Source: Rhodanobacter sp. FDAARGOS 1247
Lineage (GTDB): Bacteria; Pseudomonadota; Gammaproteobacteria; Xanthomonadales; Rhodanobacteraceae
Direction: 5' to 3'
NCBI RefSeq assembly: GCF_016889805.1
Contig: NZ_CP069535.1
Location: 3,348,001-3,412,000, forward strand
DNA: 64,000 nucleotides
The position numbers and the translations under genes are program-made. Positions within the stretch are counted from its first letter, which is position 1. The number at the start of each line of letters is the position of its first letter. The notes below the pieces were generated by a model. The model was not told the DNA's origin, ran no database searches, and was given only the letters and a program-made list of their open reading frames with translations. Below are positions 1-64,000 of this stretch, piece by piece.

Positions 1-621
1 TACGGTACCAAGCCGCGCTGCAGCGCGCGAAGCAAACCGTTCCACCAGCGCAGCGGCAGCCTGCCAGCAACCGGAGGCGACCGCGTCGGCGGTATTGTCG
101 GCCAGCTCGACGATGGCGCCGGGGTGCTCCGGCCTGATTCGTGCGGTGGCCTCGAACAGCGATTGCTGCATCAACTGCGGGCCGGGCGCGATCAGGCCGC
201 CCAGATGTCGCCCTTCGGCATCGAGCGCATCCAGCGTCAGCGCGGTACCGACGCTGGCCAGCACATGCGGCCCCTGACCCGCCGCGCGCGCCGCCACCAT
301 CACCAGGAAGCGGTCCACGCCCAGACGTTGCGGTTCGGCGTACGCGTTGCGCACGCCGCAGGCCTGCGCTGGCGTGCGCATCCAGTGCACGGAAAGTCCA
401 GACAGCCGCCGGACCACCGCAGCCACCTGTTCCTCGCGGGACGCGTCGACCACCGAGGCGCCTACCACCTGGCTCGGCGCGGGCAGCTGCGCCCACGCCG
501 TCGCCAGGGTGGCGGCGACATCCACGCGCCAGTCCACGGCCCCCTCCGCCAGCCATTCGCCTGATGGAGCCTGCCACGCCCATTTCAGCCGCGTATTGCC
601 CAGGTCCAGCAGCAGCCTCAT
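1..621 (-). CDS. coaX: Type III pantothenate kinase, 3' end beyond the window
   Basis: Phosphorylates pantothenate in the first step of coenzyme A synthesis (cytosolic, ASKHA fold). The 207 codons in view begin MRLLLDLGNTRLKW, the nucleotide-binding loop with Asp6. GVDR lies at 101-104, VGTALTLD at 124-131 and GGLIAPG at 141-147, the usual CoaX order. Family members are about 240-260 residues, so the C-terminus lies outside the left edge. The ATG overlaps the birA stop as ATGA, so the two genes are translationally coupled. A birA-coaX pair is the common arrangement in this group. Confidence 0.93.
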   Translation of the reverse strand, partial: MRLLLDLGNTRLKWAWQAPSGEWLAEGAVDWRVDVAATLATAWAQLPAPSQVVGASVVDASREEQVAAVVRRLSGLSVHWMRTPAQACGVRNAYAEPQRLGVDRFLVMVAARAAGQGPHVLASVGTALTLDALDAEGRHLGGLIAPGPQLMQQSLFEATARIRPEHPGAIVELADNTADAVASGCWQAAAALVERFASRAAARLGTV

Positions 622-1616
622 GCGCGACGCACCGTGACATCGGCGCTGTCGACCCGCCTGATGCTGCCGTCGTCGAGGCGAACCTGCAGCGCACCGCGGG
701 CGTCCACGCCCGCACCGACGCCACGGAAAGCCTCCAGCGCGCCACTGAGTTGCAGCGGCTGGTCGCGCAACAGGTCGTATCGCGCATAGTCCGTCCCGAA
801 CGCGGCGAAACCGTCGCGCTCGAATTCCCGCAAACCCTCGACCAGGGCCGTGATCAGGGTCGCCACCAGCAGGTTGCGATCCGGCGGCATGCCGCCGCCA
901 AGTTCGGCCAGATCGGCCACTGGCTGGCCGGCCTGCTCGCGCAGGGCCGGAGTCAGTCGCAGGTTGAGGCCGATCCCGATGATCGCCGCGCAAGGACCCT
1001 GGTATTCGCCGCTGAGCTCGATCAGGATGCCGCCCAGCTTGCCGCCGGGCCCATCGTTGCGCTTGCCGGGAGCCACCAGCAGGTCGTTGGGCCATTTCAG
1101 GCCGGCACCGTCGATGCCGAGTTTTTCCAGCGCGCGCAGGGCGATCACGCCGACGGCCAGCGACAACCCGGTGAGCGCGGCAAAACCCGCGTCGAAACGC
1201 TTGAGGCAGGACAGGTAAATGTTCATCCCCGGCGGGGAGAGCCATTCGCGGCCACGCCGGCCGCGACCGGCGTGCTGGGTTTCGGCCAGCACCACGCTGA
1301 AATCCCCTGCCGTCGCAAGGCGACGTTGCAGTTCGCTGGAGGTGGAATCGAGTTCCCAGTGCACCTCCAGCGCAGTCAGTGCCGACGCGGCGCTCGTGGG
1401 CAGCAGGGCCCGGATGCGCGCCGCATCCAGCATCTGCAACGGCCAGGGCAGGCAATACCCCGCGGCGCCACGCGCCTCGACCGGAACGCCGCGGCGGCGC
1501 AAGGCCTCCACCTGCTTCCAGATCGCCGCACGGGTGACGCCGGCCGCCACGGCCAGCGCTTCGCCGGACAGCGCCTCCCCGGCGGCAAGCAGGGCCAGCA
1601 GTTGCGCAGGCTGCAT
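618..1616 (-). CDS. birA: Bifunctional biotin-protein ligase and biotin operon repressor
   Basis: Activates biotin to biotinyl-AMP and transfers it to the acetyl-CoA carboxylase carrier protein. Residues 1-60 form a winged-helix domain (TRAAIWKQVEALRRRGVPV), so it can also repress biotin genes. The ligase domain has GRGRRGR at 117-123 and KWPND at 174-178, and ends with the small C-terminal SH3-like domain. Length is 332 residues, normal for two-domain BirA. The frame is open much further upstream, but MQPAQLLALL begins the known helix-turn-helix, so I start at 1616. It overlaps coaX by 4 nt. Confidence 0.94.
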   Translation of the reverse strand: MQPAQLLALLAAGEALSGEALAVAAGVTRAAIWKQVEALRRRGVPVEARGAAGYCLPWPLQMLDAARIRALLPTSAASALTALEVHWELDSTSSELQRRLATAGDFSVVLAETQHAGRGRRGREWLSPPGMNIYLSCLKRFDAGFAALTGLSLAVGVIALRALEKLGIDGAGLKWPNDLLVAPGKRNDGPGGKLGGILIELSGEYQGPCAAIIGIGLNLRLTPALREQAGQPVADLAELGGGMPPDRNLLVATLITALVEGLREFERDGFAAFGTDYARYDLLRDQPLQLSGALEAFRGVGAGVDARGALQVRLDDGSIRRVDSADVTVRRA

Positions 1617-1831
1617 CAGCGCGGCCCCGCAAAGAGGGCGATGCGACAGTGACGGGTATCGCGGGGCAGGAGGCGGAACAGGTTTGGCATCGGCGGATTC
1701 TAGCCCGGGCGGGCCGCCGTACGGGCCCACCGGCGGGCCGGCCACCGTCGGGCGGTCCACAGCACTGGCATGGCCGCAGCGTTTCTGAGACGATCCGGGG
1801 TCTTCGCTGCGAGTCAGGGAGTTTGATCGCC

Positions 1832-2149
1832 ATGCGTGCCGTTCACTGGTTGGTTGGTTGCGCCTTGTGCATTGCCGGGATCGGCGGTGCCAGTGCGGCG
1901 AGTATGGAATCCCAGGACCTGGACAGTTCCTCGCGCACCCTGGTCGACAGCGCCTCCGCGCACGACGGCAATGCCGCCAGTGGCGGCGACGCCGCGGGCC
2001 TGAACCACGACTGCCCCCCGGTAAGCAGCAGCGACAACGCCGAACCGGCGTCCGGCAATGGTCGTTCCGGCGGCTCATCGTCCGCACCGACACCCTCCCG
2101 CCGGCCGCATCTGGGCTGGCAATCGCTGCTGCCTGGGTCGATCCAGTAA
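1832..2149 (+). CDS. Small secreted protein of unknown function
   Basis: A 105-residue protein I do not recognise. It starts MRAVHWLVGCALCIAGIGGASAAS, a convincing signal peptide with cleavage near residue 23. The mature part is rich in Ser, Gly, Ala and Asp and looks disordered up to about residue 85, then ends in a more ordered tail (RRPHLGWQSLLPGSIQ). The open frame extends upstream, but the signal peptide fixes the start. The stop lies 12 nt before mtfA, so the two are probably cotranscribed. No catalytic motif is visible. Confidence 0.6.
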   Translation: MRAVHWLVGCALCIAGIGGASAASMESQDLDSSSRTLVDSASAHDGNAASGGDAAGLNHDCPPVSSSDNAEPASGNGRSGGSSSAPTPSRRPHLGWQSLLPGSIQ

Positions 2150-2161
2150 GCGCTCGGCGTC

Positions 2162-2935
2162 ATGCCGGGACATTGGTTGCAGACACTGTGGGCGCGTTTC
2201 GAGCCCGCTCCGATCGCAGATCCGCTGTGGCGACGCGGATTGAGTGCCTGCCCGCTGGCCCGCGGACTTGATCCGGAGCGGCAGCAAAGGCTGCGCCAGC
2301 TGTCCACCCTGTTCCTGGCACGCAAGCGATTCCACGCCCTGGCGGGCGCGGTGCTGGACGACTATTGGCGCCTGCTGATTGCCATGCAGGCCTGCCTGCC
2401 GGCCCTGCAGCAGGGCACGGGCAGCCTGCGTGGCTGGCGCGAAGTGCTGATCTATCCGGGCGAGTTCAAGGTGCGCCGGAATCACCACGACGATCGCATC
2501 GGGATCGCCGGCGATGGCGGGGAGGCCCATGCCGGCGACGCGTGGGAACGTGGCCCGCTGGTACTGTCGCTGGCCGATGTGCAACTGGACCTGGAACAGC
2601 CCTGGGACGGCTACAACGTCGTCGTGCATGAAATGGCGCACAAGCTGGACATGCTCGACGGCCCGCCCGACGGCGTGCCGCCGCTGGTGGACATTCCCCG
2701 GCGACGCTGGATCCAGCAATTCCAGCTGGCCTACGACCGCCTGGTCGCCATGCCGCCGGACAGTTGCGAAAGCCCGATCGATCACTACGCCACCGAAAGC
2801 GTCGCCGAATATTTCGCCGTGGTCAGCGAGATGCACTACTCGCGTCCGGCCCTGCTGCGCGAAGCCGAACCCGCGATCGCCGAACTGCTGCAGGCCTACT
2901 ACGGCCGCTCGCCCGCCGAAGGCAGCGAACGCTGA
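2162..2935 (+). CDS. mtfA: MtfA-type zinc metallopeptidase (M90)
   Basis: Cytosolic zinc-dependent peptidase. In enterobacteria MtfA binds the repressor Mlc and so affects glucose PTS expression; that role is not evident here because no Mlc or PTS gene is nearby. The 257-residue protein carries HEMAH at 156-160 (two zinc ligands and the catalytic Glu), and a downstream ATESVAEYFAVVSE helix supplies the expected third ligand. Length matches the family (about 265). It converges with phoQ, the two stops being 10 bp apart. Confidence 0.9.
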   Translation: MPGHWLQTLWARFEPAPIADPLWRRGLSACPLARGLDPERQQRLRQLSTLFLARKRFHALAGAVLDDYWRLLIAMQACLPALQQGTGSLRGWREVLIYPGEFKVRRNHHDDRIGIAGDGGEAHAGDAWERGPLVLSLADVQLDLEQPWDGYNVVVHEMAHKLDMLDGPPDGVPPLVDIPRRRWIQQFQLAYDRLVAMPPDSCESPIDHYATESVAEYFAVVSEMHYSRPALLREAEPAIAELLQAYYGRSPAEGSER

Positions 2936-2945
2936 GCCGGACCGC

Positions 2946-4385
2946 TCAGGTCGCGGCCAGGCTCACGCTGAAACGGGCACCGCCGAACTCCGGCGAACGA
3001 TCGACCACCAGCTCGCCCTGATAGGCATGGATGATGTCCTGCACGATCGACAGGCCGATGCCGTGGCCCTGCACCCGTTCGTCGCCACGCACGCCACGCT
3101 GCAGCACTTTCTCGATGTTGTCCGCGGCGATGCCGGGGCCGTCGTCTTCCACGCTGAGCAGCAGGCCCGAGCGCTGCCGTCCCGCCTCGTGGCGCATCCT
3201 GACCACCAGCAACACGCGATGGCCGGCCCACTTGAACGCGTTCTCGAGCAGGTTGCCCATCAGCTCCAGCAGGTCACCCTGCTCGCCGTAGAACACCGCA
3301 CCGTCCTCGATGTCGAATTCGCACAGGACATTCTTGGCCGCGTAGACCTTCTCCAGGCCTTGCACCAGATCCTCGGCGTGGCCGGCGATCGGCACCGCGC
3401 TGGCGAAGGTCTGCCGGCCGGAGGTGGCCGCGCGCGACAGCTGGTAGGCGACCAGCTCGTTCATCCGCCGCACCTGGTCGAGCACGCTGTTGCGCCGTGC
3501 CGCGTCGTCCTCGCCGTTGGCCGATTCCAGTTGTGAGCGGATCACCGCCAGCGGCGTCTTCAGGCTGTGCGCCAGGTCGGCCAGGGTGTGCCGGTAGCGC
3601 GTGCGCTGCTCGCGCTCGTTGGTGATGAACGCGTTGATGCGCTCGGTCAGGCCGGTCAGCTCCAGCGGGTACTGGCTGTCCAGCTGCTCGCTGTCGCCGC
3701 GCTCGACCCGGCTCATGTCGCTGGCCACCTTGCGCAATGGGGTGAGGCTCCAGCGCAGCAGCAACAGCTGCAGCACGATCAGCATCACACCCAGGATCGA
3801 CAGCCAGATCACCAGGGTGTGGCGGAACACCGCGTTCTCGCCCTCCAGCTGGTCTTCGGTCTGGGCCACCATCACGGTGAGCCGCACGGATTTCTTGTCC
3901 AGCGTGTCGAACGCCACGCCGTAGCTGTAGTAGTACAACCGCCCCATGCGCGTATCGATCGGACCGACGAACACGCTCTGGCCCGGCTCCAGCGGCTTCA
4001 GGAAGGTGAAGTCGCGGCCGATCGCCGAGGAGGACTCCCAGTGGTAGCCGTTGTCGCCCAGGGCCACCGCATACAGGCCCGAGCCCGGACGCGAGAAATT
4101 CGGGTTCGGCGCGGTTTCCGGCTCCAGCAGCTTGCCGTACCGGTTGACGTCGGTACTGGTGATGTAGGCAATCGCGAAATTCTCGAGCCGATCCTGCAGG
4201 CCGCGCAGCGCGCGCGCCTTGGTGGTCTGGGTCAGGGTCAGCCCGACCAGGCCGAGGAAGCCGGCCAGCACGAAACTGGTGGCGATCGCCGCACGCGCTG
4301 CCAGGGACAGCGGACCGTGCGACGACCCACGCTCATTCGTCGTCGCCGTCGGTGCGCGGGATGGCAAAGCGGTATCCGCGTCCAC
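2946..4385 (-). CDS. phoQ: PhoQ-type sensor histidine kinase
   Basis: Membrane sensor kinase partner of the response regulator just upstream. Order: transmembrane helix at about 32-52, periplasmic sensor region 53-188, second helix about 189-210, HAMP-like linker, dimerisation/phosphoacceptor helix with LADLAHSLKTPLAVI (His273), ATPase domain with GNLLENAFKWA and DGPGI. The H-box sequence is the PhoQ type. The start is uncertain: the first ATG (4385) overlaps phoP by 53 nt, no GTG lies in frame nearer the stop, and a TTG at 4367 is an alternative. Translational coupling to phoP is likely. The ligand (Mg2+, cationic peptides or acid in other bacteria) cannot be read from sequence. Confidence 0.88.
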   Translation of the reverse strand: MDADTALPSRAPTATTNERGSSHGPLSLAARAAIATSFVLAGFLGLVGLTLTQTTKARALRGLQDRLENFAIAYITSTDVNRYGKLLEPETAPNPNFSRPGSGLYAVALGDNGYHWESSSAIGRDFTFLKPLEPGQSVFVGPIDTRMGRLYYYSYGVAFDTLDKKSVRLTVMVAQTEDQLEGENAVFRHTLVIWLSILGVMLIVLQLLLLRWSLTPLRKVASDMSRVERGDSEQLDSQYPLELTGLTERINAFITNEREQRTRYRHTLADLAHSLKTPLAVIRSQLESANGEDDAARRNSVLDQVRRMNELVAYQLSRAATSGRQTFASAVPIAGHAEDLVQGLEKVYAAKNVLCEFDIEDGAVFYGEQGDLLELMGNLLENAFKWAGHRVLLVVRMRHEAGRQRSGLLLSVEDDGPGIAADNIEKVLQRGVRGDERVQGHGIGLSIVQDIIHAYQGELVVDRSPEFGGARFSVSLAAT

Positions 4386-5025
4386 GTACCGTCTCGATGG
4401 GTTTGAGGGTGCCTTCCGGATCGAGCTTGCGCCGCAACCGGCCGATGAACACTTCGAGCACGTTGGAATCGCGGTCGAAATCCTGCTGGTAGATGTGCTC
4501 GGTGAGGTCGGCCTTGGAGACCAGCTCGCCCGCGTGCAGCATCAGGTATTCCAGCACCTTGTATTCGTAGCTGGTGAGATCGACCAGCTTGCCTTCCACC
4601 GTCACCGTCTGCGCGGTGGTGTCCAGCTTGATCATGCCGCAGGCCAGGATCGGCTTGGACCAGCCGCTGGCACGGCGCACCAGAGCGTTGATGCGCGCCA
4701 GCAGCTCCTCGACGTGGAACGGCTTGACCAGGTAATCGTCGGCGCCGTACTTGAGCCCCTCGACCTTGTCCTGCCAGCTGCCGCGCGCAGTCAGGATCAG
4801 GATCGGATAACGCTGGCCGTGTTCGCGCAACGCCTTGACCAGTTCCATGCCGGACATCTTGGGCAGGCCCAGGTCGATGATCGCCAGGTCGAACGGCACT
4901 TCGCGGCCGAGGTAGATGCCCTCTTCGCCATCCTGCGCCGCATCGACGGCGAACCCGTCCCGTTTCAGGCGTGCCGCCAGCGTCTCGCGCAACGGCGCCT
5001 CGTCCTCTACCAACAGGATGCGCAT
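4333..5025 (-). CDS. phoP: PhoP-type OmpR-family response regulator
   Basis: 230 residues. Receiver domain 1-120 has the acidic pocket Glu7/Asp8, phospho-acceptor Asp51 (IIDLGLP) and Lys101 in VKPFH. The RGSWQDKVEGLKYGADDY segment is diagnostic of the PhoP branch. A winged-helix DNA-binding domain follows (130-225, ending ETVRGRGYRFAI). The ATG lies one base after the stop of the PepSY gene, whose last codons carry the AAGGAG ribosome-binding site, so translation is coupled. It forms an operon PepSY-phoP-phoQ. Confidence 0.93.
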   Translation of the reverse strand: MRILLVEDEAPLRETLAARLKRDGFAVDAAQDGEEGIYLGREVPFDLAIIDLGLPKMSGMELVKALREHGQRYPILILTARGSWQDKVEGLKYGADDYLVKPFHVEELLARINALVRRASGWSKPILACGMIKLDTTAQTVTVEGKLVDLTSYEYKVLEYLMLHAGELVSKADLTEHIYQQDFDRDSNVLEVFIGRLRRKLDPEGTLKPIETVRGRGYRFAIPRTDGDDE

Positions 5026-5026
5026 A

Positions 5027-5344
5027 TCAGCGTTTCTCCTTGCGACCCGCATTCTTGGCGGGCGGATTCTTGATTGACTGGGCCGATGGGGGATTCTTGC
5101 CCGATTCGGACGAGACCACCACCACCTTGACGTGTCCCTGCGGCGTGAGCACCTTGATCCGGTACTCCTGCCGACGCCCGACCCCGCGCTGCTCGGCCGA
5201 CAGGATCTTGCCACCCGTATCCTGTTGCACCTTGACCACCGCCTGATCCAGCGTCACCGCCGCCGACTGGGCCGCGGCCACACCGGCCGCACCCACGCAC
5301 AGCGATATCAGCAGAGCGGTGATGAAGTTTTTGTGCCCCGTCAT
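5027..5344 (-). CDS. Secreted PepSY-domain protein heading the phoPQ operon
   Basis: 105 residues with signal peptide MTGHKNFITALLISLCVGAAGVAAAQ, then a single PepSY-like domain (VTLDQAVVKVQQDTGGKILSAEQ followed by EYRIKVLTPQGHVKVVVV), then a Lys/Asn/Pro-rich basic tail. PepSY domains are thought to inhibit peptidases or modulate sensors in the periplasm. Being first in an operon with phoP and phoQ suggests it modulates the PhoQ sensor or is expressed as part of an envelope-stress feedback; this is inference. Its stop and the phoP start are 1 nt apart. Confidence 0.82.
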   Translation of the reverse strand: MTGHKNFITALLISLCVGAAGVAAAQSAAVTLDQAVVKVQQDTGGKILSAEQRGVGRRQEYRIKVLTPQGHVKVVVVSSESGKNPPSAQSIKNPPAKNAGRKEKR

Positions 5345-5426
5345 GCGCGAAGTTCCCGTCTGGTTGCTGCCTGGACGCCCAGACTAGGCAATCAGGGCTG
5401 AATACTGACCGGATGGACGACGCCTG

Positions 5427-6407
5427 TCACGCCGCCGCACACGGCAGCGCAGCCCGCTCCAGCAGTTCCCAGCCCGCGCCGGGCAGGTGGGCGCCTTCGC
5501 TGATCGTGCGGCGGAACGCGCGGGCGCCCGGTTCGCCCTGGTACAGGCCGAGCAGGTGCCGGCTGATGTGCTTCAACGCGGTACCCCGGGCCAGCTCGGC
5601 CTCGACGTAGGGACGCAGGTGCTCCAGCACGCTCTCGCGGCTGGGCAGCGGTTCGCCATGCAGCTCGTGCTCGATCTGCGCCAGCAGGTAGGGATCGTGG
5701 TAGGCGGCCCGACCCAGCATCACCCCGTCCAGCTGCGCCAGGTGTCCGCGCACCTGCGCCACGCTGGTGATGCCGCCGTTGATCACCACCACCAGCTGGG
5801 GGAACTCGCGCTTGAGCCGGTACACCCGCTCGTAGTCCAGCGGCGGTACCTCGCGGTTTTCCTTCGGCGACAGGCCTTTCAGCCAGGCCTTGCGCGCATG
5901 CACCACCAGCACCTCGACACCGGCGCCCAGCATCTGTTCGGTAAAGTGCTGCAGGCCGGCGTAGTCGTCCTGGTCGTCCACCCCGATGCGGCACTTCACC
6001 GTGACCGGAATGCCGACCGCATCGCGCATCGCCCTGACGCAATCGGCGACCAGCGCCGGCTCGTACATCAGGCAGGCGCCGAAGCGGCCGGACTGCACCC
6101 GGTCCGACGGGCAGCCGACGTTGAGGTTGATCTCGTCATAACCCGCCTCGGCGCCGAAGCGGGCGGCCTGCGCCAGCTCCAGCGGATCGCTGCCACCCAG
6201 CTGCAGGGCCACCGGGTGCTCCTGCTGGCTGTGCTCCAGCAGGCGCAACTGGCGGCCACGGACCAGCGCCGCGCTGGTCACCATTTCGGTATACAGCCGC
6301 GAACGCGGCGACAGCAGCCGGTGGAAATAGCGGCAGTGCCGATCGGTCCAGTCCATCATCGGCGCCACGCTGAGGCGCCATGGCAGGGCAAAAGCAGGGT
6401 CATTCAT
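5427..6407 (-). CDS. dusA: tRNA-dihydrouridine synthase A
   Basis: FMN-dependent NADPH oxidoreductase that reduces U20/U20a in tRNA D-loops. The 326-residue TIM barrel starts LSVAPMMDWTDRHCRYFHRLL (DusA subgroup), has the catalytic Cys99 in NVGCPSDRV, and VKCRIGVD plus NGGI and GRAAYHDPY phosphate-binding segments. I start at MNDPAFALPW; the upstream in-frame extension is not family-like. It follows the 82-aa gene by 63 nt on the same strand, but as a housekeeping gene it probably has its own promoter. Confidence 0.94.
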   Translation of the reverse strand: MNDPAFALPWRLSVAPMMDWTDRHCRYFHRLLSPRSRLYTEMVTSAALVRGRQLRLLEHSQQEHPVALQLGGSDPLELAQAARFGAEAGYDEINLNVGCPSDRVQSGRFGACLMYEPALVADCVRAMRDAVGIPVTVKCRIGVDDQDDYAGLQHFTEQMLGAGVEVLVVHARKAWLKGLSPKENREVPPLDYERVYRLKREFPQLVVVINGGITSVAQVRGHLAQLDGVMLGRAAYHDPYLLAQIEHELHGEPLPSRESVLEHLRPYVEAELARGTALKHISRHLLGLYQGEPGARAFRRTISEGAHLPGAGWELLERAALPCAAA

Positions 6408-6470
6408 GCGCCTAGTGTACGTGCTGGCGACGGCCAGCCCGGCGCGCCGCGGCACATCGCCGGCCTGGCG

Positions 6471-6719
6471 TCAGCGCGGGGGCGAAGTGCCGGCGCGTCG
6501 TTCCAGGCCGTACAGCGCCTCGCCGTCAGGCAACGGATCGCGGCGCAGCAGTCCCGCGCTCACCAGCTCATCGAGCACCTGCTCGATGCGCCGGCGGCCG
6601 GTCTCCAGCCGTTGCCGCGGCAGCCACCAGCTGACAATGCCGCACAAGGTATCCGCCGCCTGCGGGTGTGAACGCAGGTAGGCGAGTACCTCGCGCCTCA
6701 CCTCGGCATCGTCCTGCAT
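6471..6719 (-). CDS. Small winged-helix-like protein, last gene of the calpain locus
   Basis: 82 residues. The C-terminal half (RRRIEQVLDELVSAGLLRRDPLPDGEALYGLER) has the recognition helix-wing pattern of a winged-helix domain, but no family is recognised. The ATG is only 6 nt beyond the stop of the calpain-like peptidase gene, so it is almost certainly cotranscribed with it. It might be a small regulator or an adaptor that binds a partner protein; the sequence does not decide. No cysteine pair or transmembrane segment is present. Confidence 0.62.
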   Translation of the reverse strand: MQDDAEVRREVLAYLRSHPQAADTLCGIVSWWLPRQRLETGRRRIEQVLDELVSAGLLRRDPLPDGEALYGLERRAGTSPPR

Positions 6720-6725
6720 GGCCGT

Positions 6726-8180
6726 TCAATGTGCCGTGCCAAAACCGGCGAAGTATTTCTTGAACGCCCCGATCTCCATCGCGAACACGCCGTCGTTGTC
6801 CTTCAGCGTGATCGGTCGCCACCAGCTCACGTCGTACATGGAAATCGTGGCGTCCAGCACGCTGCTGGTCGCCTCGGTGCTGCCCCAGGGATTGCGCAGC
6901 ACGATCCAGCGCCGGCAGTCGCGATAGGCCCAGCCCAGCACCGTGTAGCAGTGCGAGCCGACGATGTGCGCGCTGGAATAATCCACGTGGTCGGGCGCGG
7001 CATCGCCGGTCGAGTAGGTCCATGCCGTCATCGGATTGAAGGTGCGGTACGACAGGCAGTTGGAGCGCAGCAGATGCCACAGGTCGTCGGCACTGCGGCT
7101 GGCCGTATCGTAGTAGTGGCGCGCGCCGCCATTGAGCTGGGCAGTGGCCCACACGCAGTCGCCCCAGGCTGTCTGCGTGATGTCGGGCATGTCGCTGGAG
7201 GTCCCCGTCTTCAGCTTGGCGTAGGCCTTCTCGTAGACGGCCGGCCATGACTCGCCCGCTTCCCTGGAGCGGCAGTAGATCGGGTAGCCGGACGCGGTCA
7301 GCGGCACCGCCTCGGTGACCTCGATCGACTTGTCCAGCGCACCGCCCGAGTCGGGCTTGCAGAAGTTGATCTGGTCATTGAACTGGGTCTGGCTGGTTCC
7401 GGTTGCCCGGGTCAGGTGCGCAATCCGGAACGGCGTTGCCCAGGCGATCGCCGAGAGCGCCGCGATGTAATAGCAGTTGGCCACGGCGCCCTGGACGGGG
7501 TCGAAGAACTCGGCGGTCTCGTGGAAGAACTCGCCCGAGGTGGCCCAATGTGCACCCGGTGGCGTCCAGCCCTGGATCGCGTTGAGCACGATCTTCGGAT
7601 CGAAGGTGATCGAACGGACGATGTCCGCCGACAGGGAGCGACCCAACACCAGCGCGCGCACGGCCGGTGGCAGGCTCAGCGAAACGCGCAGGCGCGAATA
7701 GCGTGACAGGTCGCCGCACAGGATCGGCCAGTTGAGGATGGACTTGAGCTCGGGCACCCGCGCCATCTCGGCCAGCGTCGTGTACCGGTCGAGGCTGGCC
7801 AGCCCGCCCGCCTCGGCGTCGTTGCCGTCTCGGGGCAGCTGCACATCCAGCAGCGGTGAGCGCTCGCGCACCAGGTTGAGCTGCTTGTCCAGGGCCAGGC
7901 CCACGTAGAGCGGACCGCCGTACTTGGGATCGAACAGCTCCTCGTACGGCGTGGCCAGCACCTGCTCCAGCACGCTGGCGGGGTCGGGTATGGCATTCCA
8001 TGGAATCGGCTGGCCGGAAACCAGGTCGGCCAGCGCATACGGATTGATCACCGCGCAGTTCTGGCCCTGCGCTCCCGTCGACGCGGTTGCCCGTGATGCG
8101 ACGTCTTTCGCGGCCGACGGTTTCGGCGCCGACGATTTCGGGCTCGATGTTTTCGCTGTGGAAGTTCTCGACGTGGCCAT
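6726..8180 (-). CDS. Calpain-type (C2 family) cysteine peptidase
   Basis: 484 residues. The papain-fold core has the calpain triad in the right order: Cys236 in PVQGAVANCYYIAAL (oxyanion Gln230), His410 in GSHCYTVLG, Asn430 in IVLRNPWGS. The segment SWPAVYEKAYAKL (311-323) is the calpain protease-core signature helix. No C2 or Ca2+-binding EF-hand domain is seen. A Ser/Ala/Lys-rich tail (1-40) and about 180 residues of unassigned sequence precede the core. There is no signal peptide, so it is probably cytosolic unless exported by a dedicated route. A GGAGAGGG ribosome-binding site precedes the ATG. Third gene of a sigma-54-type operon. Substrate unknown. Confidence 0.82.
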   Translation of the reverse strand: MATSRTSTAKTSSPKSSAPKPSAAKDVASRATASTGAQGQNCAVINPYALADLVSGQPIPWNAIPDPASVLEQVLATPYEELFDPKYGGPLYVGLALDKQLNLVRERSPLLDVQLPRDGNDAEAGGLASLDRYTTLAEMARVPELKSILNWPILCGDLSRYSRLRVSLSLPPAVRALVLGRSLSADIVRSITFDPKIVLNAIQGWTPPGAHWATSGEFFHETAEFFDPVQGAVANCYYIAALSAIAWATPFRIAHLTRATGTSQTQFNDQINFCKPDSGGALDKSIEVTEAVPLTASGYPIYCRSREAGESWPAVYEKAYAKLKTGTSSDMPDITQTAWGDCVWATAQLNGGARHYYDTASRSADDLWHLLRSNCLSYRTFNPMTAWTYSTGDAAPDHVDYSSAHIVGSHCYTVLGWAYRDCRRWIVLRNPWGSTEATSSVLDATISMYDVSWWRPITLKDNDGVFAMEIGAFKKYFAGFGTAH

Positions 8181-8275
8181 GTCCCTCTCCTTTCAGTGGT
8201 TGTCGACGCATCCGCGTCGCGATTCATTCGCTTGCCGCATCTCGGTGGCCGACCGGCTCACCGGGAACCGGCGGA

Positions 8276-10465
8276 TTACGGGTGCACGACGCCACGCTCG
8301 GCGAGCGCAAAGGCGATCAGTCGGCTGTCGTCGATACCCAGGCGCTGGTAGCCGTCGGTGGCCTTGCCATAGACCCGCAGCGATCCGGCAAAGGCCGCAT
8401 TGACGCAACTGCCGACCAGGCTCGTGGGCGTGAAGTCCCGCTGGTAGTAGCCGGCCACCTTCACGTAGGGCGCGGAGACCGTCGCCGCGCTGGATGCCGC
8501 CACCTCGACGTATGGCGCCAGCGTGGAGGCCTCCGGCAGCACGTGCGATCCACGCGTGACGTCGAAGTCGAACACCGCATGCTGGTTGGGATGCGCCGCG
8601 AGATAGCGCAGGCGCACCAGGTCACCGGGGTGATAGCGCAGGAAGCCGCAGTCGTCGCTGGCCGACACGCCGCCGATACTCGGCTGCGGCAGATCCGCCT
8701 GCACCCGGTTGTTGTCCACATGCACGCGCATGACATAGGCGCCTCCGGCTTCCTCGGCGGCCGTGGACAGGCGGGTCGTGGTGCCGTCGGCATTGCGCGC
8801 CAGGAAGCGGAAGCTGCCCGCGCCCGGCATCACCTGATGGCCGGCGGGATCGAACACCTCGATCTTCACTTCGAAGACACCGGCATCGTCGGTGAGGTTG
8901 TCCGGGGACAGCGGCGGCGCGGCCAGCATCGTGTTCCAGCCCGCCCCCACCTCGCCCAGGTTGCCCTGGGTCCATTCGCGCACCAGCACGGTGGCCGGAT
9001 CGGTGCCGCGCGCCGGCGGCGTCTGCGGCTTGAACTCGAACAGGCCGCTGTGACTGCCCACCGTCACCGGACCGACGGGATAGCTTTCGTAGGTCGGCAG
9101 CCGGTCCGAATATTCCATCCGGTAGCCGCGCGCCAGCGGTGCGCTGATCGGCGTCCAGCTCGGGTCGTCCGCACCGGTATTGGGCGAGGCACCGAGGTGC
9201 CGCCACGAATAGCGGTAGTACCTGATCCCGCTGGACGGAATGAAGTACGAGTCGTCGTGGATGAAGTTCAGCGTGCCGCCGAACGGAGCGTTGTAGAGCC
9301 AGCCCAGCGAGGTCCCGGTCTGGTAGTCGAGCATGCCGTCGGGCCGCACCCATCCGGCCGGCGCCGCCGGCGCGCCGGGCGGAATGCCCCAGATCGGCGC
9401 GTTGGCGATCGCGTACGGCAGCATGAACAGGGTGACCCCGGGCGGAACGTCGTACGGCGGTTCCTCGCAGGCCACGGCGCCCGGCAGGTTGATCACGACT
9501 TCCGAGCCGCAGGGATAATTCCAGTGCGTGCCGCAACCGATCGAGGGGCGGTACACCGTGGTCCAGACACCGCCCTGGAACTGCTCGACCCAGAAGTACA
9601 GGTCCGGCTGGTCGGCGCAGTCGTGGAAAATCAGCGCCGCAAAGCGCCCGTCGCTGTCGGCATCGATCGTGGTCAGCGCATCGACCCGGAAGTAGCCCCA
9701 CAGATAGGTGAGATCGCACAGGTGGATGGCGATGATGCTGGCCAGCCCGAGCAGCTGACTACGGGCCTGCCCGGCCGACTGTGCTGTGGTCAGCGCCGCC
9801 GCGTGCAGGGCCAGGGTCTCCGCGCCGGTCGAAGCCGGCGCCTGCGGCAGCGGCGATTGCGCGGCGGCGGGCCGTGCGGCACTGCGCGTCATGATCGGCC
9901 CGGCCAGCGGACCGGGATCGGGGATCGGCGGAAACGGCAGCGGCCGCAACTGCAGCTTGTGCAGCAGGTCGTCGCGCAGGCGCAGGATGTCCAGGTCGGG
10001 CAGCTTCTCGATCACCAGCCGGATGCGATCGACCTCGCAGACATGCACGCGGGCATGACAGACCGGCAATTCCCTGGCGCTGCCATCGGGGAGGTTGAAG
10101 CGCTTGACCAGCCGGCCCCGCACGTAGCACAGGCACCAGTGCGGAAAGACGTAGGTCGGCAGCTTCAGCTGCAGCACCGGCTTGTCCAGCAGCAGGCGGG
10201 TGGATTTTGCGTAACCGCCCATCCGCTTCAGGGCCGCCGCGGTCGGTAGCGGCTGGCCTTTCTCCGTGGGTGGACCGAGGATCAGCTCGACCATCTGGCC
10301 GTCCATTTCGGCGGGCACCTCGATCACGGCAGCGCCGTCCTTCAACGGCGCCTGACCCAGCGCGGCTCCCTGGCGATTGAAGGCATAGGCCTGCAGTGCC
10401 GGCACTTCGCCCTGGTCGCTGAATTCGACCTTGATCTGCAGGCGGGCGGACTTTTCGGATTTCAT
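8276..10465 (-). CDS. Large protein of unknown function in the calpain locus
   Basis: 729 residues, not recognised. Residues 1-130 look all-beta (LQIKVEFSDQGEVPALQAYAF and similar), perhaps a carboxypeptidase-regulatory-like sandwich. Around 230-310 there is a motif-rich stretch (DADSDGRFAALIF, then QPDLYFWVEQF and CGTHWNYPCGSEV) resembling transthyretin-like beta folds, with several paired Cys. The C-terminal 350 residues are also beta-rich with many aromatics. No signal peptide. The start at 10465 is chosen for its AGGAG site; the open frame continues upstream without family support. It lies between the 444-aa gene and the peptidase gene. Confidence 0.6.
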   Translation of the reverse strand: MKSEKSARLQIKVEFSDQGEVPALQAYAFNRQGAALGQAPLKDGAAVIEVPAEMDGQMVELILGPPTEKGQPLPTAAALKRMGGYAKSTRLLLDKPVLQLKLPTYVFPHWCLCYVRGRLVKRFNLPDGSARELPVCHARVHVCEVDRIRLVIEKLPDLDILRLRDDLLHKLQLRPLPFPPIPDPGPLAGPIMTRSAARPAAAQSPLPQAPASTGAETLALHAAALTTAQSAGQARSQLLGLASIIAIHLCDLTYLWGYFRVDALTTIDADSDGRFAALIFHDCADQPDLYFWVEQFQGGVWTTVYRPSIGCGTHWNYPCGSEVVINLPGAVACEEPPYDVPPGVTLFMLPYAIANAPIWGIPPGAPAAPAGWVRPDGMLDYQTGTSLGWLYNAPFGGTLNFIHDDSYFIPSSGIRYYRYSWRHLGASPNTGADDPSWTPISAPLARGYRMEYSDRLPTYESYPVGPVTVGSHSGLFEFKPQTPPARGTDPATVLVREWTQGNLGEVGAGWNTMLAAPPLSPDNLTDDAGVFEVKIEVFDPAGHQVMPGAGSFRFLARNADGTTTRLSTAAEEAGGAYVMRVHVDNNRVQADLPQPSIGGVSASDDCGFLRYHPGDLVRLRYLAAHPNQHAVFDFDVTRGSHVLPEASTLAPYVEVAASSAATVSAPYVKVAGYYQRDFTPTSLVGSCVNAAFAGSLRVYGKATDGYQRLGIDDSRLIAFALAERGVVHP

Positions 10466-10643
10466 GGCAAGACTCCTGAATTGAGGGGTGCGGCTTGATG
10501 GTCGAGATCCGCGGCGAACCACCACTCCGGCACGCACGCCCGGCTGCCACGCAAGCGGATGCCGGCGGAGTGCCTGTTGCGACTGGGGTGGTTGTCCGTT
10601 GCGACAGAGGGCGTTCGAAGCTGGCCCGAAGAACCGTTCGTGA

Positions 10644-11978
10644 TTACGTGGTGCCGCTTTCGGCAACCGGACAGCAGCGGTATTCCTGCGCCTTGTCCAG
10701 CAACTCGATCTGCCGCTTGAGCAACTGGTTCTGCAGGTCGAGCCGGACGATTTCGAGCTGGGTCTTCTTCTGCAGCTCGGGCTCGCAGATGTTGCAGTCG
10801 TCGAAACAGCCCTTGACGATGACGCCGGCGGTCGGCAACGAGGTGTCACGCGTGTACTCGAACTGCGTGCGCGCATCGGCGGCAAACCCGCCGGTCTTGG
10901 GATCGAGCAGCTTGCGTTCGACCAGTTGCTTGTCCACCTCGGCCAGCGCGGCCTTGCGCACATCGTCCGGCAAGGGGGTCTGCACATTCACCGGCACCGA
11001 AAGTGCCGCCAGGTTGAAGCGCGACTGCAGTGTCGCCGGGGCAGCACCGGCCTGCGCGTGCAACGCCTCGCTTTGCAGCCCGCGGCTCTCGATATCGAGT
11101 CGCTTGGCATTCATCGCCGGCACTTCCTGCGGCATCACCGCCACCGCACCCTTGGCGCGGATGGGGTTGGCCAGCAACGGCGCCGGCGCCACCGGATCGA
11201 GCACCCGACGTTCGATCGCCACCAGCTCGAACGACAGCGTCTCGATCTTGTTGATGCGGTAGAACAGGAAGGTCAGCGCGTGGCAGGCATTGGGATTGGC
11301 GAACTCGCGCGACGAGGCCTCGTACTGGTCTTCCGTCTCGCCCTGCTGATGGGCGCGCGTGGACACCTCGCCCACGGACATCGAGTGCGCCTTGCGCGTG
11401 GATTCCACCGACAGGTTGTCGGCCATGCGGGCCTGCGCCGAATGCTGCTGGAGATATTCGAAGGTCGATTCGGCGTTGTGGCTGCCGTGGGCGTTGGCAT
11501 CGGCGCTGGCAGACATGAATCCGATCGAGCCGCTGGCGTCGCCGTGGAAATCCCATGAGCCCTGGTCGGTGTTGCGCGTCGAACCGTTGTCCTGGCTGTT
11601 CTGGTCCGACATGAACGAGCGCAGCGAAGACATGCGGTATTGCTCCTCCGACATCTGCTCGCTGCGGTAGCTGAGATTCGACTCGCTGTCGAAGCTGAAG
11701 CGACTGCGCCGGTCGGTGGTGGCCAGCCTTACCTTCTCGCCCGGGAGCAAGGTGGTGGTGTAGACGACGTCGCCCAGGGCCATGGGCCCGGAACAGCGCT
11801 TGAAGCGCGTATGCAGGATGACTTCGACATTGACCTGCTGGCCGCTGCGCGTGCGTATCGTGGTGGGAAACAGCAGGCGGCGACGCATGTCCATCACGTC
11901 GCACACCGGCTGGGTGTCGAGGTTCGGGCAGCAGGGAATGTCCTTGTACTTGGTCAACGGGGTGGCGGGGGTGGCCAT
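10644..11978 (-). CDS. Unknown protein, first gene after the sigma-54-type promoter
   Basis: 444 residues, not recognised. The N-terminus has a Cys pair (DIPCCPNL) and a beta-rich region to about 100. Residues 100-235 are strikingly Ser/Asn/Gln/Asp/His-rich and low in hydrophobics (SDQNSQDNGSTRNTDQ, MSASADANAHGSHN), as in a disordered or fibrous segment. A hydrophobic helix (CHALTFLFYRINKIETLSFELVAIERRV) follows, then Ala/Pro-rich linkers, a Cys cluster (GCFDDCNICEPE, near 400) and a C-terminal coiled coil (LEIVRLDLQNQLLKRQIELL) ending in YRCCP. Strong GGAG site before the ATG. Probably a structural or scaffold protein; this is inference. Confidence 0.62.
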   Translation of the reverse strand: MATPATPLTKYKDIPCCPNLDTQPVCDVMDMRRRLLFPTTIRTRSGQQVNVEVILHTRFKRCSGPMALGDVVYTTTLLPGEKVRLATTDRRSRFSFDSESNLSYRSEQMSEEQYRMSSLRSFMSDQNSQDNGSTRNTDQGSWDFHGDASGSIGFMSASADANAHGSHNAESTFEYLQQHSAQARMADNLSVESTRKAHSMSVGEVSTRAHQQGETEDQYEASSREFANPNACHALTFLFYRINKIETLSFELVAIERRVLDPVAPAPLLANPIRAKGAVAVMPQEVPAMNAKRLDIESRGLQSEALHAQAGAAPATLQSRFNLAALSVPVNVQTPLPDDVRKAALAEVDKQLVERKLLDPKTGGFAADARTQFEYTRDTSLPTAGVIVKGCFDDCNICEPELQKKTQLEIVRLDLQNQLLKRQIELLDKAQEYRCCPVAESGTT

Positions 11979-12062
11979 GACGATCTCCTTTCGTTCCGGA
12001 TGGCGGGTTCGCGTCGGAACGCAGGCTGTTTCGCCGCCGGTTCCGTGCTCGAGGGGAACCTA

Positions 12063-12078
12063 CGCAACGAACATGCCA
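12063..12078 (-). promoter_or_regulatory. Sigma-54 (RpoN) promoter, -24/-12 elements
   Basis: Read on the minus strand the site is TGGCATGTTCGTTGCG, against the consensus TGGCACG-N4-TTGCW. The invariant GG-N10-GC spacing is exact, with one mismatch in the -24 box and one at the last position of the -12 box. It lies about 85 bp upstream of the 444-aa gene start and directly downstream of a gene for a sigma-54 activator, which makes chance unlikely. Confidence 0.8.
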
Positions 12079-12120
12079 ATGGCAGGAGGTCGCCAGACGG
12101 GCTGCCGCAACGGATCGGAA

Positions 12121-12137
12121 CCGTCGTGCCGGGACGG
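12121..12137. promoter_or_regulatory. Inverted repeat, possible upstream activator site
   Basis: CCGTC-N7-GACGG lies about 50 bp upstream of the -24 element on the minus-strand transcript. Sigma-54 activators usually bind dyads 80-150 bp upstream of the start, so position and symmetry fit, but 5-bp GC-rich arms are common by chance in this genome. Confidence 0.3.
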
Positions 12138-12224
12138 CCGGGTCAGGACAAACCCGTTTCGACAACGCACCCGGGGAAAACTTGACCCGGGCAGGAACGC
12201 GACGGAGCGCGCCATGCGCGCCGC

Positions 12225-13226
<1,002 letters not shown>

Positions 13227-13367
13227 TCACCAAAAAGAACCCTGGCACGCCATCCCGGCATGCCGCGAAATCCCCCTGGTATCCATCATGGTCCGGCCCT
13301 GGCCCACGACCAGCGGCGACGATGCGGCAAGCGCGCCGTCGCCGCTGCCGTCCCGGGAGGCCGTTGT

Positions 13368-13399
13368 CTGTAGTACCTGCGCCCTGGACGCTGTAGTAC
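13368..13399. repeat. Direct repeat upstream of the activator gene
   Basis: The 9-mer CTGTAGTAC occurs twice, at 13368-13376 and 13391-13399, 23 bp apart, about two helical turns. It lies about 140-170 bp upstream of the activator gene start and could be a regulator-binding pair. Weak evidence. Confidence 0.3.
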
Positions 13400-13473
13400 A
13401 TCGCCTTGTTCCGGGCTGGCCGCCGGCAAACCGCCGCCGTCCTTGCCGCGTCCGGTGTTCAGCGCGGCGGGCG

Positions 13474-14106
13474 TCAGCTCCGATCGCGCCCACGCAGGAC
13501 CCGCAGCCGCTTGGCCGACAGCAGCGCCAGCGCCAGCAGGGTCACCACCACCGACGCCCAGCGCAGATGTGCCTCGTGCAGGGCAAGCGCGCCGAAAATC
13601 AGCGCCCCCGCGAACAGTTCCAGCAACCACTGGCGTGCCTTTTGCCGGGGCAGATCGGGCGCCAGCCGGGCGAAGAATGCGACATGCAGCCACAGCACCG
13701 CCATGCAGGCGTAGGTAGCGCCCAGCGCTATCCCGTAAACCAGCAGGCCCTGGCCCTGCTGAAAGCCCTCGAACACGAAGCGGATCACCACCGGCATCAG
13801 GGCCACCAGGCTGAGCAGCAGCAGGTTGATCGCGGTGCCCACCGGGTCGATGTCGCGCAGATGGGCCACGATGCGCCGATGGAAGGCCCACACCGTGCCG
13901 ATCAGGAAGAAGCTCAGGAAATAGATCAGCAGGGGCGTCGCCCAGACCTCCCACAGCGTTTTCCCCGGCACCGCCTCCGGCTTGATCTCGATCGCCGACA
14001 GCGTGATGGCGATGGCGAATACGCCATCGGAAAGCATGACCAGTCGATCCAGGTGACGCTGGCCGACGTGATGATCCGAAACCGCCTGCGTGACGCGATG
14101 ATCCAT
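13474..14106 (-). CDS. TMEM175/DUF1211-family membrane protein, putative K+ channel
   Basis: 210 residues, six predicted transmembrane helices. The first carries RLVMLSDGVFAIAITLSAIEI (21-41), the TMEM175 signature where FSDGVFAI is usual; here the first residue is Leu. Bacterial members form tetrameric K+-conducting channels. A second hydrophobic block begins near PLLIYFLSFFLIGTVW. Basic C-terminus. The gene is alone on its strand: the activator gene lies 247 bp downstream and fpr is divergent upstream. Confidence 0.78.
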   Translation of the reverse strand: MDHRVTQAVSDHHVGQRHLDRLVMLSDGVFAIAITLSAIEIKPEAVPGKTLWEVWATPLLIYFLSFFLIGTVWAFHRRIVAHLRDIDPVGTAINLLLLSLVALMPVVIRFVFEGFQQGQGLLVYGIALGATYACMAVLWLHVAFFARLAPDLPRQKARQWLLELFAGALIFGALALHEAHLRWASVVVTLLALALLSAKRLRVLRGRDRS

Positions 14107-14345
14107 CTTCTCCCTCCCCTTCGTTCGCCTGTGGCCGAATGCCGCATGATGCCGCAGATCGCGGCGCGGGTCTGCGACAGGCGGGCGGCGGATCGCGTAT
14201 CCTTGGCAGCTACGTCGCCGCGCTCATTCCGGCGCTCGCAAGGCACCGTGGCCACACTGCCGCCCTCCCCGCGAGTCCCCACTCCGCCCCGCCGGAGGAC
14301 CCGGCGCGCGGCTCCCCGAACCAGCGACAACGCGAGACAACCGAC

Positions 14346-15122
14346 ATGGTGGCAATGGCAACCGAGCACGTGATCGACGTGCAGCACTGGAACGACAGCC
14401 TGTTCTCGTTCCGCACCACGCGCGATCCCGGCTTCCGCTTCGACAGCGGCCAGTTCGTGATGATCGGCCTGGAAACGGACGGGCGTCCGCTGATGCGCGC
14501 GTACTCGATCGCCAGCGCCAGCTGGGAGGAACACCTGGAGTTCTTCTCGATCAAGGTCGCCGACGGCCCGCTCACCTCGCGCCTGCAGCACCTGAAGCCC
14601 GGCGATCCGCTGATCGTCACGCGCAAGCCCACCGGCACCCTGGTGCTGACCGACCTCAAGCCCGGGAAGAACCTGTACCTGCTCGGCACCGGCACCGGGC
14701 TGGCCCCGTTCATGAGCATCATCCGCGATCCGGACACCTACGAGCGCTTCGACCGGATCGTGCTGGCCCACGGCGTGCGCCGGATCGAGGACCTTGCCTA
14801 CGCGCACTATCTCGAACACGAGCTGCCACAGCACGAATACCTGGGCGAGCTGGTGCGCGAGAAGCTGATCTACTACCCCACCGTGACCCGCGAGCCGTTC
14901 CGTCACCGCGGCCGCATCACCGACGCGGTCGTCGACGGCGTGATGAGCGCGGCGGTCGGCCTGCCGCCACTGAACCCGGCCACCGACCGCGTGATGCTGT
15001 GCGGCAGTCCGGCGATGCTGGACGACCTGTGCGCCCTGCTCGACGGCCGCGGCTTCCAGGCCTCGCCACGCACCCGCGCGCCGGGCGACTACGTGATCGA
15101 GCGGGCCTTCGTGGAGAAGTAG
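14346..15122 (+). CDS. fpr: Ferredoxin/flavodoxin-NADP+ reductase
   Basis: 258-residue FAD enzyme that passes electrons between NADPH and ferredoxin or flavodoxin. FAD-binding RAYSIAS at 51-57, NADP-binding GTGTGLAPF at 114-122, and the bacterial class I C-terminus YVIERAFVEK with a penultimate-region aromatic. Two in-frame ATGs (14346 and 14355) are possible; I use the first. Followed by a hairpin repeat and then a DUF456 gene on the same strand. Confidence 0.92.
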   Translation: MVAMATEHVIDVQHWNDSLFSFRTTRDPGFRFDSGQFVMIGLETDGRPLMRAYSIASASWEEHLEFFSIKVADGPLTSRLQHLKPGDPLIVTRKPTGTLVLTDLKPGKNLYLLGTGTGLAPFMSIIRDPDTYERFDRIVLAHGVRRIEDLAYAHYLEHELPQHEYLGELVREKLIYYPTVTREPFRHRGRITDAVVDGVMSAAVGLPPLNPATDRVMLCGSPAMLDDLCALLDGRGFQASPRTRAPGDYVIERAFVEK

Positions 15123-15128
15123 CCGAGC

Positions 15129-15217
15129 GAGGAGCGAGTGGAGAGGAGTGAGAAATTAGAGAAGAGCATCCGCGCACCCGCTCTCTCTCACTTCTCACTC
15201 CTCTCCACTCACTTCTG
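15129..15217. repeat. Long inverted repeat (REP-like hairpin)
   Basis: A perfect 19-bp inverted repeat pairs 15136-15154 (GAGTGGAGAGGAGTGAGAA) with 15192-15210. Imperfect purine/pyrimidine pairing extends it outward (to about 15129 and 15217) and inward. The arms are all-purine against all-pyrimidine and differ from surrounding codon-rich DNA. It lies between fpr and the DUF456 gene. No T-run follows on either strand, so it is more like a dispersed repeat than a terminator. Confidence 0.7.
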
Positions 15218-15251
15218 CTCCAATGCGATCTGCGCCCGCGGAAGGCCACCC

Positions 15252-15737
15252 ATGCTCGACATCGCCCTCTACATCCTTGCCGCCCTGCTGATCGTCGGCG
15301 GCCTCGCCGGGTCGGTGCTGCCGGCGCTGCCGGGCATCCCGATGGTTTTCGGCGGGATCTGGCTGGTCGCCGCCGTGGACGATTACCGGCACCTGGGCCT
15401 GTGGTGGCTGCTGATCATCGGGGCGCTGGGCACGATCGGCATCATCGTCGACTTCGTTGCCGGCACGCTGGGCGCCAAACGGGTCGGCGCCAGCCACCGC
15501 GCGTTGTGGGGCGCCACCATCGGCACCTTTGTCGGCATGTTCTTCGGCATCCCGGGCCTGCTGCTCGGGCCGTTCGCGGGCACGCTGGTCGGCGAGCTTG
15601 CCTCCGGCACCAGCGTGCTGCGTTCGGCGCACGTGGGCGCGGCGACGTGGCTCGGATTGTTGCTGGGCACCTTGTTCAAGCTGGTGCTGTCATTCCTGAT
15701 GGTGGGCCTGTTCGGCCTGGCGATGCTGTTCGGCTGA
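15252..15737 (+). CDS. DUF456-family membrane protein
   Basis: 161 residues with four or five hydrophobic helices. It begins MLDIALYILAALLIVGGLAGSVLPALPGIPMVFGGIWL, the LPGxP(G)P pattern typical of DUF456, and has Gly-rich repeats (GTLGAKRVGASHRALWGATIGTFVGMFFGIPG and GPFAGTLVGEL). Inner-membrane protein of unknown function. The Gly-zipper segments suggest close helix packing. It ends 5 bp before the convergent TfoX-N gene. Confidence 0.82.
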   Translation: MLDIALYILAALLIVGGLAGSVLPALPGIPMVFGGIWLVAAVDDYRHLGLWWLLIIGALGTIGIIVDFVAGTLGAKRVGASHRALWGATIGTFVGMFFGIPGLLLGPFAGTLVGELASGTSVLRSAHVGAATWLGLLLGTLFKLVLSFLMVGLFGLAMLFG

Positions 15738-15741
15738 AACG

Positions 15742-16083
15742 TCAGCGATGTTTCGCGGCGGCGGTTTTCTGCAGCCAGCCGGAAAGCTGCACCGTGTCGC
15801 GGCTGAGCGCAGCGGGCAGCACGATGTAGTGGCGACTGGGCGGCGCTCCAGGCCTGGCCACCAGTCGCGAAGCGCCGGCCAGTCGCAGCAGCGCCGGCTG
15901 GTCGGCAGGCGCCAGTTTCAGGGCCATGCCGTCCACGCCCAGCCAGGCACAGGGTTTTTCATCGAGCCAGGCCATCAGCCCGCCGAACATCGGCTTGAAG
16001 CGCAGGTCGTGCGGCCTGCCCAGATGGGCTGCCGCGTCTTCGAGTTCGCGGCGCAGGGCTTCGAGCGCAGTCGGCACGCTCAC
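15742..16083 (-). CDS. TfoX N-terminal-domain protein
   Basis: 113 residues matching only the N-terminal TfoX domain (FKPMFGGLMAWLDEKPCAWLGVDGMALKLA, then IVLPAALSRDTVQLSGWL). Full-length TfoX/Sxy (about 200 residues) activates competence genes; stand-alone TfoX-N proteins are common and of unclear role, so a competence function should not be assumed. The ATG overlaps the trhA stop (ATGA), so the two are translationally coupled. Confidence 0.78.
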   Translation of the reverse strand: MSVPTALEALRRELEDAAAHLGRPHDLRFKPMFGGLMAWLDEKPCAWLGVDGMALKLAPADQPALLRLAGASRLVARPGAPPSRHYIVLPAALSRDTVQLSGWLQKTAAAKHR

Positions 16084-16748
16084 CCCGGCGCGTCGGGAAT
16101 CACGTACAGCAACACGGCAAGGAAATGCAGCACGCTACCGGCCAGCACGAACACATGCCACAGCGCGTGGTGATACGGCAGTCGTCGCCACAGGTAGAAC
16201 GGCACGCCCAGCGTATAGGCCAGGCCGCCGGCCAGCAGTAGCGCGGTGCCGCCACCCTGCAGGTGCTTGCTGAGCGGCTCGAACGCGATCATGCCGATCC
16301 AGCCCATGCCCACGTAAAGCAGCACGGCCAGCTTGTGGTAGCGCTTGAGCAGGCCGAGCTCGAGCGCGCTGCCCGCCAGCGCCAGCGTCCACACCGCGGC
16401 AAACAGGCTCCAGCCCCACACGCCGGGCAGCGCGATCAGGGTGAACGGAGTGTAGGTGCCGGCGATCAGCACATAGATCGCGATGTGATCGAGCGCGCGC
16501 AGGGTCGGTTTGGCGGCGATCGACGGGATCGAGTGATACAGCGTGGAGGCGGTGTAGAGCAGCACCAGCGAGGTGCCGAACACGGCGCAGGCCACCACCG
16601 TCAGCGCATTGCCATGCAGCGCCGCGAAGGCCACCAGGGTTGCCAGCCCGGCGATGCTCAGCACGATGCCCAGGCCGTGGATGATGCTGCTGGCAAGTTC
16701 GTCGCCGAAGCTGTAACTCGGCATGGCGGTGCCGGACAAGGCGGTCAT
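16080..16748 (-). CDS. trhA: TrhA/hemolysin III-family membrane protein
   Basis: 222 residues, seven predicted transmembrane helices. Family signatures are visible: DELASSIIHGLGIVLSIAGL at the N-terminus, YTASTLYHSIP, the conserved HIAIYVLIAGTYTPF, and the C-terminal YHHALWHVFVLAGSVLHFLAV with paired His (putative metal ligands, as in the PAQR/alkaline ceramidase superfamily). E. coli YqfA/TrhA affects membrane energetics; the hemolysin name is historical. A GGAGAAA site precedes the ATG. Confidence 0.87.
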   Translation of the reverse strand: MTALSGTAMPSYSFGDELASSIIHGLGIVLSIAGLATLVAFAALHGNALTVVACAVFGTSLVLLYTASTLYHSIPSIAAKPTLRALDHIAIYVLIAGTYTPFTLIALPGVWGWSLFAAVWTLALAGSALELGLLKRYHKLAVLLYVGMGWIGMIAFEPLSKHLQGGGTALLLAGGLAYTLGVPFYLWRRLPYHHALWHVFVLAGSVLHFLAVLLYVIPDAPG

Positions 16749-16837
16749 GGGGTTTCTCCGGGGACGCGGGGCGCGCGGCTCTACCTTACCCGCGCGCCCG
16801 GCTCGTGCATACCATGGCGCATGGTCGCGCCGTCACA

Positions 16838-17272
16838 TTATTCGATGATGAAGGCACCGAAGGCCACGCCCAGGTTCCAGCCTTCGCCCTTGCCGCTGAG
16901 CGCCAGCGAGACGCTGCCCTTGGTCAGCACCTGCGCGGCGGCGGATTTCGACGCGCCCGCATGCGCCTCGGCATCGGCATAGCTGCCCAGCACGTCGCGA
17001 ACACCGGTCACGCCGCTGAACTTGCCGATGCCGTTGCTGATCTTCGTCTTGCCGAACGTCAGGCCACCGCCCTTGGCCCGCAGCTTCACGTTGAGGCTCT
17101 GGCCGTTGCTGCAGCGAACCGTGCCGGTGCCCTTGGCGGTCTTGTAGAACACCGACCAGCCGGACAGCTGGAAGGTCATCTTGCAGGAGATGTCGCCCGC
17201 CCGCGCCGGCGTACCCAGCATCAGTCCGCCGCACGCCAGCGCGACCACGCCCGCCCATTTGATCAGGTTCAT
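16838..17272 (-). CDS. Secreted protein of unknown function
   Basis: 144 residues starting MNLIKWAGVVALACGGLMLGTPARAGD, a clear signal peptide. The mature part is a Gly/Ser/Lys-rich beta-type sequence with a Cys pair (ISCKMTF and TVRCSNGQ) probably joined by a disulphide, and alternating strands to the C-terminus (GEGWNLGVAFGAFIIE). It resembles small periplasmic proteins annotated as DUF992-like, but I am not sure of the family. The frame opens further upstream; the signal peptide sets the start. Divergent from the TonB-like gene. Confidence 0.62.
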   Translation of the reverse strand: MNLIKWAGVVALACGGLMLGTPARAGDISCKMTFQLSGWSVFYKTAKGTGTVRCSNGQSLNVKLRAKGGGLTFGKTKISNGIGKFSGVTGVRDVLGSYADAEAHAGASKSAAAQVLTKGSVSLALSGKGEGWNLGVAFGAFIIE

Positions 17273-17562
17273 CCTGTTGCCTCGTCGCCTGCCGGCCGGT
17301 TGCCGTTGCCTGATTGTTGCAGGACAGCTGCGCGCTTCGCGAGCACCGGTGACTGCACGGCAACGCAGACTGATGGTCGGGTGCGCACCCGCAGAAAAAA
17401 TCCCCGGCGGACGACCGCACCCGACAAACCCGCATTTGGCCATCCAGACGTCCTGTTGCGCAAGTGCGGTTTGGGGGCATAGGCTCGGGTCGCGGCAGCA
17501 CGATCCCCCTGCTCACGCAGCGTGACCGCCGCAACATCCCCACCGATGTCAGGAGGTTGACC

Positions 17563-18231
17563 ATGTCTCCCGCAAGCCTGGCTGTTGCTCACCGTACCCA
17601 TCCCGACCCCGCGCGCATCGCGGCCATCAGCGCCGCCATCGCACTCAACCTGGCGGTGATCATGATCGCGACGAGGCCTTCGGGCCCGGCGTTCTTCCAC
17701 GCCATCCAGCGGCTCAACCCGATACCCACGATCAGCTTCATCCCGCCACCGGAGCCGGTGATACCGCCACCACCGGTCGAGGTGCTGCCGCTGCCGCATC
17801 CACCCGTCGCGCCACCGGTGGTCCACCACCAGACACCGATCAGCCCGCCGGTGGCGGCACCCGTCGCCGAGGGCAACGTCCCGGTGGCGCCGGTCACCAC
17901 GCCCACCCTGCTGCCGGCGGGCACGACCACCGGCCCCGCGGTGGACGCCGCACCGGTCGAAGCGAGCCTGGCCTATCGTTCGGCTCCGCTGCACTTCCCC
18001 ACCCGCGCGCTGCAGCAACGCATGCACGGCACCGTGCTGTTGCGCGTGCTGGTGGATGAAACCGGCAAACCCGTCCAGGTGACGGTGGAGCGTGGCAGCG
18101 GTTACCTGCTGCTGGATCGCAGCGCCATCCAGCAGGTGCTGGACGGCTGGCGCTTCCAGCCTGCCATGGTCGACGGGCGGGCGGTGCGCGCGCTGGCGCG
18201 TGTGCCAGTGACGTTCAATCTGCGCGAATGA
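17563..18231 (+). CDS. TonB-like energy transducer
   Basis: 222 residues. One N-terminal transmembrane helix (about 18-36), a Pro-rich periplasmic stretch at 53-95 (PPPEPVIPPPPVEVLPLPHPP), and a C-terminal TonB domain (FPTRALQQRMHGTVLLRVLVDETGKPVQVTVERGSG to VPVTFNLRE). TonB proteins carry the energy of the proton gradient to outer-membrane receptors. No exbB or exbD is adjacent, so it would use an ExbBD complex encoded elsewhere. It may serve the TonB-dependent receptor 4 kb downstream. AGGAGG lies 8 bp before the ATG. Confidence 0.85.
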   Translation: MSPASLAVAHRTHPDPARIAAISAAIALNLAVIMIATRPSGPAFFHAIQRLNPIPTISFIPPPEPVIPPPPVEVLPLPHPPVAPPVVHHQTPISPPVAAPVAEGNVPVAPVTTPTLLPAGTTTGPAVDAAPVEASLAYRSAPLHFPTRALQQRMHGTVLLRVLVDETGKPVQVTVERGSGYLLLDRSAIQQVLDGWRFQPAMVDGRAVRALARVPVTFNLRE

Positions 18232-18238
18232 GGGGTCG

Positions 18239-18292
18239 CCACGACACGGCGCCCGGGCCGTTCCGGCGGCACACCGGGCGCCGTTGTCGTGG
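18239..18292. terminator. Long hairpin after the TonB-like gene
   Basis: CCACGACACGGCGCCCGG (18239-18256) pairs with 18274-18292 apart from one bulged base, leaving a 17-nt GC-rich loop. It starts 8 bp after the TonB-like stop. No T-run follows, so it is either a Rho-dependent end, an RNA-stabilising hairpin or a repeat. Confidence 0.5.
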
Positions 18293-18364
18293 CTGTCCCG
18301 TTCAACAACCTGTTAACGATGCGCATGATCCACTTGCGGCCATTCACCCTGCCAGGTTCCACGC

Positions 18365-18940
18365 ATGGGCACGCATCGACACATCCTGAAAACCCTGCGC
18401 AGCATCGCGCTCGAACACGCCGGCTCCGCCCACCCCGACCTTGCCTCGATGGCCCGCGAACTGGGCCGCGTGGTGCACCAGGACGCCTCGTCCATGGCCA
18501 CCCGGCTGGCCTCGCTGCGCCGGCGGCAGCGCGGCTTCGAGCAGATCCTGCTGAGCCGGCGCAACAAGCCGCCACTGAGCCTGTGGATCGTCGCCTGGCC
18601 GGCGAACCACGTTTCCCCGCTGCGCGAGCATGGCGTGTGGGGTCTGGAGATGGCCCTGGTCGGCGCGCTGGAAGTGCAGTCCTGCCAGCGCGACGCCGCA
18701 TCGAACGAACTGACGGTGCTGGATCGCCAATGGCTTGGCCCGGGTGACGGCGCCTGGTTCGACGGTGAGGTCCACCAGCTGCGTCGCTGCCGCAACCTGT
18801 CGCGCTACGAGACGGCCCTGTCGCTGCACGTCTACGGCGATGACATGGCCGACTACGCCACGCCCGGGCGGAGCGGGCCTGCCGCGGCGCAACTGAAGGT
18901 CGCACCACGCCACATCACCGCCAGCCGCCTGCACGGCTGA
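18365..18940 (+). CDS. Cysteine-dioxygenase-like cupin with an altered metal site
   Basis: 191 residues. The fold pattern is that of cysteine or 3-mercaptopropionate dioxygenase: ANHVSPLREHGVWG (81-94) corresponds to the metal-binding HxH strand, VHQL gives His137, and SLHVYGDDM (153-161) gives the conserved His155 and Tyr157. The first metal His is Arg87 here (R-E-H instead of H-D-H), so only two of three Fe ligands remain. It may be inactive, use a different ligand, or have another role. The start of the FAD-binding protein gene lies 25 bp downstream, probably in one operon. Confidence 0.72.
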   Translation: MGTHRHILKTLRSIALEHAGSAHPDLASMARELGRVVHQDASSMATRLASLRRRQRGFEQILLSRRNKPPLSLWIVAWPANHVSPLREHGVWGLEMALVGALEVQSCQRDAASNELTVLDRQWLGPGDGAWFDGEVHQLRRCRNLSRYETALSLHVYGDDMADYATPGRSGPAAAQLKVAPRHITASRLHG

Positions 18941-18965
18941 TCTGGAACCCGACGAAAGAAGCGCC

Positions 18966-20333
18966 ATGTTTCGACGCCTTGCCCTCATCGGCGGTGGTGC
19001 CGCGTCCGCCAGTTTGCTCAGCGAACTGCTGGAACGCGACACCACGCCACCGCTGCAACTGGACTGGTTCACCGGTGGTGGCCGCCCCGCGCGCGGCGTG
19101 GCCTATGCCACCACCTCCGAGCACCACCTGCTGAACGTGCGGGCGGCGTCGATGAGCATGTTCGCCGGCAAGCCGCGCGGCTTCCTCGACTTCGTGCAGC
19201 GCAGCGATCCGGCCGTCAACGGCACCGACTTCCTGCCGCGCCGGCTTTACGGCGACTACCTCGAGGCCGAGGTGGCGCGGGCGCTGAAGCAGGGCCAGGC
19301 GCGCGGCCATCACGTCAACCTGATTCCCTTCGCGGTGGACGCGCTGGTGCCGGAAACCGACGGCGTCACCGTGATCCATGGCGAGGAAAGCCATCGCGTC
19401 GACGCGGCCGTGCTGGCGCTCGGTGCGCTACCGCCACAGCCGCTGGGCGTGGTGGGCGAAGCGGCGCTGGCCAGCAGCCGCTACATCGTCGATCCGTGGC
19501 GCCTGCTGGCCGACGTCGACCACACGCAGCCACCGCCGCGCAAGGTGGTGCTGGTGGGACTGGGGCTGACCGCCGTCGATGTCGTGCTGGAACTGTCCGC
19601 GCGCTGGCCGCAGGCCGGGTTCGTCGGCCTGTCCCGTCACGGCCGCTTTCCCGAGGTGCACCTGCACAACGCGGCATTGCCCGTCGACGACGGCGCCGGG
19701 CTGGTCGAGGCGATGCGCGATGCGCCCGAAATCCGCCAGTGGACACGCCTGCTGCGCGAAGCCATCGGCCAGCCCGGCATCGAATGGCGGGCCGTGGTGG
19801 ACAGCCTGCGCCCGCACCTGTCCGGCCTGTGGGGCGAACTTCCGCTGGAGCAGCGTTCGCGTTTCATGCGGCACGCACGCTGGGCGTGGGAGCGCGCGCG
19901 CCATCGCATGGCGCCGGCAGTCCACGACGCGGTTGATGCCCTGGAGCGCAGCGGCCGGCTGCAACGCCGATGCGGGCGGCTGCACGCGGTGGAGGCCGAT
20001 GGTGCCTCACTGCGATTGACCATGGCCCACGCCGGCGTCGTCGAGACGCTGGATGCCGACCTGGTGATCCAGACGGTCGGGCTGGACACGGACCTGCGTC
20101 GCAGCGACCATCGACTGATCAGCCAGTTGCTCACCAACGCACACATCGAGGCCGATCCGCTGGGCCTGGGCGTGATCGCCGACCGCAACGGCCGCCTGCA
20201 GCACGGAGACCGGCATTGGCCCCACCTGTTCGCCATCGGCAGCCTGTTGCGCGGCACCCTGTGGGAGTCCACCGCGATGCCGGAAATCCGCCAGCAGGCA
20301 CGCCACCTGGCCGACCAGTTGCTGGACGGCTGA
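18966..20333 (+). CDS. FAD/NAD(P)-binding oxidoreductase
   Basis: 455 residues of the FAD-NAD(P)-binding family often found next to cupin dioxygenase genes. N-terminal Rossmann motif LALIGGGAASASLLSELL, then HHLLNVRAASMSMFAGKP and a second dinucleotide motif (VVLVGLGLTAVDVVLEL). The C-terminus has the GSLLRGTLWESTAMPEIRQQA helix typical of this group. The substrate is unknown; with the upstream cupin, a sulphur or thiol compound is plausible but unproven. The cardiolipin synthase start is 19 bp after its stop. Confidence 0.78.
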   Translation: MFRRLALIGGGAASASLLSELLERDTTPPLQLDWFTGGGRPARGVAYATTSEHHLLNVRAASMSMFAGKPRGFLDFVQRSDPAVNGTDFLPRRLYGDYLEAEVARALKQGQARGHHVNLIPFAVDALVPETDGVTVIHGEESHRVDAAVLALGALPPQPLGVVGEAALASSRYIVDPWRLLADVDHTQPPPRKVVLVGLGLTAVDVVLELSARWPQAGFVGLSRHGRFPEVHLHNAALPVDDGAGLVEAMRDAPEIRQWTRLLREAIGQPGIEWRAVVDSLRPHLSGLWGELPLEQRSRFMRHARWAWERARHRMAPAVHDAVDALERSGRLQRRCGRLHAVEADGASLRLTMAHAGVVETLDADLVIQTVGLDTDLRRSDHRLISQLLTNAHIEADPLGLGVIADRNGRLQHGDRHWPHLFAIGSLLRGTLWESTAMPEIRQQARHLADQLLDG

Positions 20334-20352
20334 GCCACGCGCCGCGCCCCTG

Positions 20353-21747
20353 ATGACGGCCGGCGCGCTCACCTTCTGCATCCTCCTGCTGCACGCGCTG
20401 GGCCTGCTCGCCGCGATGCATGCGGTGATGCACACGCGCACCCCGCAAGGCGCGATCGGCTGGGCGTTCGGCCTGTTGCTGCTGCCCTACGTCACCCTGC
20501 TGCCTTATCTCTATCTCGGCTCCAGCCGCTTCCTCGGTTACCGCGTGAGTCACCAGGCGCCAAGGGAACATCCGGCAGCGACCGGGGCGGACGACGAACC
20601 GGCCACCGATCCGGCCTGCCCCGGCTACGCCGCGATCAGCGCCCTGCAGGGCCGGCCATTCCGCAGCGGCAACCGGCTGCGCCTGCTGATCGATGGCGAC
20701 GCCGCCTTCGACACCATGCTGGCGGCGATGGCCGAGGCACGGCACTACCTGCTGCTGCAGTTCTTCATCATCCATGACGATGCGCTGGGTCGGCGCCTGC
20801 AGCAGGTCCTGCTGCAGCAAGCCGCCGCCGGGGTGCGCGTCTGCGTGCTGTTCGACGGCATAGGCAGCCATGCGCTGCCACGCAGCTACGTCGAGACCCT
20901 GCGTGCCGGTGGCGTGCAGATCCACCGCTTCGCCACGCATCGCTGGCGCAACCGGCTGCAGCTCAACTTCCGCAACCATCGCAAGATCGTGGTGGTCGAT
21001 GGCGCGCGCGGCTATGTCGGCGGGCTCAACGTGGGTGACGAATACCTTGGCCTGAAGCCGCCGCTGGCGCCGTGGCGCGACACCATGCTGGAACTGCGCG
21101 GACCGGTGGTGGCCGACCTGCAGCAGCTGTTTGCCGACGACTGGCACTGGATCACCGGCAGCACGCCACCGCTGCCGCCGGCGCCGACTGAAGACGGGAA
21201 CGCCAGCGCGCTGATCGTGGCCAGCGGCCCGGCCGATCCGCAGGAAACCGGCTCGCTGTTCTTCACTGCCGCGATCAACGCGGCGCGCCAGCGCGTGTGG
21301 CTCAGCACGCCCTATTTCATCCCCGACCACGCGGTGCGTGCGGCGCTGCAGCTGGCCGTGCTGCGGGGCGTGGACGTGCGCATCCTGATTCCGTCGCGCC
21401 CGGACCACCACACCGTCTTCCTGGCCTCGACCCTGCACGCGTACCAGGCCGTGCGCGCCGGCATCAAGGTGTTCCGCTACCAGCCGGGCTTCCTGCACCA
21501 GAAGGCGTTGCTGATCGATCGCGAGGCCGCGGCGATCGGCAGCATGAACCTGGACAGCCGCTCGTTCCGGCTGAACTTCGAGGTCGGCGCGATGGTGGTC
21601 GACCACGGTTTCGCCGCGGACGTGGCGGTCATGCTGCTCGACGACTTCAGGCGCGCCCGGGCCATCGACGAACACGAGTATCGCGATGCACCGTACCTGC
21701 GCCGGGTCGCCATGCACGTGGCGCGATTGTTCGACCCGCTGCTGTAA
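20353..21747 (+). CDS. cls: Cardiolipin synthase (phospholipase D superfamily)
   Basis: 464-residue inner-membrane enzyme that condenses phosphatidylglycerol to cardiolipin. Two N-terminal transmembrane helices (about 5-27 and 35-57), then two HKD catalytic motifs: His209/Lys211/Asp216 (NHRKIVVVDG, followed by GYVGGLNVGDEY) and His382/Lys384/Asp389 (LHQKALLID, followed by GSMNLDSRSF). Length and spacing match ClsA-type enzymes (about 480). It follows the FAD protein gene by 19 bp. Confidence 0.93.
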   Translation: MTAGALTFCILLLHALGLLAAMHAVMHTRTPQGAIGWAFGLLLLPYVTLLPYLYLGSSRFLGYRVSHQAPREHPAATGADDEPATDPACPGYAAISALQGRPFRSGNRLRLLIDGDAAFDTMLAAMAEARHYLLLQFFIIHDDALGRRLQQVLLQQAAAGVRVCVLFDGIGSHALPRSYVETLRAGGVQIHRFATHRWRNRLQLNFRNHRKIVVVDGARGYVGGLNVGDEYLGLKPPLAPWRDTMLELRGPVVADLQQLFADDWHWITGSTPPLPPAPTEDGNASALIVASGPADPQETGSLFFTAAINAARQRVWLSTPYFIPDHAVRAALQLAVLRGVDVRILIPSRPDHHTVFLASTLHAYQAVRAGIKVFRYQPGFLHQKALLIDREAAAIGSMNLDSRSFRLNFEVGAMVVDHGFAADVAVMLLDDFRRARAIDEHEYRDAPYLRRVAMHVARLFDPLL

Positions 21748-21793
21748 CCACCATGCGAGGCAGGACAGGCGCCAGCTCGCCCTGTTGCCTGGC

Positions 21794-22036
21794 ATGACGG
21801 CCGTCGGCGTTTCCGCCTCTGCCTTCGCCGCCGGTGAACCGTCCCATCTTGTCGGACGTACGCTGTCGATCGACGGCAACACCTGGCGCTACCAGGTCTT
21901 CGTGCCGGACGGCTGGACGGCTGAAAGGAACTGGCCGGTGGTGCTGTTCCTGCACGGCGGCGGCGGGCGCGGCGGCGACCAGGTTGGCGCAGGCACGATC
22001 ATCGTTCTCAAAAAAAGGAGCCGGCAGGGTCGCTGA
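21794..22036 (+). pseudogene. Truncated alpha/beta-hydrolase (esterase) fragment
   Basis: Only about 80 codons of a secreted esterase/PHB-depolymerase-like protein remain: a signal-peptide h-region (LLPGMTAVGVSASAFAAGEP), a beta-rich start (GRTLSIDGNTWRYQVFVPDGW) and the strand before the nucleophile elbow, VVLFLHGGGGRGG. It then runs straight into a terminator on the other strand (IIVLKKRSRQGR-stop). The catalytic Ser, Asp and His are missing. The best ATG upstream (21753) is out of frame, so there is also a 5' lesion. Remnant left at the junction with the next island. Confidence 0.72.
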
Positions 22037-22042
22037 CGGCTC
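22010..22042 (-). terminator. Rho-independent terminator of the TonB-dependent receptor gene
   Basis: On the minus strand: GAGCCG-T-CAG, loop CGACC, CTG-C-CGGCTC, then a run of seven T within CCTTTTTTTGAG. It lies about 90 bp after the receptor stop. The stem has one mismatch. Confidence 0.8.
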
Positions 22043-22129
22043 AAGTCTGGGGAGCGGGTGAAACGGCCTTGCGGGCGCTGGAGCCGGATGGCAGCCGTGC
22101 TCGCGCAAGACTGCCGTGGCACTGAAAAA

Positions 22130-25100
22130 TCAGAAATCGTAGGTCACGCCGAAGCGCACGTAGCGTGGCTGGGATTGCGAAACCGCCATGCCGTAGGTCG
22201 GGTCCAGCGCACTGGTCTCGCCATAGAAGGGCGAGGTCTGCGTGGTGACCCGATTGTCCAGCACGTTGTAGACCATGACGTTGAAGGCGAGCTTCTTTTC
22301 CGCCCACAACGGGCGGTACTCGGTGCTCAGGCTGAGCGTGTATTGCCACGGATTGTGACCCGCATCGCCAGGCCGCGACGGCACGCCGCCGCACCAGTGG
22401 TAGTAGTCGCCGTAACCGGTGGGGTTCGATTCCGCCGGCCCGAATTTTCCAAGGCAGCTGCGCGGCGCGCCGGAAATGATCGCCAGGTTGCCGGACACCA
22501 GCCACTCCGCCGCCAGCTGATAGGAGCCGTACGCCTTGAGCTGGTGGCGCCTGCTGTTGGAGAGTTCGCCGTTGGCATACTGCATCAGCGAGCCGAAATC
22601 CCAGTCCACCGTGGCCGAGACGTCGGTCTGGCCGATGTCCGTGCGCACCTGGCCCTCGCTATTGCCGTAGCTGCGCGAGAACAGGTAGTCGACCTTGCCA
22701 AACCATTTGCCGTCAAACGGGTGTTCCAGATAGACGTCCAGACCATAATAGTGGCGCTTGATGCCGGAGCTGAATCCGAAATCGGCGGTCGTCATCGGAA
22801 CCGAGTAGTAGCCACTGCCATCCAGCTTGGCCACCTTCAGGATATTGGTGCGCCCCGGGTTGAACAGATAGGCGCCGGAGATCAGGCCGGCGTCGTAAGT
22901 GGCCGGATCGATGCCCATGCGATCCATCTTGGCCGCGACGGACGCGGAGTCACTGTAGTCGTCGATCGCGGTGCGCAGGTTGCGGTAGGTAGCCTTGGCG
23001 CCATACACCCACGCATCGCCAAGCTTTCTGTCGAAGCCGGCAATGAACTCGTCCTGGTACTCGGATTTCAGGTTGGTCGCCGCCACCGTGTTCGGGTCTT
23101 TCGACTGGCCGTATTCGCGGTTGGCCGAGATCGGTGCGCCAAGCCCACGGCTGGTGTCGATCGGCGTCAGCCCGGTCGGCTGGCCGTGGGCATCGATGCC
23201 GGTATAGGTAAAGTATTCGCGGGTGTACAGCGGTGCACCGGCCTGGCGCATCGCCACGGTGGCCGGCATCGCCAGGAAGTAGCGACCCGCGTTGCCGTAC
23301 ACCTTGAAGCTGGAGTCGCCATTGACGTCCCAGCTGAAGCCGACACGGGGCGCCCATTGCGGCTTGGTCAGGCGCAGATAGGCCACGCCGTTGGGGTTGT
23401 AGTTGGTGAACTGGTCGTTGCGGATACCGAGCTTGACCAGCCAGCGGTCGTTGATCTGCCAGGAATCCTCGAGGTACTGCGCACGCTGCTCCACCCGCAC
23501 CGAGCCGCCGCCGTAGCGCTTGTACTTGGCCACGTAGTAGCCCGTGCCGCCACCGGGATAGCCGTTCGGTGCGGCGACATAGGGATCGTCTCCCGGCGCA
23601 CCGATGATCGGGTTGCCCGGTGCACCCTTGTTGTATTCCCACGCAAAACCCTGTCCGGCCATCTTGTTGCCGTCGTGCAGATCCTGCACGGACTGATTGT
23701 CGATACCGCCGGTCAGCGTGTGATCACCGAGCCGGTAGCTCAGGTCCAGCCGAAGATTGGTATTCCGGGTGGTGTGCGCGGGGTCGTTGACCGCACCGAC
23801 CGTGCCCGGACTGGTGATCACCGTGCCGCCGTTCAGCGCCGGGTTCTGGTTGTACGACGAGTACAGTCGCGGATAGGTCGGATCGTAGCCGATGATCTCG
23901 TTGTAGTAGGTGCCATCCATGCGCCCGTACAGCACCGACAAGGTGAGGTTGTCGGTGAGGTAGCTGGTGAACTTGCCGGTGTACAGGTCCGCACCCACCT
24001 TGGTCGACACCGCATGGCTGTTGAAACTGCCCGTGGCGCCGGTTGCATAGTCGTAGTTGTACACATCCGCCGAATACGCGCGCTTGGTCGAGGCACCGGT
24101 GACTTCGAGAATGTTGCTGTCATTGATGTTCCAATCCAGCTTGGCGTACCACTTCGGGTAGTCGTTGCGATAGCGAGTGCTGAGGTTGGCGTCGGTCGAG
24201 CTGGTGCTGTTGCCCTGGCGGCGCTCGGCCTCGACCGACGCAAACACGAACAGCTTGTCCTTGATCAGCGGGCCACCGGCGTACAGGCTTTCCACCGTGG
24301 TCCACGAATTTTCGTCGGCGTTGCGGTTGTACAGCTTGCCCTTGTCCGGGCCGTTGACGTAGTCGATGTCGCGCTGTTCGCCACGTGCAAACGCCGGCGT
24401 CCACGACAGTTGCGCACCGAATTGCCAGGTGTCGGTGCCGCGCTTGCCCACCTGGTTGATCACGCCGCCGTCGGAGCGACCATAGGCTGCGCCGTAGCCG
24501 CCGTTGAGGATTTCCTGCTGGTCGATGGAGCCATACGGCAAGGCGAAGCCGCCAAAGCCGCTGAGCGGATCGGTCGTATTGAATCCGTTGATGTAATAGG
24601 CGTTCTCGGTCACCGAGGATCCGCCGAACGAGACCAGCGCGTTGCCGGTCGGGCCGCCGAAATAGTCGCTGCCGGCAACCACGCCGGGCGCCAGCAGCGC
24701 GATCGCCTCGGCGCTGCGCGCCAGCGGCAACCTGGCCAATTGATCGGCGGTGATGACGGTGCGCGAGTCCACCGAAGTGACGTCGATCGAAGGCAGTGCA
24801 TTGGCGCTGACCGACACGGACGACAGCTCGCTGACATCAGCCCTTGCAGCTTTGCCAAACGATACTTCGGCGCCCGAGCCGACCCGCAAACTGACGTTCG
24901 AGCGCGAGTCCACCACCTTCCCGTCGCGCAGCAAGTTGACGGTATAGGTGCCCAGCGGCAGCGAAGTCAGCGCATAGTGCCCTTGCGCGTCGATGGTGGC
25001 CTGGCGGGTCACGCCGGATGCGCTGCTGACTACCACCGTTGCGCCCTGGGCGTCGGGCACCTGCCCGAAAATGCTGCCGGTCGTGGCTTGGCCGTGGGCT

Positions 25101-25189
25101 GCACCGACCAGGCACATTCCGGAGAAGAGCGCGGTCGCCAGCACGTTCCGGCGCAGCAAGACGCCCCTCGCGGGGGAATGATTTTTCAT
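22130..25189 (-). CDS. Oar-type TonB-dependent outer-membrane receptor
   Basis: 1019 residues. Signal peptide (MKNHSPARGVLLRRNVLATALFSGMCLVGAAHG), then a carboxypeptidase-regulatory-like domain at about 38-120 (GSIFGQVPDAQGATVVVSSASGVTRQ), a plug domain at about 130-260 (SVSANALPSIDVTSVDSRTVITADQLARLPL), and a beta-barrel ending in YVRFGVTYDF with terminal Phe. Oar-like receptors in Xanthomonadales are often linked to peptide or polymer uptake. With a collagenase and a hydroxyproline pathway beside it, uptake of collagen peptides or hydroxyproline is the best guess. The frame is open upstream of 25189, but the signal peptide fixes the start. Confidence 0.88.
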   Translation of the reverse strand: MKNHSPARGVLLRRNVLATALFSGMCLVGAAHGQATTGSIFGQVPDAQGATVVVSSASGVTRQATIDAQGHYALTSLPLGTYTVNLLRDGKVVDSRSNVSLRVGSGAEVSFGKAARADVSELSSVSVSANALPSIDVTSVDSRTVITADQLARLPLARSAEAIALLAPGVVAGSDYFGGPTGNALVSFGGSSVTENAYYINGFNTTDPLSGFGGFALPYGSIDQQEILNGGYGAAYGRSDGGVINQVGKRGTDTWQFGAQLSWTPAFARGEQRDIDYVNGPDKGKLYNRNADENSWTTVESLYAGGPLIKDKLFVFASVEAERRQGNSTSSTDANLSTRYRNDYPKWYAKLDWNINDSNILEVTGASTKRAYSADVYNYDYATGATGSFNSHAVSTKVGADLYTGKFTSYLTDNLTLSVLYGRMDGTYYNEIIGYDPTYPRLYSSYNQNPALNGGTVITSPGTVGAVNDPAHTTRNTNLRLDLSYRLGDHTLTGGIDNQSVQDLHDGNKMAGQGFAWEYNKGAPGNPIIGAPGDDPYVAAPNGYPGGGTGYYVAKYKRYGGGSVRVEQRAQYLEDSWQINDRWLVKLGIRNDQFTNYNPNGVAYLRLTKPQWAPRVGFSWDVNGDSSFKVYGNAGRYFLAMPATVAMRQAGAPLYTREYFTYTGIDAHGQPTGLTPIDTSRGLGAPISANREYGQSKDPNTVAATNLKSEYQDEFIAGFDRKLGDAWVYGAKATYRNLRTAIDDYSDSASVAAKMDRMGIDPATYDAGLISGAYLFNPGRTNILKVAKLDGSGYYSVPMTTADFGFSSGIKRHYYGLDVYLEHPFDGKWFGKVDYLFSRSYGNSEGQVRTDIGQTDVSATVDWDFGSLMQYANGELSNSRRHQLKAYGSYQLAAEWLVSGNLAIISGAPRSCLGKFGPAESNPTGYGDYYHWCGGVPSRPGDAGHNPWQYTLSLSTEYRPLWAEKKLAFNVMVYNVLDNRVTTQTSPFYGETSALDPTYGMAVSQSQPRYVRFGVTYDF

Positions 25190-25547
25190 CGGTAGTTCTC
25201 TCCAGATGCGTTTCGTAAAAGGTCGAACCGCGCCGTCCCTGCATTGATGGCCGCGGCATGGCCGGGGGAGAAGTCGGTCGTTCCGCCAACGCGATTTCCG
25301 AGCCTGCCCCGATCGGCCCGTCACGCAACGCTGCCTGCCTGGAAGTGCGCTGGCGCCCCGTTTCCCCGCGCGCAGCGAGTTCCATGGCGGAACGGAACCA
25401 AGCGTGGACGACGCCACCGCGCAGCGTCTTGTCGATTCAACGCGAAGCGCATGCGGAAATCCGCACAGCGGGGCATGCGCCATCGCCCGTCGCCCGTCGC
25501 CCGTCAGCGGTCGGCCATCGCGCGCAGCCAAGACCCCTAAATGCCGC
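25190..25547. other. Gene-free stretch before the receptor gene
   Basis: 358 bp between the receptor start and the end of the AraC gene, both on the minus strand. It should hold the receptor promoter. A short tandem repeat, three copies of CGCCCGT, lies at 25484-25504. I see no convincing -35/-10 pair, small gene or structured RNA. Confidence 0.5.
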
Positions 25548-26261
25548 TCAGGGCTTGCTCCCTGGCTGCAGGTTGCGGAAGTCCCGGGGCGTCATCCCCA
25601 CCGTGGCCTTGAACTGGCGCGCGAACGCGCTCTGGTCGGTGAAGCCGCAGGCCAGCCCTATGTCTGCGACACTGGACGTGCCCTGCAGCAGGCGCATGGC
25701 CGACTCGATGCGCAGCTTGGTCAGCGCTTGTTGCGGGGTCAGCTGGAACACCCGACGGAAGTGGCGTTCCAGTTGCGCCACCGACACTTCGGCCAGTTCG
25801 GCCAGGCTGCTCACCCGCACGCTTTCCGCAAAATGCAGTTGCATGAATTCAATCACCCGGATCAACCGCGGATAGGTGGGATGCCGTCCATCGGGCTTGC
25901 TCAGGTCACGCGAAATGCCGATCACGCCACACACTTCGCCGCGCTGTCGCAGCGGGTATTTGCAGGTCAGGCACCAGCCCGGTGCGCGGTTCGGAAGGAT
26001 GTGCACTTCCAGCTGGTTCTCGATGGTTTCACCGCTCAGCGCACGCCGGTCCTGCAACGCATAGGACGGACCCAGTGCGCGCGGAAACACCTCGGTCACA
26101 TGGCGCCCGACCACCTCGTCACGACGCTTCAGGCCCAGCCGCCTGACCAGGGTGAGATTGGCATGGGTGTAGCGCCCCGAGCTGTCCTTGACGAAGAACA
26201 CCACGTCCGGCAAGGCGTCAAACAAGCCCTGCAATTCACATGCTGAAATCTTCATGTCCAT
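25548..26261 (-). CDS. PAS-AraC transcriptional regulator, likely hydroxyproline-responsive
   Basis: 237 residues. An N-terminal PAS domain (about 8-110: LQGLFDALPDVVFFVKDSSGRYTHAN to CGVIGISRDLSKP) precedes an AraC/XylS double helix-turn-helix (about 135-230, ending VADIGLACGFTDQSAFARQFKATVGMTPRDFR). It is divergent from the hydroxyproline operon with a 151-bp gap. In pseudomonads an AraC-family protein, LhpR, activates the hydroxyproline genes; this is probably its functional counterpart, though I infer that from position. Start at MDMKISACELQ, preceded by GGGGAAAAG; MKISACELQ (26255) is also possible. Confidence 0.84.
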   Translation of the reverse strand: MDMKISACELQGLFDALPDVVFFVKDSSGRYTHANLTLVRRLGLKRRDEVVGRHVTEVFPRALGPSYALQDRRALSGETIENQLEVHILPNRAPGWCLTCKYPLRQRGEVCGVIGISRDLSKPDGRHPTYPRLIRVIEFMQLHFAESVRVSSLAELAEVSVAQLERHFRRVFQLTPQQALTKLRIESAMRLLQGTSSVADIGLACGFTDQSAFARQFKATVGMTPRDFRNLQPGSKP

Positions 26262-26412
26262 GAACTTTTCCCCGGGTATCCCGATCCAGCGAAACAGCCG
26301 ATCCGGACAGTAACAAGTCGCGCGGCGCGATGGATGTGTTGTGCTCAATTCCGCATGGAACCTTGACAGGCCCGCCTAGACGCCTCCGGCCATCCGCCAC
26401 GACCATGGCCGA

Positions 26413-27354
26413 ATGCACACCATCCACATCATCGACTCCCACACCGGCGGCGAGCCCACCCGCGTCGTCATCGGCGGCATGCCCGATCTCGGCGCCGGCT
26501 CGCTCGCCGAACAACGCCAGCGCTTCCAGCAGGAACACGACCATTGGCGCAGCGCGATCACCTGCGAACCGCGCGGCTCCCACACCATGGTCGGCGCCCT
26601 GCTGCGCCCGGCGGTGAACCCCGGTTCGTGCACGGGGGTGATCTTCTTCAACAATGTCGGCTACCTCGGCATGTGCGGGCACGGCAGCATCGGCGTGATC
26701 CGCACCCTGATGCACATGGGACAGATCGGCCCCGGCCGCCACGCGCTGGATACACCGGTGGGCACCGTCGGCGTGGAGTTGTACGCGGACGGCCGCATCT
26801 CGATCGACAATGTCGAGAGCTATCGGCATGCGGCCGACGTGCAGGTCAGCGTGCCCGGCCACGGCACGGTGCGCGGCGACATCGCCTGGGGTGGCAACTG
26901 GTTCTTCATCACCAGTGATGTGCCATTGCCACTGGAGATCCGCCACCAGCGCGAGCTTGGCGCCTATACCGAGGCGATCCGCCAGGCGCTGGAAGCCGAA
27001 GGCATCACCGGTGCCGACGGCGCGGCGATCGATCACATCGAGATCAACGCCCACACCGCCGCCATCGACACCGATGCGCGCAACTTCGTGCTGTGTCCCG
27101 GCTTGGCCTACGACCGCTCGCCCTGCGGCACCGGCACCAGCGCCAAGCTGGCCTGCCTCGCCGCCGACGGCAAGCTCGCACCCGGCGCGCTGTGGCGCCA
27201 GGAAAGTATCCTTGGCAGCGTGTTCGAGGCCTGCTACCGCCCGGGCGGGCGTGGTGTGTTGCCGCGCATCAGCGGCAGCGCCTACGTCACCGGCCAGGGC
27301 GTGTTGCTGATCGACGACGACGACGCCTTCGCCTGGGGCAGCGGCGCCTTGTGA
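26413..27354 (+). CDS. 4-hydroxyproline 2-epimerase
   Basis: Cofactor-independent epimerase of the proline racemase family that converts trans-4-hydroxy-L-proline to cis-4-hydroxy-D-proline in the cytosol. 313 residues. The two catalytic cysteines are Cys88 in [14 protein letters not shown] and Cys238 in PCGTGTSAK; a Cys/Cys pair excludes the dehydratase branch, where the first is Ser or Thr. His90 next to the first Cys fits hydroxyproline rather than proline. First gene of the catabolic operon; the next gene overlaps as GTGA. Confidence 0.92.
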
Positions 27355-28451
27355 GCAGTTACGACCTCATCGTGGTGGGTGCCGGCATCATCGGTGCCAG
27401 CTGTGCACATGAGGCAAGCGTGGCCGGCTTGCGCGTCGCCATCGTCGAACCCGGTCCGATCGGCGGTGGTGCCACCGCCTGCTCGATGGGGCACCTGGTG
27501 GCGATGGACGACGATCCCGCCGAGTTGGCGCTGGCGCGCTATTCCCTGCGGCGCTGGGAAACCTACGCCGGGCTGGCCGCGGCCGAGTTCAGCCGCTGCG
27601 GCACCTTGTGGGTGGCGCGCAACGACAGCGAACTGGCCAGCATCGCGCCACGCATCGCGCGGCTGAGCGCCTCCGGCGGCACCGCGCACGCCGTCGACGC
27701 GCAAACCCTGTACCAACTTGAACCCGCGCTGGCGCCAGGGCTGGCCGGCGGCATGCTGGTGGCCGACGAGGCCGTGGTCTATCCGCCGCGGGTGGCACAG
27801 CATCTGGTGCAATGTGCGCAGCAGCGCGGCGCCCGCCTGTACGCCGGACGTTTCGTGCGACGACTGGGCCGTGCCTCGGCCTCGCTCGATGATGGCAGCC
27901 TGCTGTCCGGCCCCCTGTTGCTGGCCACCGGCGGCGCACTGCCGCGCCTGCTGCCGCAATTGCCGATGCGTCCGCGCAAGGGACATCTGCTGATCACCGA
28001 GCGCTATCCCGGCGTGCTGCGCCACCAGGTGCTGGAACTGGGCTACGCCGACAGCGCCCACGGCACCGCCGACAGCAGCGTCGCGTTCAACGTGCAGCCG
28101 CGCCCGACCGGCCAGATCCTGATCGGTTCCTCACGCGAGTTCGACGTGGAAGACCGGGCTGTCTCGCCGGCGATGTTGCAGCGGATGCTGCGCCGCGCGT
28201 TCCAGTTCCTGCCCGTGCTGCAGCAACTGCAGGGCCTGCGCGCGTGGACCGGCCTGCGTCCCGCCACGCCGGATGGACGTCCGTACCTTGGCGCCGTTGC
28301 CGACCACCCCGACTTGTGGGTGGCCGCCGGTCACGAGGGACTCGGCGTGACCACCGCCCTGGGCAGTGCCCGTCTGCTGATCGACCTGCTGCTCGGCCAC
28401 ACACCGGCAATCGACCCGGCGCCTTACGCGCCGACGCGGGCGCTGGCATGA
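27351..28451 (+). CDS. D-hydroxyproline dehydrogenase, FAD (DAAO-type) subunit
   Basis: 366 residues starting with GTG inside the epimerase stop. N-terminal FAD motif [24 protein letters not shown], DadA/DAAO-like body, and the C-terminal FAD-contact region [16 protein letters not shown] followed by [12 protein letters not shown]. It oxidises cis-4-hydroxy-D-proline to 1-pyrroline-4-hydroxy-2-carboxylate. The two following genes encode a 2Fe-2S protein and a second flavoprotein, the make-up of the heteromeric D-hydroxyproline dehydrogenase known from pseudomonads. Its stop overlaps the next start. Confidence 0.88.
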
Positions 28452-28693
28452 AGACGGTGCGCGTGCTGGTCAACGGCCGGGCCGTCAGCGTACCGGCCGA
28501 TGCCAGCGTCGCCGCGGCGATCGCACTGGCCGCACCGGCATGTTTCCGCCGTTCGGTCACCGGTCAACCGCGCGCGGCGCTGTGCGGCATGGGCGTGTGC
28601 TTCGAGTGTCGCGTGCGGATCAACGACGTGATGCACGTTCGTGCATGCATGACACCGGTGCGCGAGGGCATGCAGGTACGCACCGATGACTGA
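28448..28693 (+). CDS. 2Fe-2S subunit of D-hydroxyproline dehydrogenase
   Basis: 81 residues of the HcnA-like small ferredoxin-type subunit family. The cluster ligands are visible in ALCGMGVCFECRVRIN with the fourth Cys in RACMTPV. It carries electrons between the two flavoprotein subunits. It overlaps the gene before (ATGA) and the gene after (8 nt), so the three are made together. Confidence 0.88.
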   Translation: MKTVRVLVNGRAVSVPADASVAAAIALAAPACFRRSVTGQPRAALCGMGVCFECRVRINDVMHVRACMTPVREGMQVRTDD

Positions 28694-29990
28694 GCATTAC
28701 GACGTGCTGGTGGTCGGTGCCGGGCCGGCCGGCCTGGCGGCCGCACAAGCGGCTGCCGGCCACGGCGCGCGCGTGGGACTGCTTGACGCACAACCGCGCC
28801 AGGGCGGACAGGTGTGGCGGCACGATGCGCTGCACGATGCGCCAGTTGCCGCGCACCGCGCGATGACCCGGCTCGCGGCTCAACCATCGGTCAGCTGGCT
28901 GGCCCAGCACCAGGTCATCGGCGCCGACCCGTACAGCTTGCTGGTCGAGACGCCACGTAGGGCGGTCGAGCTTTCGTTCGGCAGCCTGGTGATCGCCACC
29001 GGCGCGCGCGAACTGCTGCTGCCGTTTCCGGGCTGGACCCTGCCCGGCGTGACCGGCGCCGGCGGACTGCAGGCGTTGGCCAAGCAAGCCTGGCCAGTAC
29101 AGGGAAAGCGCGTGCTGGTTGCCGGCAGCGGCCCGCTGTTGCTGGCGGCAGCCGCCACCTTGCATCGCCACGGCGCACAGGTGCTCGGCATCCACGAGCA
29201 GGCTGCCGCCGCCGCGATGTGTACGTTCGCACTGCAGTTGTGGCGCTGGCCCTCACGCATGGTGCAAGCGCTGCAGCTGCGCGCCACCCTGCGCGGCATT
29301 CCGTATCACTTCGGCTCGTTCGTCAGCCGTGCCCACGGCGATGGCAGATTGAGCGCCGTGGATATCTGCACGCCGCGCGGTAGCTCCCGCATCGAGTGCG
29401 ACGTGCTGGCCATCGGCCATGGACTGGTGCCCAATGTGGAATTGCCCGGCATGCTGGGCTGCACGCTCGACCGGCATGGCGCGCACGCCGCCACACAGGT
29501 GGACGACCTGCTGCGCACCAGCGTGACGAACGTGTATGCCGCCGGTGAGACCTGCGGCATCGCCGGACTTGCCGCAGCACGCATCGAAGGGGGTATCGCC
29601 GGCCACATGGCGGCCGGCGCCCACACGGCGGCCGCCGCTCTGCTCGGCCAACGCCGACGCGCACGCCGCTTCGCCGACGTGCTGGCACGGCATTTTGCGC
29701 TTGATCCCCAACTTCACGCGCTGGCCGACGCCGGCACCATCGTCTGTCGCTGTGAAGACGTCACCCTTGGCGCACTCGAGCACTTTGTCGACTCACGCGC
29801 TGCCCGACTGGCCACGCGCTGCGGCATGGGCGCCTGCCAGGGACGCATCTGCGGCAGCGCGCTGGCCGAGCTCGGCCGCTTCCCGCGCGGCGACGGCCGC
29901 CCACCGATTTTCCCCGCCCGACTGGCCACGCTGGCCACCAGCGCCATTCCCGCCTTTCTTTCGCACGACTCTGGAGACCATCACGCATGA
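28686..29990 (+). CDS. NAD/FAD subunit (HcnB-like) of D-hydroxyproline dehydrogenase
   Basis: 434 residues: pyridine-nucleotide-disulphide oxidoreductase fold with FAD motif YDVLVVGAGPAGLAAAQAAAG, a second Rossmann motif (KRVLVAGSGPLLLAAAATL), and a C-terminal BFD-like domain with Cys ligands in TIVCRCEDVTLG and CGMGACQGRICG, suggesting another [2Fe-2S] cluster. It is the electron-transfer subunit of the three-part dehydrogenase. Overlaps neighbours at both ends (8 nt upstream, ATGA downstream), showing tight coupling. Confidence 0.87.
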   Translation: MTEHYDVLVVGAGPAGLAAAQAAAGHGARVGLLDAQPRQGGQVWRHDALHDAPVAAHRAMTRLAAQPSVSWLAQHQVIGADPYSLLVETPRRAVELSFGSLVIATGARELLLPFPGWTLPGVTGAGGLQALAKQAWPVQGKRVLVAGSGPLLLAAAATLHRHGAQVLGIHEQAAAAAMCTFALQLWRWPSRMVQALQLRATLRGIPYHFGSFVSRAHGDGRLSAVDICTPRGSSRIECDVLAIGHGLVPNVELPGMLGCTLDRHGAHAATQVDDLLRTSVTNVYAAGETCGIAGLAAARIEGGIAGHMAAGAHTAAAALLGQRRRARRFADVLARHFALDPQLHALADAGTIVCRCEDVTLGALEHFVDSRAARLATRCGMGACQGRICGSALAELGRFPRGDGRPPIFPARLATLATSAIPAFLSHDSGDHHA

Positions 29991-30892
29991 CCACGCACGC
30001 ACTCTGGCAAGGCGTCATTCCCGCCATCACCACGCCATTCAACGCTGACGGCACGGTGGACCACGACTTCCTCGCCCTCCATGCCGGCAAGCTGCTCGAC
30101 GCCGGCTGCACCGGCGTGGTCCCGCTGGGCTCGCTGGGCGAGGCGGCGACACTGAGTTTCGACGAAAAGGTGGCGATCATGCGCACCCTGGTCGCCGCCG
30201 TGGGCGACCGCGCGCCGGTGATTCCCGGCATTGCGGCGCTGTCCACCGACGAGGGGGTGCGACTGGCGCGCGAGGCCAAGCTGGCCGGCTGCGCGGCGCT
30301 GATGGTGCTGCCGCCGTATGTGTACTCCTCCGACTGGCGCGAAATGAGCGCCTACGTATCGGCGGTGATCGAGGCCACCGATCTGCCGTGCATGCTTTAC
30401 AACAATCCGGTGGCGTACAAGACCGACTTCTCGCCCGAACAGATCGCCGCGCTGGCCGCCGAGCACCCGAATGTGCAGGCGGTGAAGGAATCGTCCGGCG
30501 AGATCCGCCGTTTCGCTGCGCTGAAGTCGCTGCTGGGTGACCGGCTGCAGCTGCTGGTCGGCATGGACGACGCGCTGGTCGAAGGCGTCTGCATGGGTGC
30601 CACCGGCTGGATCGCCGGGCTGGTCAACGCGTACCCGAAGGAATCGGTGCGCCTGTTCGAGCTGGCCCGCGAAGGCGGCTCCGCCGCTGCCGCCGAGCTG
30701 TACGCGTGGTTCCTGCCGCTGTTGCGGCTCGACACCGTGCCGAAGTTTGTGCAGCTGATCAAGCTGGTGCAGCAGGTAGTGGGATTGGGCAGCGAGCGCG
30801 TGCGCGCACCGCGACTGGTGCTCGAAGGCGCCGAGCGCGAAGGCGCGATGCGCGTGATCAAGCACGCCATCGCCACCCACCCGGAGCCTTGA
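29987..30892 (+). CDS. DapA-family 1-pyrroline-4-hydroxy-2-carboxylate deaminase
   Basis: 301-residue TIM-barrel lyase that converts 1-pyrroline-4-hydroxy-2-carboxylate to alpha-ketoglutarate semialdehyde plus ammonia. Schiff-base Lys167 in VQAVKESSGEIRR and the Tyr138 of MLYNNPV are as in DapA/NAL enzymes; PLGSLGEAATLS replaces the GTTGE substrate loop of DapA itself, in line with another substrate. Operon position settles the function. One base separates its stop from the next ATG. Confidence 0.88.
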   Translation: MTTHALWQGVIPAITTPFNADGTVDHDFLALHAGKLLDAGCTGVVPLGSLGEAATLSFDEKVAIMRTLVAAVGDRAPVIPGIAALSTDEGVRLAREAKLAGCAALMVLPPYVYSSDWREMSAYVSAVIEATDLPCMLYNNPVAYKTDFSPEQIAALAAEHPNVQAVKESSGEIRRFAALKSLLGDRLQLLVGMDDALVEGVCMGATGWIAGLVNAYPKESVRLFELAREGGSAAAAELYAWFLPLLRLDTVPKFVQLIKLVQQVVGLGSERVRAPRLVLEGAEREGAMRVIKHAIATHPEP

Positions 30893-30893
30893 G

Positions 30894-32495
30894 ATGGACG
30901 TCCAGGCCTCGCTGGTCGGTGGCCGCTGGCGCGCACCCGCGTCCCCGGCGAAGTCGTTTCGCGCGGTGGACCCGGCCACCGGCGAAACCATCGGGCCAGC
31001 CTTTCCCGTCAACAGCGCCGACGAGATCGAAGCGGCGCTGGGCAGCGCCTGCGCGGCGGCCGCAGAGCTCGCCGCGACGCCCGCTGCCCGCATCGCCGAC
31101 TTCCTCGATGCGTACGCCCAGGCCATCGAGGACGATGCAGCCAGCTTGGTGGCGCTGGCCCATGCGGAAACCGCCTTGCCCGCCGAAACCCGGCTGACGG
31201 CGGTGGAGCTGCCGCGCACCACACGGCAGTTGCGCATGGCGGCGCAGGCAGCGCGCGAGCACAGCTGGACGCATCCCGTGATCGATACCGCCGGCGGCCT
31301 GCGTTCCCACTACGCCCCGCTGCACAAACCCGTGCTGATCTTCGGGCCGAACAATTTCCCGTTCGCGTTCAACGCGGTCGCCGGCAGCGACTTCGCCTCG
31401 GCCATCGCCGCACGCAATCCGGTGATCGCCAAGGCACATCCCTCGCACCCGGCCACCAGCCGGCGGCTCGCTGAGCTGGCGCACGGCGCCTTGCGCCAGG
31501 TCGGCCTGCCGCTCGCCACCGTGCAGTTGCTGTATCAGTTCGATGCCGAGCTTGGCCTGCGACTGGCCGGTGACGCGCGCCTAGGCGCGATCGGCTTCAC
31601 CGGCAGTCGCCACGCCGGCATGGCGCTCAAGGCGGCGGCAGATCGCGCCGGCATTCCGGCCTACATGGAGATGTCCAGCGTCAATCCGGTCTTCATGCTG
31701 CCGGGCGCGCTGGCCGAGCGCGGTGAACTGCTGGCGCAGGAGTTCTTCGCCTCCTGCACGATGGGCGCCGGACAGTTCTGCACCAATCCCGGTTTGCTGG
31801 TGGTGCCGGAAGACGCCGCAGGCGACGCCTTTGTCAGTGCCACCCTGCCGCTGTTTGCCGCGGCGCCGCCCGGCGTGCTGTTCGGCCGCGGCGTGCTGGA
31901 ACAGCTGGAGGCCTCGGTGGCTGCGCTCTGCGGCTGGGGCGCGACATGCCTCGTCGGCGGCACGTCGGCCGGGCCGGGCTTTCGCTATCGGCCCACCCTG
32001 CTGCAGGTCGGCGCGCGCGCGTTTCTCAAGCACCCGCGCGAACTGCAACGCGAGGCTTTCGGGCCGACCAGCCTGCTGGTGCGCCCGCGTGACGCCGACG
32101 ACATGCTGGCCATCGCGGCAAGCTTCGAAGGCAACCTCACCGGCACCTTCCATGCCGCCAGCGATGGCAGTGACGACACCTTGCTGGCGTCACTGGCGCG
32201 GATACTGCGCCCGCGGGTCGGTCGACTGATCATGAATCGCATGCCCACCGGCGTCGCGGTCAGCCCGGCGATGAACCACGGCGGCCCCTACCCCAGCACC
32301 AGCCACGCCGGCTTCACCGCCGTCGGCATGCCGGCGGCGATCCGCCGCTTCGCCGCGCTGCACTGCTACGACCACGTGACCGACAGCTTGTTGCCCGACG
32401 AACTGCGCGACCGCAACCCCGGCAAGCTAGCCCGCCTGGTCGACGGCCATTGGCGCGACGATGATCTCGCCCCCCGCGGAGAAAACGGGCCATGA
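30894..32495 (+). CDS. Alpha-ketoglutarate semialdehyde dehydrogenase
   Basis: 533-residue aldehyde dehydrogenase that finishes the pathway by oxidising 2,5-dioxopentanoate to alpha-ketoglutarate, which enters the TCA cycle. Catalytic Cys296 in TMGAGQFCTNPG and general base Glu259 in YMEMSSVNPV. FGPNNFPFAFNAVAGSDFASA and IGFTGSR form the NAD(P) pocket. The long N-terminus and the MEMSSVNP motif are typical of the 2,5-dioxovalerate dehydrogenase branch. Its stop overlaps the peptidase start. Confidence 0.9.
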   Translation: MDVQASLVGGRWRAPASPAKSFRAVDPATGETIGPAFPVNSADEIEAALGSACAAAAELAATPAARIADFLDAYAQAIEDDAASLVALAHAETALPAETRLTAVELPRTTRQLRMAAQAAREHSWTHPVIDTAGGLRSHYAPLHKPVLIFGPNNFPFAFNAVAGSDFASAIAARNPVIAKAHPSHPATSRRLAELAHGALRQVGLPLATVQLLYQFDAELGLRLAGDARLGAIGFTGSRHAGMALKAAADRAGIPAYMEMSSVNPVFMLPGALAERGELLAQEFFASCTMGAGQFCTNPGLLVVPEDAAGDAFVSATLPLFAAAPPGVLFGRGVLEQLEASVAALCGWGATCLVGGTSAGPGFRYRPTLLQVGARAFLKHPRELQREAFGPTSLLVRPRDADDMLAIAASFEGNLTGTFHAASDGSDDTLLASLARILRPRVGRLIMNRMPTGVAVSPAMNHGGPYPSTSHAGFTAVGMPAAIRRFAALHCYDHVTDSLLPDELRDRNPGKLARLVDGHWRDDDLAPRGENGP

Positions 32496-33709
32496 CCCCA
32501 CACGACAGCAGCCGCCAGATCGGTGGCCTGGACATGGCCACCGTGCGCGCCGGGCTGCAGCGCTGGCCTGCCGTCGCGGCGCCGATCAGCGGCTACGAAT
32601 ACGGCCAGCGTCAGCACCGTGCGCGCGTGCTGATGCGCGAACTCGGGGTCGATGCCCTGCTGGTCACCGCCGGCGCATCGCTGCGCTACTTCACCGGCGT
32701 CAGCTGGGGCGCCAGCGAGCGGCTGGTGGCCTTGCTGATCACCGCCCAGGGCGGACCGATCATGATCTGCCCCGCGTTCGAGACCGGCTCGCTGGATCGC
32801 GTGTTGCGCAGCAGTGCCGACGTCCGCACCTGGGAAGAACACGAAAGCCCGTACGCACTCGTGGTGCAGGCGATGCAGAACCGACGCGCCAGCACGCTCG
32901 CACTCGATCCCGCGGCAGCCTACGTCGTGGCCACGCGCCTGGTCGATGCGCTGGACGAACGTCGCCTGATCGATGCCAGCCCGATCATCGACGGCTGCCG
33001 CATGCGCAAGTCGAGCGCCGAGCTGGCCCTCATGCAGCAAGCCACCGCGATGACGCTGCAGGTGCAGCGACTGGCGGCAGGCGTGCTGCACGAAGGCATC
33101 AGCAACCATGCACTGGTGCGCTTCATCGACGACGCCCACCGCGCGCTGGGCGCCGACAACGGCTCCACCTTCTGCATCGTGCAGTTCGGCCAGGCCACCG
33201 CCTATCCGCACGGCATTCCCGGCGAACAGCGGCTGGCCGCGGATGAGTTGGTGCTGATCGACACCGGCTGCTCGGTGCAGGGTTACAACTCCGACATCAC
33301 GCGCTGCTACATGTTCGGACGTCCGAACGCGGAGCAGGCGCGCATCTGGGAACTGGAACACGCCGCGCAACGCGCCGCGTTCGAAGCGGTGCACCCCGGC
33401 GTGCCGTGCGAGGCCGTGGACGCTGCCGCACGCGCGGTGGTGGAGCGTGCCGGCCTGGGGCCAGACTACCGCCTGCCCGGCATTCCCCACCGCACCGGCC
33501 ACGGCTGCGGCCTGAGCATCCACGAGACGCCCTACCTGGTGCGCGGCGACACCACCGCGCTGGAGCCGGGCATGTGCTGCAGCAACGAACCGATGATCGT
33601 GCTGCCCGACCGCTTCGGCATCCGCCTGGAAGACCATTTCCACGTCACCGCCGACGGCGCCGCCTGGTTCACCGAACCGTCGCCCGCCATCGACCAGCCG
33701 TTTGCCTGA
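32492..33709 (+). CDS. M24 (Xaa-Pro-type) metallopeptidase
   Basis: 405 residues: creatinase/prolidase N-terminal domain (about 25-165) and a pita-bread catalytic domain. All five metal ligands can be seen: Asp257 (LIDTGC), Asp268 (NSDITR), His337 (RTGHGCG), Glu366 (CCSNEPM) and Glu380 (IRLEDHF). M24B enzymes cleave bonds before proline; here, inside the hydroxyproline operon, cleavage of Xaa-Hyp or Xaa-Pro dipeptides from collagen is a fitting but unproven job. Start overlaps the preceding stop (ATGA). Confidence 0.87.
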   Translation: MTPHDSSRQIGGLDMATVRAGLQRWPAVAAPISGYEYGQRQHRARVLMRELGVDALLVTAGASLRYFTGVSWGASERLVALLITAQGGPIMICPAFETGSLDRVLRSSADVRTWEEHESPYALVVQAMQNRRASTLALDPAAAYVVATRLVDALDERRLIDASPIIDGCRMRKSSAELALMQQATAMTLQVQRLAAGVLHEGISNHALVRFIDDAHRALGADNGSTFCIVQFGQATAYPHGIPGEQRLAADELVLIDTGCSVQGYNSDITRCYMFGRPNAEQARIWELEHAAQRAAFEAVHPGVPCEAVDAAARAVVERAGLGPDYRLPGIPHRTGHGCGLSIHETPYLVRGDTTALEPGMCCSNEPMIVLPDRFGIRLEDHFHVTADGAAWFTEPSPAIDQPFA

Positions 33710-33745
33710 CCGGCATGCCCTGATCCACGCCATCGGAGCGCCGCC

Positions 33746-35500
33746 ATGACCGACTTGACCGACCGCCCCGGCATCGCCTCCATCGCCACGGCGGCGAGCG
33801 ACGATCACGCCGGACGCTTCCGCGCGCTCTCCTCTCAGGAATGGACGTGGCGGCAGGCCCAGTTCGCCGGCGCCGACGAAGAAGACGTCCAGGCGCAACT
33901 GGCCGATCACCTGCCGCGCGTCGACGCCGCCACCCAGTCCCTGCGCGAACGCTGTTGGACCGATGTGCTGAACCAGCTCGACGCCATCCCCGTCGATGCA
34001 TTGCACCGCGACGAGCAGGTCAGTTACCTGGTCTACCGCAACCAGGTCGAAACCCTGCTGGCCGACCAGCACTTCCGCACCTGGCAGATGCCGTTCAACA
34101 GCGACACCTCGTTCTGGGCCAACCTCGGCTTCACCGCGCGTCGGCCGCTGCGCAACGTCGCCGACTACCGCCGCTACATCGGACTGCTGCGCGACATCCC
34201 ACGCTACTTCGACGAGCAGATCGCGAACATGCGCGCCGGCCTTGCGCGCGGCTTCAGCGTGCCGCGGGTGGCCCTGGCCGGACGCGATCAGGCGATCGCC
34301 GCGGTGGTCGATGCACGCGGCGTGGACAGCCTGTTCTACACGCCGTTCCGGCAGATGCCCGCAAACATGCCGGCGGACGAACAGCCGCGCCTGCGCGCCG
34401 CCGGCCTGGCGGCCATCCATGATGCCGTGGCCCCGGCCCACGCGCGGCTGCTCGACTTCATGCGCAACGTGTACATGAAGCAGGCGCGCGACAGCCTCGC
34501 CGCCGAGGCGATGCCGGACGGCGAGGCGTTCTACCGCGCGCAGGTCCGCAAGTTCACCACGCTGGACATGAGCCCCGATGCGATCCATGCGCTGGGTCTG
34601 CGCGAGGTGGCACGCCTGCACGCGGAGATGAAACAGGCCATCCGCGAGACCGGCTTCCAGGGGAGCTTCGCCGGGTTCCTGCATGACCTGCGCACCGATC
34701 CGAAGTTCTACCCGAAGAGCGCCGACGAACTGCTCAGGCAGGCCGCCTGGATCGCCAACCGGGTCAATGGAAAAATCGGCCAGTACATCGGCCGGCTGCC
34801 ACGCCTGCGCTTCGTGATCGAGCCGGTGCCGGCGGATCTGGCGCCGTTCTATACCGGCGGCCGCGGGGGCGCCGGCTACTACATGGTCAACACCGGCGAC
34901 CTGCCCTCGCGCCCGCTGTATGCCCTCACCGCACTGACCCTGCACGAATCCTCTCCCGGCCATGCCCTGCAGATGCCGCTGGCGGCCGAGCAGGAGGATT
35001 TGCCGGCATTCCGCCGCAGCAACCACCTCTCCGCCTATACCGAAGGCTGGGCGCTGTACTCGGAACGGCTCGGCGTGGAAATGGGTTTGTACGACACGCC
35101 CTGGGAGCGCTTCGGCTACCTCGGCTACCAGATGTGGCGCGCCTGCCGGCTGGTGGTCGATACCGGCATCCACCATCTGCAATGGAGTCGCGAACAGGCA
35201 CTCGACTACCTGCGCGAGTACACCGCGCTGGGCGAACACGAGATCGAAACAGAAGTGGATCGCTACATCGCGTGGCCGGGCCAGGCGCTGGCTTACTACC
35301 TTGGCGAAATGACCATCGTGGAAGCACGTGCGCGCGCCGAAAAGGCGCTGGGCGAGCGCTTCAACCTGCGCGCCTTCCACGACACCGTCCTGGCGCTCGG
35401 TTCGGTGCCGCTGCCGGTGTTGCAGCAGCAGGTCGACCATTTCATCGCCGAAGGCGGCAAGTCGCCCTACGCCGACGAAAAGCCCTGCAAGTCGCCCTGA
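33746..35500 (+). CDS. DUF885-family putative metallopeptidase
   Basis: 584 residues, mostly helical. The zinc-type motif HESSPGH is at 400-406, with a further Glu in YTEGWALYSERLGVEMG near 430 as the probable third ligand. DUF885 proteins are distant relatives of gluzincin peptidases and few have known substrates. No signal peptide is present, though many relatives are secreted, so this one would act in the cytosol. It lies in the catabolic operon 36 bp after the M24 gene, suggesting it trims imported collagen peptides. Confidence 0.8.
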   Translation: MTDLTDRPGIASIATAASDDHAGRFRALSSQEWTWRQAQFAGADEEDVQAQLADHLPRVDAATQSLRERCWTDVLNQLDAIPVDALHRDEQVSYLVYRNQVETLLADQHFRTWQMPFNSDTSFWANLGFTARRPLRNVADYRRYIGLLRDIPRYFDEQIANMRAGLARGFSVPRVALAGRDQAIAAVVDARGVDSLFYTPFRQMPANMPADEQPRLRAAGLAAIHDAVAPAHARLLDFMRNVYMKQARDSLAAEAMPDGEAFYRAQVRKFTTLDMSPDAIHALGLREVARLHAEMKQAIRETGFQGSFAGFLHDLRTDPKFYPKSADELLRQAAWIANRVNGKIGQYIGRLPRLRFVIEPVPADLAPFYTGGRGGAGYYMVNTGDLPSRPLYALTALTLHESSPGHALQMPLAAEQEDLPAFRRSNHLSAYTEGWALYSERLGVEMGLYDTPWERFGYLGYQMWRACRLVVDTGIHHLQWSREQALDYLREYTALGEHEIETEVDRYIAWPGQALAYYLGEMTIVEARARAEKALGERFNLRAFHDTVLALGSVPLPVLQQQVDHFIAEGGKSPYADEKPCKSP

Positions 35501-35615
35501 CCACCGCGGTGCTGCGCGGCCGCAGGCCAACGCAGCGCCCACGCCCGCACTCACTTCCCTGTACCCGTGCGTTGCGGGCGCAGGCCCCCTCCAAGCCGTT
35601 GCCGGATCACGCCCC

Positions 35616-37184
35616 ATGTCCTCGACCGGAAAGTTTCATCGACAGCTCAGCCTCACCGACCTGACCTTTATCGGCCTGGGTGCCATCTTCGGCTCAGGCT
35701 GGTTGTTCGCGGCCAGCCATGTCTCGGCCATCGCCGGACCGGCCGGGATATTGTCCTGGCTGATCGGCGGTGCGGCGGTGCTGCTGCTGGGCCTGGTGTA
35801 CTGCGAGCTGGGTGCGGCGTTGCCGCGTGCCGGCGGCGTGGTGCGCTATCCGGAATACTCGCACGGCCGGTTGCTGGGTTCGCTGATGGGCTTCATCACC
35901 CTGATCGCGTTTTCCAGCCTCATCGCCATCGAGACCGTGGCCTGCCGCCAATATGCGGCCGCTTGGTTTCCCGCCTTGAATCGGGACGCAAGCGGCGCCC
36001 CCACCCTGCTGGGCTGGCTGGTGCAGCTGGCGCTGCTGACGCTGTTCTTTGCGCTCAACTATTTCAGCGTGAAGACCTTTGCCCGGGCCAACAACCTCGT
36101 CAGCATCTTCAAGTTCCTGGTGCCCCTGCTGGTCATCGTGGTGCTGCTGTCCCATTTCCAGCCACAGAACATGAGCCTGCACGGTTTTGCGCCTTACGGC
36201 TTCAGTGGCGTGGAGGGAGCGGTCTCCGCTGGCGGCATCATCTTCGCCTACCTGGGACTGACCCCGATCATCTCGGTGGCCAGCGAGGTGCGCGACCCGC
36301 AGCGCACGATCCCGATCGCGCTGATCCTCTCGGTGCTCCTTTCCACGGCGATTTACCTGCTGCTGCAGGTGGCCTTTCTGGGCAGCATCCCCACGCACAT
36401 GCTGGCGCAGGGCTGGGGCGGGATCGGTGCGATGTTCTCGCTGCCCTACCACGATATCGCCATCACCCTGGGCATCGGCTGGCTGGCTGCGCTGGTGGTA
36501 TGCGATGCGGCGATCTCGCCCAGCGGCACCGGCAACATCTACATGAACACCACGCCTCGCGTGGTCTACGGCTGGGCACGCAGTGGCTCGTTCTTCAAGC
36601 TGTTCGCGCGCGTCGATGCCGACTCCGGCATCCCGCGCCCCGCGCTGTGGCTGAGCTTTGCACTGTCGGTGTTCTGGACCTTGCCGTTCCCCTCGTGGGA
36701 AGCCCTGATCAGCGTGGTGTCGGCCGCCCTGGTGCTGAGCTATGCGGTGGCGCCGATCACCGTGGCGGCGCTGCGCCGCACCGCGCCGGAACTGCCACGG
36801 CCATTCAAGGTGCGCGGCTTCGGCCTGCTCGGCCCGCTCTCTTTCGTGGTGGCCACCTTGATCGTGTACTGGTCGGGCTGGCAGACCGTGTCATGGCTGC
36901 TGGGCCTGCAGATCGTGCTGTTCGTGGTCTATGTCCTGTGCAGGCGGCCATCGCCCGAAGATCGTTCCAGGTTTCGCCAGGACGTGTCTTCGTCGTGGTG
37001 GCTGATCGTCTACTACGCGCTGATCATCGCGTTGTCCTGCCTGGGCACTTTCGGTGGCCGCGGCGTCCTCGGCCATCCCTGGGACTCGCTGGCCACCGCC
37101 GTCGTGGCGCTGCTCATCTACCGCTGGGGCGCCCGCAGCGGACTGCCGGCCCATTTGCTTGACCTGGGCAGCGATGACGACTGA
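35616..37184 (+). CDS. APC-family amino acid permease
   Basis: 522 residues with about twelve transmembrane helices. The first carries LTFIGLGAIFGSGWLFAASHVS, the substrate-binding Gly-rich turn of the APC fold, followed by EYSHGRLLGSLMGF and FAYLGLTPIISVASEVRDPQRTIP. Inner-membrane symporter, probably for hydroxyproline, proline or short peptides given its operon. The C-terminal region 420-522 is an added pair of helices. The start is 115 bp after the DUF885 stop, so a separate promoter is possible. Confidence 0.86.
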   Translation: MSSTGKFHRQLSLTDLTFIGLGAIFGSGWLFAASHVSAIAGPAGILSWLIGGAAVLLLGLVYCELGAALPRAGGVVRYPEYSHGRLLGSLMGFITLIAFSSLIAIETVACRQYAAAWFPALNRDASGAPTLLGWLVQLALLTLFFALNYFSVKTFARANNLVSIFKFLVPLLVIVVLLSHFQPQNMSLHGFAPYGFSGVEGAVSAGGIIFAYLGLTPIISVASEVRDPQRTIPIALILSVLLSTAIYLLLQVAFLGSIPTHMLAQGWGGIGAMFSLPYHDIAITLGIGWLAALVVCDAAISPSGTGNIYMNTTPRVVYGWARSGSFFKLFARVDADSGIPRPALWLSFALSVFWTLPFPSWEALISVVSAALVLSYAVAPITVAALRRTAPELPRPFKVRGFGLLGPLSFVVATLIVYWSGWQTVSWLLGLQIVLFVVYVLCRRPSPEDRSRFRQDVSSSWWLIVYYALIIALSCLGTFGGRGVLGHPWDSLATAVVALLIYRWGARSGLPAHLLDLGSDDD

Positions 37185-37305
37185 GCGTCCGGCACATGAT
37201 GCGCTGTCGGCAGTCTCGCGTCCGCCATGAACGCCGTGGCCTTGCCAGTCGCCACTTGTTGCCGCCCGCTCATCGAAATGACAAGATGCCGTGTCGGAAA
37301 AGGCA

Positions 37306-37345
37306 GACTTGGTTTGGTAAGCCCAAGTCCTTTCGGTAACGAAAG
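37306..37345. repeat. Two adjacent hairpins between permease and monooxygenase
   Basis: GACTTGG-N10-CCAAGTC (37306-37329) is followed at once by CTTTCG-GTAA-CGAAAG (37330-37345), a perfect stem with a GNRA-type tetraloop. No T-run follows. The two lie about 130-170 bp before the monooxygenase start in locally AT-richer DNA. They could be a leader structure or an mRNA-processing site after the permease. Confidence 0.45.
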
Positions 37346-37476
37346 CTCTGGTCTTTGGCTTCGTGCACAAGATCCCCGCGACGAACAGGTGGCGCCATCC
37401 AGGCGTCCAAACGTTCGTCCGCAGGGTTCTCATTGTCGAAGAACGCTCCGGTCGAACATCGACCCAGGAGCAGTTC

Positions 37477-39036
37477 ATGCACAAGCATCACCCGGATATC
37501 CATGACGTCGTCATTGCCGGCGGCGGCCCCGTCGGCCTGTTCCTCGCCTGCGAGCTGCGCCTGTTGAACCTGTCGATTCTGGTGCTGGAGCGATCCGAAG
37601 ATCCCCACTCTCCCTTGAAGCGCCTTCCATTCGGGATGCGCGGCCTTTCGGCGGCCACCCTGGAAGCCCTCTACCGTCGTGGCTTGCTGGACGAGGTCGT
37701 CGCGGCGCAGCGTGCGAATGATGCCGCAGGCGATACGGCGACATCGGCACACGGAAAGGAACAGTCGCGTCGGCCAGCCGGCCATTTTGCCGGCATCCAG
37801 TTCTATCACGACGACATCGACAGCTCGAAGTGGCCTTATCGCCTGCCCAGCCCGGCCGACACCAGCATGGCCGTCGCTTTGGAGACGCTCGAAACCGTCC
37901 TGGCCAGGCGGGCCAGCGCGATGGGCGCCGACATTCGGCGCGGCTTCAGCGTCGACGCCTTTCACGCGTCGGACGAGGAGGTGGCCGTTCACGCCGGCGG
38001 GGAGACGTTTCGCGGGCGCTGGCTGGTCGGTTGCGATGGTGGCCGAAGTGCCGTGCGCAAGGCCGGCGGCTTCGATTTCGTCGGCACCGATCCCGAGTGC
38101 ACCGGCTATTCCGTCGACGTCGAGATGGCCGACCCGGACGCGCTTCCGCCCGGCCGGCACTACACGCCGACCGGCATGTACACCCATGCGCGGCCCGGCA
38201 CCATCGCGATGGTTGCATTCGACGGCGGAGCCTTCCACCGGGTCCAGCCGATCACGCGGGAGCATGTGCAGGCGGTCTTGCGGCGCGTGTCCGGCACGCA
38301 GGTCACTTTGACAAAGCTTCGGCTCGCCACCACCTGGACGGATCGCGCCTGCCAGGCAAGCGCGTATCGCCAGGGGCGGGTATTGCTCGCGGGCGATGCC
38401 GCGCACTTTCATTCGCCCCTGGGCGGTCAAGGGCTCAATCTCGGGCTCGGCGACGCGCTGAACCTGGGTTGGAAGCTGGCATCCACGATCCATGGCGACG
38501 CGCCGGCCGACCTGCTCGACAGCTACCAGCTGGAGCGGCATCCGGTGGGAGCGCGCGTGCTCGACTGGTCACGCGCGCAAGTCGCACTCATGCGGCCCAC
38601 CCCGAGCACGCGCGCGCTGGAAGCCATCATCCGCGATCTCATCGCGACCCGCGATGGCGCGACGTATTTCGCCGAGCGCGTGTGGGGTGTTTCGCTTCGC
38701 TACGATCTTGGCGGCAGTCATCCCTTGGTGGGCCGCAGCGTTCCAGATTTCGAACGGCTCGACGGAACGAAGGTCGGCAGCCTTCTTCGCGAGGGCAAAG
38801 GCCTCTTGCTGGACTTCGATGCTGGCGCATCGCTTCAGGCGCTTGCAGGCCGATGGCAAGGCCGGGTTAGCCATGTCGCAGGCGACGTCAGGGATCGGCT
38901 GGATTTGCGCGCGGTACTTGTTCGCCCTGACGGGTTCGTCGCGTGGGCGAGTGAGGTCGTTCCTGACGACAGGGAGATTGCCCAGGCCTTGTCGCGATGG
39001 TTTGGCGAGCCTGGGGATGCGGGTGAATCCGCCTAA
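37477..39036 (+). CDS. FAD-dependent aromatic monooxygenase
   Basis: 519 residues of the PheA/TfdB class A flavoprotein family. FAD motif VVIAGGGPVGLFLACELRLL, the DG motif WLVGCDGGRSAVRKAGG, and VLLAGDAAHFHSPLGGQGLNLGLGDALNLGWKL that closes the FAD site. A C-terminal thioredoxin-like domain (about 420-519) is usual in this family. It hydroxylates an aromatic or polyketide-like ring using NAD(P)H; substrate unknown. AGGAG lies 6 bp before the ATG. It sits between the permease and collagenase genes with no clear link to hydroxyproline. Its base use is slightly less GC-rich. Confidence 0.85.
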   Translation: MHKHHPDIHDVVIAGGGPVGLFLACELRLLNLSILVLERSEDPHSPLKRLPFGMRGLSAATLEALYRRGLLDEVVAAQRANDAAGDTATSAHGKEQSRRPAGHFAGIQFYHDDIDSSKWPYRLPSPADTSMAVALETLETVLARRASAMGADIRRGFSVDAFHASDEEVAVHAGGETFRGRWLVGCDGGRSAVRKAGGFDFVGTDPECTGYSVDVEMADPDALPPGRHYTPTGMYTHARPGTIAMVAFDGGAFHRVQPITREHVQAVLRRVSGTQVTLTKLRLATTWTDRACQASAYRQGRVLLAGDAAHFHSPLGGQGLNLGLGDALNLGWKLASTIHGDAPADLLDSYQLERHPVGARVLDWSRAQVALMRPTPSTRALEAIIRDLIATRDGATYFAERVWGVSLRYDLGGSHPLVGRSVPDFERLDGTKVGSLLREGKGLLLDFDAGASLQALAGRWQGRVSHVAGDVRDRLDLRAVLVRPDGFVAWASEVVPDDREIAQALSRWFGEPGDAGESA

Positions 39037-39125
39037 TCGATAGCTGTCTGATCCGGTGTGATTCCCGCCGGAACGGTTCCGGCGGCCGCGCCTCAAGCGA
39101 TGCGCAACCACATCTCCGGAAACGA

Positions 39126-39158
39126 CGAACCCTCGCGATCGACGATCGCGAGGGTTCG
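39126..39158. terminator. Perfect palindrome between convergent genes
   Basis: 16-bp arms, CGAACCCTCGCGATCG on the left, around a single central base, with no mismatch. It is between the convergent monooxygenase and collagenase genes. Neither side has a clear T-run, but a hairpin this strong would block transcripts from both directions. Confidence 0.6.
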
Positions 39159-39183
39159 GATGATTCGTTGCATTTCAATCGAT

Positions 39184-39230
39184 CATCCCGGCGGCAGGCA
39201 ACCACGCGTGGCTTGCCTGCCGCCGGGATG
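39184..39230. terminator. Second long hairpin, next to the collagenase stop
   Basis: CATCCCGGCGGCAGGCAA (39184-39201) pairs with its complement ending at 39230; after one bulged G the pairing continues inward as CCACG/CGTGG. It lies 7 bp beyond the collagenase stop codon. No T-run. Together with the palindrome at 39126 it probably separates the two convergent units. Confidence 0.55.
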
Positions 39231-39237
39231 CGGCACT

Positions 39238-41970
39238 TCATGGAGTCAGCCTGGCCTTCACCGCCACGCCGGAGTAAGGCGCGGCAGCCGTCACGGCAAC
39301 GTAGTAATACGTGTTGCCGCTGGGTTGCGCGATGTCAATCGATTCGCTGTTGCCGCTATGCGCCGACACCTGGTCGTAGTCGGTTGCCGACGGCCAGCCG
39401 CGGCGGCTGACATAAAGATCGGCATTGCCCGTGCCTCCCGTGGTTTCCACATGCAGGCCGGTCGTGCCATTCGGCACCAGGATGTAGAAGTACTCGGTGT
39501 CACCCACGCGGGTGGCCTGCACGTTGCTGTGCTGGCAACCGCTGGCAAGCATACCGGCATCCCCGGTGCATTCCGGCCAGGTGGCTGGTGGCGGCGTGGT
39601 GGACCCGCCACCCAACGATGCACTGACCGCCACGCCGGAATACGGCGCCGTGGCAACGACCGCGACATAGTAGTAACCCGCAGCCGATGGCGGCGTGACA
39701 CTGACGCTCTCGGTATTGCTGCTGCCGGTCGAGCGCTTGTCGTAGTCGGTGGTGCTGGGCCAGCCACGTGCGCTGAGGTACAGGTCTGCATTGCCGCTGC
39801 CACCGACGGTATTGATCGTCAGCGATGGCGTATTGGCCGGCAGGTAGATGTAGAAGTACTGACTGTCACCGGCACGCGAGGCCTGCACGTTGCTGACCTG
39901 GCAACCATCGGCGAGCTGGCCCGATGATCCCGGGCATTCCGGCAGGTTGGACGGCGGCGTGGTCGGCGGCGGGTCGGTGGGCGGCGGGTCCGTCGGCGGC
40001 GGCGTGCTGGGAGGCGGCGTGGTGGTGCCGCCGCAGGTGGAGGTGTCGCCCTGGTTCGCGTTCAGGCAACCCAGCCACGTGTTCCAGTCACTGTCATGGG
40101 TGTTGTGGATCGACTGCAGGTAGCTGGCGTAGCCGGTGTAGTTGCCCGGACGGAAGTAGCCCAGGATCTGCCCGACCTGCTGCGGCTGCTTCTCGAACAT
40201 GTAGCGCACGCCGAGGTAGCCCCAGCGATAGACGCGCTCTTCGCCGCTGTTGTAGTCGTTATCGTAAACGGTACTCAGCGGGAATTGCTTGGTGCCCGCG
40301 TCGGCGATCGCTTCCGGATACGGAATGCCGCGATAGCTGTACGACACGTACTCGGCCAGACCTTCCACCCACCAGACGCTCGGCACGCTCATCGCGGCGT
40401 TGAAATCACCGTACATGTCGAAACGGCCGTCCAGGTAATGCACGTATTCGTGGGTGAGGTTCCACACCTCGAAGGTCGGCCGCATCCATTCGGCTTCATA
40501 CGCCACGAAGCGCGGCTGGTTGGCCGGATCGGACGGGTCGCCTTCCAGGTACATGCCGCCGTTGTTGGTGTCGTTGCCGAAGATCACGCCCGAGTACGTC
40601 TGGTAGTCCGTGCTCGAGTGGAAGATCACAAGTTCCAGCATGGTGTTGTGGTCGTTCGCCACCGGCGTGTTGCCGTCGTTCACCCGGTCGTGGAAGTATT
40701 GCTCTTCGTTGATCACCTTGTTGCAGGTTTCCGTCACCTGCGCAGGAGTCAACGCCTGCGCGCGCAGGCGCAGGTCCGGGCTGCACTGGGTGGTGATCGG
40801 CAGCACCACCTGGGCCAGCTGGGTCTGGAAGTTGCAGATGCCGAAATAGCTGCAGTCCGCATGATCGTAGAAGTCGGCCACGTCAGCCGTGCCCACCCAG
40901 ATCGACGCGCCCGCGCCGGTCATGCTGTAAGCCGTAAGGATACTCTTGACCTGCGGCTTCACCGTGGGCTGCAGCGAGGTGTACTGCAGGAAGCGAGCCA
41001 GTTCGCGACTGGCATTGGAGAGCAGGTACTCGTTGTCGGTGCCTACCTCGGCAGCATTGCGCGACACGAAGCCCGACAGGCTGGTGGTGATGCTTGCATC
41101 GCTTTGCACCAGCGCCTGGAAGTCCGCGTTGTAGTGACCGCGGAACAATACGGTGAACACGTTGTTCACCGCCGACATCATGTACCAGTACGAGTGGTAG
41201 CTCGCGTTGTAGCGATCGAGCAGACCCTTCACCGTGTTCATCTGGTGGGCGTTTTCACCCGAGCTGTCGATCAGGGTGACGAACTCGGCCAGTACCGCGC
41301 CGTGGTCGTCATTGACGTCGCGGAAATGCGAGTTCGCCACGAACGCGTCCAGCGCAGGGCGGATGGCATTCTTCAGCGGCGTGCCGTAGGTGCCCACATC
41401 CGTGGGGTCGCCGTATTGCACGTAGTAGCCCGCGCGCAGGAACAGGATCAGCTGCAAGGTGCCCGCACTGTTGTTGCCCGCGTAGCTGGCGGCGTTCGAC
41501 TGCAGCGCATTGGCGATCGTCACCATCTTCGCCTGATTGAACACCTGGCCTGCGCTGGCACCGGTCACGCCGAACAAGGTGTTGATGCAACCGTCCACCG
41601 ACGAATTGCGCACCAGGGTGACCAGGGTGCTGCCGCTGGCCGACGCGAAGGCGTTGACGTCACAGGCGGCCGTGGCCGCGGCCAGACTCCTGCGCAACGA
41701 GGTCGACTGGTTGCGTTCGGGACGATCGTAGTCGGTGTACAGGTGCTCACGCGACGACGATTGTGGCGGGCGCTCGTTCGGCTTGAGTGGACGCAGCTGG
41801 TGGTGCCGCAGCGTTGGCTGCAGTCCGGTCGTGCGCAGTGCTGCGGCGGTCGGCGCCGGTGTTTTCTTCTGAACCTTTGTCGGCGCCGCATAAAGCGGCA
41901 AGCTGCATCCAAGCGCCAACAGAACCGCACTCACGCATCGCGCGAGTGTCTTTCGCGTGTAATTGTCCAT
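39238..41970 (-). CDS. Secreted M9-family collagenase with two PPC domains
   Basis: 910 residues. Signal peptide (MDNYTRKTLARCVSAVLLALGCSLPLYAA), activator-like helical domain at about 100-400, and a peptidase domain with zinc motif HEYVH at 507-511 and WWVEGLAEYVSY (Glu536/Glu540), the arrangement in Vibrio and Clostridium collagenases. A Thr/Pro linker (TPPPSTPPPTDPPPTDPP) near 665-690 leads to two bacterial pre-peptidase C-terminal domains, each starting PEC and containing FYI and NADLYVS-type strands, used for substrate binding or secretion. The start has GGAGGGG just upstream; a frame extension before it is not needed. It would supply collagen peptides to the neighbouring hydroxyproline pathway. 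Confidence 0.92.
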   Translation of the reverse strand: MDNYTRKTLARCVSAVLLALGCSLPLYAAPTKVQKKTPAPTAAALRTTGLQPTLRHHQLRPLKPNERPPQSSSREHLYTDYDRPERNQSTSLRRSLAAATAACDVNAFASASGSTLVTLVRNSSVDGCINTLFGVTGASAGQVFNQAKMVTIANALQSNAASYAGNNSAGTLQLILFLRAGYYVQYGDPTDVGTYGTPLKNAIRPALDAFVANSHFRDVNDDHGAVLAEFVTLIDSSGENAHQMNTVKGLLDRYNASYHSYWYMMSAVNNVFTVLFRGHYNADFQALVQSDASITTSLSGFVSRNAAEVGTDNEYLLSNASRELARFLQYTSLQPTVKPQVKSILTAYSMTGAGASIWVGTADVADFYDHADCSYFGICNFQTQLAQVVLPITTQCSPDLRLRAQALTPAQVTETCNKVINEEQYFHDRVNDGNTPVANDHNTMLELVIFHSSTDYQTYSGVIFGNDTNNGGMYLEGDPSDPANQPRFVAYEAEWMRPTFEVWNLTHEYVHYLDGRFDMYGDFNAAMSVPSVWWVEGLAEYVSYSYRGIPYPEAIADAGTKQFPLSTVYDNDYNSGEERVYRWGYLGVRYMFEKQPQQVGQILGYFRPGNYTGYASYLQSIHNTHDSDWNTWLGCLNANQGDTSTCGGTTTPPPSTPPPTDPPPTDPPPTTPPSNLPECPGSSGQLADGCQVSNVQASRAGDSQYFYIYLPANTPSLTINTVGGSGNADLYLSARGWPSTTDYDKRSTGSSNTESVSVTPPSAAGYYYVAVVATAPYSGVAVSASLGGGSTTPPPATWPECTGDAGMLASGCQHSNVQATRVGDTEYFYILVPNGTTGLHVETTGGTGNADLYVSRRGWPSATDYDQVSAHSGNSESIDIAQPSGNTYYYVAVTAAAPYSGVAVKARLTP

Positions 41971-42223
41971 GTTCCCCTCCATTGAAGACCCCCCGTGGCC
42001 TGACTCGCGGCGACATCGGTTCGGCTTTGCAGCGCGTTCGACGAAGCGGCGGGTCGTGGTCATGCTAGGGGTGGAACAAAGAGGGGTTCTAGATCATGTT
42101 GGCGGCAGGCACAATGGAAGTCGGCACAATCCGCTGCGCGACCCGTCGATGGCGCTCGCGCATGTGTGCAAACGTGACGCGGCGCACTTCCGTTCGCACT
42201 TCCTGGAACGAGCAGGGTCAGAA

Positions 42224-42652
42224 CTACTTGCGCGGGCTGAAGCGACGCCGCCAGTCGCCGCTGCAGATCGCCCAGGCGACGTAGATGCCCACGGCCACGC
42301 CGAGCACTTCGCACAGGGTGCGCAGGCCGATGCTGTCCGGATCGTGTACTTCGGCCAGCTTCACCTTGAGCAGTTGCAGCGACTGCATCCGCCCGTAATT
42401 GAAATAGAACAGGTTCCACAGGTCGCCGCTGACGGTCAGTGCGCTGGCCAGCAGGAACGACCAGCCGATCTGCGGACCGTAACTCCAGCCATTGCGCCGA
42501 CCCAGCCAGTGGAACAACAGGAACAGGACGAATCCCGCCACGGCGGAAATCAGGCCGGCCTGCAGGCCACCGATGATTCCGTATCCCATCCACGACTGGT
42601 CGTACTGCACTGCGCGCCCCCGGTTCGTATGCCTGCGGCCATTATGGGTCAT
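42224..42652 (-). CDS. Small membrane protein of unknown function
   Basis: About 142 residues from the first ATG. Two or three hydrophobic helices: GIIGGLQAGLISAVAGFVLFLLFHWL, IGWSFLLASALTVSGDLWNLFYF, and TLCEVLGVAVGIYVAWAIC, with a basic C-terminus. No family recognised. The start is uncertain: GTG at 42610 (with GGGGGCG upstream) or ATG at 42589 would remove a basic leader. Divergent from pncA, with 58 bp between the first ATG and the pncA start. Confidence 0.55.
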   Translation of the reverse strand: MTHNGRRHTNRGRAVQYDQSWMGYGIIGGLQAGLISAVAGFVLFLLFHWLGRRNGWSYGPQIGWSFLLASALTVSGDLWNLFYFNYGRMQSLQLLKVKLAEVHDPDSIGLRTLCEVLGVAVGIYVAWAICSGDWRRRFSPRK

Positions 42653-42710
42653 CCGGTCGCGCAGCCGGTTCCGGTTAGACTTTCGCCGACCGCTCCACAA
42701 GAAACCGTCG

Positions 42711-43340
42711 ATGACATCGAACCGCTCTGCCCATGCCGCGCTGATCCTGGTCGACGTGCAACCGGACTTCATGCCCGGTGGCGCGCTGGCCTGTCACGAG
42801 GGCGACGCCATCGTGACCGGCATCGACGCCTTGCTGCGCGCGCGCCGCTTCCGCCACGCGGTCGCCACGCAGGACTGGCATCCGCCAGGCCACGTGTCGT
42901 TCGCCAGCCGTCATCCGGGACGCGCCGCGTTCGAGCGGATCGACCTGTACGGCCAGCCGCAGACGCTGTGGCCCGATCACTGCGTGCAGGGCACGGCCGG
43001 GGCCGAGCTGCATCCGGGCGTCGACTGGTCGGCGCTGGACGCGGTGATCCGCAAGGGCAGCGATCCCGCCGTGGATTCCTACAGCGGCTTTCGCGAGAAC
43101 CACGGCCCGGATGGAAGCCGCCCCAGCACCGGCCTGGCCGGCTGGCTGCGCGAACGCGGCGTGGACGAGGTCGTCGTCTGCGGGCTGGCCCGCGACGTCT
43201 GCGTGCTGTGGACGGCGCAGGATGCGCGGGAACTCGGCTTTCGCGCCAGCGTGCTGTGGGACCTCAGCCGCCCGGTGACGCCGGCCAGCGATGCAACCAC
43301 CCGCGCCGCGCTGCTGGAGCAGGGCATCGGCATCGTGTAG
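42711..43340 (+). CDS. pncA: Nicotinamidase (pyrazinamidase)
   Basis: 209-residue cytosolic hydrolase that converts nicotinamide to nicotinate for NAD salvage. Catalytic triad Asp15 (ILVDVQPDF), Lys115 (VIRKGSD) and Cys164 (ARDVCVLWTA); metal ligands in TQDWHPPGHVSF (Asp55, His57, His61). Length normal. It ends 14 bp before the convergent CPXCG gene. Confidence 0.93.
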   Translation: MTSNRSAHAALILVDVQPDFMPGGALACHEGDAIVTGIDALLRARRFRHAVATQDWHPPGHVSFASRHPGRAAFERIDLYGQPQTLWPDHCVQGTAGAELHPGVDWSALDAVIRKGSDPAVDSYSGFRENHGPDGSRPSTGLAGWLRERGVDEVVVCGLARDVCVLWTAQDARELGFRASVLWDLSRPVTPASDATTRAALLEQGIGIV

Positions 43341-43354
43341 CAGCGCGGGCTCGC

Positions 43355-43543
43355 TCAGGCATCGTTCTCGCCCGATGCGCGCACCGCGACCGCACCGTCC
43401 TCGTCGACCTCCACGCTCAGCGTGATCGGGCGACAGCACACCTGGCAATCCTCGATGTATTGCTGGCTGGAAATCGATGCGTCGAGCAGGATCTCGATGG
43501 ACTCGCCGCAGTACGGACAATCGATGGTGTGTGGCGTGAGCAT
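43355..43543 (-). CDS. CPXCG-motif cysteine-rich small protein
   Basis: 62 residues with two Cys pairs, DCPYCGE near the N-terminus and DCQVCCRPI, which together can form a zinc ribbon; acidic elsewhere. This is a small widespread proteobacterial family without a known role. I use MLTPHTIDCPYCG, with GGAG 8 bp upstream; the longer frame from 43621 would give an atypical leader. Confidence 0.82.
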   Translation of the reverse strand: MLTPHTIDCPYCGESIEILLDASISSQQYIEDCQVCCRPITLSVEVDEDGAVAVRASGENDA

Positions 43544-43599
43544 GGCGCATCTCCACGGGTAGCCAGGCCAGTACAGCACGAAGCCGGGTGACGCGGTCG

Positions 43600-44055
43600 T
43601 CAACCGTGGCGCGGCGACCACGCCTGCGGCAGGCCGATCCAGAACAAGCCGTCGCGGGCGCAGCGCGGCGCCAGCTTCAGCAGTTCATTGTCCTTGCTGA
43701 CCAGCCAGCGCGCACCGGCGGCCTGCGCCAGCTCCAGGAACATCTGGTCATCCGGGTCCGCGCAGCGCGGCAGCGACACCTCGGGCGACGCGGTGGCCTG
43801 TTCGTCCGGCAGGCAGTGCACCAGGGCATCGAACGCGGCCTCGATGCCGGGCCGTGCTTCGGCGCCGATCGGCACCTGCGGATAGTGCAGTACGCGCAGC
43901 CATTCGGCGCGGCAGTCGCTGCGCGTCACCGCCTGGATGCGGCCCTCGCGCATCGCCACGTGCAGCGCGGCGGACTGCGCATCGTGGAACAGGAAGATGT
44001 CCAGACACACGTTGGTGTCCAGCACGACGCGTGGTGGTGAAGAGGCGGCAGTCAT
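43600..44055 (-). CDS. PIN-domain nuclease-like protein (COG1569 type)
   Basis: 151 residues. PIN fold with the first acidic residue at Asp13 (VVLDTNVCLDIFL), a further acidic cluster in RCADPDDQMFLELAQ, and the C-terminal strand WLVSKDNELL. PIN proteins are Mg2+-dependent RNases, and COG1569 members are often called toxins, but no antitoxin gene lies beside it here, so a toxin role is not supported. MTAASSPPRVV is the likely start; the frame also opens at 44091. Confidence 0.75.
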   Translation of the reverse strand: MTAASSPPRVVLDTNVCLDIFLFHDAQSAALHVAMREGRIQAVTRSDCRAEWLRVLHYPQVPIGAEARPGIEAAFDALVHCLPDEQATASPEVSLPRCADPDDQMFLELAQAAGARWLVSKDNELLKLAPRCARDGLFWIGLPQAWSPRHG

Positions 44056-44207
44056 CACGCCATGATGAGGCAAGCGGGCCACCTGATGCACGGCACGCGT
44101 TCCTGCCGGGGTCGATGCGTCCCGCGCACCTCGTGATGGTACGGACGCCGGGCGCGGCGATCACCACCGCCGCGCCCGCGTTCTTCCGACCTCCCCTGGC
44201 GCGGGGC

Positions 44208-45275
44208 TCAGTGCCCGTGGTCGTGGTCGTGCCACCTGCCCCAGTGCAACTTGACGCGCGTGCTGACGTAGACGTCGCCCGGGTCGGCCGGCACCTGGGT
44301 GAAGTGCTTGCGCCCGAAGTACAGGCGGGTGCCGTCGGCAGACAATGTGGCGCGGGTTTCCGCCCCATCCAGCGTGTTGACGGCAGTGTTCTCGATCGGA
44401 CCTTGCACCGTCCAAGGCGAAGCGGTGTCCGGGCGCGTGGCATACCAGATGTCCTGGTTGCGCGGATCGGCGCTGGCGCGGTTGCTGCTGAACACGATTT
44501 CCAGCCCGTCGCGGCGCACGTTCGGCATCAGGTCCGCGGCGTCGGTACTCAGCTCGGCCACGCGCACGCCGGGCCCGAAGCTGCCGTCGGCACGCTGGCG
44601 ACTGACGTAGATGTCATGGCTCTTGCTGTCCGGATAGCCGTCGCTGGAGAAGTACAGGAAGGTACCTTCGCGCGTCTCCACCACCGACGGGCTGTATTCC
44701 GAACCCCTGGTGTTCGGGCCGCCGTCCGCATAGCCGCCCAGGTCCACCGGTGTCGCCCAACCCGGTTGGCGATGCGCCGGGCCACGGCCATGGAAGTCCG
44801 CATGGCCGCGCATACCCCACGGCGGGCCCCAGCCGTGCGCCGGGGTTTCGCGGGTCAGGAAGATGTCGCCGGCCGGCGGGCTGCCGGCTGGCGGGGGCGG
44901 CATCGCCTTGCACCCGGTGCAATCCTCGGCGTTCTGCCGCGAGCTGACGAACAGCAGCCAGCCGCCGGGCAGCGGCGTGGGGCAATAGTCGGCGGCGGTG
45001 GGGGAATTCGCCGGCTCACCGAGATTGGTGACGTCGTCCCAGCTGTGCATCGCGGCATTCCAGGTCGCGTGCCAGTTGTCCAGGCCGCCGTTGCGGGTGG
45101 ACATGAAGTACAGGTTCCGCCCGTTCGGCGATTCGATCGGGCAGCCTTCGGCGGCTGCCGTGTTGATCCCGGGTGCGGGCACCGCGTTGCTCCACGCGCC
45201 GTAATCGCCGGCGTAGACATGGGCCGACAGGACGACGGCGATGGCCAGTGCGCATTGTTGGTACTTGCGGTTCAT
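44208..45275 (-). CDS. Secreted PD40/WD40-like beta-propeller protein
   Basis: 355 residues with signal peptide (MNRKYQQCALAIAVVLSAHVYAG). Repeated TolB/PD40 strands: SPNGRNLYFMSTRNGGLDNWH, PGGWLLFVSSRQN, EGTFLYFSSDGYPDSKSHDIYVSRQ, RRDGLEIVFSSNRASADPRNQDIWY and SADGTRLYFGRKH, spaced as propeller blades. One insert has a CTGCK motif. It ends in a His-rich tail (WGRWHDHDHGH) that could bind metal. Function unknown; such proteins usually scaffold or bind ligands in the periplasm. GGAG site before the ATG. The next gene downstream is 152 bp away. Confidence 0.78.
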   Translation of the reverse strand: MNRKYQQCALAIAVVLSAHVYAGDYGAWSNAVPAPGINTAAAEGCPIESPNGRNLYFMSTRNGGLDNWHATWNAAMHSWDDVTNLGEPANSPTAADYCPTPLPGGWLLFVSSRQNAEDCTGCKAMPPPPAGSPPAGDIFLTRETPAHGWGPPWGMRGHADFHGRGPAHRQPGWATPVDLGGYADGGPNTRGSEYSPSVVETREGTFLYFSSDGYPDSKSHDIYVSRQRADGSFGPGVRVAELSTDAADLMPNVRRDGLEIVFSSNRASADPRNQDIWYATRPDTASPWTVQGPIENTAVNTLDGAETRATLSADGTRLYFGRKHFTQVPADPGDVYVSTRVKLHWGRWHDHDHGH

Positions 45276-45319
45276 GCGTATCTCCTTGCATGTGGTGTGG
45301 ACAACAGCGGAAAGAGCCC

Positions 45320-45646
45320 TCAGCGGACGGGCCGCACCATGGCGACGAGGCGTGGTTCGCCTTGCGCAACCGGCCGCATCACGACCTGCACGCGATCGAC
45401 GCCGCGTCGTTGGCAGGCGCGACCGATCCCGGCCATCAGTCGTTCGCGTGCGGCGTAGACTTGGCCGAAGTTGTGCAGGCCGGTCCATGCCCCGGCTTGG
45501 CGCTGGGTCGGCAGGCGAGGCGACGCGCAATCGGCGACGAACCCGGTGACCCGGACCGAGAGCAGCGTCGTCACGCCGTCCTGGGCGAAGGCAGGTGCGG
45601 TGCACACCGCGAACAGGGCGGCGATGAAGCAGATGAGGCCGTTCAT
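45320..45646 (-). CDS. Small secreted protein of unknown function
   Basis: 108 residues starting MNGLICFIAALFAVCTAPAFAQDG (signal peptide). The mature part has two Cys (ADCASPR and RACQRRG), probably a disulphide, and ends in basic strands (VQVVMRPVAQGEPRLVAMVRPVR). Not recognised. It has a GGAG site, lies 44 bp upstream of the propeller gene on the same strand, and is divergent from the CadC-type regulator, so the three may form one regulated unit. Confidence 0.6.
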   Translation of the reverse strand: MNGLICFIAALFAVCTAPAFAQDGVTTLLSVRVTGFVADCASPRLPTQRQAGAWTGLHNFGQVYAARERLMAGIGRACQRRGVDRVQVVMRPVAQGEPRLVAMVRPVR

Positions 45647-45828
45647 GGCGATCTCCTCGATGGCGCGCCCGGCGGGTGCCGGTGTGCTCAGCTTCGGAGA
45701 CGCAGCGCCACGGGTCTTGAGGCCGCCGCTGGGGAAGTACTGGACATTGCTTGGATTCCTTGGGAAAACATTGGGGCCGCCCCGCAGCGCAGGTTTTCGT
45801 CCACCCACGTGCACCGCCACAGGACGCC

Positions 45829-47781
45829 ATGGACCCGTCAACACCCGCCCTGCTCGCCTTCGACGAATCCGCGATCGACTTCGCGGGTCGGCGGCTGCTG
45901 CGCGACGGCATCGAGCAGCCGCTGGAGCCCAAGGCCTTCGCCGTGCTGGCGCTGCTCGCCGGTACGCCTGGCCGGGTCTTCACCCGCGACGAGATCCTCG
46001 ACGCCGTCTGGGGCCACCGCCACGTCACCCCGGGGGTGCTGAACCGGTTGATGACCCTGCTGCGGCATGCGCTCGGCGAGGACGCGAAAGCGGCGCGCTA
46101 CCTGCACACCGTGCATGGCGTGGGATACCGCTTCGATCTACCCGAACCCGCGCCCGGCGCGTCGCCGCAAGTCATGCAGGCATCCGCACCGGAAGCGCCG
46201 ACGGCGACGGCACTTCCGCCCCGCGCCCCCGGGCGACGCGCCAGCGATCGGCGCGCCATGCCGCGCGCGACGCTGTGGTTGCTGCCGCTGCTGGCGCTGC
46301 TCGCCTTCGCCGGCTGGACATGGTGGCCGCGTACGCCGCCCGTGCCGAAGTCGGCGCCGGCACGCGGCATCGCCGTGCTGCCCCTGGTCAACGCCAGCAA
46401 CGATGCGCAACAGCGGTATTTCTCCGACGGCCTGTCGGAAAACCTGATCGACGCGCTGTCCCGCTTCAAGGGGCTGAAGGTGATCGGTCGCACCTCGGCC
46501 TTCCAGTTCCGCGACAGCAAGGACGACAGCGCGACGATCGGCCGCAAGCTGGGCGTGTCCTATCTGCTCGCCGGCAGCGTGCAACGCGCCGGCGACGTCG
46601 TGCGCATCAACGCATCACTGACCCGGGCCGCCGACGGCAGCACGCTGTGGGTCGAGCATTACGACCGCCCGTACCGGAACCTGTTCGCCCTGCAGGACGA
46701 GATCGCCCAGGCCGTTGCCGGTGCGCTGCAGGTGAAGCTGCTGCCGACCGAGGCAGCCGCGAAGCCGAACGACCGGCCGCCCGGCGGCAGCATCGATGCC
46801 TATAACGCCTACCTGCAAGGCTTGCAGCAGGGGTACGACCAGGATTACCCCAAGGCTGCCGAGTACATGACCCGGGCCGTGCAACTCGACCCGGACTACG
46901 CGGTGGCATGGGCCTACCTGTCGGGATCGTGGAGTACCGTCGCCACATTCTGGAACGAGCCCCCCGCGGTTGCCCTCGAGCAGATGCGCAAGGCGCGCCT
47001 CGCGGCGGACAAGGCGCTGCAACTGGCACCCGGGCTGGGCCCGGCCCACGCGGCTCGCGCCTACCTGCAGTTCTACAGTTTCGATGCCCCGGGCGCGCTG
47101 GCCGGGTGCCGCCGTGCCGTGCAGCTGGCGCCTGACGATGGCACGGTCCTCAATGGCTGCAGCTTTGTGCTGGCCGGCAATGGGAGACTGGGGGAGGCGA
47201 TCCGGCTGCGGGAGCACCTCCTTTCGATCGAGCCGCTCTACAACGTCAACGATTTCGAATACGCGAAACTGCTGATGGCGACCGGCCGGCTGGACGAGGC
47301 GGCGAAGTACCTCCACATCGCCGAAGGCCTGTCGCAGCCAGAATCATCCTTGCCACGCCAGTTCATGCTTGTCGCGATCGCGCGCGGCGACGTGAAGGCC
47401 GCGCAGGATGCTGCCCGAAGCCGGCCTTCGCCGTGGCGGGAGATGGATCTGGCGATTGCAACGCAGCTCTCCCCGGATCGCGCAGCGGCGGATGCCGCGC
47501 TGGCGAAGGTCCTCGCCGACAATATCTGGGCGAAAACTAGCCCCTACGCCGTGGCGCAGGCCTATGCGCTGCGAGGCGACGTGGACAAGACCATGGAGTG
47601 GCTGGAACGCGCGCCGGCCCGCCACATCTTTTTCATGCTGGCCGACCCGATCATCCTGCGCTTCCGCGACGACCCGCGCCTGATCGCGTTCTGCCGGAAG
47701 ACCGGCCTGTCACCGCCAAACGAAAGCGAAGCGCTGGGCATCGACCAGATCCGCGCCGCAAACGGGGCGCAGCGTCGTTGA
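45829..47781 (+). CDS. CadC-type transmembrane transcriptional regulator with TPR
   Basis: 650 residues. N-terminal OmpR-type winged helix (about 8-105: EPKAFAVLALLAGTPGRVFTRDEILDAVWG to TVHGVGYRF), one transmembrane helix near 144-163 (ATLWLLPLLALLAFAGW), then a TolB-N/adenylate-cyclase-linked domain (IAVLPLVNASNDAQQRYFSDGLSENLIDALSRFKGLKVIGRTSAFQF) and a C-terminal TPR array (about 320-620). It binds DNA from the inner membrane and senses something in the periplasm. I start at MDPSTPALLA; the frame opens 26 codons earlier. The divergent secreted genes are its likely targets. Confidence 0.86.
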   Translation: MDPSTPALLAFDESAIDFAGRRLLRDGIEQPLEPKAFAVLALLAGTPGRVFTRDEILDAVWGHRHVTPGVLNRLMTLLRHALGEDAKAARYLHTVHGVGYRFDLPEPAPGASPQVMQASAPEAPTATALPPRAPGRRASDRRAMPRATLWLLPLLALLAFAGWTWWPRTPPVPKSAPARGIAVLPLVNASNDAQQRYFSDGLSENLIDALSRFKGLKVIGRTSAFQFRDSKDDSATIGRKLGVSYLLAGSVQRAGDVVRINASLTRAADGSTLWVEHYDRPYRNLFALQDEIAQAVAGALQVKLLPTEAAAKPNDRPPGGSIDAYNAYLQGLQQGYDQDYPKAAEYMTRAVQLDPDYAVAWAYLSGSWSTVATFWNEPPAVALEQMRKARLAADKALQLAPGLGPAHAARAYLQFYSFDAPGALAGCRRAVQLAPDDGTVLNGCSFVLAGNGRLGEAIRLREHLLSIEPLYNVNDFEYAKLLMATGRLDEAAKYLHIAEGLSQPESSLPRQFMLVAIARGDVKAAQDAARSRPSPWREMDLAIATQLSPDRAAADAALAKVLADNIWAKTSPYAVAQAYALRGDVDKTMEWLERAPARHIFFMLADPIILRFRDDPRLIAFCRKTGLSPPNESEALGIDQIRAANGAQRR

Positions 47782-47863
47782 GGTGTCCTGCAGGCCACGA
47801 TTCGACCCGCCGGGGTCGGCGGCGAATCCACCCGATACAATGCACGCTTTCCTGGCGGAACCG

Positions 47864-48124
47864 ATGACCATGGCCGAGCGCGAGTTCGACAACTACCTTG
47901 CCCGCTCCGGCGCCACCCTGGAAGGCTCGCGTTACGCCGCATGGCTGGCGATCACGCCACGCCGCCGCGGTTTCCCGGTGTACTACGCGATCTGCGAGAA
48001 CCGCAGTTTCCGCGACAAGGACATCGCCGAAGCCGCTGCGGCCAAGGCGCTGGCCGACATGACCGGGCTGGAGGCGGACGGCACGCCGATCTTCCCTGAC
48101 GACTACACCGGTTTCGACGACTAG
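47864..48124 (+). CDS. Small conserved cytosolic protein of unknown function
   Basis: 86 residues from MTMAEREFDNYLARSG; a second start at MHAFLAEP (47840) is possible. Mixed alpha/beta with an acidic tail (FPDDYTGFDD). No family recognised, no membrane segment. It is between the CadC-type gene and the convergent HAD gene and looks like real coding sequence by its codon use. Confidence 0.6.
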   Translation: MTMAEREFDNYLARSGATLEGSRYAAWLAITPRRRGFPVYYAICENRSFRDKDIAEAAAAKALADMTGLEADGTPIFPDDYTGFDD

Positions 48125-48170
48125 GCGCGCGGGGACTGCTTGCGATGGTGGACGGCGGGCGGTGCCCGCC

Positions 48171-48890
48171 CTACGCCGCAGCAGCCAGTGCGCGCAGCCG
48201 TTCCACCGCCGCGGGGATCGCTGCGGGCGCGTCCACCGTCAGCATGCGCGGCTCGTCGGCGGCCAGGCCGTTCTCCAGTTCGTGCGCCCAGGTCACGTGG
48301 TAGGGCAGGTGCACGCCCCAGCCGCCCAGGCGCAGCACCGGCTCGATGTCCGAGCGCAGCGAGTTGCCGACCATCGCGAACTGCGCCGGTTGCAGGTCGA
48401 ACTCGCCCAGCACGCGCCGATAGGTGGCGGCGTTCTTCTCCGACACGATCTCGATGCGGCGGAACAGGTCGGCCAGGCCGGACTGCGCCACCTTCTTCTC
48501 CTGGTGGAACAGGTCGCCCTTGGTGATCAGCACCACGTCGTGGTACGCGGCCACCGCCTCGACCGCCTCGCGGATGCCCGGCAACAGCTCCACCGGATGC
48601 TGCAGCACGCTCTTGCCCAACTCGACGATGCGGTGGATGTCGGCGGCGCTGATGCGGCTGTCGCTGAGCGCGATCGCGGTTTCCACCATCGACAGCGCCA
48701 TGCCTTTCGCACCGTAGCCGAACAGCTGCAGGTTGCGCTGTTCGGTGGCCAGCATGGTGTCGTGCACGCGCTGGTCGCCCAGGTCCACGTAGCGGCCCAC
48801 GATCGCGGCGAACGCGTCGTTCGCCTCGCGGTAGTAGCCCTCGCTGTGCCACAGCGTGTCGTCGCCATCGAAGCCGATCAGTTGCAGCAT
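48171..48890 (-). CDS. HAD-superfamily hydrolase
   Basis: 239 residues. HAD motif I FDGDDTLWHSEG (Asp8, Asp10), motif II VLITKGD, motif III Lys in VSEKN and motif IV MVGNSLRSDIEP. A phosphatase of unknown substrate; the DDTLW form is common in the YjjG-like/GS1 branch. Last gene of a three-gene set (YciI-like, DUF6630-like, HAD) on the minus strand. Confidence 0.83.
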   Translation of the reverse strand: MLQLIGFDGDDTLWHSEGYYREANDAFAAIVGRYVDLGDQRVHDTMLATEQRNLQLFGYGAKGMALSMVETAIALSDSRISAADIHRIVELGKSVLQHPVELLPGIREAVEAVAAYHDVVLITKGDLFHQEKKVAQSGLADLFRRIEIVSEKNAATYRRVLGEFDLQPAQFAMVGNSLRSDIEPVLRLGGWGVHLPYHVTWAHELENGLAADEPRMLTVDAPAAIPAAVERLRALAAAA

Positions 48891-48916
48891 GCCTGTTCCG
48901 TTCCTTTCTGCGCCGC

Positions 48917-49438
48917 TCAGCCGAAGTCGCTGCCCAGGCGCAGGTTGATGTGCAGCGCCGTGGCCAGTTCGCGCATCGGCTCGTTGTCGCGGCTCAGCGT
49001 GATCCAGCCGGCATGCGAGTCGTCGTCGGTTTCCCAGGTCCACAAGGTGTAGCCGGCTTCGGCCAGGCGGTCGTAGGCGATGCCGAGCAGGCTGCCCGCA
49101 TCGGCATCGTCGAAATAGTCGTCGTCGTCCGGGTCGCCGTTCCAGTCGATCGACAGGTTCCAGCGCGCGCTGAGTTCGTCCAGCGCCTGCACCAGCGAAC
49201 GCAGGTCGTCCTCGGCGATCATGAAGCCCGCGCGCCAGTCGATCACCCGGGCCACCAGCTCGACCGGTTCGGACTCGTCGCCATCGGCGACCGCCTCGCG
49301 ATAGGCGGTGAACTGCTGCAGCGCGGAGTCTTCGTCGCCCGGGTTGATCAGCAACAAGAGCTGCCACACCAGCGCCTCGACCGAATCGTCTTCGTCGTCG
49401 AAGTCGCGGTCGTCCTCGAAATCGTCGTCGTCGCGCAT
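48917..49438 (-). CDS. Acidic protein, probably DUF6630 family
   Basis: 173 residues, very acidic at the N-terminus (MRDDDDFEDDRDFDDEDD) and again near 105-115. The body is helical (EALVWQLLLLINPGDEDSALQQFTAYREAV), with a beta-rich end (YTLWTWETDDDSHAGWITLSRDNEPM). The INPGDED motif suggests DUF6630; I am not certain. Function unknown. It starts 2 bp after the YciI-like gene and is followed by the HAD gene 26 bp on. Confidence 0.68.
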   Translation of the reverse strand: MRDDDDFEDDRDFDDEDDSVEALVWQLLLLINPGDEDSALQQFTAYREAVADGDESEPVELVARVIDWRAGFMIAEDDLRSLVQALDELSARWNLSIDWNGDPDDDDYFDDADAGSLLGIAYDRLAEAGYTLWTWETDDDSHAGWITLSRDNEPMRELATALHINLRLGSDFG

Positions 49439-49440
49439 GC

Positions 49441-49815
49441 TCAGGCGCCCACGCGCTGGCGCACCGCATCCATGTCGCGGATCGGGCGGATCTCGATCGC
49501 GCCGGTGCGTGACCACGGGAAGTTCGAGGCGATGCGCACCGCCTCGTCCATGTCGGCCGCCTCGATCAGGTTGAAGCCGCCCAGGTATTCCTTGGTTTCG
49601 GCGTACGGCCCGTCGACCACGCTGGTGCGGCCGTCGCGCACGCGCACGGTGCGCGCGGTCGCCGGCGCTTCCAGTTGCTGCGAATCGTGCAGCTTCCCGT
49701 TGGCGCGCAAGGCGTCGGCCTTGACGAAGCAGCCGTGCATCAGGGTATCGAACTCGCCTTCGGGCAGTGCGTCCAGCAAGGCGTCGTCGCAGTAGATCAT
49801 CACGAGGTATTTCAT
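49441..49815 (-). CDS. YciI-like (DGPF-domain) protein
   Basis: 124 residues. MKYLVMIYCDDALLDALP, then VRVRDGRTSVVDGPYAETKEYLGGFNLIEAADMDEAVRIASNFPW and a closing IEIRPIRDM, which is the DGPF/PhnB-like YCII pattern (VTDGPFAETKE). Ferredoxin-like dimer with no known catalysis; relatives are often beside ECF sigma factors, which is not so here. First gene of the set leading to the HAD hydrolase. Confidence 0.85.
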   Translation of the reverse strand: MKYLVMIYCDDALLDALPEGEFDTLMHGCFVKADALRANGKLHDSQQLEAPATARTVRVRDGRTSVVDGPYAETKEYLGGFNLIEAADMDEAVRIASNFPWSRTGAIEIRPIRDMDAVRQRVGA

Positions 49816-49879
49816 GGCGTCCTCGGCGGGAAGGTTCACGGAACCATGGAGAGGCGGGGCGAAGGTGGATAATGCCGCA

Positions 49880-50452
49880 ATGAGCACCGCCCACGATACC
49901 TCCAGCGCCCTGTCCTGCCGGCCCATCGCGTTCGTGCGTTCGCCGTATGCGCGACGCATCGACGCGCCGCACCAGTCCACCGTGGTGGCCGGCACCGAAA
50001 CGCAGTCGGCGGCCGAGGCCACGATCGAATTCGTGGCGGACTTCCCCGTGGCGGCCTATCGCGACCTGACCGGCTTCGAGCGGATCTGGCTGGTGTTCGC
50101 CTTCCATCGCAGCGAAGGCTGGAAGGCCGAGGTGCGCCCGCCCCGGGGCGGCGGCAAGCGCAGCGTGCTGGCCACGCGTTCGCCGCACCGACCGAATGCG
50201 ATCGGCCTGTCGGCGGTGGAACTGGTCGCGGTGGGCGATGGCGCGCTGCAGGTGCGCGGCGTCGACCTGCTCGACGGCACGCCGATCCTCGACATCAAGC
50301 CCTACGTGCCCTACGCCGACGCCTTCCCGGCCGCGCGTGCCGGCTGGATCGACGCGATCGACGCCAGCCAGGGCCGGCACTCCGCCCCCGGCCCGCGCAA
50401 GCCGCGCGCGAAGACGGCCCGCGGCGACAAGGACGCGCTCAGCGGATCATGA
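49880..50452 (+). CDS. trmO: tRNA m6t6A37 methyltransferase TrmO
   Basis: 190 residues of the TsaA/TrmO family, which methylates N6-threonylcarbamoyladenosine at position 37 of tRNA-Thr using SAM in a beta-barrel fold. Family motifs: PIAFVRSPYARRIDAPHQS, GFERIWLVFAFH, RSVLATRSPHRPNAIGLSAVELV and DLLDGTPILDIKPYVPYADAF. A basic tail (PGPRKPRAKTARGDK) is typical of short forms without the C-terminal extension. It overlaps the convergent downstream gene by 6 bp. Confidence 0.9.
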   Translation: MSTAHDTSSALSCRPIAFVRSPYARRIDAPHQSTVVAGTETQSAAEATIEFVADFPVAAYRDLTGFERIWLVFAFHRSEGWKAEVRPPRGGGKRSVLATRSPHRPNAIGLSAVELVAVGDGALQVRGVDLLDGTPILDIKPYVPYADAFPAARAGWIDAIDASQGRHSAPGPRKPRAKTARGDKDALSGS

Positions 50453-50692
50453 GCAGCTGCCGCAGCAGGTGCTGCCGCCGCTGACGTGGATCTGCCGCGG
50501 TTCGGACACGCGGCTGGCCTGGTAGCCCGCTTCCTGCAGCGCGCTGATGACCTGGCCGGACGTCAGTTGCGCCGACACGTCGATCTGTCCCGCGGCGACA
50601 TCGCCGGTGACTTTCGCGTTGGCGTCAAGGGCCCGCAGGATGGCGGCGATGGCGCCGGTGTCACCGGCAAGATCCTTCACTTCGAACAGCAT
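50447..50692 (-). CDS. HMA-like small protein lacking the usual CxxC
   Basis: 81 residues with the beta-alpha-beta outline of a heavy-metal-associated domain (MLFEVKDLAG, AAILRALDANAKVTGDVAAGQIDVSA, VISALQEAGYQAS), but the metal-binding GMTCxxC turn is replaced by DLAGDTGAI. The C-terminal tail STCCGSCS has three Cys and may take over metal or redox binding. GGAG site before MLFEVK. Its 3' end overlaps trmO. Confidence 0.65.
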   Translation of the reverse strand: MLFEVKDLAGDTGAIAAILRALDANAKVTGDVAAGQIDVSAQLTSGQVISALQEAGYQASRVSEPRQIHVSGGSTCCGSCS

Positions 50693-51066
50693 CGGTACAG
50701 TCTCCAGGACAGGCGGCGGGACATCCGCCATCGGCCATATTGCCGACCCTTCGGGCCAGCCGCCCTGATCCCGGTCAGGCCGGTCCGAAACTGTGAGACC
50801 GGGCCTGGCTACCTTGCGCGAGCTGTCGCGAGTCCTTCGTCGCCGGCGCCCGACGCACCTGGCAGTGGTCGGTTCAAACCTTTGCCGCGCCCGGCCCCGC
50901 CTGGCGCGGCTTTTTTTGATCGCGGGTCCCGGCGAATCGGCTCCGTGCCAGCTGCCGCGATGCGCCGGCTCCCCCGCCACCGTGCTGCGTGCACTGATTC
51001 GGGGTTCACACGGGCTGCAGCATGATGCCGGCAAGGCATACGCCAGCCCAATCGTGGAGGCATCCC
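50693..51066. other. Gene-free 374 bp with structured elements
   Basis: No protein gene is apparent. A 10-bp stem-loop with one bulged base lies at 50776-50807 (CAGGCCGGTC against GACCGGGCCTG). It is followed about 75 bp later by a textbook terminator on the plus strand (50884-50917) that is upstream of, not after, the META gene. A stretch of about 140 bp ending in that terminator could therefore be a small RNA gene. A TTCAAAC loop at about 50873 is not flanked by pairing stems, so it is not a tRNA. Confidence 0.45.
50884..50917 (+). terminator. Rho-independent terminator with no protein gene before it
   Basis: GCCGCGCC, 11-nt loop, GGCGCGGC, then seven T. A perfect 8-bp GC stem. The nearest plus-strand gene upstream is trmO, ending 430 bp away, so it either ends a long trmO transcript or an unannotated RNA. 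Confidence 0.8.
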
Positions 51067-51870
51067 ATGAAAATCCTGCTCTGGTCATCGCTGTTGCCCC
51101 TGACGCTCGCCGCCTGCAGTCCGTCCCATGCACCGGACCCGGCGGCAGCGGCGCCCGTGGCCACGACGGCACCGGCCCTGGGCGGCCATCACTGGCAGTT
51201 GCACGATGCCGTCGATGGCAACAACCAGCGCCTGGACGGGCTGTTCGACGGTTCCGGCAAACCCCTGCAACTGGACTTCACCGACGATCGCATCAGCGTC
51301 AGCCATGCCTGCAACGGCATCGGCGGCAGCTACAAGATCGTCGATGGCCACCTGCTCACCGGGCCGCTGATGCAGACCATGATGGCCTGCGCCGATCCCG
51401 TCCTCATGCAGCGCGAGAAGACCATCAAGCACGTGCTTGGGGCGAAGCCCGCGCTGATCACATCCAGCGCCGATGGCCAGACCCTGCTCAGCCTGGCCGC
51501 CGCCGACGGGACCACGCTGACCTTCGCCGGCCAGCCCACCGCCGAACAGCGCTACGGGGGTCCCGGCACGATCGAGTTCCTGGAGGTCGCGGCCGAACCG
51601 GTCAGCTGCCAGCATCCGCTGCCGCCGGCGAACAACTGCCTCCAGGTTCGCCAGCTGCATTACGACGACCAGGGTTTGCGGGTGGGCGATGCCGGCCCAT
51701 GGCAACCGCTGGCGCAGCCGATCGAAGGCTACGAACACCAGCCCGGGGTGCGCAACGTGCTGCGGGTCAAGCGCTACGCATGGCCAAACCCGCCGGCCGG
51801 CGCAGCGTCGAGCGCCTATGTGCTGGACATGGTGGTGGAAAGCGGAACGGCGACCCCTGACGCGAAATAG
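51067..51870 (+). CDS. META/DUF4377-domain lipoprotein
   Basis: 267 residues. Lipobox at LTLAACSP (Cys17). A META domain (about 40-155: GHHWQLHDAVDGNNQRLDGLF, SHACNGIGGSYKI, MMACADPVLMQRE) as in HslJ, then a DUF4377 domain (about 165-260: YGGPGTIEFLEVAAEPVSCQHPLPPANNCLQVRQ). META-DUF4377 lipoproteins are envelope proteins linked with stress or heat-shock; function unproven. Most likely outer-membrane anchored since residue +2 after Cys is not Asp. Confidence 0.87.
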   Translation: MKILLWSSLLPLTLAACSPSHAPDPAAAAPVATTAPALGGHHWQLHDAVDGNNQRLDGLFDGSGKPLQLDFTDDRISVSHACNGIGGSYKIVDGHLLTGPLMQTMMACADPVLMQREKTIKHVLGAKPALITSSADGQTLLSLAAADGTTLTFAGQPTAEQRYGGPGTIEFLEVAAEPVSCQHPLPPANNCLQVRQLHYDDQGLRVGDAGPWQPLAQPIEGYEHQPGVRNVLRVKRYAWPNPPAGAASSAYVLDMVVESGTATPDAK

Positions 51871-51893
51871 CCGCCGTCACGACCGCCTTCGCT

Positions 51894-52274
51894 TCACCGC
51901 CGGGCGCCAAGCAGCCCGACGTGGTAGCCGGCGGCACGCAGCCTGGCGGTGGCCTTCGCGTTCAGCACCAGCAGCACGATCAGGCTCACCAGCGGCACGA
52001 ACATCAGCACCAGCAGGATCACCCGGCTGGCCATCGAGAAACCCATGCCGGTGCACAGCTTGAACGTGCCCACCAGCGCGGCGCAGACCACCAGCACCAG
52101 CAGCAACGCGGCGAACAGGCCAAGCACGCCCTGCAAGGCGATGGCGGCGAAGTAGCCGAGGATCGCGTAGATGATCAGCCTCTGCGCGCTGGCCACCTGC
52201 TCGATGCCCGCGTCCGCCACGAAGGGTTCGGCCACGACGGCCTGCGGTGCCTGATACGGATTCTGCATGGTCAT
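51894..52274 (-). CDS. Small inner-membrane protein of unknown function
   Basis: 126 residues. A polar N-terminus (MTMQNPYQAPQAVVAEP) as in many small NPYQAP membrane proteins, then three hydrophobic helices, two packed close (RLIIYAILGYFAAIALQGVLGLFAALLLVLVVCAALVGTF) and one later (VILLVLMFVPLVSLIVLLVL). The last 15 residues are basic. No catalytic motif. MQNPYQ (52268) is an alternative start. Confidence 0.66.
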   Translation of the reverse strand: MTMQNPYQAPQAVVAEPFVADAGIEQVASAQRLIIYAILGYFAAIALQGVLGLFAALLLVLVVCAALVGTFKLCTGMGFSMASRVILLVLMFVPLVSLIVLLVLNAKATARLRAAGYHVGLLGARR

Positions 52275-52416
52275 TCGGTTCCCCTGTGGATGTGTCGAAG
52301 TGGTGCCCGCCCGCTTGGGTCGCAGTATGCCCGAGCGCGCGCCACCCCACCGGAAAGGAAAAGGCCGCCCGGTGCGATCCGGACGGCCAATTCCTGATCA
52401 GCGGTGCGAGCGCGAA

Positions 52417-54609
52417 TCAGTCCACCGACGCATCCAGACCGCGACGCTTCAGCAGCGGCTCGATCTGCGGTTCGTGGCCGGCGAAATCACGGAACAGCTG
52501 CAGCGCGTCCTTGCTGCCGCCGCGCGACAACAGGGTCGAGCGGAAACGGTCGCCGTTGGCGCGGGTCAGGCCGCCGTTGGCCTTGATCCACTCCACCGTG
52601 TTCGCGTCCAGCACCTCGGACCAGATGTAGGCGTAGTAACCCGCCGCGTAGCCGCCCATGATGTGGCTGAAGTACGGCGTGCGGTAGCGCGGCGGCACCG
52701 CCGCGTAGTCGGTGCCGTTGGCCTTCAGCGCGGCCGCCTCGAACGCCATCACGCCGCCGGCTTCGGGGATCCTGTCCGCACCGACCTGGTGCCAGCTCTG
52801 GTCGAGCATCGCCGAACCCAGGTACTCGGTGGTGGCGAAGCCCTGGTTGAATTTCGAAGTGGCCAGCACCTTGTCCAGCAATTCCTTGGGCATCGGCGCG
52901 CCGGTCTGGTAATGCCTGGCGTAGTTGGCCAGCACGCCGGGCCAGTCGGACCACATCTCGTTCACCTGCGAAGGGAATTCGACGAAGTCGCGCGGCACGC
53001 TGGTGCCGCTGAAGTACGGGTACTGCACGTTCGAGAACATGCCGTGCAGCGCATGGCCGAACTCGTGGAACATCGTGGTCACCTCGTCCCAGGTCAGCAG
53101 GGTCGGGCCGCTGGCCGGCTTGGTGATGTTGAGGTGGTTGGCCACGACCGGCAGGTTGCCGGTGAGACCGGACTGCTGCACGTAGGAGTTCATCCACGCG
53201 CCACCGCGCTTGGACGGGCGCGCGTACATGTCGGCCAGGAAGATCGCCAGCTGCTTGCCGTCGGCGTCGAACACGTCGTAGACCAGCACGTCGGGCTGGT
53301 ACACCGGCAGGTCGGTGCGCTGCCTGAAGCTGAGTCCGTAGAGCTGGCCGGCGGCGTAGAACACGCCGTTCTCCAGCACGTTCTTCATCTCCAGGTACGG
53401 CTTCAACTGGCTCTCGTCGAAGTCGTATTTCTCGGCGCGCACCTTCTCGGTGTAGTACGCCCAGTCCCAGGCCGCCAGCTGGAAGCTCGGCTCGCCCCTG
53501 GCCTTCTGTTCCTTGTCGATCATCGCCTGCAGCGCCGCGCCCTCGCGCTTCGCATTGGCCACCGCCGGCGGCGCCAGCCTGGTCAGCATCGCGTTGACCG
53601 CTTCGGGCGTCTGCGCCGTCTCGTCGGCCAGCACGTAGGCGGCGTAGGTGGGATAGCCCAGCATCTGCGCCTTTTCCGCCCGCAGCTTCAGCACCTGCGA
53701 CACGATCGCGGTGTTGTCATACGCATTGCCGCGGCTGCCACGGGCCACCGACGCCTCGAAGATGCGCTGCCGCAACGCGCGGTTCTGCAGCTGCGCCAGC
53801 GGCGGCTGGCCGGTGGTGTTGAGCAGGGCGATCACGTACTTGCCGTCCAGCCCCTTCGCCTTGGCGGCGGCCGCGGCGGCGCCGATCTGCTCCTCGGTGA
53901 GGCCGGCCAGTTCTTCCTTCGTATCGACCGTCACCGCCGAATCGTTCACCTCGGCCAGCACGTTCTGGCTGAACTTGGTGCCCAGCCTGGCCAGCTCGCC
54001 GTTGATCTGCTTCAGGTGCGCCTTGTCGGCGTCGGACAGCTTGGCGCCCGCGCGCACGAAGTCGGTGTGGTAACGCTCGACCAGGCGCACGCCCTCGGCG
54101 TCCAGGCCCAACTGGTCGCGCGTGTCGTACAGCTTCTGGATGCGCGCGAACAACGCCGGGTTCAGCGAGACCGCATCGCGATGCGCCGCCAGCTTCGGCG
54201 CGTAGTCGGCCTGGATCGCCTTGCGCGCGTCATTGGTGTCGGCGCCGACCAGGCTGAAGAACACGGTCGAGGTGCGGTCCAGGATCTGTCCGGACTTTTC
54301 CAGCGCGACGATGGTGTTGTCGAACGTGGGCGCCGCGGCGTTGCCGGCGATCGCGTCGATCTCCTTCAGGTGCTCGGCCATGCCGCGGTCGAACGCCGGG
54401 CCGAAGTCGGCATCCCTGATCTTGTCGAACTGCGGATAGTGCAGCGGCAGCGGGCTTTCGCTGAAGAACGGGTTGCCGGCGTCAGTCGCCACCGTGTCGG
54501 TGTGCGCCTGGGTGCTGGCGGTTTCGCCCTTGCCGCTGCCGGCGTCGCTGCAGCCGGCCATGGAGCCTGACAGGGCAATGGCCAGGGCCAGCGCGATGGG
54601 ATGCTTCAT
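52417..54609 (-). CDS. dcp: M3-family oligopeptidase, lipoprotein form (Dcp-like)
   Basis: 730 residues. Lipoprotein signal MKHPIALALAIALSGSMAGCSD (Cys20), so it is anchored in the envelope rather than cytosolic as in E. coli Dcp. The gluzincin motif HEFGH is at 515-519 (TMFHEFGHALHGMF), with the third ligand Glu in YPYFSGTSVPRDFVEFPSQVNE. It cleaves short peptides (dipeptidyl carboxypeptidase or oligopeptidase A specificity; not separable here). A periplasmic oligopeptidase would also suit a protein-degrading lifestyle. Confidence 0.9.
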   Translation of the reverse strand: MKHPIALALAIALSGSMAGCSDAGSGKGETASTQAHTDTVATDAGNPFFSESPLPLHYPQFDKIRDADFGPAFDRGMAEHLKEIDAIAGNAAAPTFDNTIVALEKSGQILDRTSTVFFSLVGADTNDARKAIQADYAPKLAAHRDAVSLNPALFARIQKLYDTRDQLGLDAEGVRLVERYHTDFVRAGAKLSDADKAHLKQINGELARLGTKFSQNVLAEVNDSAVTVDTKEELAGLTEEQIGAAAAAAKAKGLDGKYVIALLNTTGQPPLAQLQNRALRQRIFEASVARGSRGNAYDNTAIVSQVLKLRAEKAQMLGYPTYAAYVLADETAQTPEAVNAMLTRLAPPAVANAKREGAALQAMIDKEQKARGEPSFQLAAWDWAYYTEKVRAEKYDFDESQLKPYLEMKNVLENGVFYAAGQLYGLSFRQRTDLPVYQPDVLVYDVFDADGKQLAIFLADMYARPSKRGGAWMNSYVQQSGLTGNLPVVANHLNITKPASGPTLLTWDEVTTMFHEFGHALHGMFSNVQYPYFSGTSVPRDFVEFPSQVNEMWSDWPGVLANYARHYQTGAPMPKELLDKVLATSKFNQGFATTEYLGSAMLDQSWHQVGADRIPEAGGVMAFEAAALKANGTDYAAVPPRYRTPYFSHIMGGYAAGYYAYIWSEVLDANTVEWIKANGGLTRANGDRFRSTLLSRGGSKDALQLFRDFAGHEPQIEPLLKRRGLDASVD

Positions 54610-54751
54610 GGATGGTGTCCCGTTGATGGTGGACACCCGATCCTAATCGAAGGCCGCTGCCATCACCCATGACTAAAGTTATGGACACGGAGCAAGCCGC
54701 GTGCCGGCAGCAGCGTGGACCCTGATGGAAGCAGCCACCAGGCCATTCGCC

Positions 54752-54946
54752 TCAGGCATCGGGACAAGTTGTCGCACTCGTCGCCTTGGCGCAGCCCGGC
54801 GTCGTGGCCGACTGGATCGCGGAATGCTGCGCGCCGGCCAGTGTCACCGTGCGGGGCGAGGCGGTCAGCATCGCGCCCATCACCAGGGTGCACAGGGCGA
54901 AGCAGGCGACGAACAGGCTGGCGAGGATCATCGATTCGAATTTCAT
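54752..54946 (-). CDS. Small single-pass membrane or secreted protein
   Basis: 64 residues starting MKFESMILASLFVACFALCTLVMGAML, a single hydrophobic helix or uncleaved signal, then a short polar tail with two Cys (TPGCAKATSATTCPDA). GGAG lies just upstream of the ATG. No family recognised. It is upstream of dcp on the same strand with 142 bp between. Confidence 0.5.
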   Translation of the reverse strand: MKFESMILASLFVACFALCTLVMGAMLTASPRTVTLAGAQHSAIQSATTPGCAKATSATTCPDA

Positions 54947-55196
54947 GGGATGGCTCCGATCATCAGGCGAAAGTGCCTTGTGATGTATCCAGAGCAATCG
55001 CCGTGCCAACCCGAAAATTTCTCGCAAGTCGTTGTTTTCATGTAGTCATCCGGGATCGGTCGCCGATCAGCGGAGTTGTCCGCGGACATCGTCCACCCGA
55101 TTCCGGACAGCCACGCCTCGCGAAATGACTGGCCCATCGCAGATCGCCCGCAGGCGCCACGCTATCCTGCCGCCAGACTTGGCACCGGGAGTCGGC

Positions 55197-55604
55197 ATGC
55201 GCGTGTCATCGACAGGACTGCTCCGCGTGATGCTGGCCATCGCGCTGTGCGGATGGATGCTGACGCCGGCGCTGGCCACGGACCATGGAGCGGGTGTGCG
55301 GCGCTGCGGCTGGTTCGAGAATCCCACCCCGGGCAATGCCACGCTGACCGATCGCGATGGCGAATGGGAAATCGGCATCCAGGGCGGCCACCAGGCCGAC
55401 GGCGACTGGCCCGAATTCAGCGATGCGCAGTGGGTGGAAACCAACGGCCATTATGGTTACGGCTGCGCCTGCATGACCATGACGACCGACCACCAGCAGC
55501 ACACCGTGTTATCGATCGGCAGCGCCACGGGCAGGCCGCTCGCCGTGTGCCGCGGCGACAGGCATCTGCACGAACCCGTGCACGCGTTCGACGACGAAAA
55601 CTGA
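55197..55604 (+). CDS. Secreted DUF4087-type protein
   Basis: 135 residues. Signal peptide (MRVSSTGLLRVMLAIALCGWMLTPALATD), then RRCGWFENPTPGNATLTDRDGEWEIGIQGG, the DUF4087 pattern, with four Cys (RRCGW, YGCACMTM, AVCRGD) likely forming two disulphides. Typical of small periplasmic proteins that bind the envelope; function unknown. Monocistronic, convergent with the M14 gene. Confidence 0.78.
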   Translation: MRVSSTGLLRVMLAIALCGWMLTPALATDHGAGVRRCGWFENPTPGNATLTDRDGEWEIGIQGGHQADGDWPEFSDAQWVETNGHYGYGCACMTMTTDHQQHTVLSIGSATGRPLAVCRGDRHLHEPVHAFDDEN

Positions 55605-55644
55605 GGTCGCGGCCAGACGCCGATCGTCGATCGGCGCAACGCTT

Positions 55645-56568
55645 TCAGCGCGGGTGCGCCAAGGCGAAATCGATCGCGGCGCAAACCGCCGCCGCCTGCG
55701 CGGCGTTGCATTGTTCCGGCGTTGCCCGCGGGCTGTCCGGATAGACCTCGGTGGTGGTCTTGTAGGTCGCCTCGGTGATGCCTGCGCACAAACCCAGCTC
55801 GCGCAGCGCGTACTGGATGACGCCTTCGGCGACCACCGGTGAACCGATGATCTCGCCGTGTTCGTCGGCCGGCGCGATATGCGTAACCTTCGCCACCGCC
55901 TCGATGATCGAGCGCTGGAAGGCGGGCTGCGGATGCGCCGTATCGTCGACCAGGTAGAAGCCGTCGGGGATTTCGCCCGGCTCATGCGGCAAGCCGTCGC
56001 GCGCGGCCAGCGCGGGGCGGAATTCGGACTCGTCGCTGTCGGTGGTTTCGTGCAGGTCGATATGCATCAGCACGCGATTGTGCAGCGGCGCCACCATGGA
56101 CATCAGCGCCGCCGATTCCGGCGCCGGGCTGTTCGCGCGGAACGAACGGTTCGGGTCCAGCGCAGCGGGATTCCAGCGGTGGATGCGCTCGTACGCCCAC
56201 GGGCTCACGCAAGGCGCCACCACCAGGTTGGCCCGCCCGGCGTAATCCGCCGCGTGACGGTCGAGGAAAAGCAGGGCGCCATGCACGCCGCTGGTTTCGT
56301 AACCATGCACGCCGCCGGTCACCAGCATGGTGGGCAGCGCATCGTTCCAGTCGCGACTGCGCACGACGAACAGCGGGTAGCTGGCCGGCGGATAGTCCAG
56401 CCGGCCGTACTCCGCTACGTCGAAACGCGGGCGCAGCCTGTCGATGACGCTGACGACTTCGGCCTGATAGCCGCGCTTCACCGCCTGGCTCTCGCGCCAC
56501 TGCGCGACCTCGGCGTCGCCCCAGCGCACGCCGGGGGTGCCGATCGGATGGGAGGTCGGATGGTTCAT
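55645..56568 (-). CDS. M14-family metallocarboxypeptidase
   Basis: 307 residues. Zinc ligands His88 and Glu91 (GGVHGYETSG), and His173 (LMHIDLHETTDSDESEF); catalytic Glu in GITEATYKTTTEVYP near 273. DPNRSFR supplies the substrate-carboxylate Arg. Resembles the succinylglutamate desuccinylase/M14-like cytosolic branch more than secreted pancreatic-type enzymes: no signal peptide. It removes a C-terminal amino acid or an acyl group; substrate unknown. Confidence 0.8.
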   Translation of the reverse strand: MNHPTSHPIGTPGVRWGDAEVAQWRESQAVKRGYQAEVVSVIDRLRPRFDVAEYGRLDYPPASYPLFVVRSRDWNDALPTMLVTGGVHGYETSGVHGALLFLDRHAADYAGRANLVVAPCVSPWAYERIHRWNPAALDPNRSFRANSPAPESAALMSMVAPLHNRVLMHIDLHETTDSDESEFRPALAARDGLPHEPGEIPDGFYLVDDTAHPQPAFQRSIIEAVAKVTHIAPADEHGEIIGSPVVAEGVIQYALRELGLCAGITEATYKTTTEVYPDSPRATPEQCNAAQAAAVCAAIDFALAHPR

Positions 56569-56625
56569 CGCGCTGCTTGCTCCGCTGGCTGTCGAGACCC
56601 CCGGCACTTTATCACCAGCCCGGAA

Positions 56626-57141
56626 TCAGAGCCCCGCCGCACCCTTGCGCAGCCAGCGGTCGACCAGCGCCTTCTCGTAGCGCAAGCTGTCCTGGTCGAC
56701 GGCGCTCGCGCGGGCCATGAAGGCCAGGTCACGCAGGCTGCGACTGCCGCTGCGCAGCACCTTGCCGTCGGCGCCGTACAGGGTGAAGTCCAGATCGATG
56801 CGCGGCGGGTAGATGTCCTTGACGATGCGCACGTTGTTGAAGTCCGGGCCCCGCCAGGGCTCGTACTCTCCCGCCAGATCGACGTCGGTCACCTCGACGT
56901 CCAGCCGCTGGCCGGGCGCCAGGATGCGGGCCGCACGCTGCGCGATGTAAGCCTTGAGCGGCTTCAGGTACGCATCGGCATCGTTCGCGTTCAGTCCGAA
57001 GCTGCGCTTCGCCTCGGTGAAGTGCGCAGGGTCGCGGTAATGCACGCTGACGTTGTCCGGTGGCTGCGCCGCCCGCGCGGCCATCGCGGACAGGGCAAGC
57101 AGGACAAGGCACGACAGGCGCGACAACGAAAAGAACGTCAT
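56626..57141 (-). CDS. Secreted DUF3016 protein
   Basis: 171 residues with signal peptide (MTFFSLSRLSCLVLLALSAMAARAAQ). The mature part has VSVHYRDPAHFTEAKRSFG and LDVEVTDVDLAGEYEPWRGPDFNNVRIVKDIYPPRIDLDFTLYGADGKVLRSG, the DUF3016 pattern. Periplasmic, function unknown. CGGAGA site upstream of the ATG. It ends 57 bp before the M14 gene on the same strand. Confidence 0.83.
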   Translation of the reverse strand: MTFFSLSRLSCLVLLALSAMAARAAQPPDNVSVHYRDPAHFTEAKRSFGLNANDADAYLKPLKAYIAQRAARILAPGQRLDVEVTDVDLAGEYEPWRGPDFNNVRIVKDIYPPRIDLDFTLYGADGKVLRSGSRSLRDLAFMARASAVDQDSLRYEKALVDRWLRKGAAGL

Positions 57142-57298
57142 GGCGATTCTCCGGAGGCTGGCCAGGTGATGGCCGACGATCGGTTGGCAGTATAGATCCG
57201 CGCGACATGGGCTCACCGCAGCCGGCTGCTGCAGAGTGCGAACACAGCCGTCGATTCCACAATGCCGCGGCGTGGCGGATGCGCTTGTCGAAGAGTGA

Positions 57299-59062
<1,764 letters not shown>

Positions 59063-59307
59063 GCCATCTCTCTCAAAAGGCCTGGCGCGAGTATCGACCG
59101 GAGCAGAGCAAGGTTCCGTGATTCGTTCGCCTGTACATGTGGCTTGCGCACGACAGACCCGGCCCGGCCGCCCATCCGTTGTCGCCACGTACACACGCCG
59201 CGGACCACAGTGGGCGGCGCTTCGACTGCCATGGAAGACATCGCCTCAAACCGCCCGGCAGCCCCGCCGGGCACAGTCCGTACCAACGACTACCGGAGGA
59301 ACCGATC

Positions 59308-59748
59308 ATGCATCAGACACTGCGCAAGATCCTGCCATTGGCCGCCGCCGCACTGCTGGCGTTCTCCACCGTCGCCGCCGCGAAGGACGTCTCGCTCAGC
59401 GGCGATTTCGCCGGCGAGAACGGTGCCACCAACCAGCCCAGCGGGCACGTCAGCGCCACCCTGGACACGGTGACCCACCAGCTCAGGTACACGATCGAAT
59501 ACCAGGGTTTGAGTGGACCGGTCACCATCGCGCACTTCCACGGTCCGGCCGGTCCGGACGTGGCCGCGGGCGTGATGCAGCTGATCCCCGGCCCGTACCA
59601 GAGCGGCATGAGCAACAGCGTGACCATCGATGCCGCGACCCAGTCCGCCCTGCTCAACGGACTGACCTACGTGAACCTGCACACCAAGGCACACCCGAAA
59701 GGCGAGGCGCGCGCGCAGATGACGGTCAGTCCGTCGCCGGGGATGTAG
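59308..59748 (+). CDS. Secreted CHRD-domain protein
   Basis: 146 residues. Signal peptide (MHQTLRKILPLAAAALLAFSTVAAA) then one CHRD domain: SLSGDFAGENGATNQPSGHVSATLDTVTHQLRYTIEYQGLSG, FHGPAGPDVAAGVMQLI and YVNLHTKAHPKGEARAQM. CHRD domains are named from chordin; in bacteria they are extracytoplasmic beta-sandwich domains of unknown role. CGGAGGA site before the ATG. Confidence 0.86.
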   Translation: MHQTLRKILPLAAAALLAFSTVAAAKDVSLSGDFAGENGATNQPSGHVSATLDTVTHQLRYTIEYQGLSGPVTIAHFHGPAGPDVAAGVMQLIPGPYQSGMSNSVTIDAATQSALLNGLTYVNLHTKAHPKGEARAQMTVSPSPGM

Positions 59749-59800
59749 GCATCAGGACCTGTGATTGCCGGGGCGAGACCCGGCAATCAGCTGGCCTGGC

Positions 59801-60820
59801 CTAACGCGCCCACAGGCGCATGATCCACGGCCACGCCATCAGCAGCACGATCAGCAGCAGGAACAGCGCCAGCATCCAGCGCTGCTTCTTCGCCTGGCGC
59901 CTGTGCTCGGCGGCGATCAGGGCCATGTCGGCATTCATCTGCGCCATCGCCTGTTCCATCTGCTCCGGATGGGCCAGCGTGGCCGCCATCGCACCCGGCT
60001 CGTCCAGGCGCGCAGCAAGGGCACCGGCCCGCTTCATCGCCTCGTTGTAGGCGTCCGACTGCAACGGGCTCCATTCGTAGTCGTTGCCCGTCGACTGCTT
60101 CCACAACTGCCGGGCCAGTGCGTACACCGCTGCCGGCGGGTCCTTTTTCGACGGCAGGCTCACGTTGACCACGCCCCTGGCCAGGGCTCCGAGATGGAAC
60201 ACCGCAAGCAGACGATCGGTCCAGTGGATGCGCGGCGCCACGCGCGCGAACCGCTGCACGCGAAACATCAGGAAGAAGCTTTCACTGCCGTTGCGCTGCG
60301 TCACCGTGCGCAGGCAGATGCCGGACACTTCACGCCAGGGAATGCGCCCGGTCAGCGGGGTGGCAAAGCCGACGCCGTCCAGCTCCAGCGCCGGCTGTCC
60401 CACGCCCGCCAGGGCACGCAGCAGGAGCAGCAGGCCCATGGGCACCAGCAGCACGCCGAGCATCAGCGGGATGACGTCGTGCCTGACGTCGGCCGACGCC
60501 ATGATCACGACCGCCACGCCGAGCAGGGCCAGCAACAAGCCGGCGAGGACGTAGCGAAGTCCGCCATGCACCTGCAGCGTCTGCGACGAACCGGCCGGCC
60601 TGCGCGCGAACTCGTCGATGCGTTGCTGGATCGCGGCGCGCTTGTGCTGCTCCGCGCGCCGCTCGCGTCCACGATCACTGAAGTACGCCAGGGCGATCAG
60701 CGCAAGGCCAAGTACCAGCAGCAACAGCGCCAAAGCCGGCTGGTTGCGCCACAAGACCAGGCCGCTGCCCGCGGCGATCACGCCGAAAATCACCAGGAAA
60801 AGATTGACCAGCTGCAACAT
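59801..60820 (-). CDS. Multi-pass membrane protein of unknown function
   Basis: 339 residues. Two N-terminal helices (1-48: VNLFLVIFGVIAAGSGLVLW and ALALLLLVLGLALIALAYF), two more at about 88-140 (YVLAGLLLALLGVAVVIMA and VIPLMLGVLLVPMGLLLLL), a soluble middle region with a PH-like pattern (ALELDGVGFATPLTGRIPWREVSGICL), and a last helix (WMLALFLLLIVLLMAWPW). A start 12 codons upstream (60856) is possible. Family unknown; divergent from the Hsp70-like gene. Confidence 0.68.
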   Translation of the reverse strand: MLQLVNLFLVIFGVIAAGSGLVLWRNQPALALLLLVLGLALIALAYFSDRGRERRAEQHKRAAIQQRIDEFARRPAGSSQTLQVHGGLRYVLAGLLLALLGVAVVIMASADVRHDVIPLMLGVLLVPMGLLLLLRALAGVGQPALELDGVGFATPLTGRIPWREVSGICLRTVTQRNGSESFFLMFRVQRFARVAPRIHWTDRLLAVFHLGALARGVVNVSLPSKKDPPAAVYALARQLWKQSTGNDYEWSPLQSDAYNEAMKRAGALAARLDEPGAMAATLAHPEQMEQAMAQMNADMALIAAEHRRQAKKQRWMLALFLLLIVLLMAWPWIMRLWAR

Positions 60821-60991
60821 CGCGTGACCTGCACCGCTCCATGGCGAGGCGGCCATTGTGGGGAGGCGCAGCACCGCCCGGCAAGCGGGAAGGCGGGAAG
60901 CCGTGACCCCGTCCACGCAACGTTCGCTGTTTGGGTTGTCGACCGGCCGGCCTCATACTGCGCGGCTGCGATCAGACATCCCGTGACTTCC

Positions 60992-62386
60992 ATGCTTATC
61001 GGTATCGACTTCGGCACCAGCTATTCGGCGGCTGGCGCCATCATCGACGGCGAACTGCAGCTGGTGCGCTTCGGCGACACCGAGCAGTTCCGCACCGCGG
61101 TGTATTTCCCCGAGCTGGTGCCCGACCCGGCGGACTTCCAGCTGACGCCCGAACTGCAGGCGCAGCTGGAAGTGGAGCTGCGCCTGGCGCGCACCCGCCA
61201 GCGCGAGATGGCGTCGGCTGCCGCCGCGCGCGGGCAGACCCCGGCGGTACGCGGCGAAGGCGACCTGCAGCGCGAGGCCCTGCGCGTGGTGCGCCGGCAG
61301 TGGATGGAGCAGCAGACCCGCGAGGCCACCGCCTCGGTCGCCAGCTTCCAGCACGCGCTGTTCGGCGAAGAGGCGGTGGAAGGCTACCTGGACAGCGGCG
61401 GCGGCAACCTGATCGAGTCGCCCAAGTCGATGTTCGGCTATCGACTGGACCCGCAGGTGCGCAAGGTGATCGTGCACATCGCCACGCACATCCTCGAACA
61501 CATCAGGCTATGCGCCAGCCGCCAGTTCGGCGTGCCGGTGCGTGGTGCGGTGATCGGCCGTCCGGTGGAGTTCCGCAGTTCGATGGGTGCGCAGGGGTCG
61601 CAGCAGGCGATCGATATCCTGCGCGAAGCGGCCGGCGTGGCCGGCTTCGACGAGGTGAGCTTCCTGGAAGAGCCGGCCGCGGCAGCCATGCACTATCACC
61701 GGAGCCTCGACGCGCGACAGCACGCGCTGATCGTCGACATCGGCGGCGGCACCACCGACGTGGCGCATGCCGAACTCGGCGGCGGCGCGGCGCCACGCAT
61801 CGCGCGCAGCTGGGGCCTGCCCAAGGGCGGCACCGACCTCGACGTGAGCCTCAGCCTGCACAGCTTCATGCCGCTGCTGGGCAAGGACAGCGTGCGCATC
61901 CCGCAGCACCAGTTCGTCGAAGCGGCCAGCGTGCACAACCTGCCCAAGCAGCGCGAGTTCCGCCGGCAGGACTATCGCCTGGTGGACGAGCCTTACGGCA
62001 CGCGCTTGCGCGCCCTGCAGGAGCTCGGCGCCACCACGCGCCTCAACCAGCTGGCCGAACGCACCAAGATCGTCCTGAGCAGGACACCCGGCCATCGTGT
62101 CGAGCTGGACTTCGTCGAACCCGGTCTTGCCGTCGATGCCGGAAGGGAAGATTTCGACGCAGCCATCGAACCCTTCCTGGGCCAGCTCGAACGCACGCTG
62201 GAACGCGTGCGTGGCGACCTGACCGAACTGCCCGCCAGCGTCTTCCTCACCGGCGGCAGCTCGCGCTCGCCGCAGATCAGCACCCGCGTGCAGGCCTGCT
62301 TCCCGGAGATTCCGCTGGTTCATGGCGACCCGTCGCTGGGCGTGGTCTCCGGCCTGGCCGTGGCGGCAAGCGAACTCGGCGGATAA
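60992..62386 (+). CDS. yegD: YegD-like Hsp70-family protein
   Basis: 464 residues, the actin-like ATPase part of Hsp70 only. Phosphate loops IGIDFGTSYSAAGAI and LIVDIGGGTTDVAHAEL, adenosine loop SVFLTGGSSRSPQI, and LPKGGTDLDVSLSL after phosphate 2. The substrate-binding domain of DnaK is missing, as in YegD (about 450 residues). Function of YegD is unknown. GTG at 60983 in the same frame is an alternative start. Confidence 0.84.
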   Translation: MLIGIDFGTSYSAAGAIIDGELQLVRFGDTEQFRTAVYFPELVPDPADFQLTPELQAQLEVELRLARTRQREMASAAAARGQTPAVRGEGDLQREALRVVRRQWMEQQTREATASVASFQHALFGEEAVEGYLDSGGGNLIESPKSMFGYRLDPQVRKVIVHIATHILEHIRLCASRQFGVPVRGAVIGRPVEFRSSMGAQGSQQAIDILREAAGVAGFDEVSFLEEPAAAAMHYHRSLDARQHALIVDIGGGTTDVAHAELGGGAAPRIARSWGLPKGGTDLDVSLSLHSFMPLLGKDSVRIPQHQFVEAASVHNLPKQREFRRQDYRLVDEPYGTRLRALQELGATTRLNQLAERTKIVLSRTPGHRVELDFVEPGLAVDAGREDFDAAIEPFLGQLERTLERVRGDLTELPASVFLTGGSSRSPQISTRVQACFPEIPLVHGDPSLGVVSGLAVAASELGG

Positions 62387-62421
62387 CTACGCCAATCCGG
62401 AAGCGCCAAGGACAAGCCAAC

Positions 62422-62482
62422 ATGCAACTTTCAGGTTGCATGCATGAAAGCAGCGGATCATCATGCAACCTCCGGATTGCAT
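62422..62482 (+). promoter_or_regulatory. Two palindromic operators of an ArsR-type regulator
   Basis: ATGCAA-N8-TTGCAT occurs twice, at 62422-62441 and 62463-62482, with start-to-start spacing of 41 bp (about four helical turns, same face). A weak promoter can be fitted between them: TTGCAT at 62436, 17 bp, CATCAT at 62459. The first target gene starts at 62500, and the encoded ArsR protein is the likely ligand. Confidence 0.72.
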
Positions 62483-62499
62483 GACATCGAGGAAGTTCC

Positions 62500-62991
62500 G
62501 TGAACACATCGACCGATCGCATCGAGCAACAGATCCTGCTGCACGCACCGCTGGAACGCGTGTGGCACGCGCTGGCCGACCCGGGCGCGCTCGGCGCCTG
62601 GTTCGGCATGGCCTTCGACGGGCCGTTCGTGGCCGGCCAGCCGGTGACCGGCAGGATCGTGCCGACCCAGGTCGACCCCGAGGTGGCCAGGCTGCAGGAA
62701 CCCTACACCGGCACGCCATTCAGGCTCCTGATCGAGCGCATCGAGCCGATGCGGGCGTTCGCCTGGCGCTGGCATCCCTACGCCGTCGACCACGACACCG
62801 ACTACGAGCAGGAGCCGACCACGCTGGTCACCTTCGGGCTTGAAGTCGTCGAGCACGGCACCTTGCTGCGACTCACCGAGTCGGGTTTCGACCGCCTGCC
62901 GCCGGCACGCCGCGCCGACGCGCTGCGCGCGAACGAGGGTGGCTGGACCATGCAGATGAGCAACATCGCCCGCTATGTCGCCGCGCACTGA
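62500..62991 (+). CDS. SRPBCC (AHSA1-type) domain protein
   Basis: 163 residues from a GTG start. The SRPBCC pattern is clear: IEQQILLHAPLERVWHALADPGALGAWFG, PTQVDPE, FAWRWHPY and a C-terminal helix EGGWTMQMSNIARYVAAH. A helix-grip ligand-binding protein of unknown ligand. ArsR-SRPBCC pairs are widespread, the SRPBCC protein commonly modulating or being controlled by the regulator. The downstream ArsR gene overlaps by 17 bp, so they are coupled. Confidence 0.86.
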   Translation: MNTSTDRIEQQILLHAPLERVWHALADPGALGAWFGMAFDGPFVAGQPVTGRIVPTQVDPEVARLQEPYTGTPFRLLIERIEPMRAFAWRWHPYAVDHDTDYEQEPTTLVTFGLEVVEHGTLLRLTESGFDRLPPARRADALRANEGGWTMQMSNIARYVAAH

Positions 62992-63325
62992 CCGCGCCCG
63001 CCGAGCCGCGGCGCTGGCCAGGAGCGCGCCGATCTTCGCCGCGCTGGGCGATGCCACGCGGCTGCGCCTGGTTGCGACGCTGTGCGCCGGCAGCGCGATG
63101 TCGATCGCCCAGCTCACCGTCGGCACCACCATCACCCGCCAGGCCGTCACCAGGCACCTGACCGTGCTGGCCGAGGCCGGCCTGGTCCAGGACCTGTGGC
63201 GCGGTCGCGAGCGCCTGTGGGCGTTCGAACCGTCGCGGCTGGACGAGGCGCGCAAGGCGCTGGACGCGATCAACGCCGAATGGGCCGGCGCGCTGTCGCG
63301 GCTGCAGCGCTTCGTGGAGCACTGA
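62975..63325 (+). CDS. ArsR-family transcriptional regulator
   Basis: 116 residues. Winged helix: APIFAALGDATRLRLVATLCAGSAMSIAQLTVGTTITRQAVTRHLTVLAEAGLVQDLWRGRERLWAFEPSRLDEARK. It lacks the CxC metal-binding pair of ArsR/SmtB sensors, so it probably does not sense As or Zn and instead acts with the SRPBCC partner. Likely autoregulates from the two ATGCAA-N8-TTGCAT sites before the pair. Confidence 0.88.
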   Translation: MSPRTDRARRAAALARSAPIFAALGDATRLRLVATLCAGSAMSIAQLTVGTTITRQAVTRHLTVLAEAGLVQDLWRGRERLWAFEPSRLDEARKALDAINAEWAGALSRLQRFVEH

Positions 63326-63334
63326 AGACTCGGC

Positions 63335-64000
63335 TCAGCGGTTGTCGCCCCTGGGAAAGCGCACGCGGTCCGGCTGGGTATTGAGTTGCTGCAACATCAC
63401 CAGCAGCAGGCGCGACTTGACGCTGCCGGCGTGTTTCGGATCCACCACGTAGCGCACCCGGGCGTCGATCCAGGTATTGGCATTGACCCTGAACAGCACC
63501 GTGGGCCGCTCCTTCACCTCCACCTCGTCTACCGGCGTCCTGGCCAGGATGTCGCGATACGTGCGCACGCGCCGGATCATCGCCTCGCCCAGTTCCCTTT
63601 CGGCCGCCTGCTGCATCACCTCGCTGACAAAGGCGAGGTCGCTGTCGTAGGCGATCTGAAACGATATCTCGTCCCAGATGTAGGGAAACATTTCCCACGA
63701 AAAGTTGTAGACGGCGCTGGTCAGCACGTTGGCATTGGGAAACTTGACCAGCCGTCCGCTGGGGTGGCTGCTGGACACGTACGGCCCACCCACCTCCCAC
63801 AGCGTGGTATCCAGATAGGTCACCTCGATCACGTCGCCGGTGGCTTCGCCGATGCTGATGCGATCGCCCACCCGATACGGCCGGCGCGCCAGGATGTAGA
63901 TCCAGCCGATGAAGCTGGTGATCGGCGTCTGCAGTGCAAAACCCAGCACCAGAGAGATCAGTCCCAGCGATGCCACCGCCGCGTACCAGTTCGCGAACAG
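63335..64000 (-). CDS. MscS-family mechanosensitive channel, 5' end beyond the window
   Basis: Incomplete: 222 codons to the stop are visible. The pore-lining helix and beta-domain are present: ASLGLISLVLGFALQTPITSFIGWIYILARRPYRVGDRISIGEATGDVIEVTYLDTTLWEVG, then PNANVLTSAVYNFS, and the C-terminal alpha-beta cap. The GFALQTPI segment corresponds to TM3 of MscS. The N-terminal helices are outside. It ends 10 bp from the ArsR gene, convergently. Length beyond the usual small MscS cannot be judged. Confidence 0.85.
   Translation of the reverse strand: MFANWYAAVASLGLISLVLGFALQTPITSFIGWIYILARRPYRVGDRISIGEATGDVIEVTYLDTTLWEVGGPYVSSSHPSGRLVKFPNANVLTSAVYNFSWEMFPYIWDEISFQIAYDSDLAFVSEVMQQAAERELGEAMIRRVRTYRDILARTPVDEVEVKERPTVLFRVNANTWIDARVRYVVDPKHAGSVKSRLLLVMLQQLNTQPDRVRFPRGDNR

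Follow-up and report, generated by a model that had tools for sequence, protein, structure and literature searches.

The site at 12063..12078 of the window (by which we mean the whole 64 kb stretch of Rhodanobacter chromosome analysed here, positions 3348001-3412000) is, to judge by its conservation, a genuine sigma-54 promoter. In the overall reading, which we regard as distinctly probable, it is the promoter of an extracellular contractile injection system (eCIS): the product of the adjacent activator gene would act on it from an upstream palindrome, the machine proper would have been deleted, and a calpain-type protease encoded in the operon behind the promoter would be a presumed cargo. 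An earlier note on this DNA had proposed an RpoN-controlled calpain operon and, beyond that, a free-standing inducible proteolytic or stress system. The first part holds as far as the sigma-54 promoter, the activator, the calpain gene and an RpoN encoded in the window's genome are concerned. The second is not supported: activator, promoter and gene D are parts of an eCIS locus in relatives, placed in the closer ones between the genes fpr and dus (Table 1).

Table 1. Features of the locus, in window coordinates.
Feature	Position	Strand	Basis or remark
Dihydrouridine synthase gene (dus)	5427..6455 (probable ATG 6407)	-	Pfam Dus; right-hand locus boundary in closer relatives
D-dus joint, 63 bp	6408..6470		In 8 mapped relatives this interval contains the eCIS structural genes
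Gene D, 82 aa, winged-helix-like by eye	6471..6719	-	Homologue precedes the sheath gene in eCIS-bearing relatives
Gene C, calpain-type cysteine protease, 484 aa	6726..8180	-	Pfam Peptidase_C2, residues 205-478, 73 bits
Gene B, 729 aa, beta-rich multidomain protein	8276..10465	-	Directly downstream of A
Gene A, 444 aa	10644..11978	-	No known domain
Predicted sigma-54 promoter, -24/-12 elements, TGGCATG-TTCG-TTGCG	12063..12078	-	Consensus match and conservation
Palindrome copy 1, 2 mismatches	12140..12155		61 bp upstream of the sigma-54 site (conserved distance); putative UAS
Palindrome copy 2, 2 mismatches	12173..12188		94 bp upstream of the sigma-54 site; may be a further activator site
Sigma-54 activator gene, 333 aa	12225..13226	-	Pfam Sigma54_activat 207 bits, AAA_lid_14, HTH_8
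Ferredoxin-NADP-reductase-like gene (fpr)	14139..15122	+	Pfam FAD_binding_6/NAD_binding_1; left-hand locus boundary

The sigma-54 site and its conservation

Sigma-54 promoters follow the consensus TGGCACG-N4-TTGCW. From 12078 to 12063 the minus strand reads TGGCATGTTCGTTGCG, a GG-N10-GC arrangement with two mismatches to that consensus; the earlier note had letters, strand, spacing and position right, and its placing of the site between a sigma-54 activator gene and a four-gene set with a calpain-like peptidase is confirmed. The stop codon of the activator gene (13226..12225) flanks the site on one side and the minus-strand gene set on the other, with 84 bp between the site and the first ATG of the set (11978). 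In isolation the site stands out only moderately. Shuffling the 300 bp downstream of the activator produced an equally good match 27 times in 1000; the two strands of the 64 kb window hold 14 sigma-54 matches with at most two mismatches, and the looser pattern, with up to three, gives 284 matches where 312 are expected. Elsewhere in the window a perfect match (54993-55008, minus strand) and a one-mismatch match (54691-54706, minus strand) stand upstream of two short minus-strand ORFs, the first of which begins like a small membrane protein. The shuffles would favour a chance match, with transcription starting from a sigma-70 promoter; we hold this to be highly improbable in view of the conservation of the site, of the palindrome and of their spacing.

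The order-wide sample consisted of 59 loci with an activator homologue (the window excluded), 40 of them classed as eCIS-bearing. A site with at most two mismatches lies within 900 bp of the activator gene in 39 of these 40, the sole exception being L129, where 60 shuffles per locus lead one to expect 3.97. With at most one mismatch the count is 28 of 40 against 0.28. Among the 19 loci without eCIS, 11 have a site of the first kind and four of the second; some such sites are to be expected for activators that have other targets. The contrast between the two classes for the two-mismatch site (Fisher p 2.5e-4) must be read as one between loci that share ancestry: since the loci are related, such counts are not independent events.

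Within Rhodanobacter, a site of the form TGGCAYK-N4-TTGC is found 123-255 bp past the activator stop in all 18 loci where the activator is accompanied by gene D (activator-D loci). When 40 sites were aligned, the best match being chosen at each locus, GG and TTGC were retained in every one; this set takes in the window, L004 and L056, leaves out L129, L140 and L141, and so is not the same as the 40 eCIS-bearing loci. The GG-N10-GC pair is thus conserved, in its TGGCAC/TTGC context, across orthologous loci. The earlier note had asked beforehand whether it would be conserved in relatives that carry the operon, and it is: the site is retained in L004, the only other genome with the full A-B-C-D set, and in all four relatives with the calpain alone. 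The window site is one of the weaker copies, with two mismatches in the site and two in the palindrome. What makes it convincing as a sigma-54 promoter is its conservation across loci together with a palindrome at a near-fixed distance, and we infer from these sequence features that RpoN and the adjacent activator would use it.

The activator and its putative binding site

The activator has the features of a bacterial enhancer-binding protein: an AAA+ domain, a Walker A motif (found by script at residue 37), a GAFTGA-type loop that reads GAFTDA (residue 84) and a DNA-binding domain. It resembles proteins of the PspF/NorR type in its AAA+ domain with this loop, in its HTH_8 domain and in the position of its gene, directly upstream of the presumed sigma-54 promoter. 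It differs from them in its length of 333 residues, in that Pfam calls no receiver or sensor domain, in that its matches to the NorR and PspF equivalog models fall far below both cut-offs, and in a palindrome that is seen only with its close relatives. The activator is present in 19 of 45 Rhodanobacter genomes (E <= 1e-90), and that of the window is nested in a supported clade of 16 rows, 13 of them eCIS-linked, the others being L056, L004 and the window itself. L060, where the activator is 53% identical, has neither D nor eCIS. A decayed copy of the locus was seen in G458 (L061, 9126-10018), where pieces of the activator and of A stand next to fpr.

Where the activator is close (at least 59% identical), 26 of 33 loci (window and L004 included) have the palindrome, GGGTCA-N4-TGACCC, with at most two mismatches 58-64 bp upstream of the site; where the activator is remoter, none of 18 does. 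Omitted from this count were nine of the 60 loci, as their best sigma-54 site has more than two mismatches. At control offsets a match of this quality was met in 8 of 165 bins, mostly in the 90-96 bp bin, where the second copy of the window sits. Seven close-activator loci have no such match at 58-64 bp, among them L004, whose palindrome has three mismatches; in four of the seven a palindrome is found at 39, 40, 51 or 153 bp. The whole 64 kb window contains three matches with at most two mismatches. Two are the copies of Table 1. The third, also with two mismatches, lies at 6397-6412 in the D-dus joint, over the probable start codon of dus, and is either chance or a remnant. The palindrome is probably the binding site of the activator, and the second copy may be a further one; as far as sequence can tell, the promoter is accompanied by an activator gene and, on its upstream side, by a conserved candidate binding site.

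The mechanism that we propose is the following. The adjacent activator would bind the palindrome, which precedes the -24 element by about 62 bp, and open RpoN polymerase at the 12063..12078 site. In relatives this switch would turn on the eCIS operon, which begins with gene D, and would also drive whichever genes stand in the slot, that is, the interval between activator and D: the calpain alone, B alone, A alone, or A-B-calpain. The switch itself comes in copies: the five eCIS loci whose only slot gene is the calpain or B all have a second site in front of D, 75-84 bp before the D match, with a palindrome of its own 62 bp further upstream. No second promoter before D was found in the window, L004 or L016.

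A probable eCIS locus without its machine

In relatives the gene order is activator, slot, D, sheath, tube, Pvc16 and AAA. At least two of four tested eCIS genes (sheath, tube, Pvc16, AAA) lie downstream in 15 of the 18 Rhodanobacter activator-D loci, L058 and L059 being counted by their sheath and tube matches only. The three without that set are the window, L004 and L056, of which 7 kb were fetched. In L056 (G460) a gene of Hsp70 type, recognised by eye, follows activator and D in place of the sheath gene (3392-5086). In other genera, L112 (G726) and L116 (G751) have activator, sigma-54 site and D, with no tested eCIS gene in 14 kb each. The machine is present elsewhere: the relatives G035 and G022 have sheath, tube, baseplate, AAA ATPase and DUF4157, the Pfam matches of G035 comprising sheath, gp19 tube, Pvc16_N, eCIS_core (DUF4157), Phage_base_V, gp25 and Baseplate_J, with CIS_tube just below cut-off, and the ATPase of G022 having a called WHD domain. 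Gene D, which precedes all this, has no match in NCBIfam or PADLOC, and its homologue at L046:2788-3033 is without a Pfam match.

Measured by sheath, tube, baseplate and AAA ATPase, the window locus falls short of an eCIS. Its genome, which is 99.99% complete, was searched for the sheath (PF04984), Pvc16_N and the eCIS ATPase; neither of the first two was found, nor an orthologue of the third, the AAA matches reaching only 27-30%. The locus is best seen as a derivative of an eCIS and not as a member of the family.

Its chromosomal place points the same way. Of the 17 Rhodanobacter activator-D loci fetched, 14 have fpr next to the activator; in L079-L081 fpr adjoins dus. In eight of the nine eCIS genomes that have activator and dus on one contig, dus follows in the same orientation some 27-39 kb downstream; the ninth, G027, has it about 1.5 Mb from the activator, so that the fpr-dus place is not universal for the locus. 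Among seven genomes without the activator, fpr directly adjoins dus in three (G003, G007, G018), with no eCIS match between them, and was not seen in the 12-13 kb fetched from the other four (G025, G014, G001, G016). The window and G033 have only activator-A-B-C-D between fpr and dus. L004 is R. spathiphylli B39, a strain near that of the window, which we take to be G033, and it shares the D-dus joint with the window.

The best reading is that the window holds the 5' part of an eCIS locus without the machine, with regulator, promoter and presumed cargo retained. In an ancestor of the window strain and R. spathiphylli, a deletion with one end point at the end of D and the other shortly ahead of dus would have removed the machine and left activator, promoter and A-B-calpain-D in place. 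Between the window and L004, dN/dS is 0.07 for the activator, 0.11 for A, 0.13 for B and 0.10 for the calpain, all clearly under constraint, and 0.35 for D, which with only 82 codons is not clearly so. One might imagine instead that there never was a full eCIS here, activator, D and A-B-C having been assembled at the fpr-dus site; the clean D-dus joint would suit such a history, as would a genome devoid of sheath, Pvc16 and close AAA match. We find it improbable, considering that the chromosomal place is the same, that the activator is nested, that among the 16 other Rhodanobacter activator-D loci 15 have eCIS genes after D, and that the fragments in G458 show decay at this very place. We infer that the machine-less state arose by deletion.

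The calpain and the slot behind the promoter

Gene C encodes a predicted protease of the calpain (C2) type, as the earlier note had recognised: besides its Peptidase_C2 domain it has the triad Cys236-His410-Asn430, aligned to calpain-8, and the catalytic residues are retained in all six slot copies. Its likeness to calpains lies in this catalytic core. It differs from them in that its N-terminal 200 residues, rich in Ser, Ala and Lys by eye at the N-terminus, contain no called domain, and no other calpain domains are called. The family has 683 matches, and gene C is matched by none of the PADLOC defence models.

Ten of the 18 Rhodanobacter loci (window and L004 included) have nothing in the slot, the distance from activator stop to D match being then 219-338 bp. 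The slot holds the calpain alone in four (L045, L052, L054, L055), B alone in L047, A alone in L016, and A-B-calpain in two, the window and L004. The calpain is thus one of several alternative occupants of the slot behind the eCIS promoter, and it is accessory: many slots are empty, and in the eCIS loci that carry the calpain it occupies the 5' end, after a switch copy of its own.

Its place in the slot and the switch that it shares lead us to prefer eCIS cargo as the role of the calpain: together perhaps with B, it would most likely be loaded into the particle or co-released with it, and would cut proteins of the target cell. Counterpoints are that some members of the calpain family come from distant taxa and that A is found with peptidases where no eCIS genes are nearby. 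Also, known eCIS toxins tend towards the 3' end of the operon, according to part of the text of PMC8213781, whereas the calpain is at the 5' end. The regulation could be as proposed and the calpain act within the producer, in maturation of particle proteins, in lysis for release or as a suicide protease. We think this doubtful. Its accessory nature and its 5' position behind a switch copy of its own in the calpain-bearing eCIS loci fit such a use; on the other side, no inhibitor gene was recognised (looking without a model search), and the gene is constrained even with the machine gone, so particle maturation cannot be its sole job.

Genes A and B

Gene A has no match in Pfam, NCBIfam or PADLOC and a best PDB sequence match at E 0.39. 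It has at least 2227 homologues at E<=0.001, and ten of its cysteines are invariant in a 17-row alignment. Gene B is without a match in Pfam (searched with a longer ORF in the same frame), NCBIfam, PADLOC and PDB sequences. A is followed by B in the window, in L004 and in three Thiomonas loci; B was not found in the eight others (L008-L015) of the 11 non-Rhodanobacter A loci, the choice of genes for this search having been made by a rough script rather than by gene calling.

L007, from Thiomonas, has an S8 peptidase (subtilase) with A-B, and L013 a C1 (papain-family) peptidase beside A. L012 has beside A a NAL1_N-type protein (28.6 bits, cut-off 27), which we take to be trypsin-like; upstream of A in this Verrucomicrobia bin there is also a neprosin-like protein, recognised by eye (6228-7190, with an N stretch at its start). 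In the three Thiomonas loci (L005, L006, L007) a large ATPase regulator precedes A-B, its C-terminus SARP/BTAD-like by eye; its domain matches are NPHP3_N above cut-off and NACHT/AAA below it in L007, and AAA_22 below cut-off in L005. No eCIS genes were found beside A in L005-L015.

Such observations feed another explanation, in which A-B-calpain is an independent, horizontally moving module that works without a machine, the eCIS promoter being its landing place and the link with eCIS incidental. We lean against it while giving it appreciable weight. A is rare in the genus (four of 45 Rhodanobacter genomes, one of the four copies a fragment) and, in a 398-genome sample of the phylum, occurs in the window's own genome only; at the same time it is 59-66% identical in bins of Nitrospira, Chloroflexi and Verrucomicrobia and 38-39% identical in Prolixibacteraceae bins and one Burkholderiales bin, binning errors being possible. 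The Thiomonas loci with A then B, and the peptidases of L007 and L013, argue for it too. Of the 11 genomes from which the non-Rhodanobacter A loci come, three have Pvc16_N, one of them barely (28.5 against 27 bits); several of the 11 are incomplete bins. Against it, the calpain alone, B alone and A alone also fill the eCIS slot behind an eCIS-type promoter, and the trio as such is not general, because B was missing from so many of the A loci outside Rhodanobacter.

A bolder version is unlikely in our opinion. In it, gene A would combine with a second large protein, B or a different one, and with an exchangeable peptidase of the calpain, subtilase or papain family into an undescribed module found across phyla, with its own mode of delivery or of action on membranes, which could be plugged in behind an eCIS regulator and outlive the machine. 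We rate it lower because B accompanies A in only three of the 11 non-Rhodanobacter loci. If it were true, the sigma-54 switch of a dead nanomachine would drive a protease weapon that needs no machine.

Relation to known systems and significance

The locus of the relatives agrees with eCIS of the Afp/PVC type (Geller et al., 2021, PMC8213781), as far as that survey was covered, in its sheath, tube, Pvc16_N, DUF4157 and baseplate genes and its WHD/AAA ATPase. The window departs from this type in that its genome has no orthologue of sheath, Pvc16 or ATPase. Control differs as well: it would be by a sigma-54 activator here, whereas the candidate regulators named in the covered part of PMC8213781 are LuxR-type (GerE), BTAD and RfaH. 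The words sigma and calpain are absent from the text of that survey. In the portions covered of the open-access literature, including PMC8213781, PMC11297309, PMC10598620, PMC12961389 and PMC10599522, we saw no link of sigma-54 or calpain to eCIS, and the terms 'extracellular contractile injection' and 'rpoN' were not found together in open-access literature. There, contractile injection systems and calpain are mentioned together in a review of toxins as tools. Some papers name both sigma-54 and contractile injection; in the one of them that was covered, eCIS appears only within the title of a reference. The regulation and elicitors of many eCIS clusters are still unclear, according to the part of a review that bears on them.

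Our reading offers, for one bacterial order, a testable eCIS switch made of one activator, one 16-bp palindrome and one sigma-54 promoter, copied ahead of accessory genes. The pair formed by palindrome and promoter would serve to trace co-regulated genes that lie apart from the machine, and strains that have lost the machine and kept the slot genes would give a way to ask whether the presumed cargo works alone.
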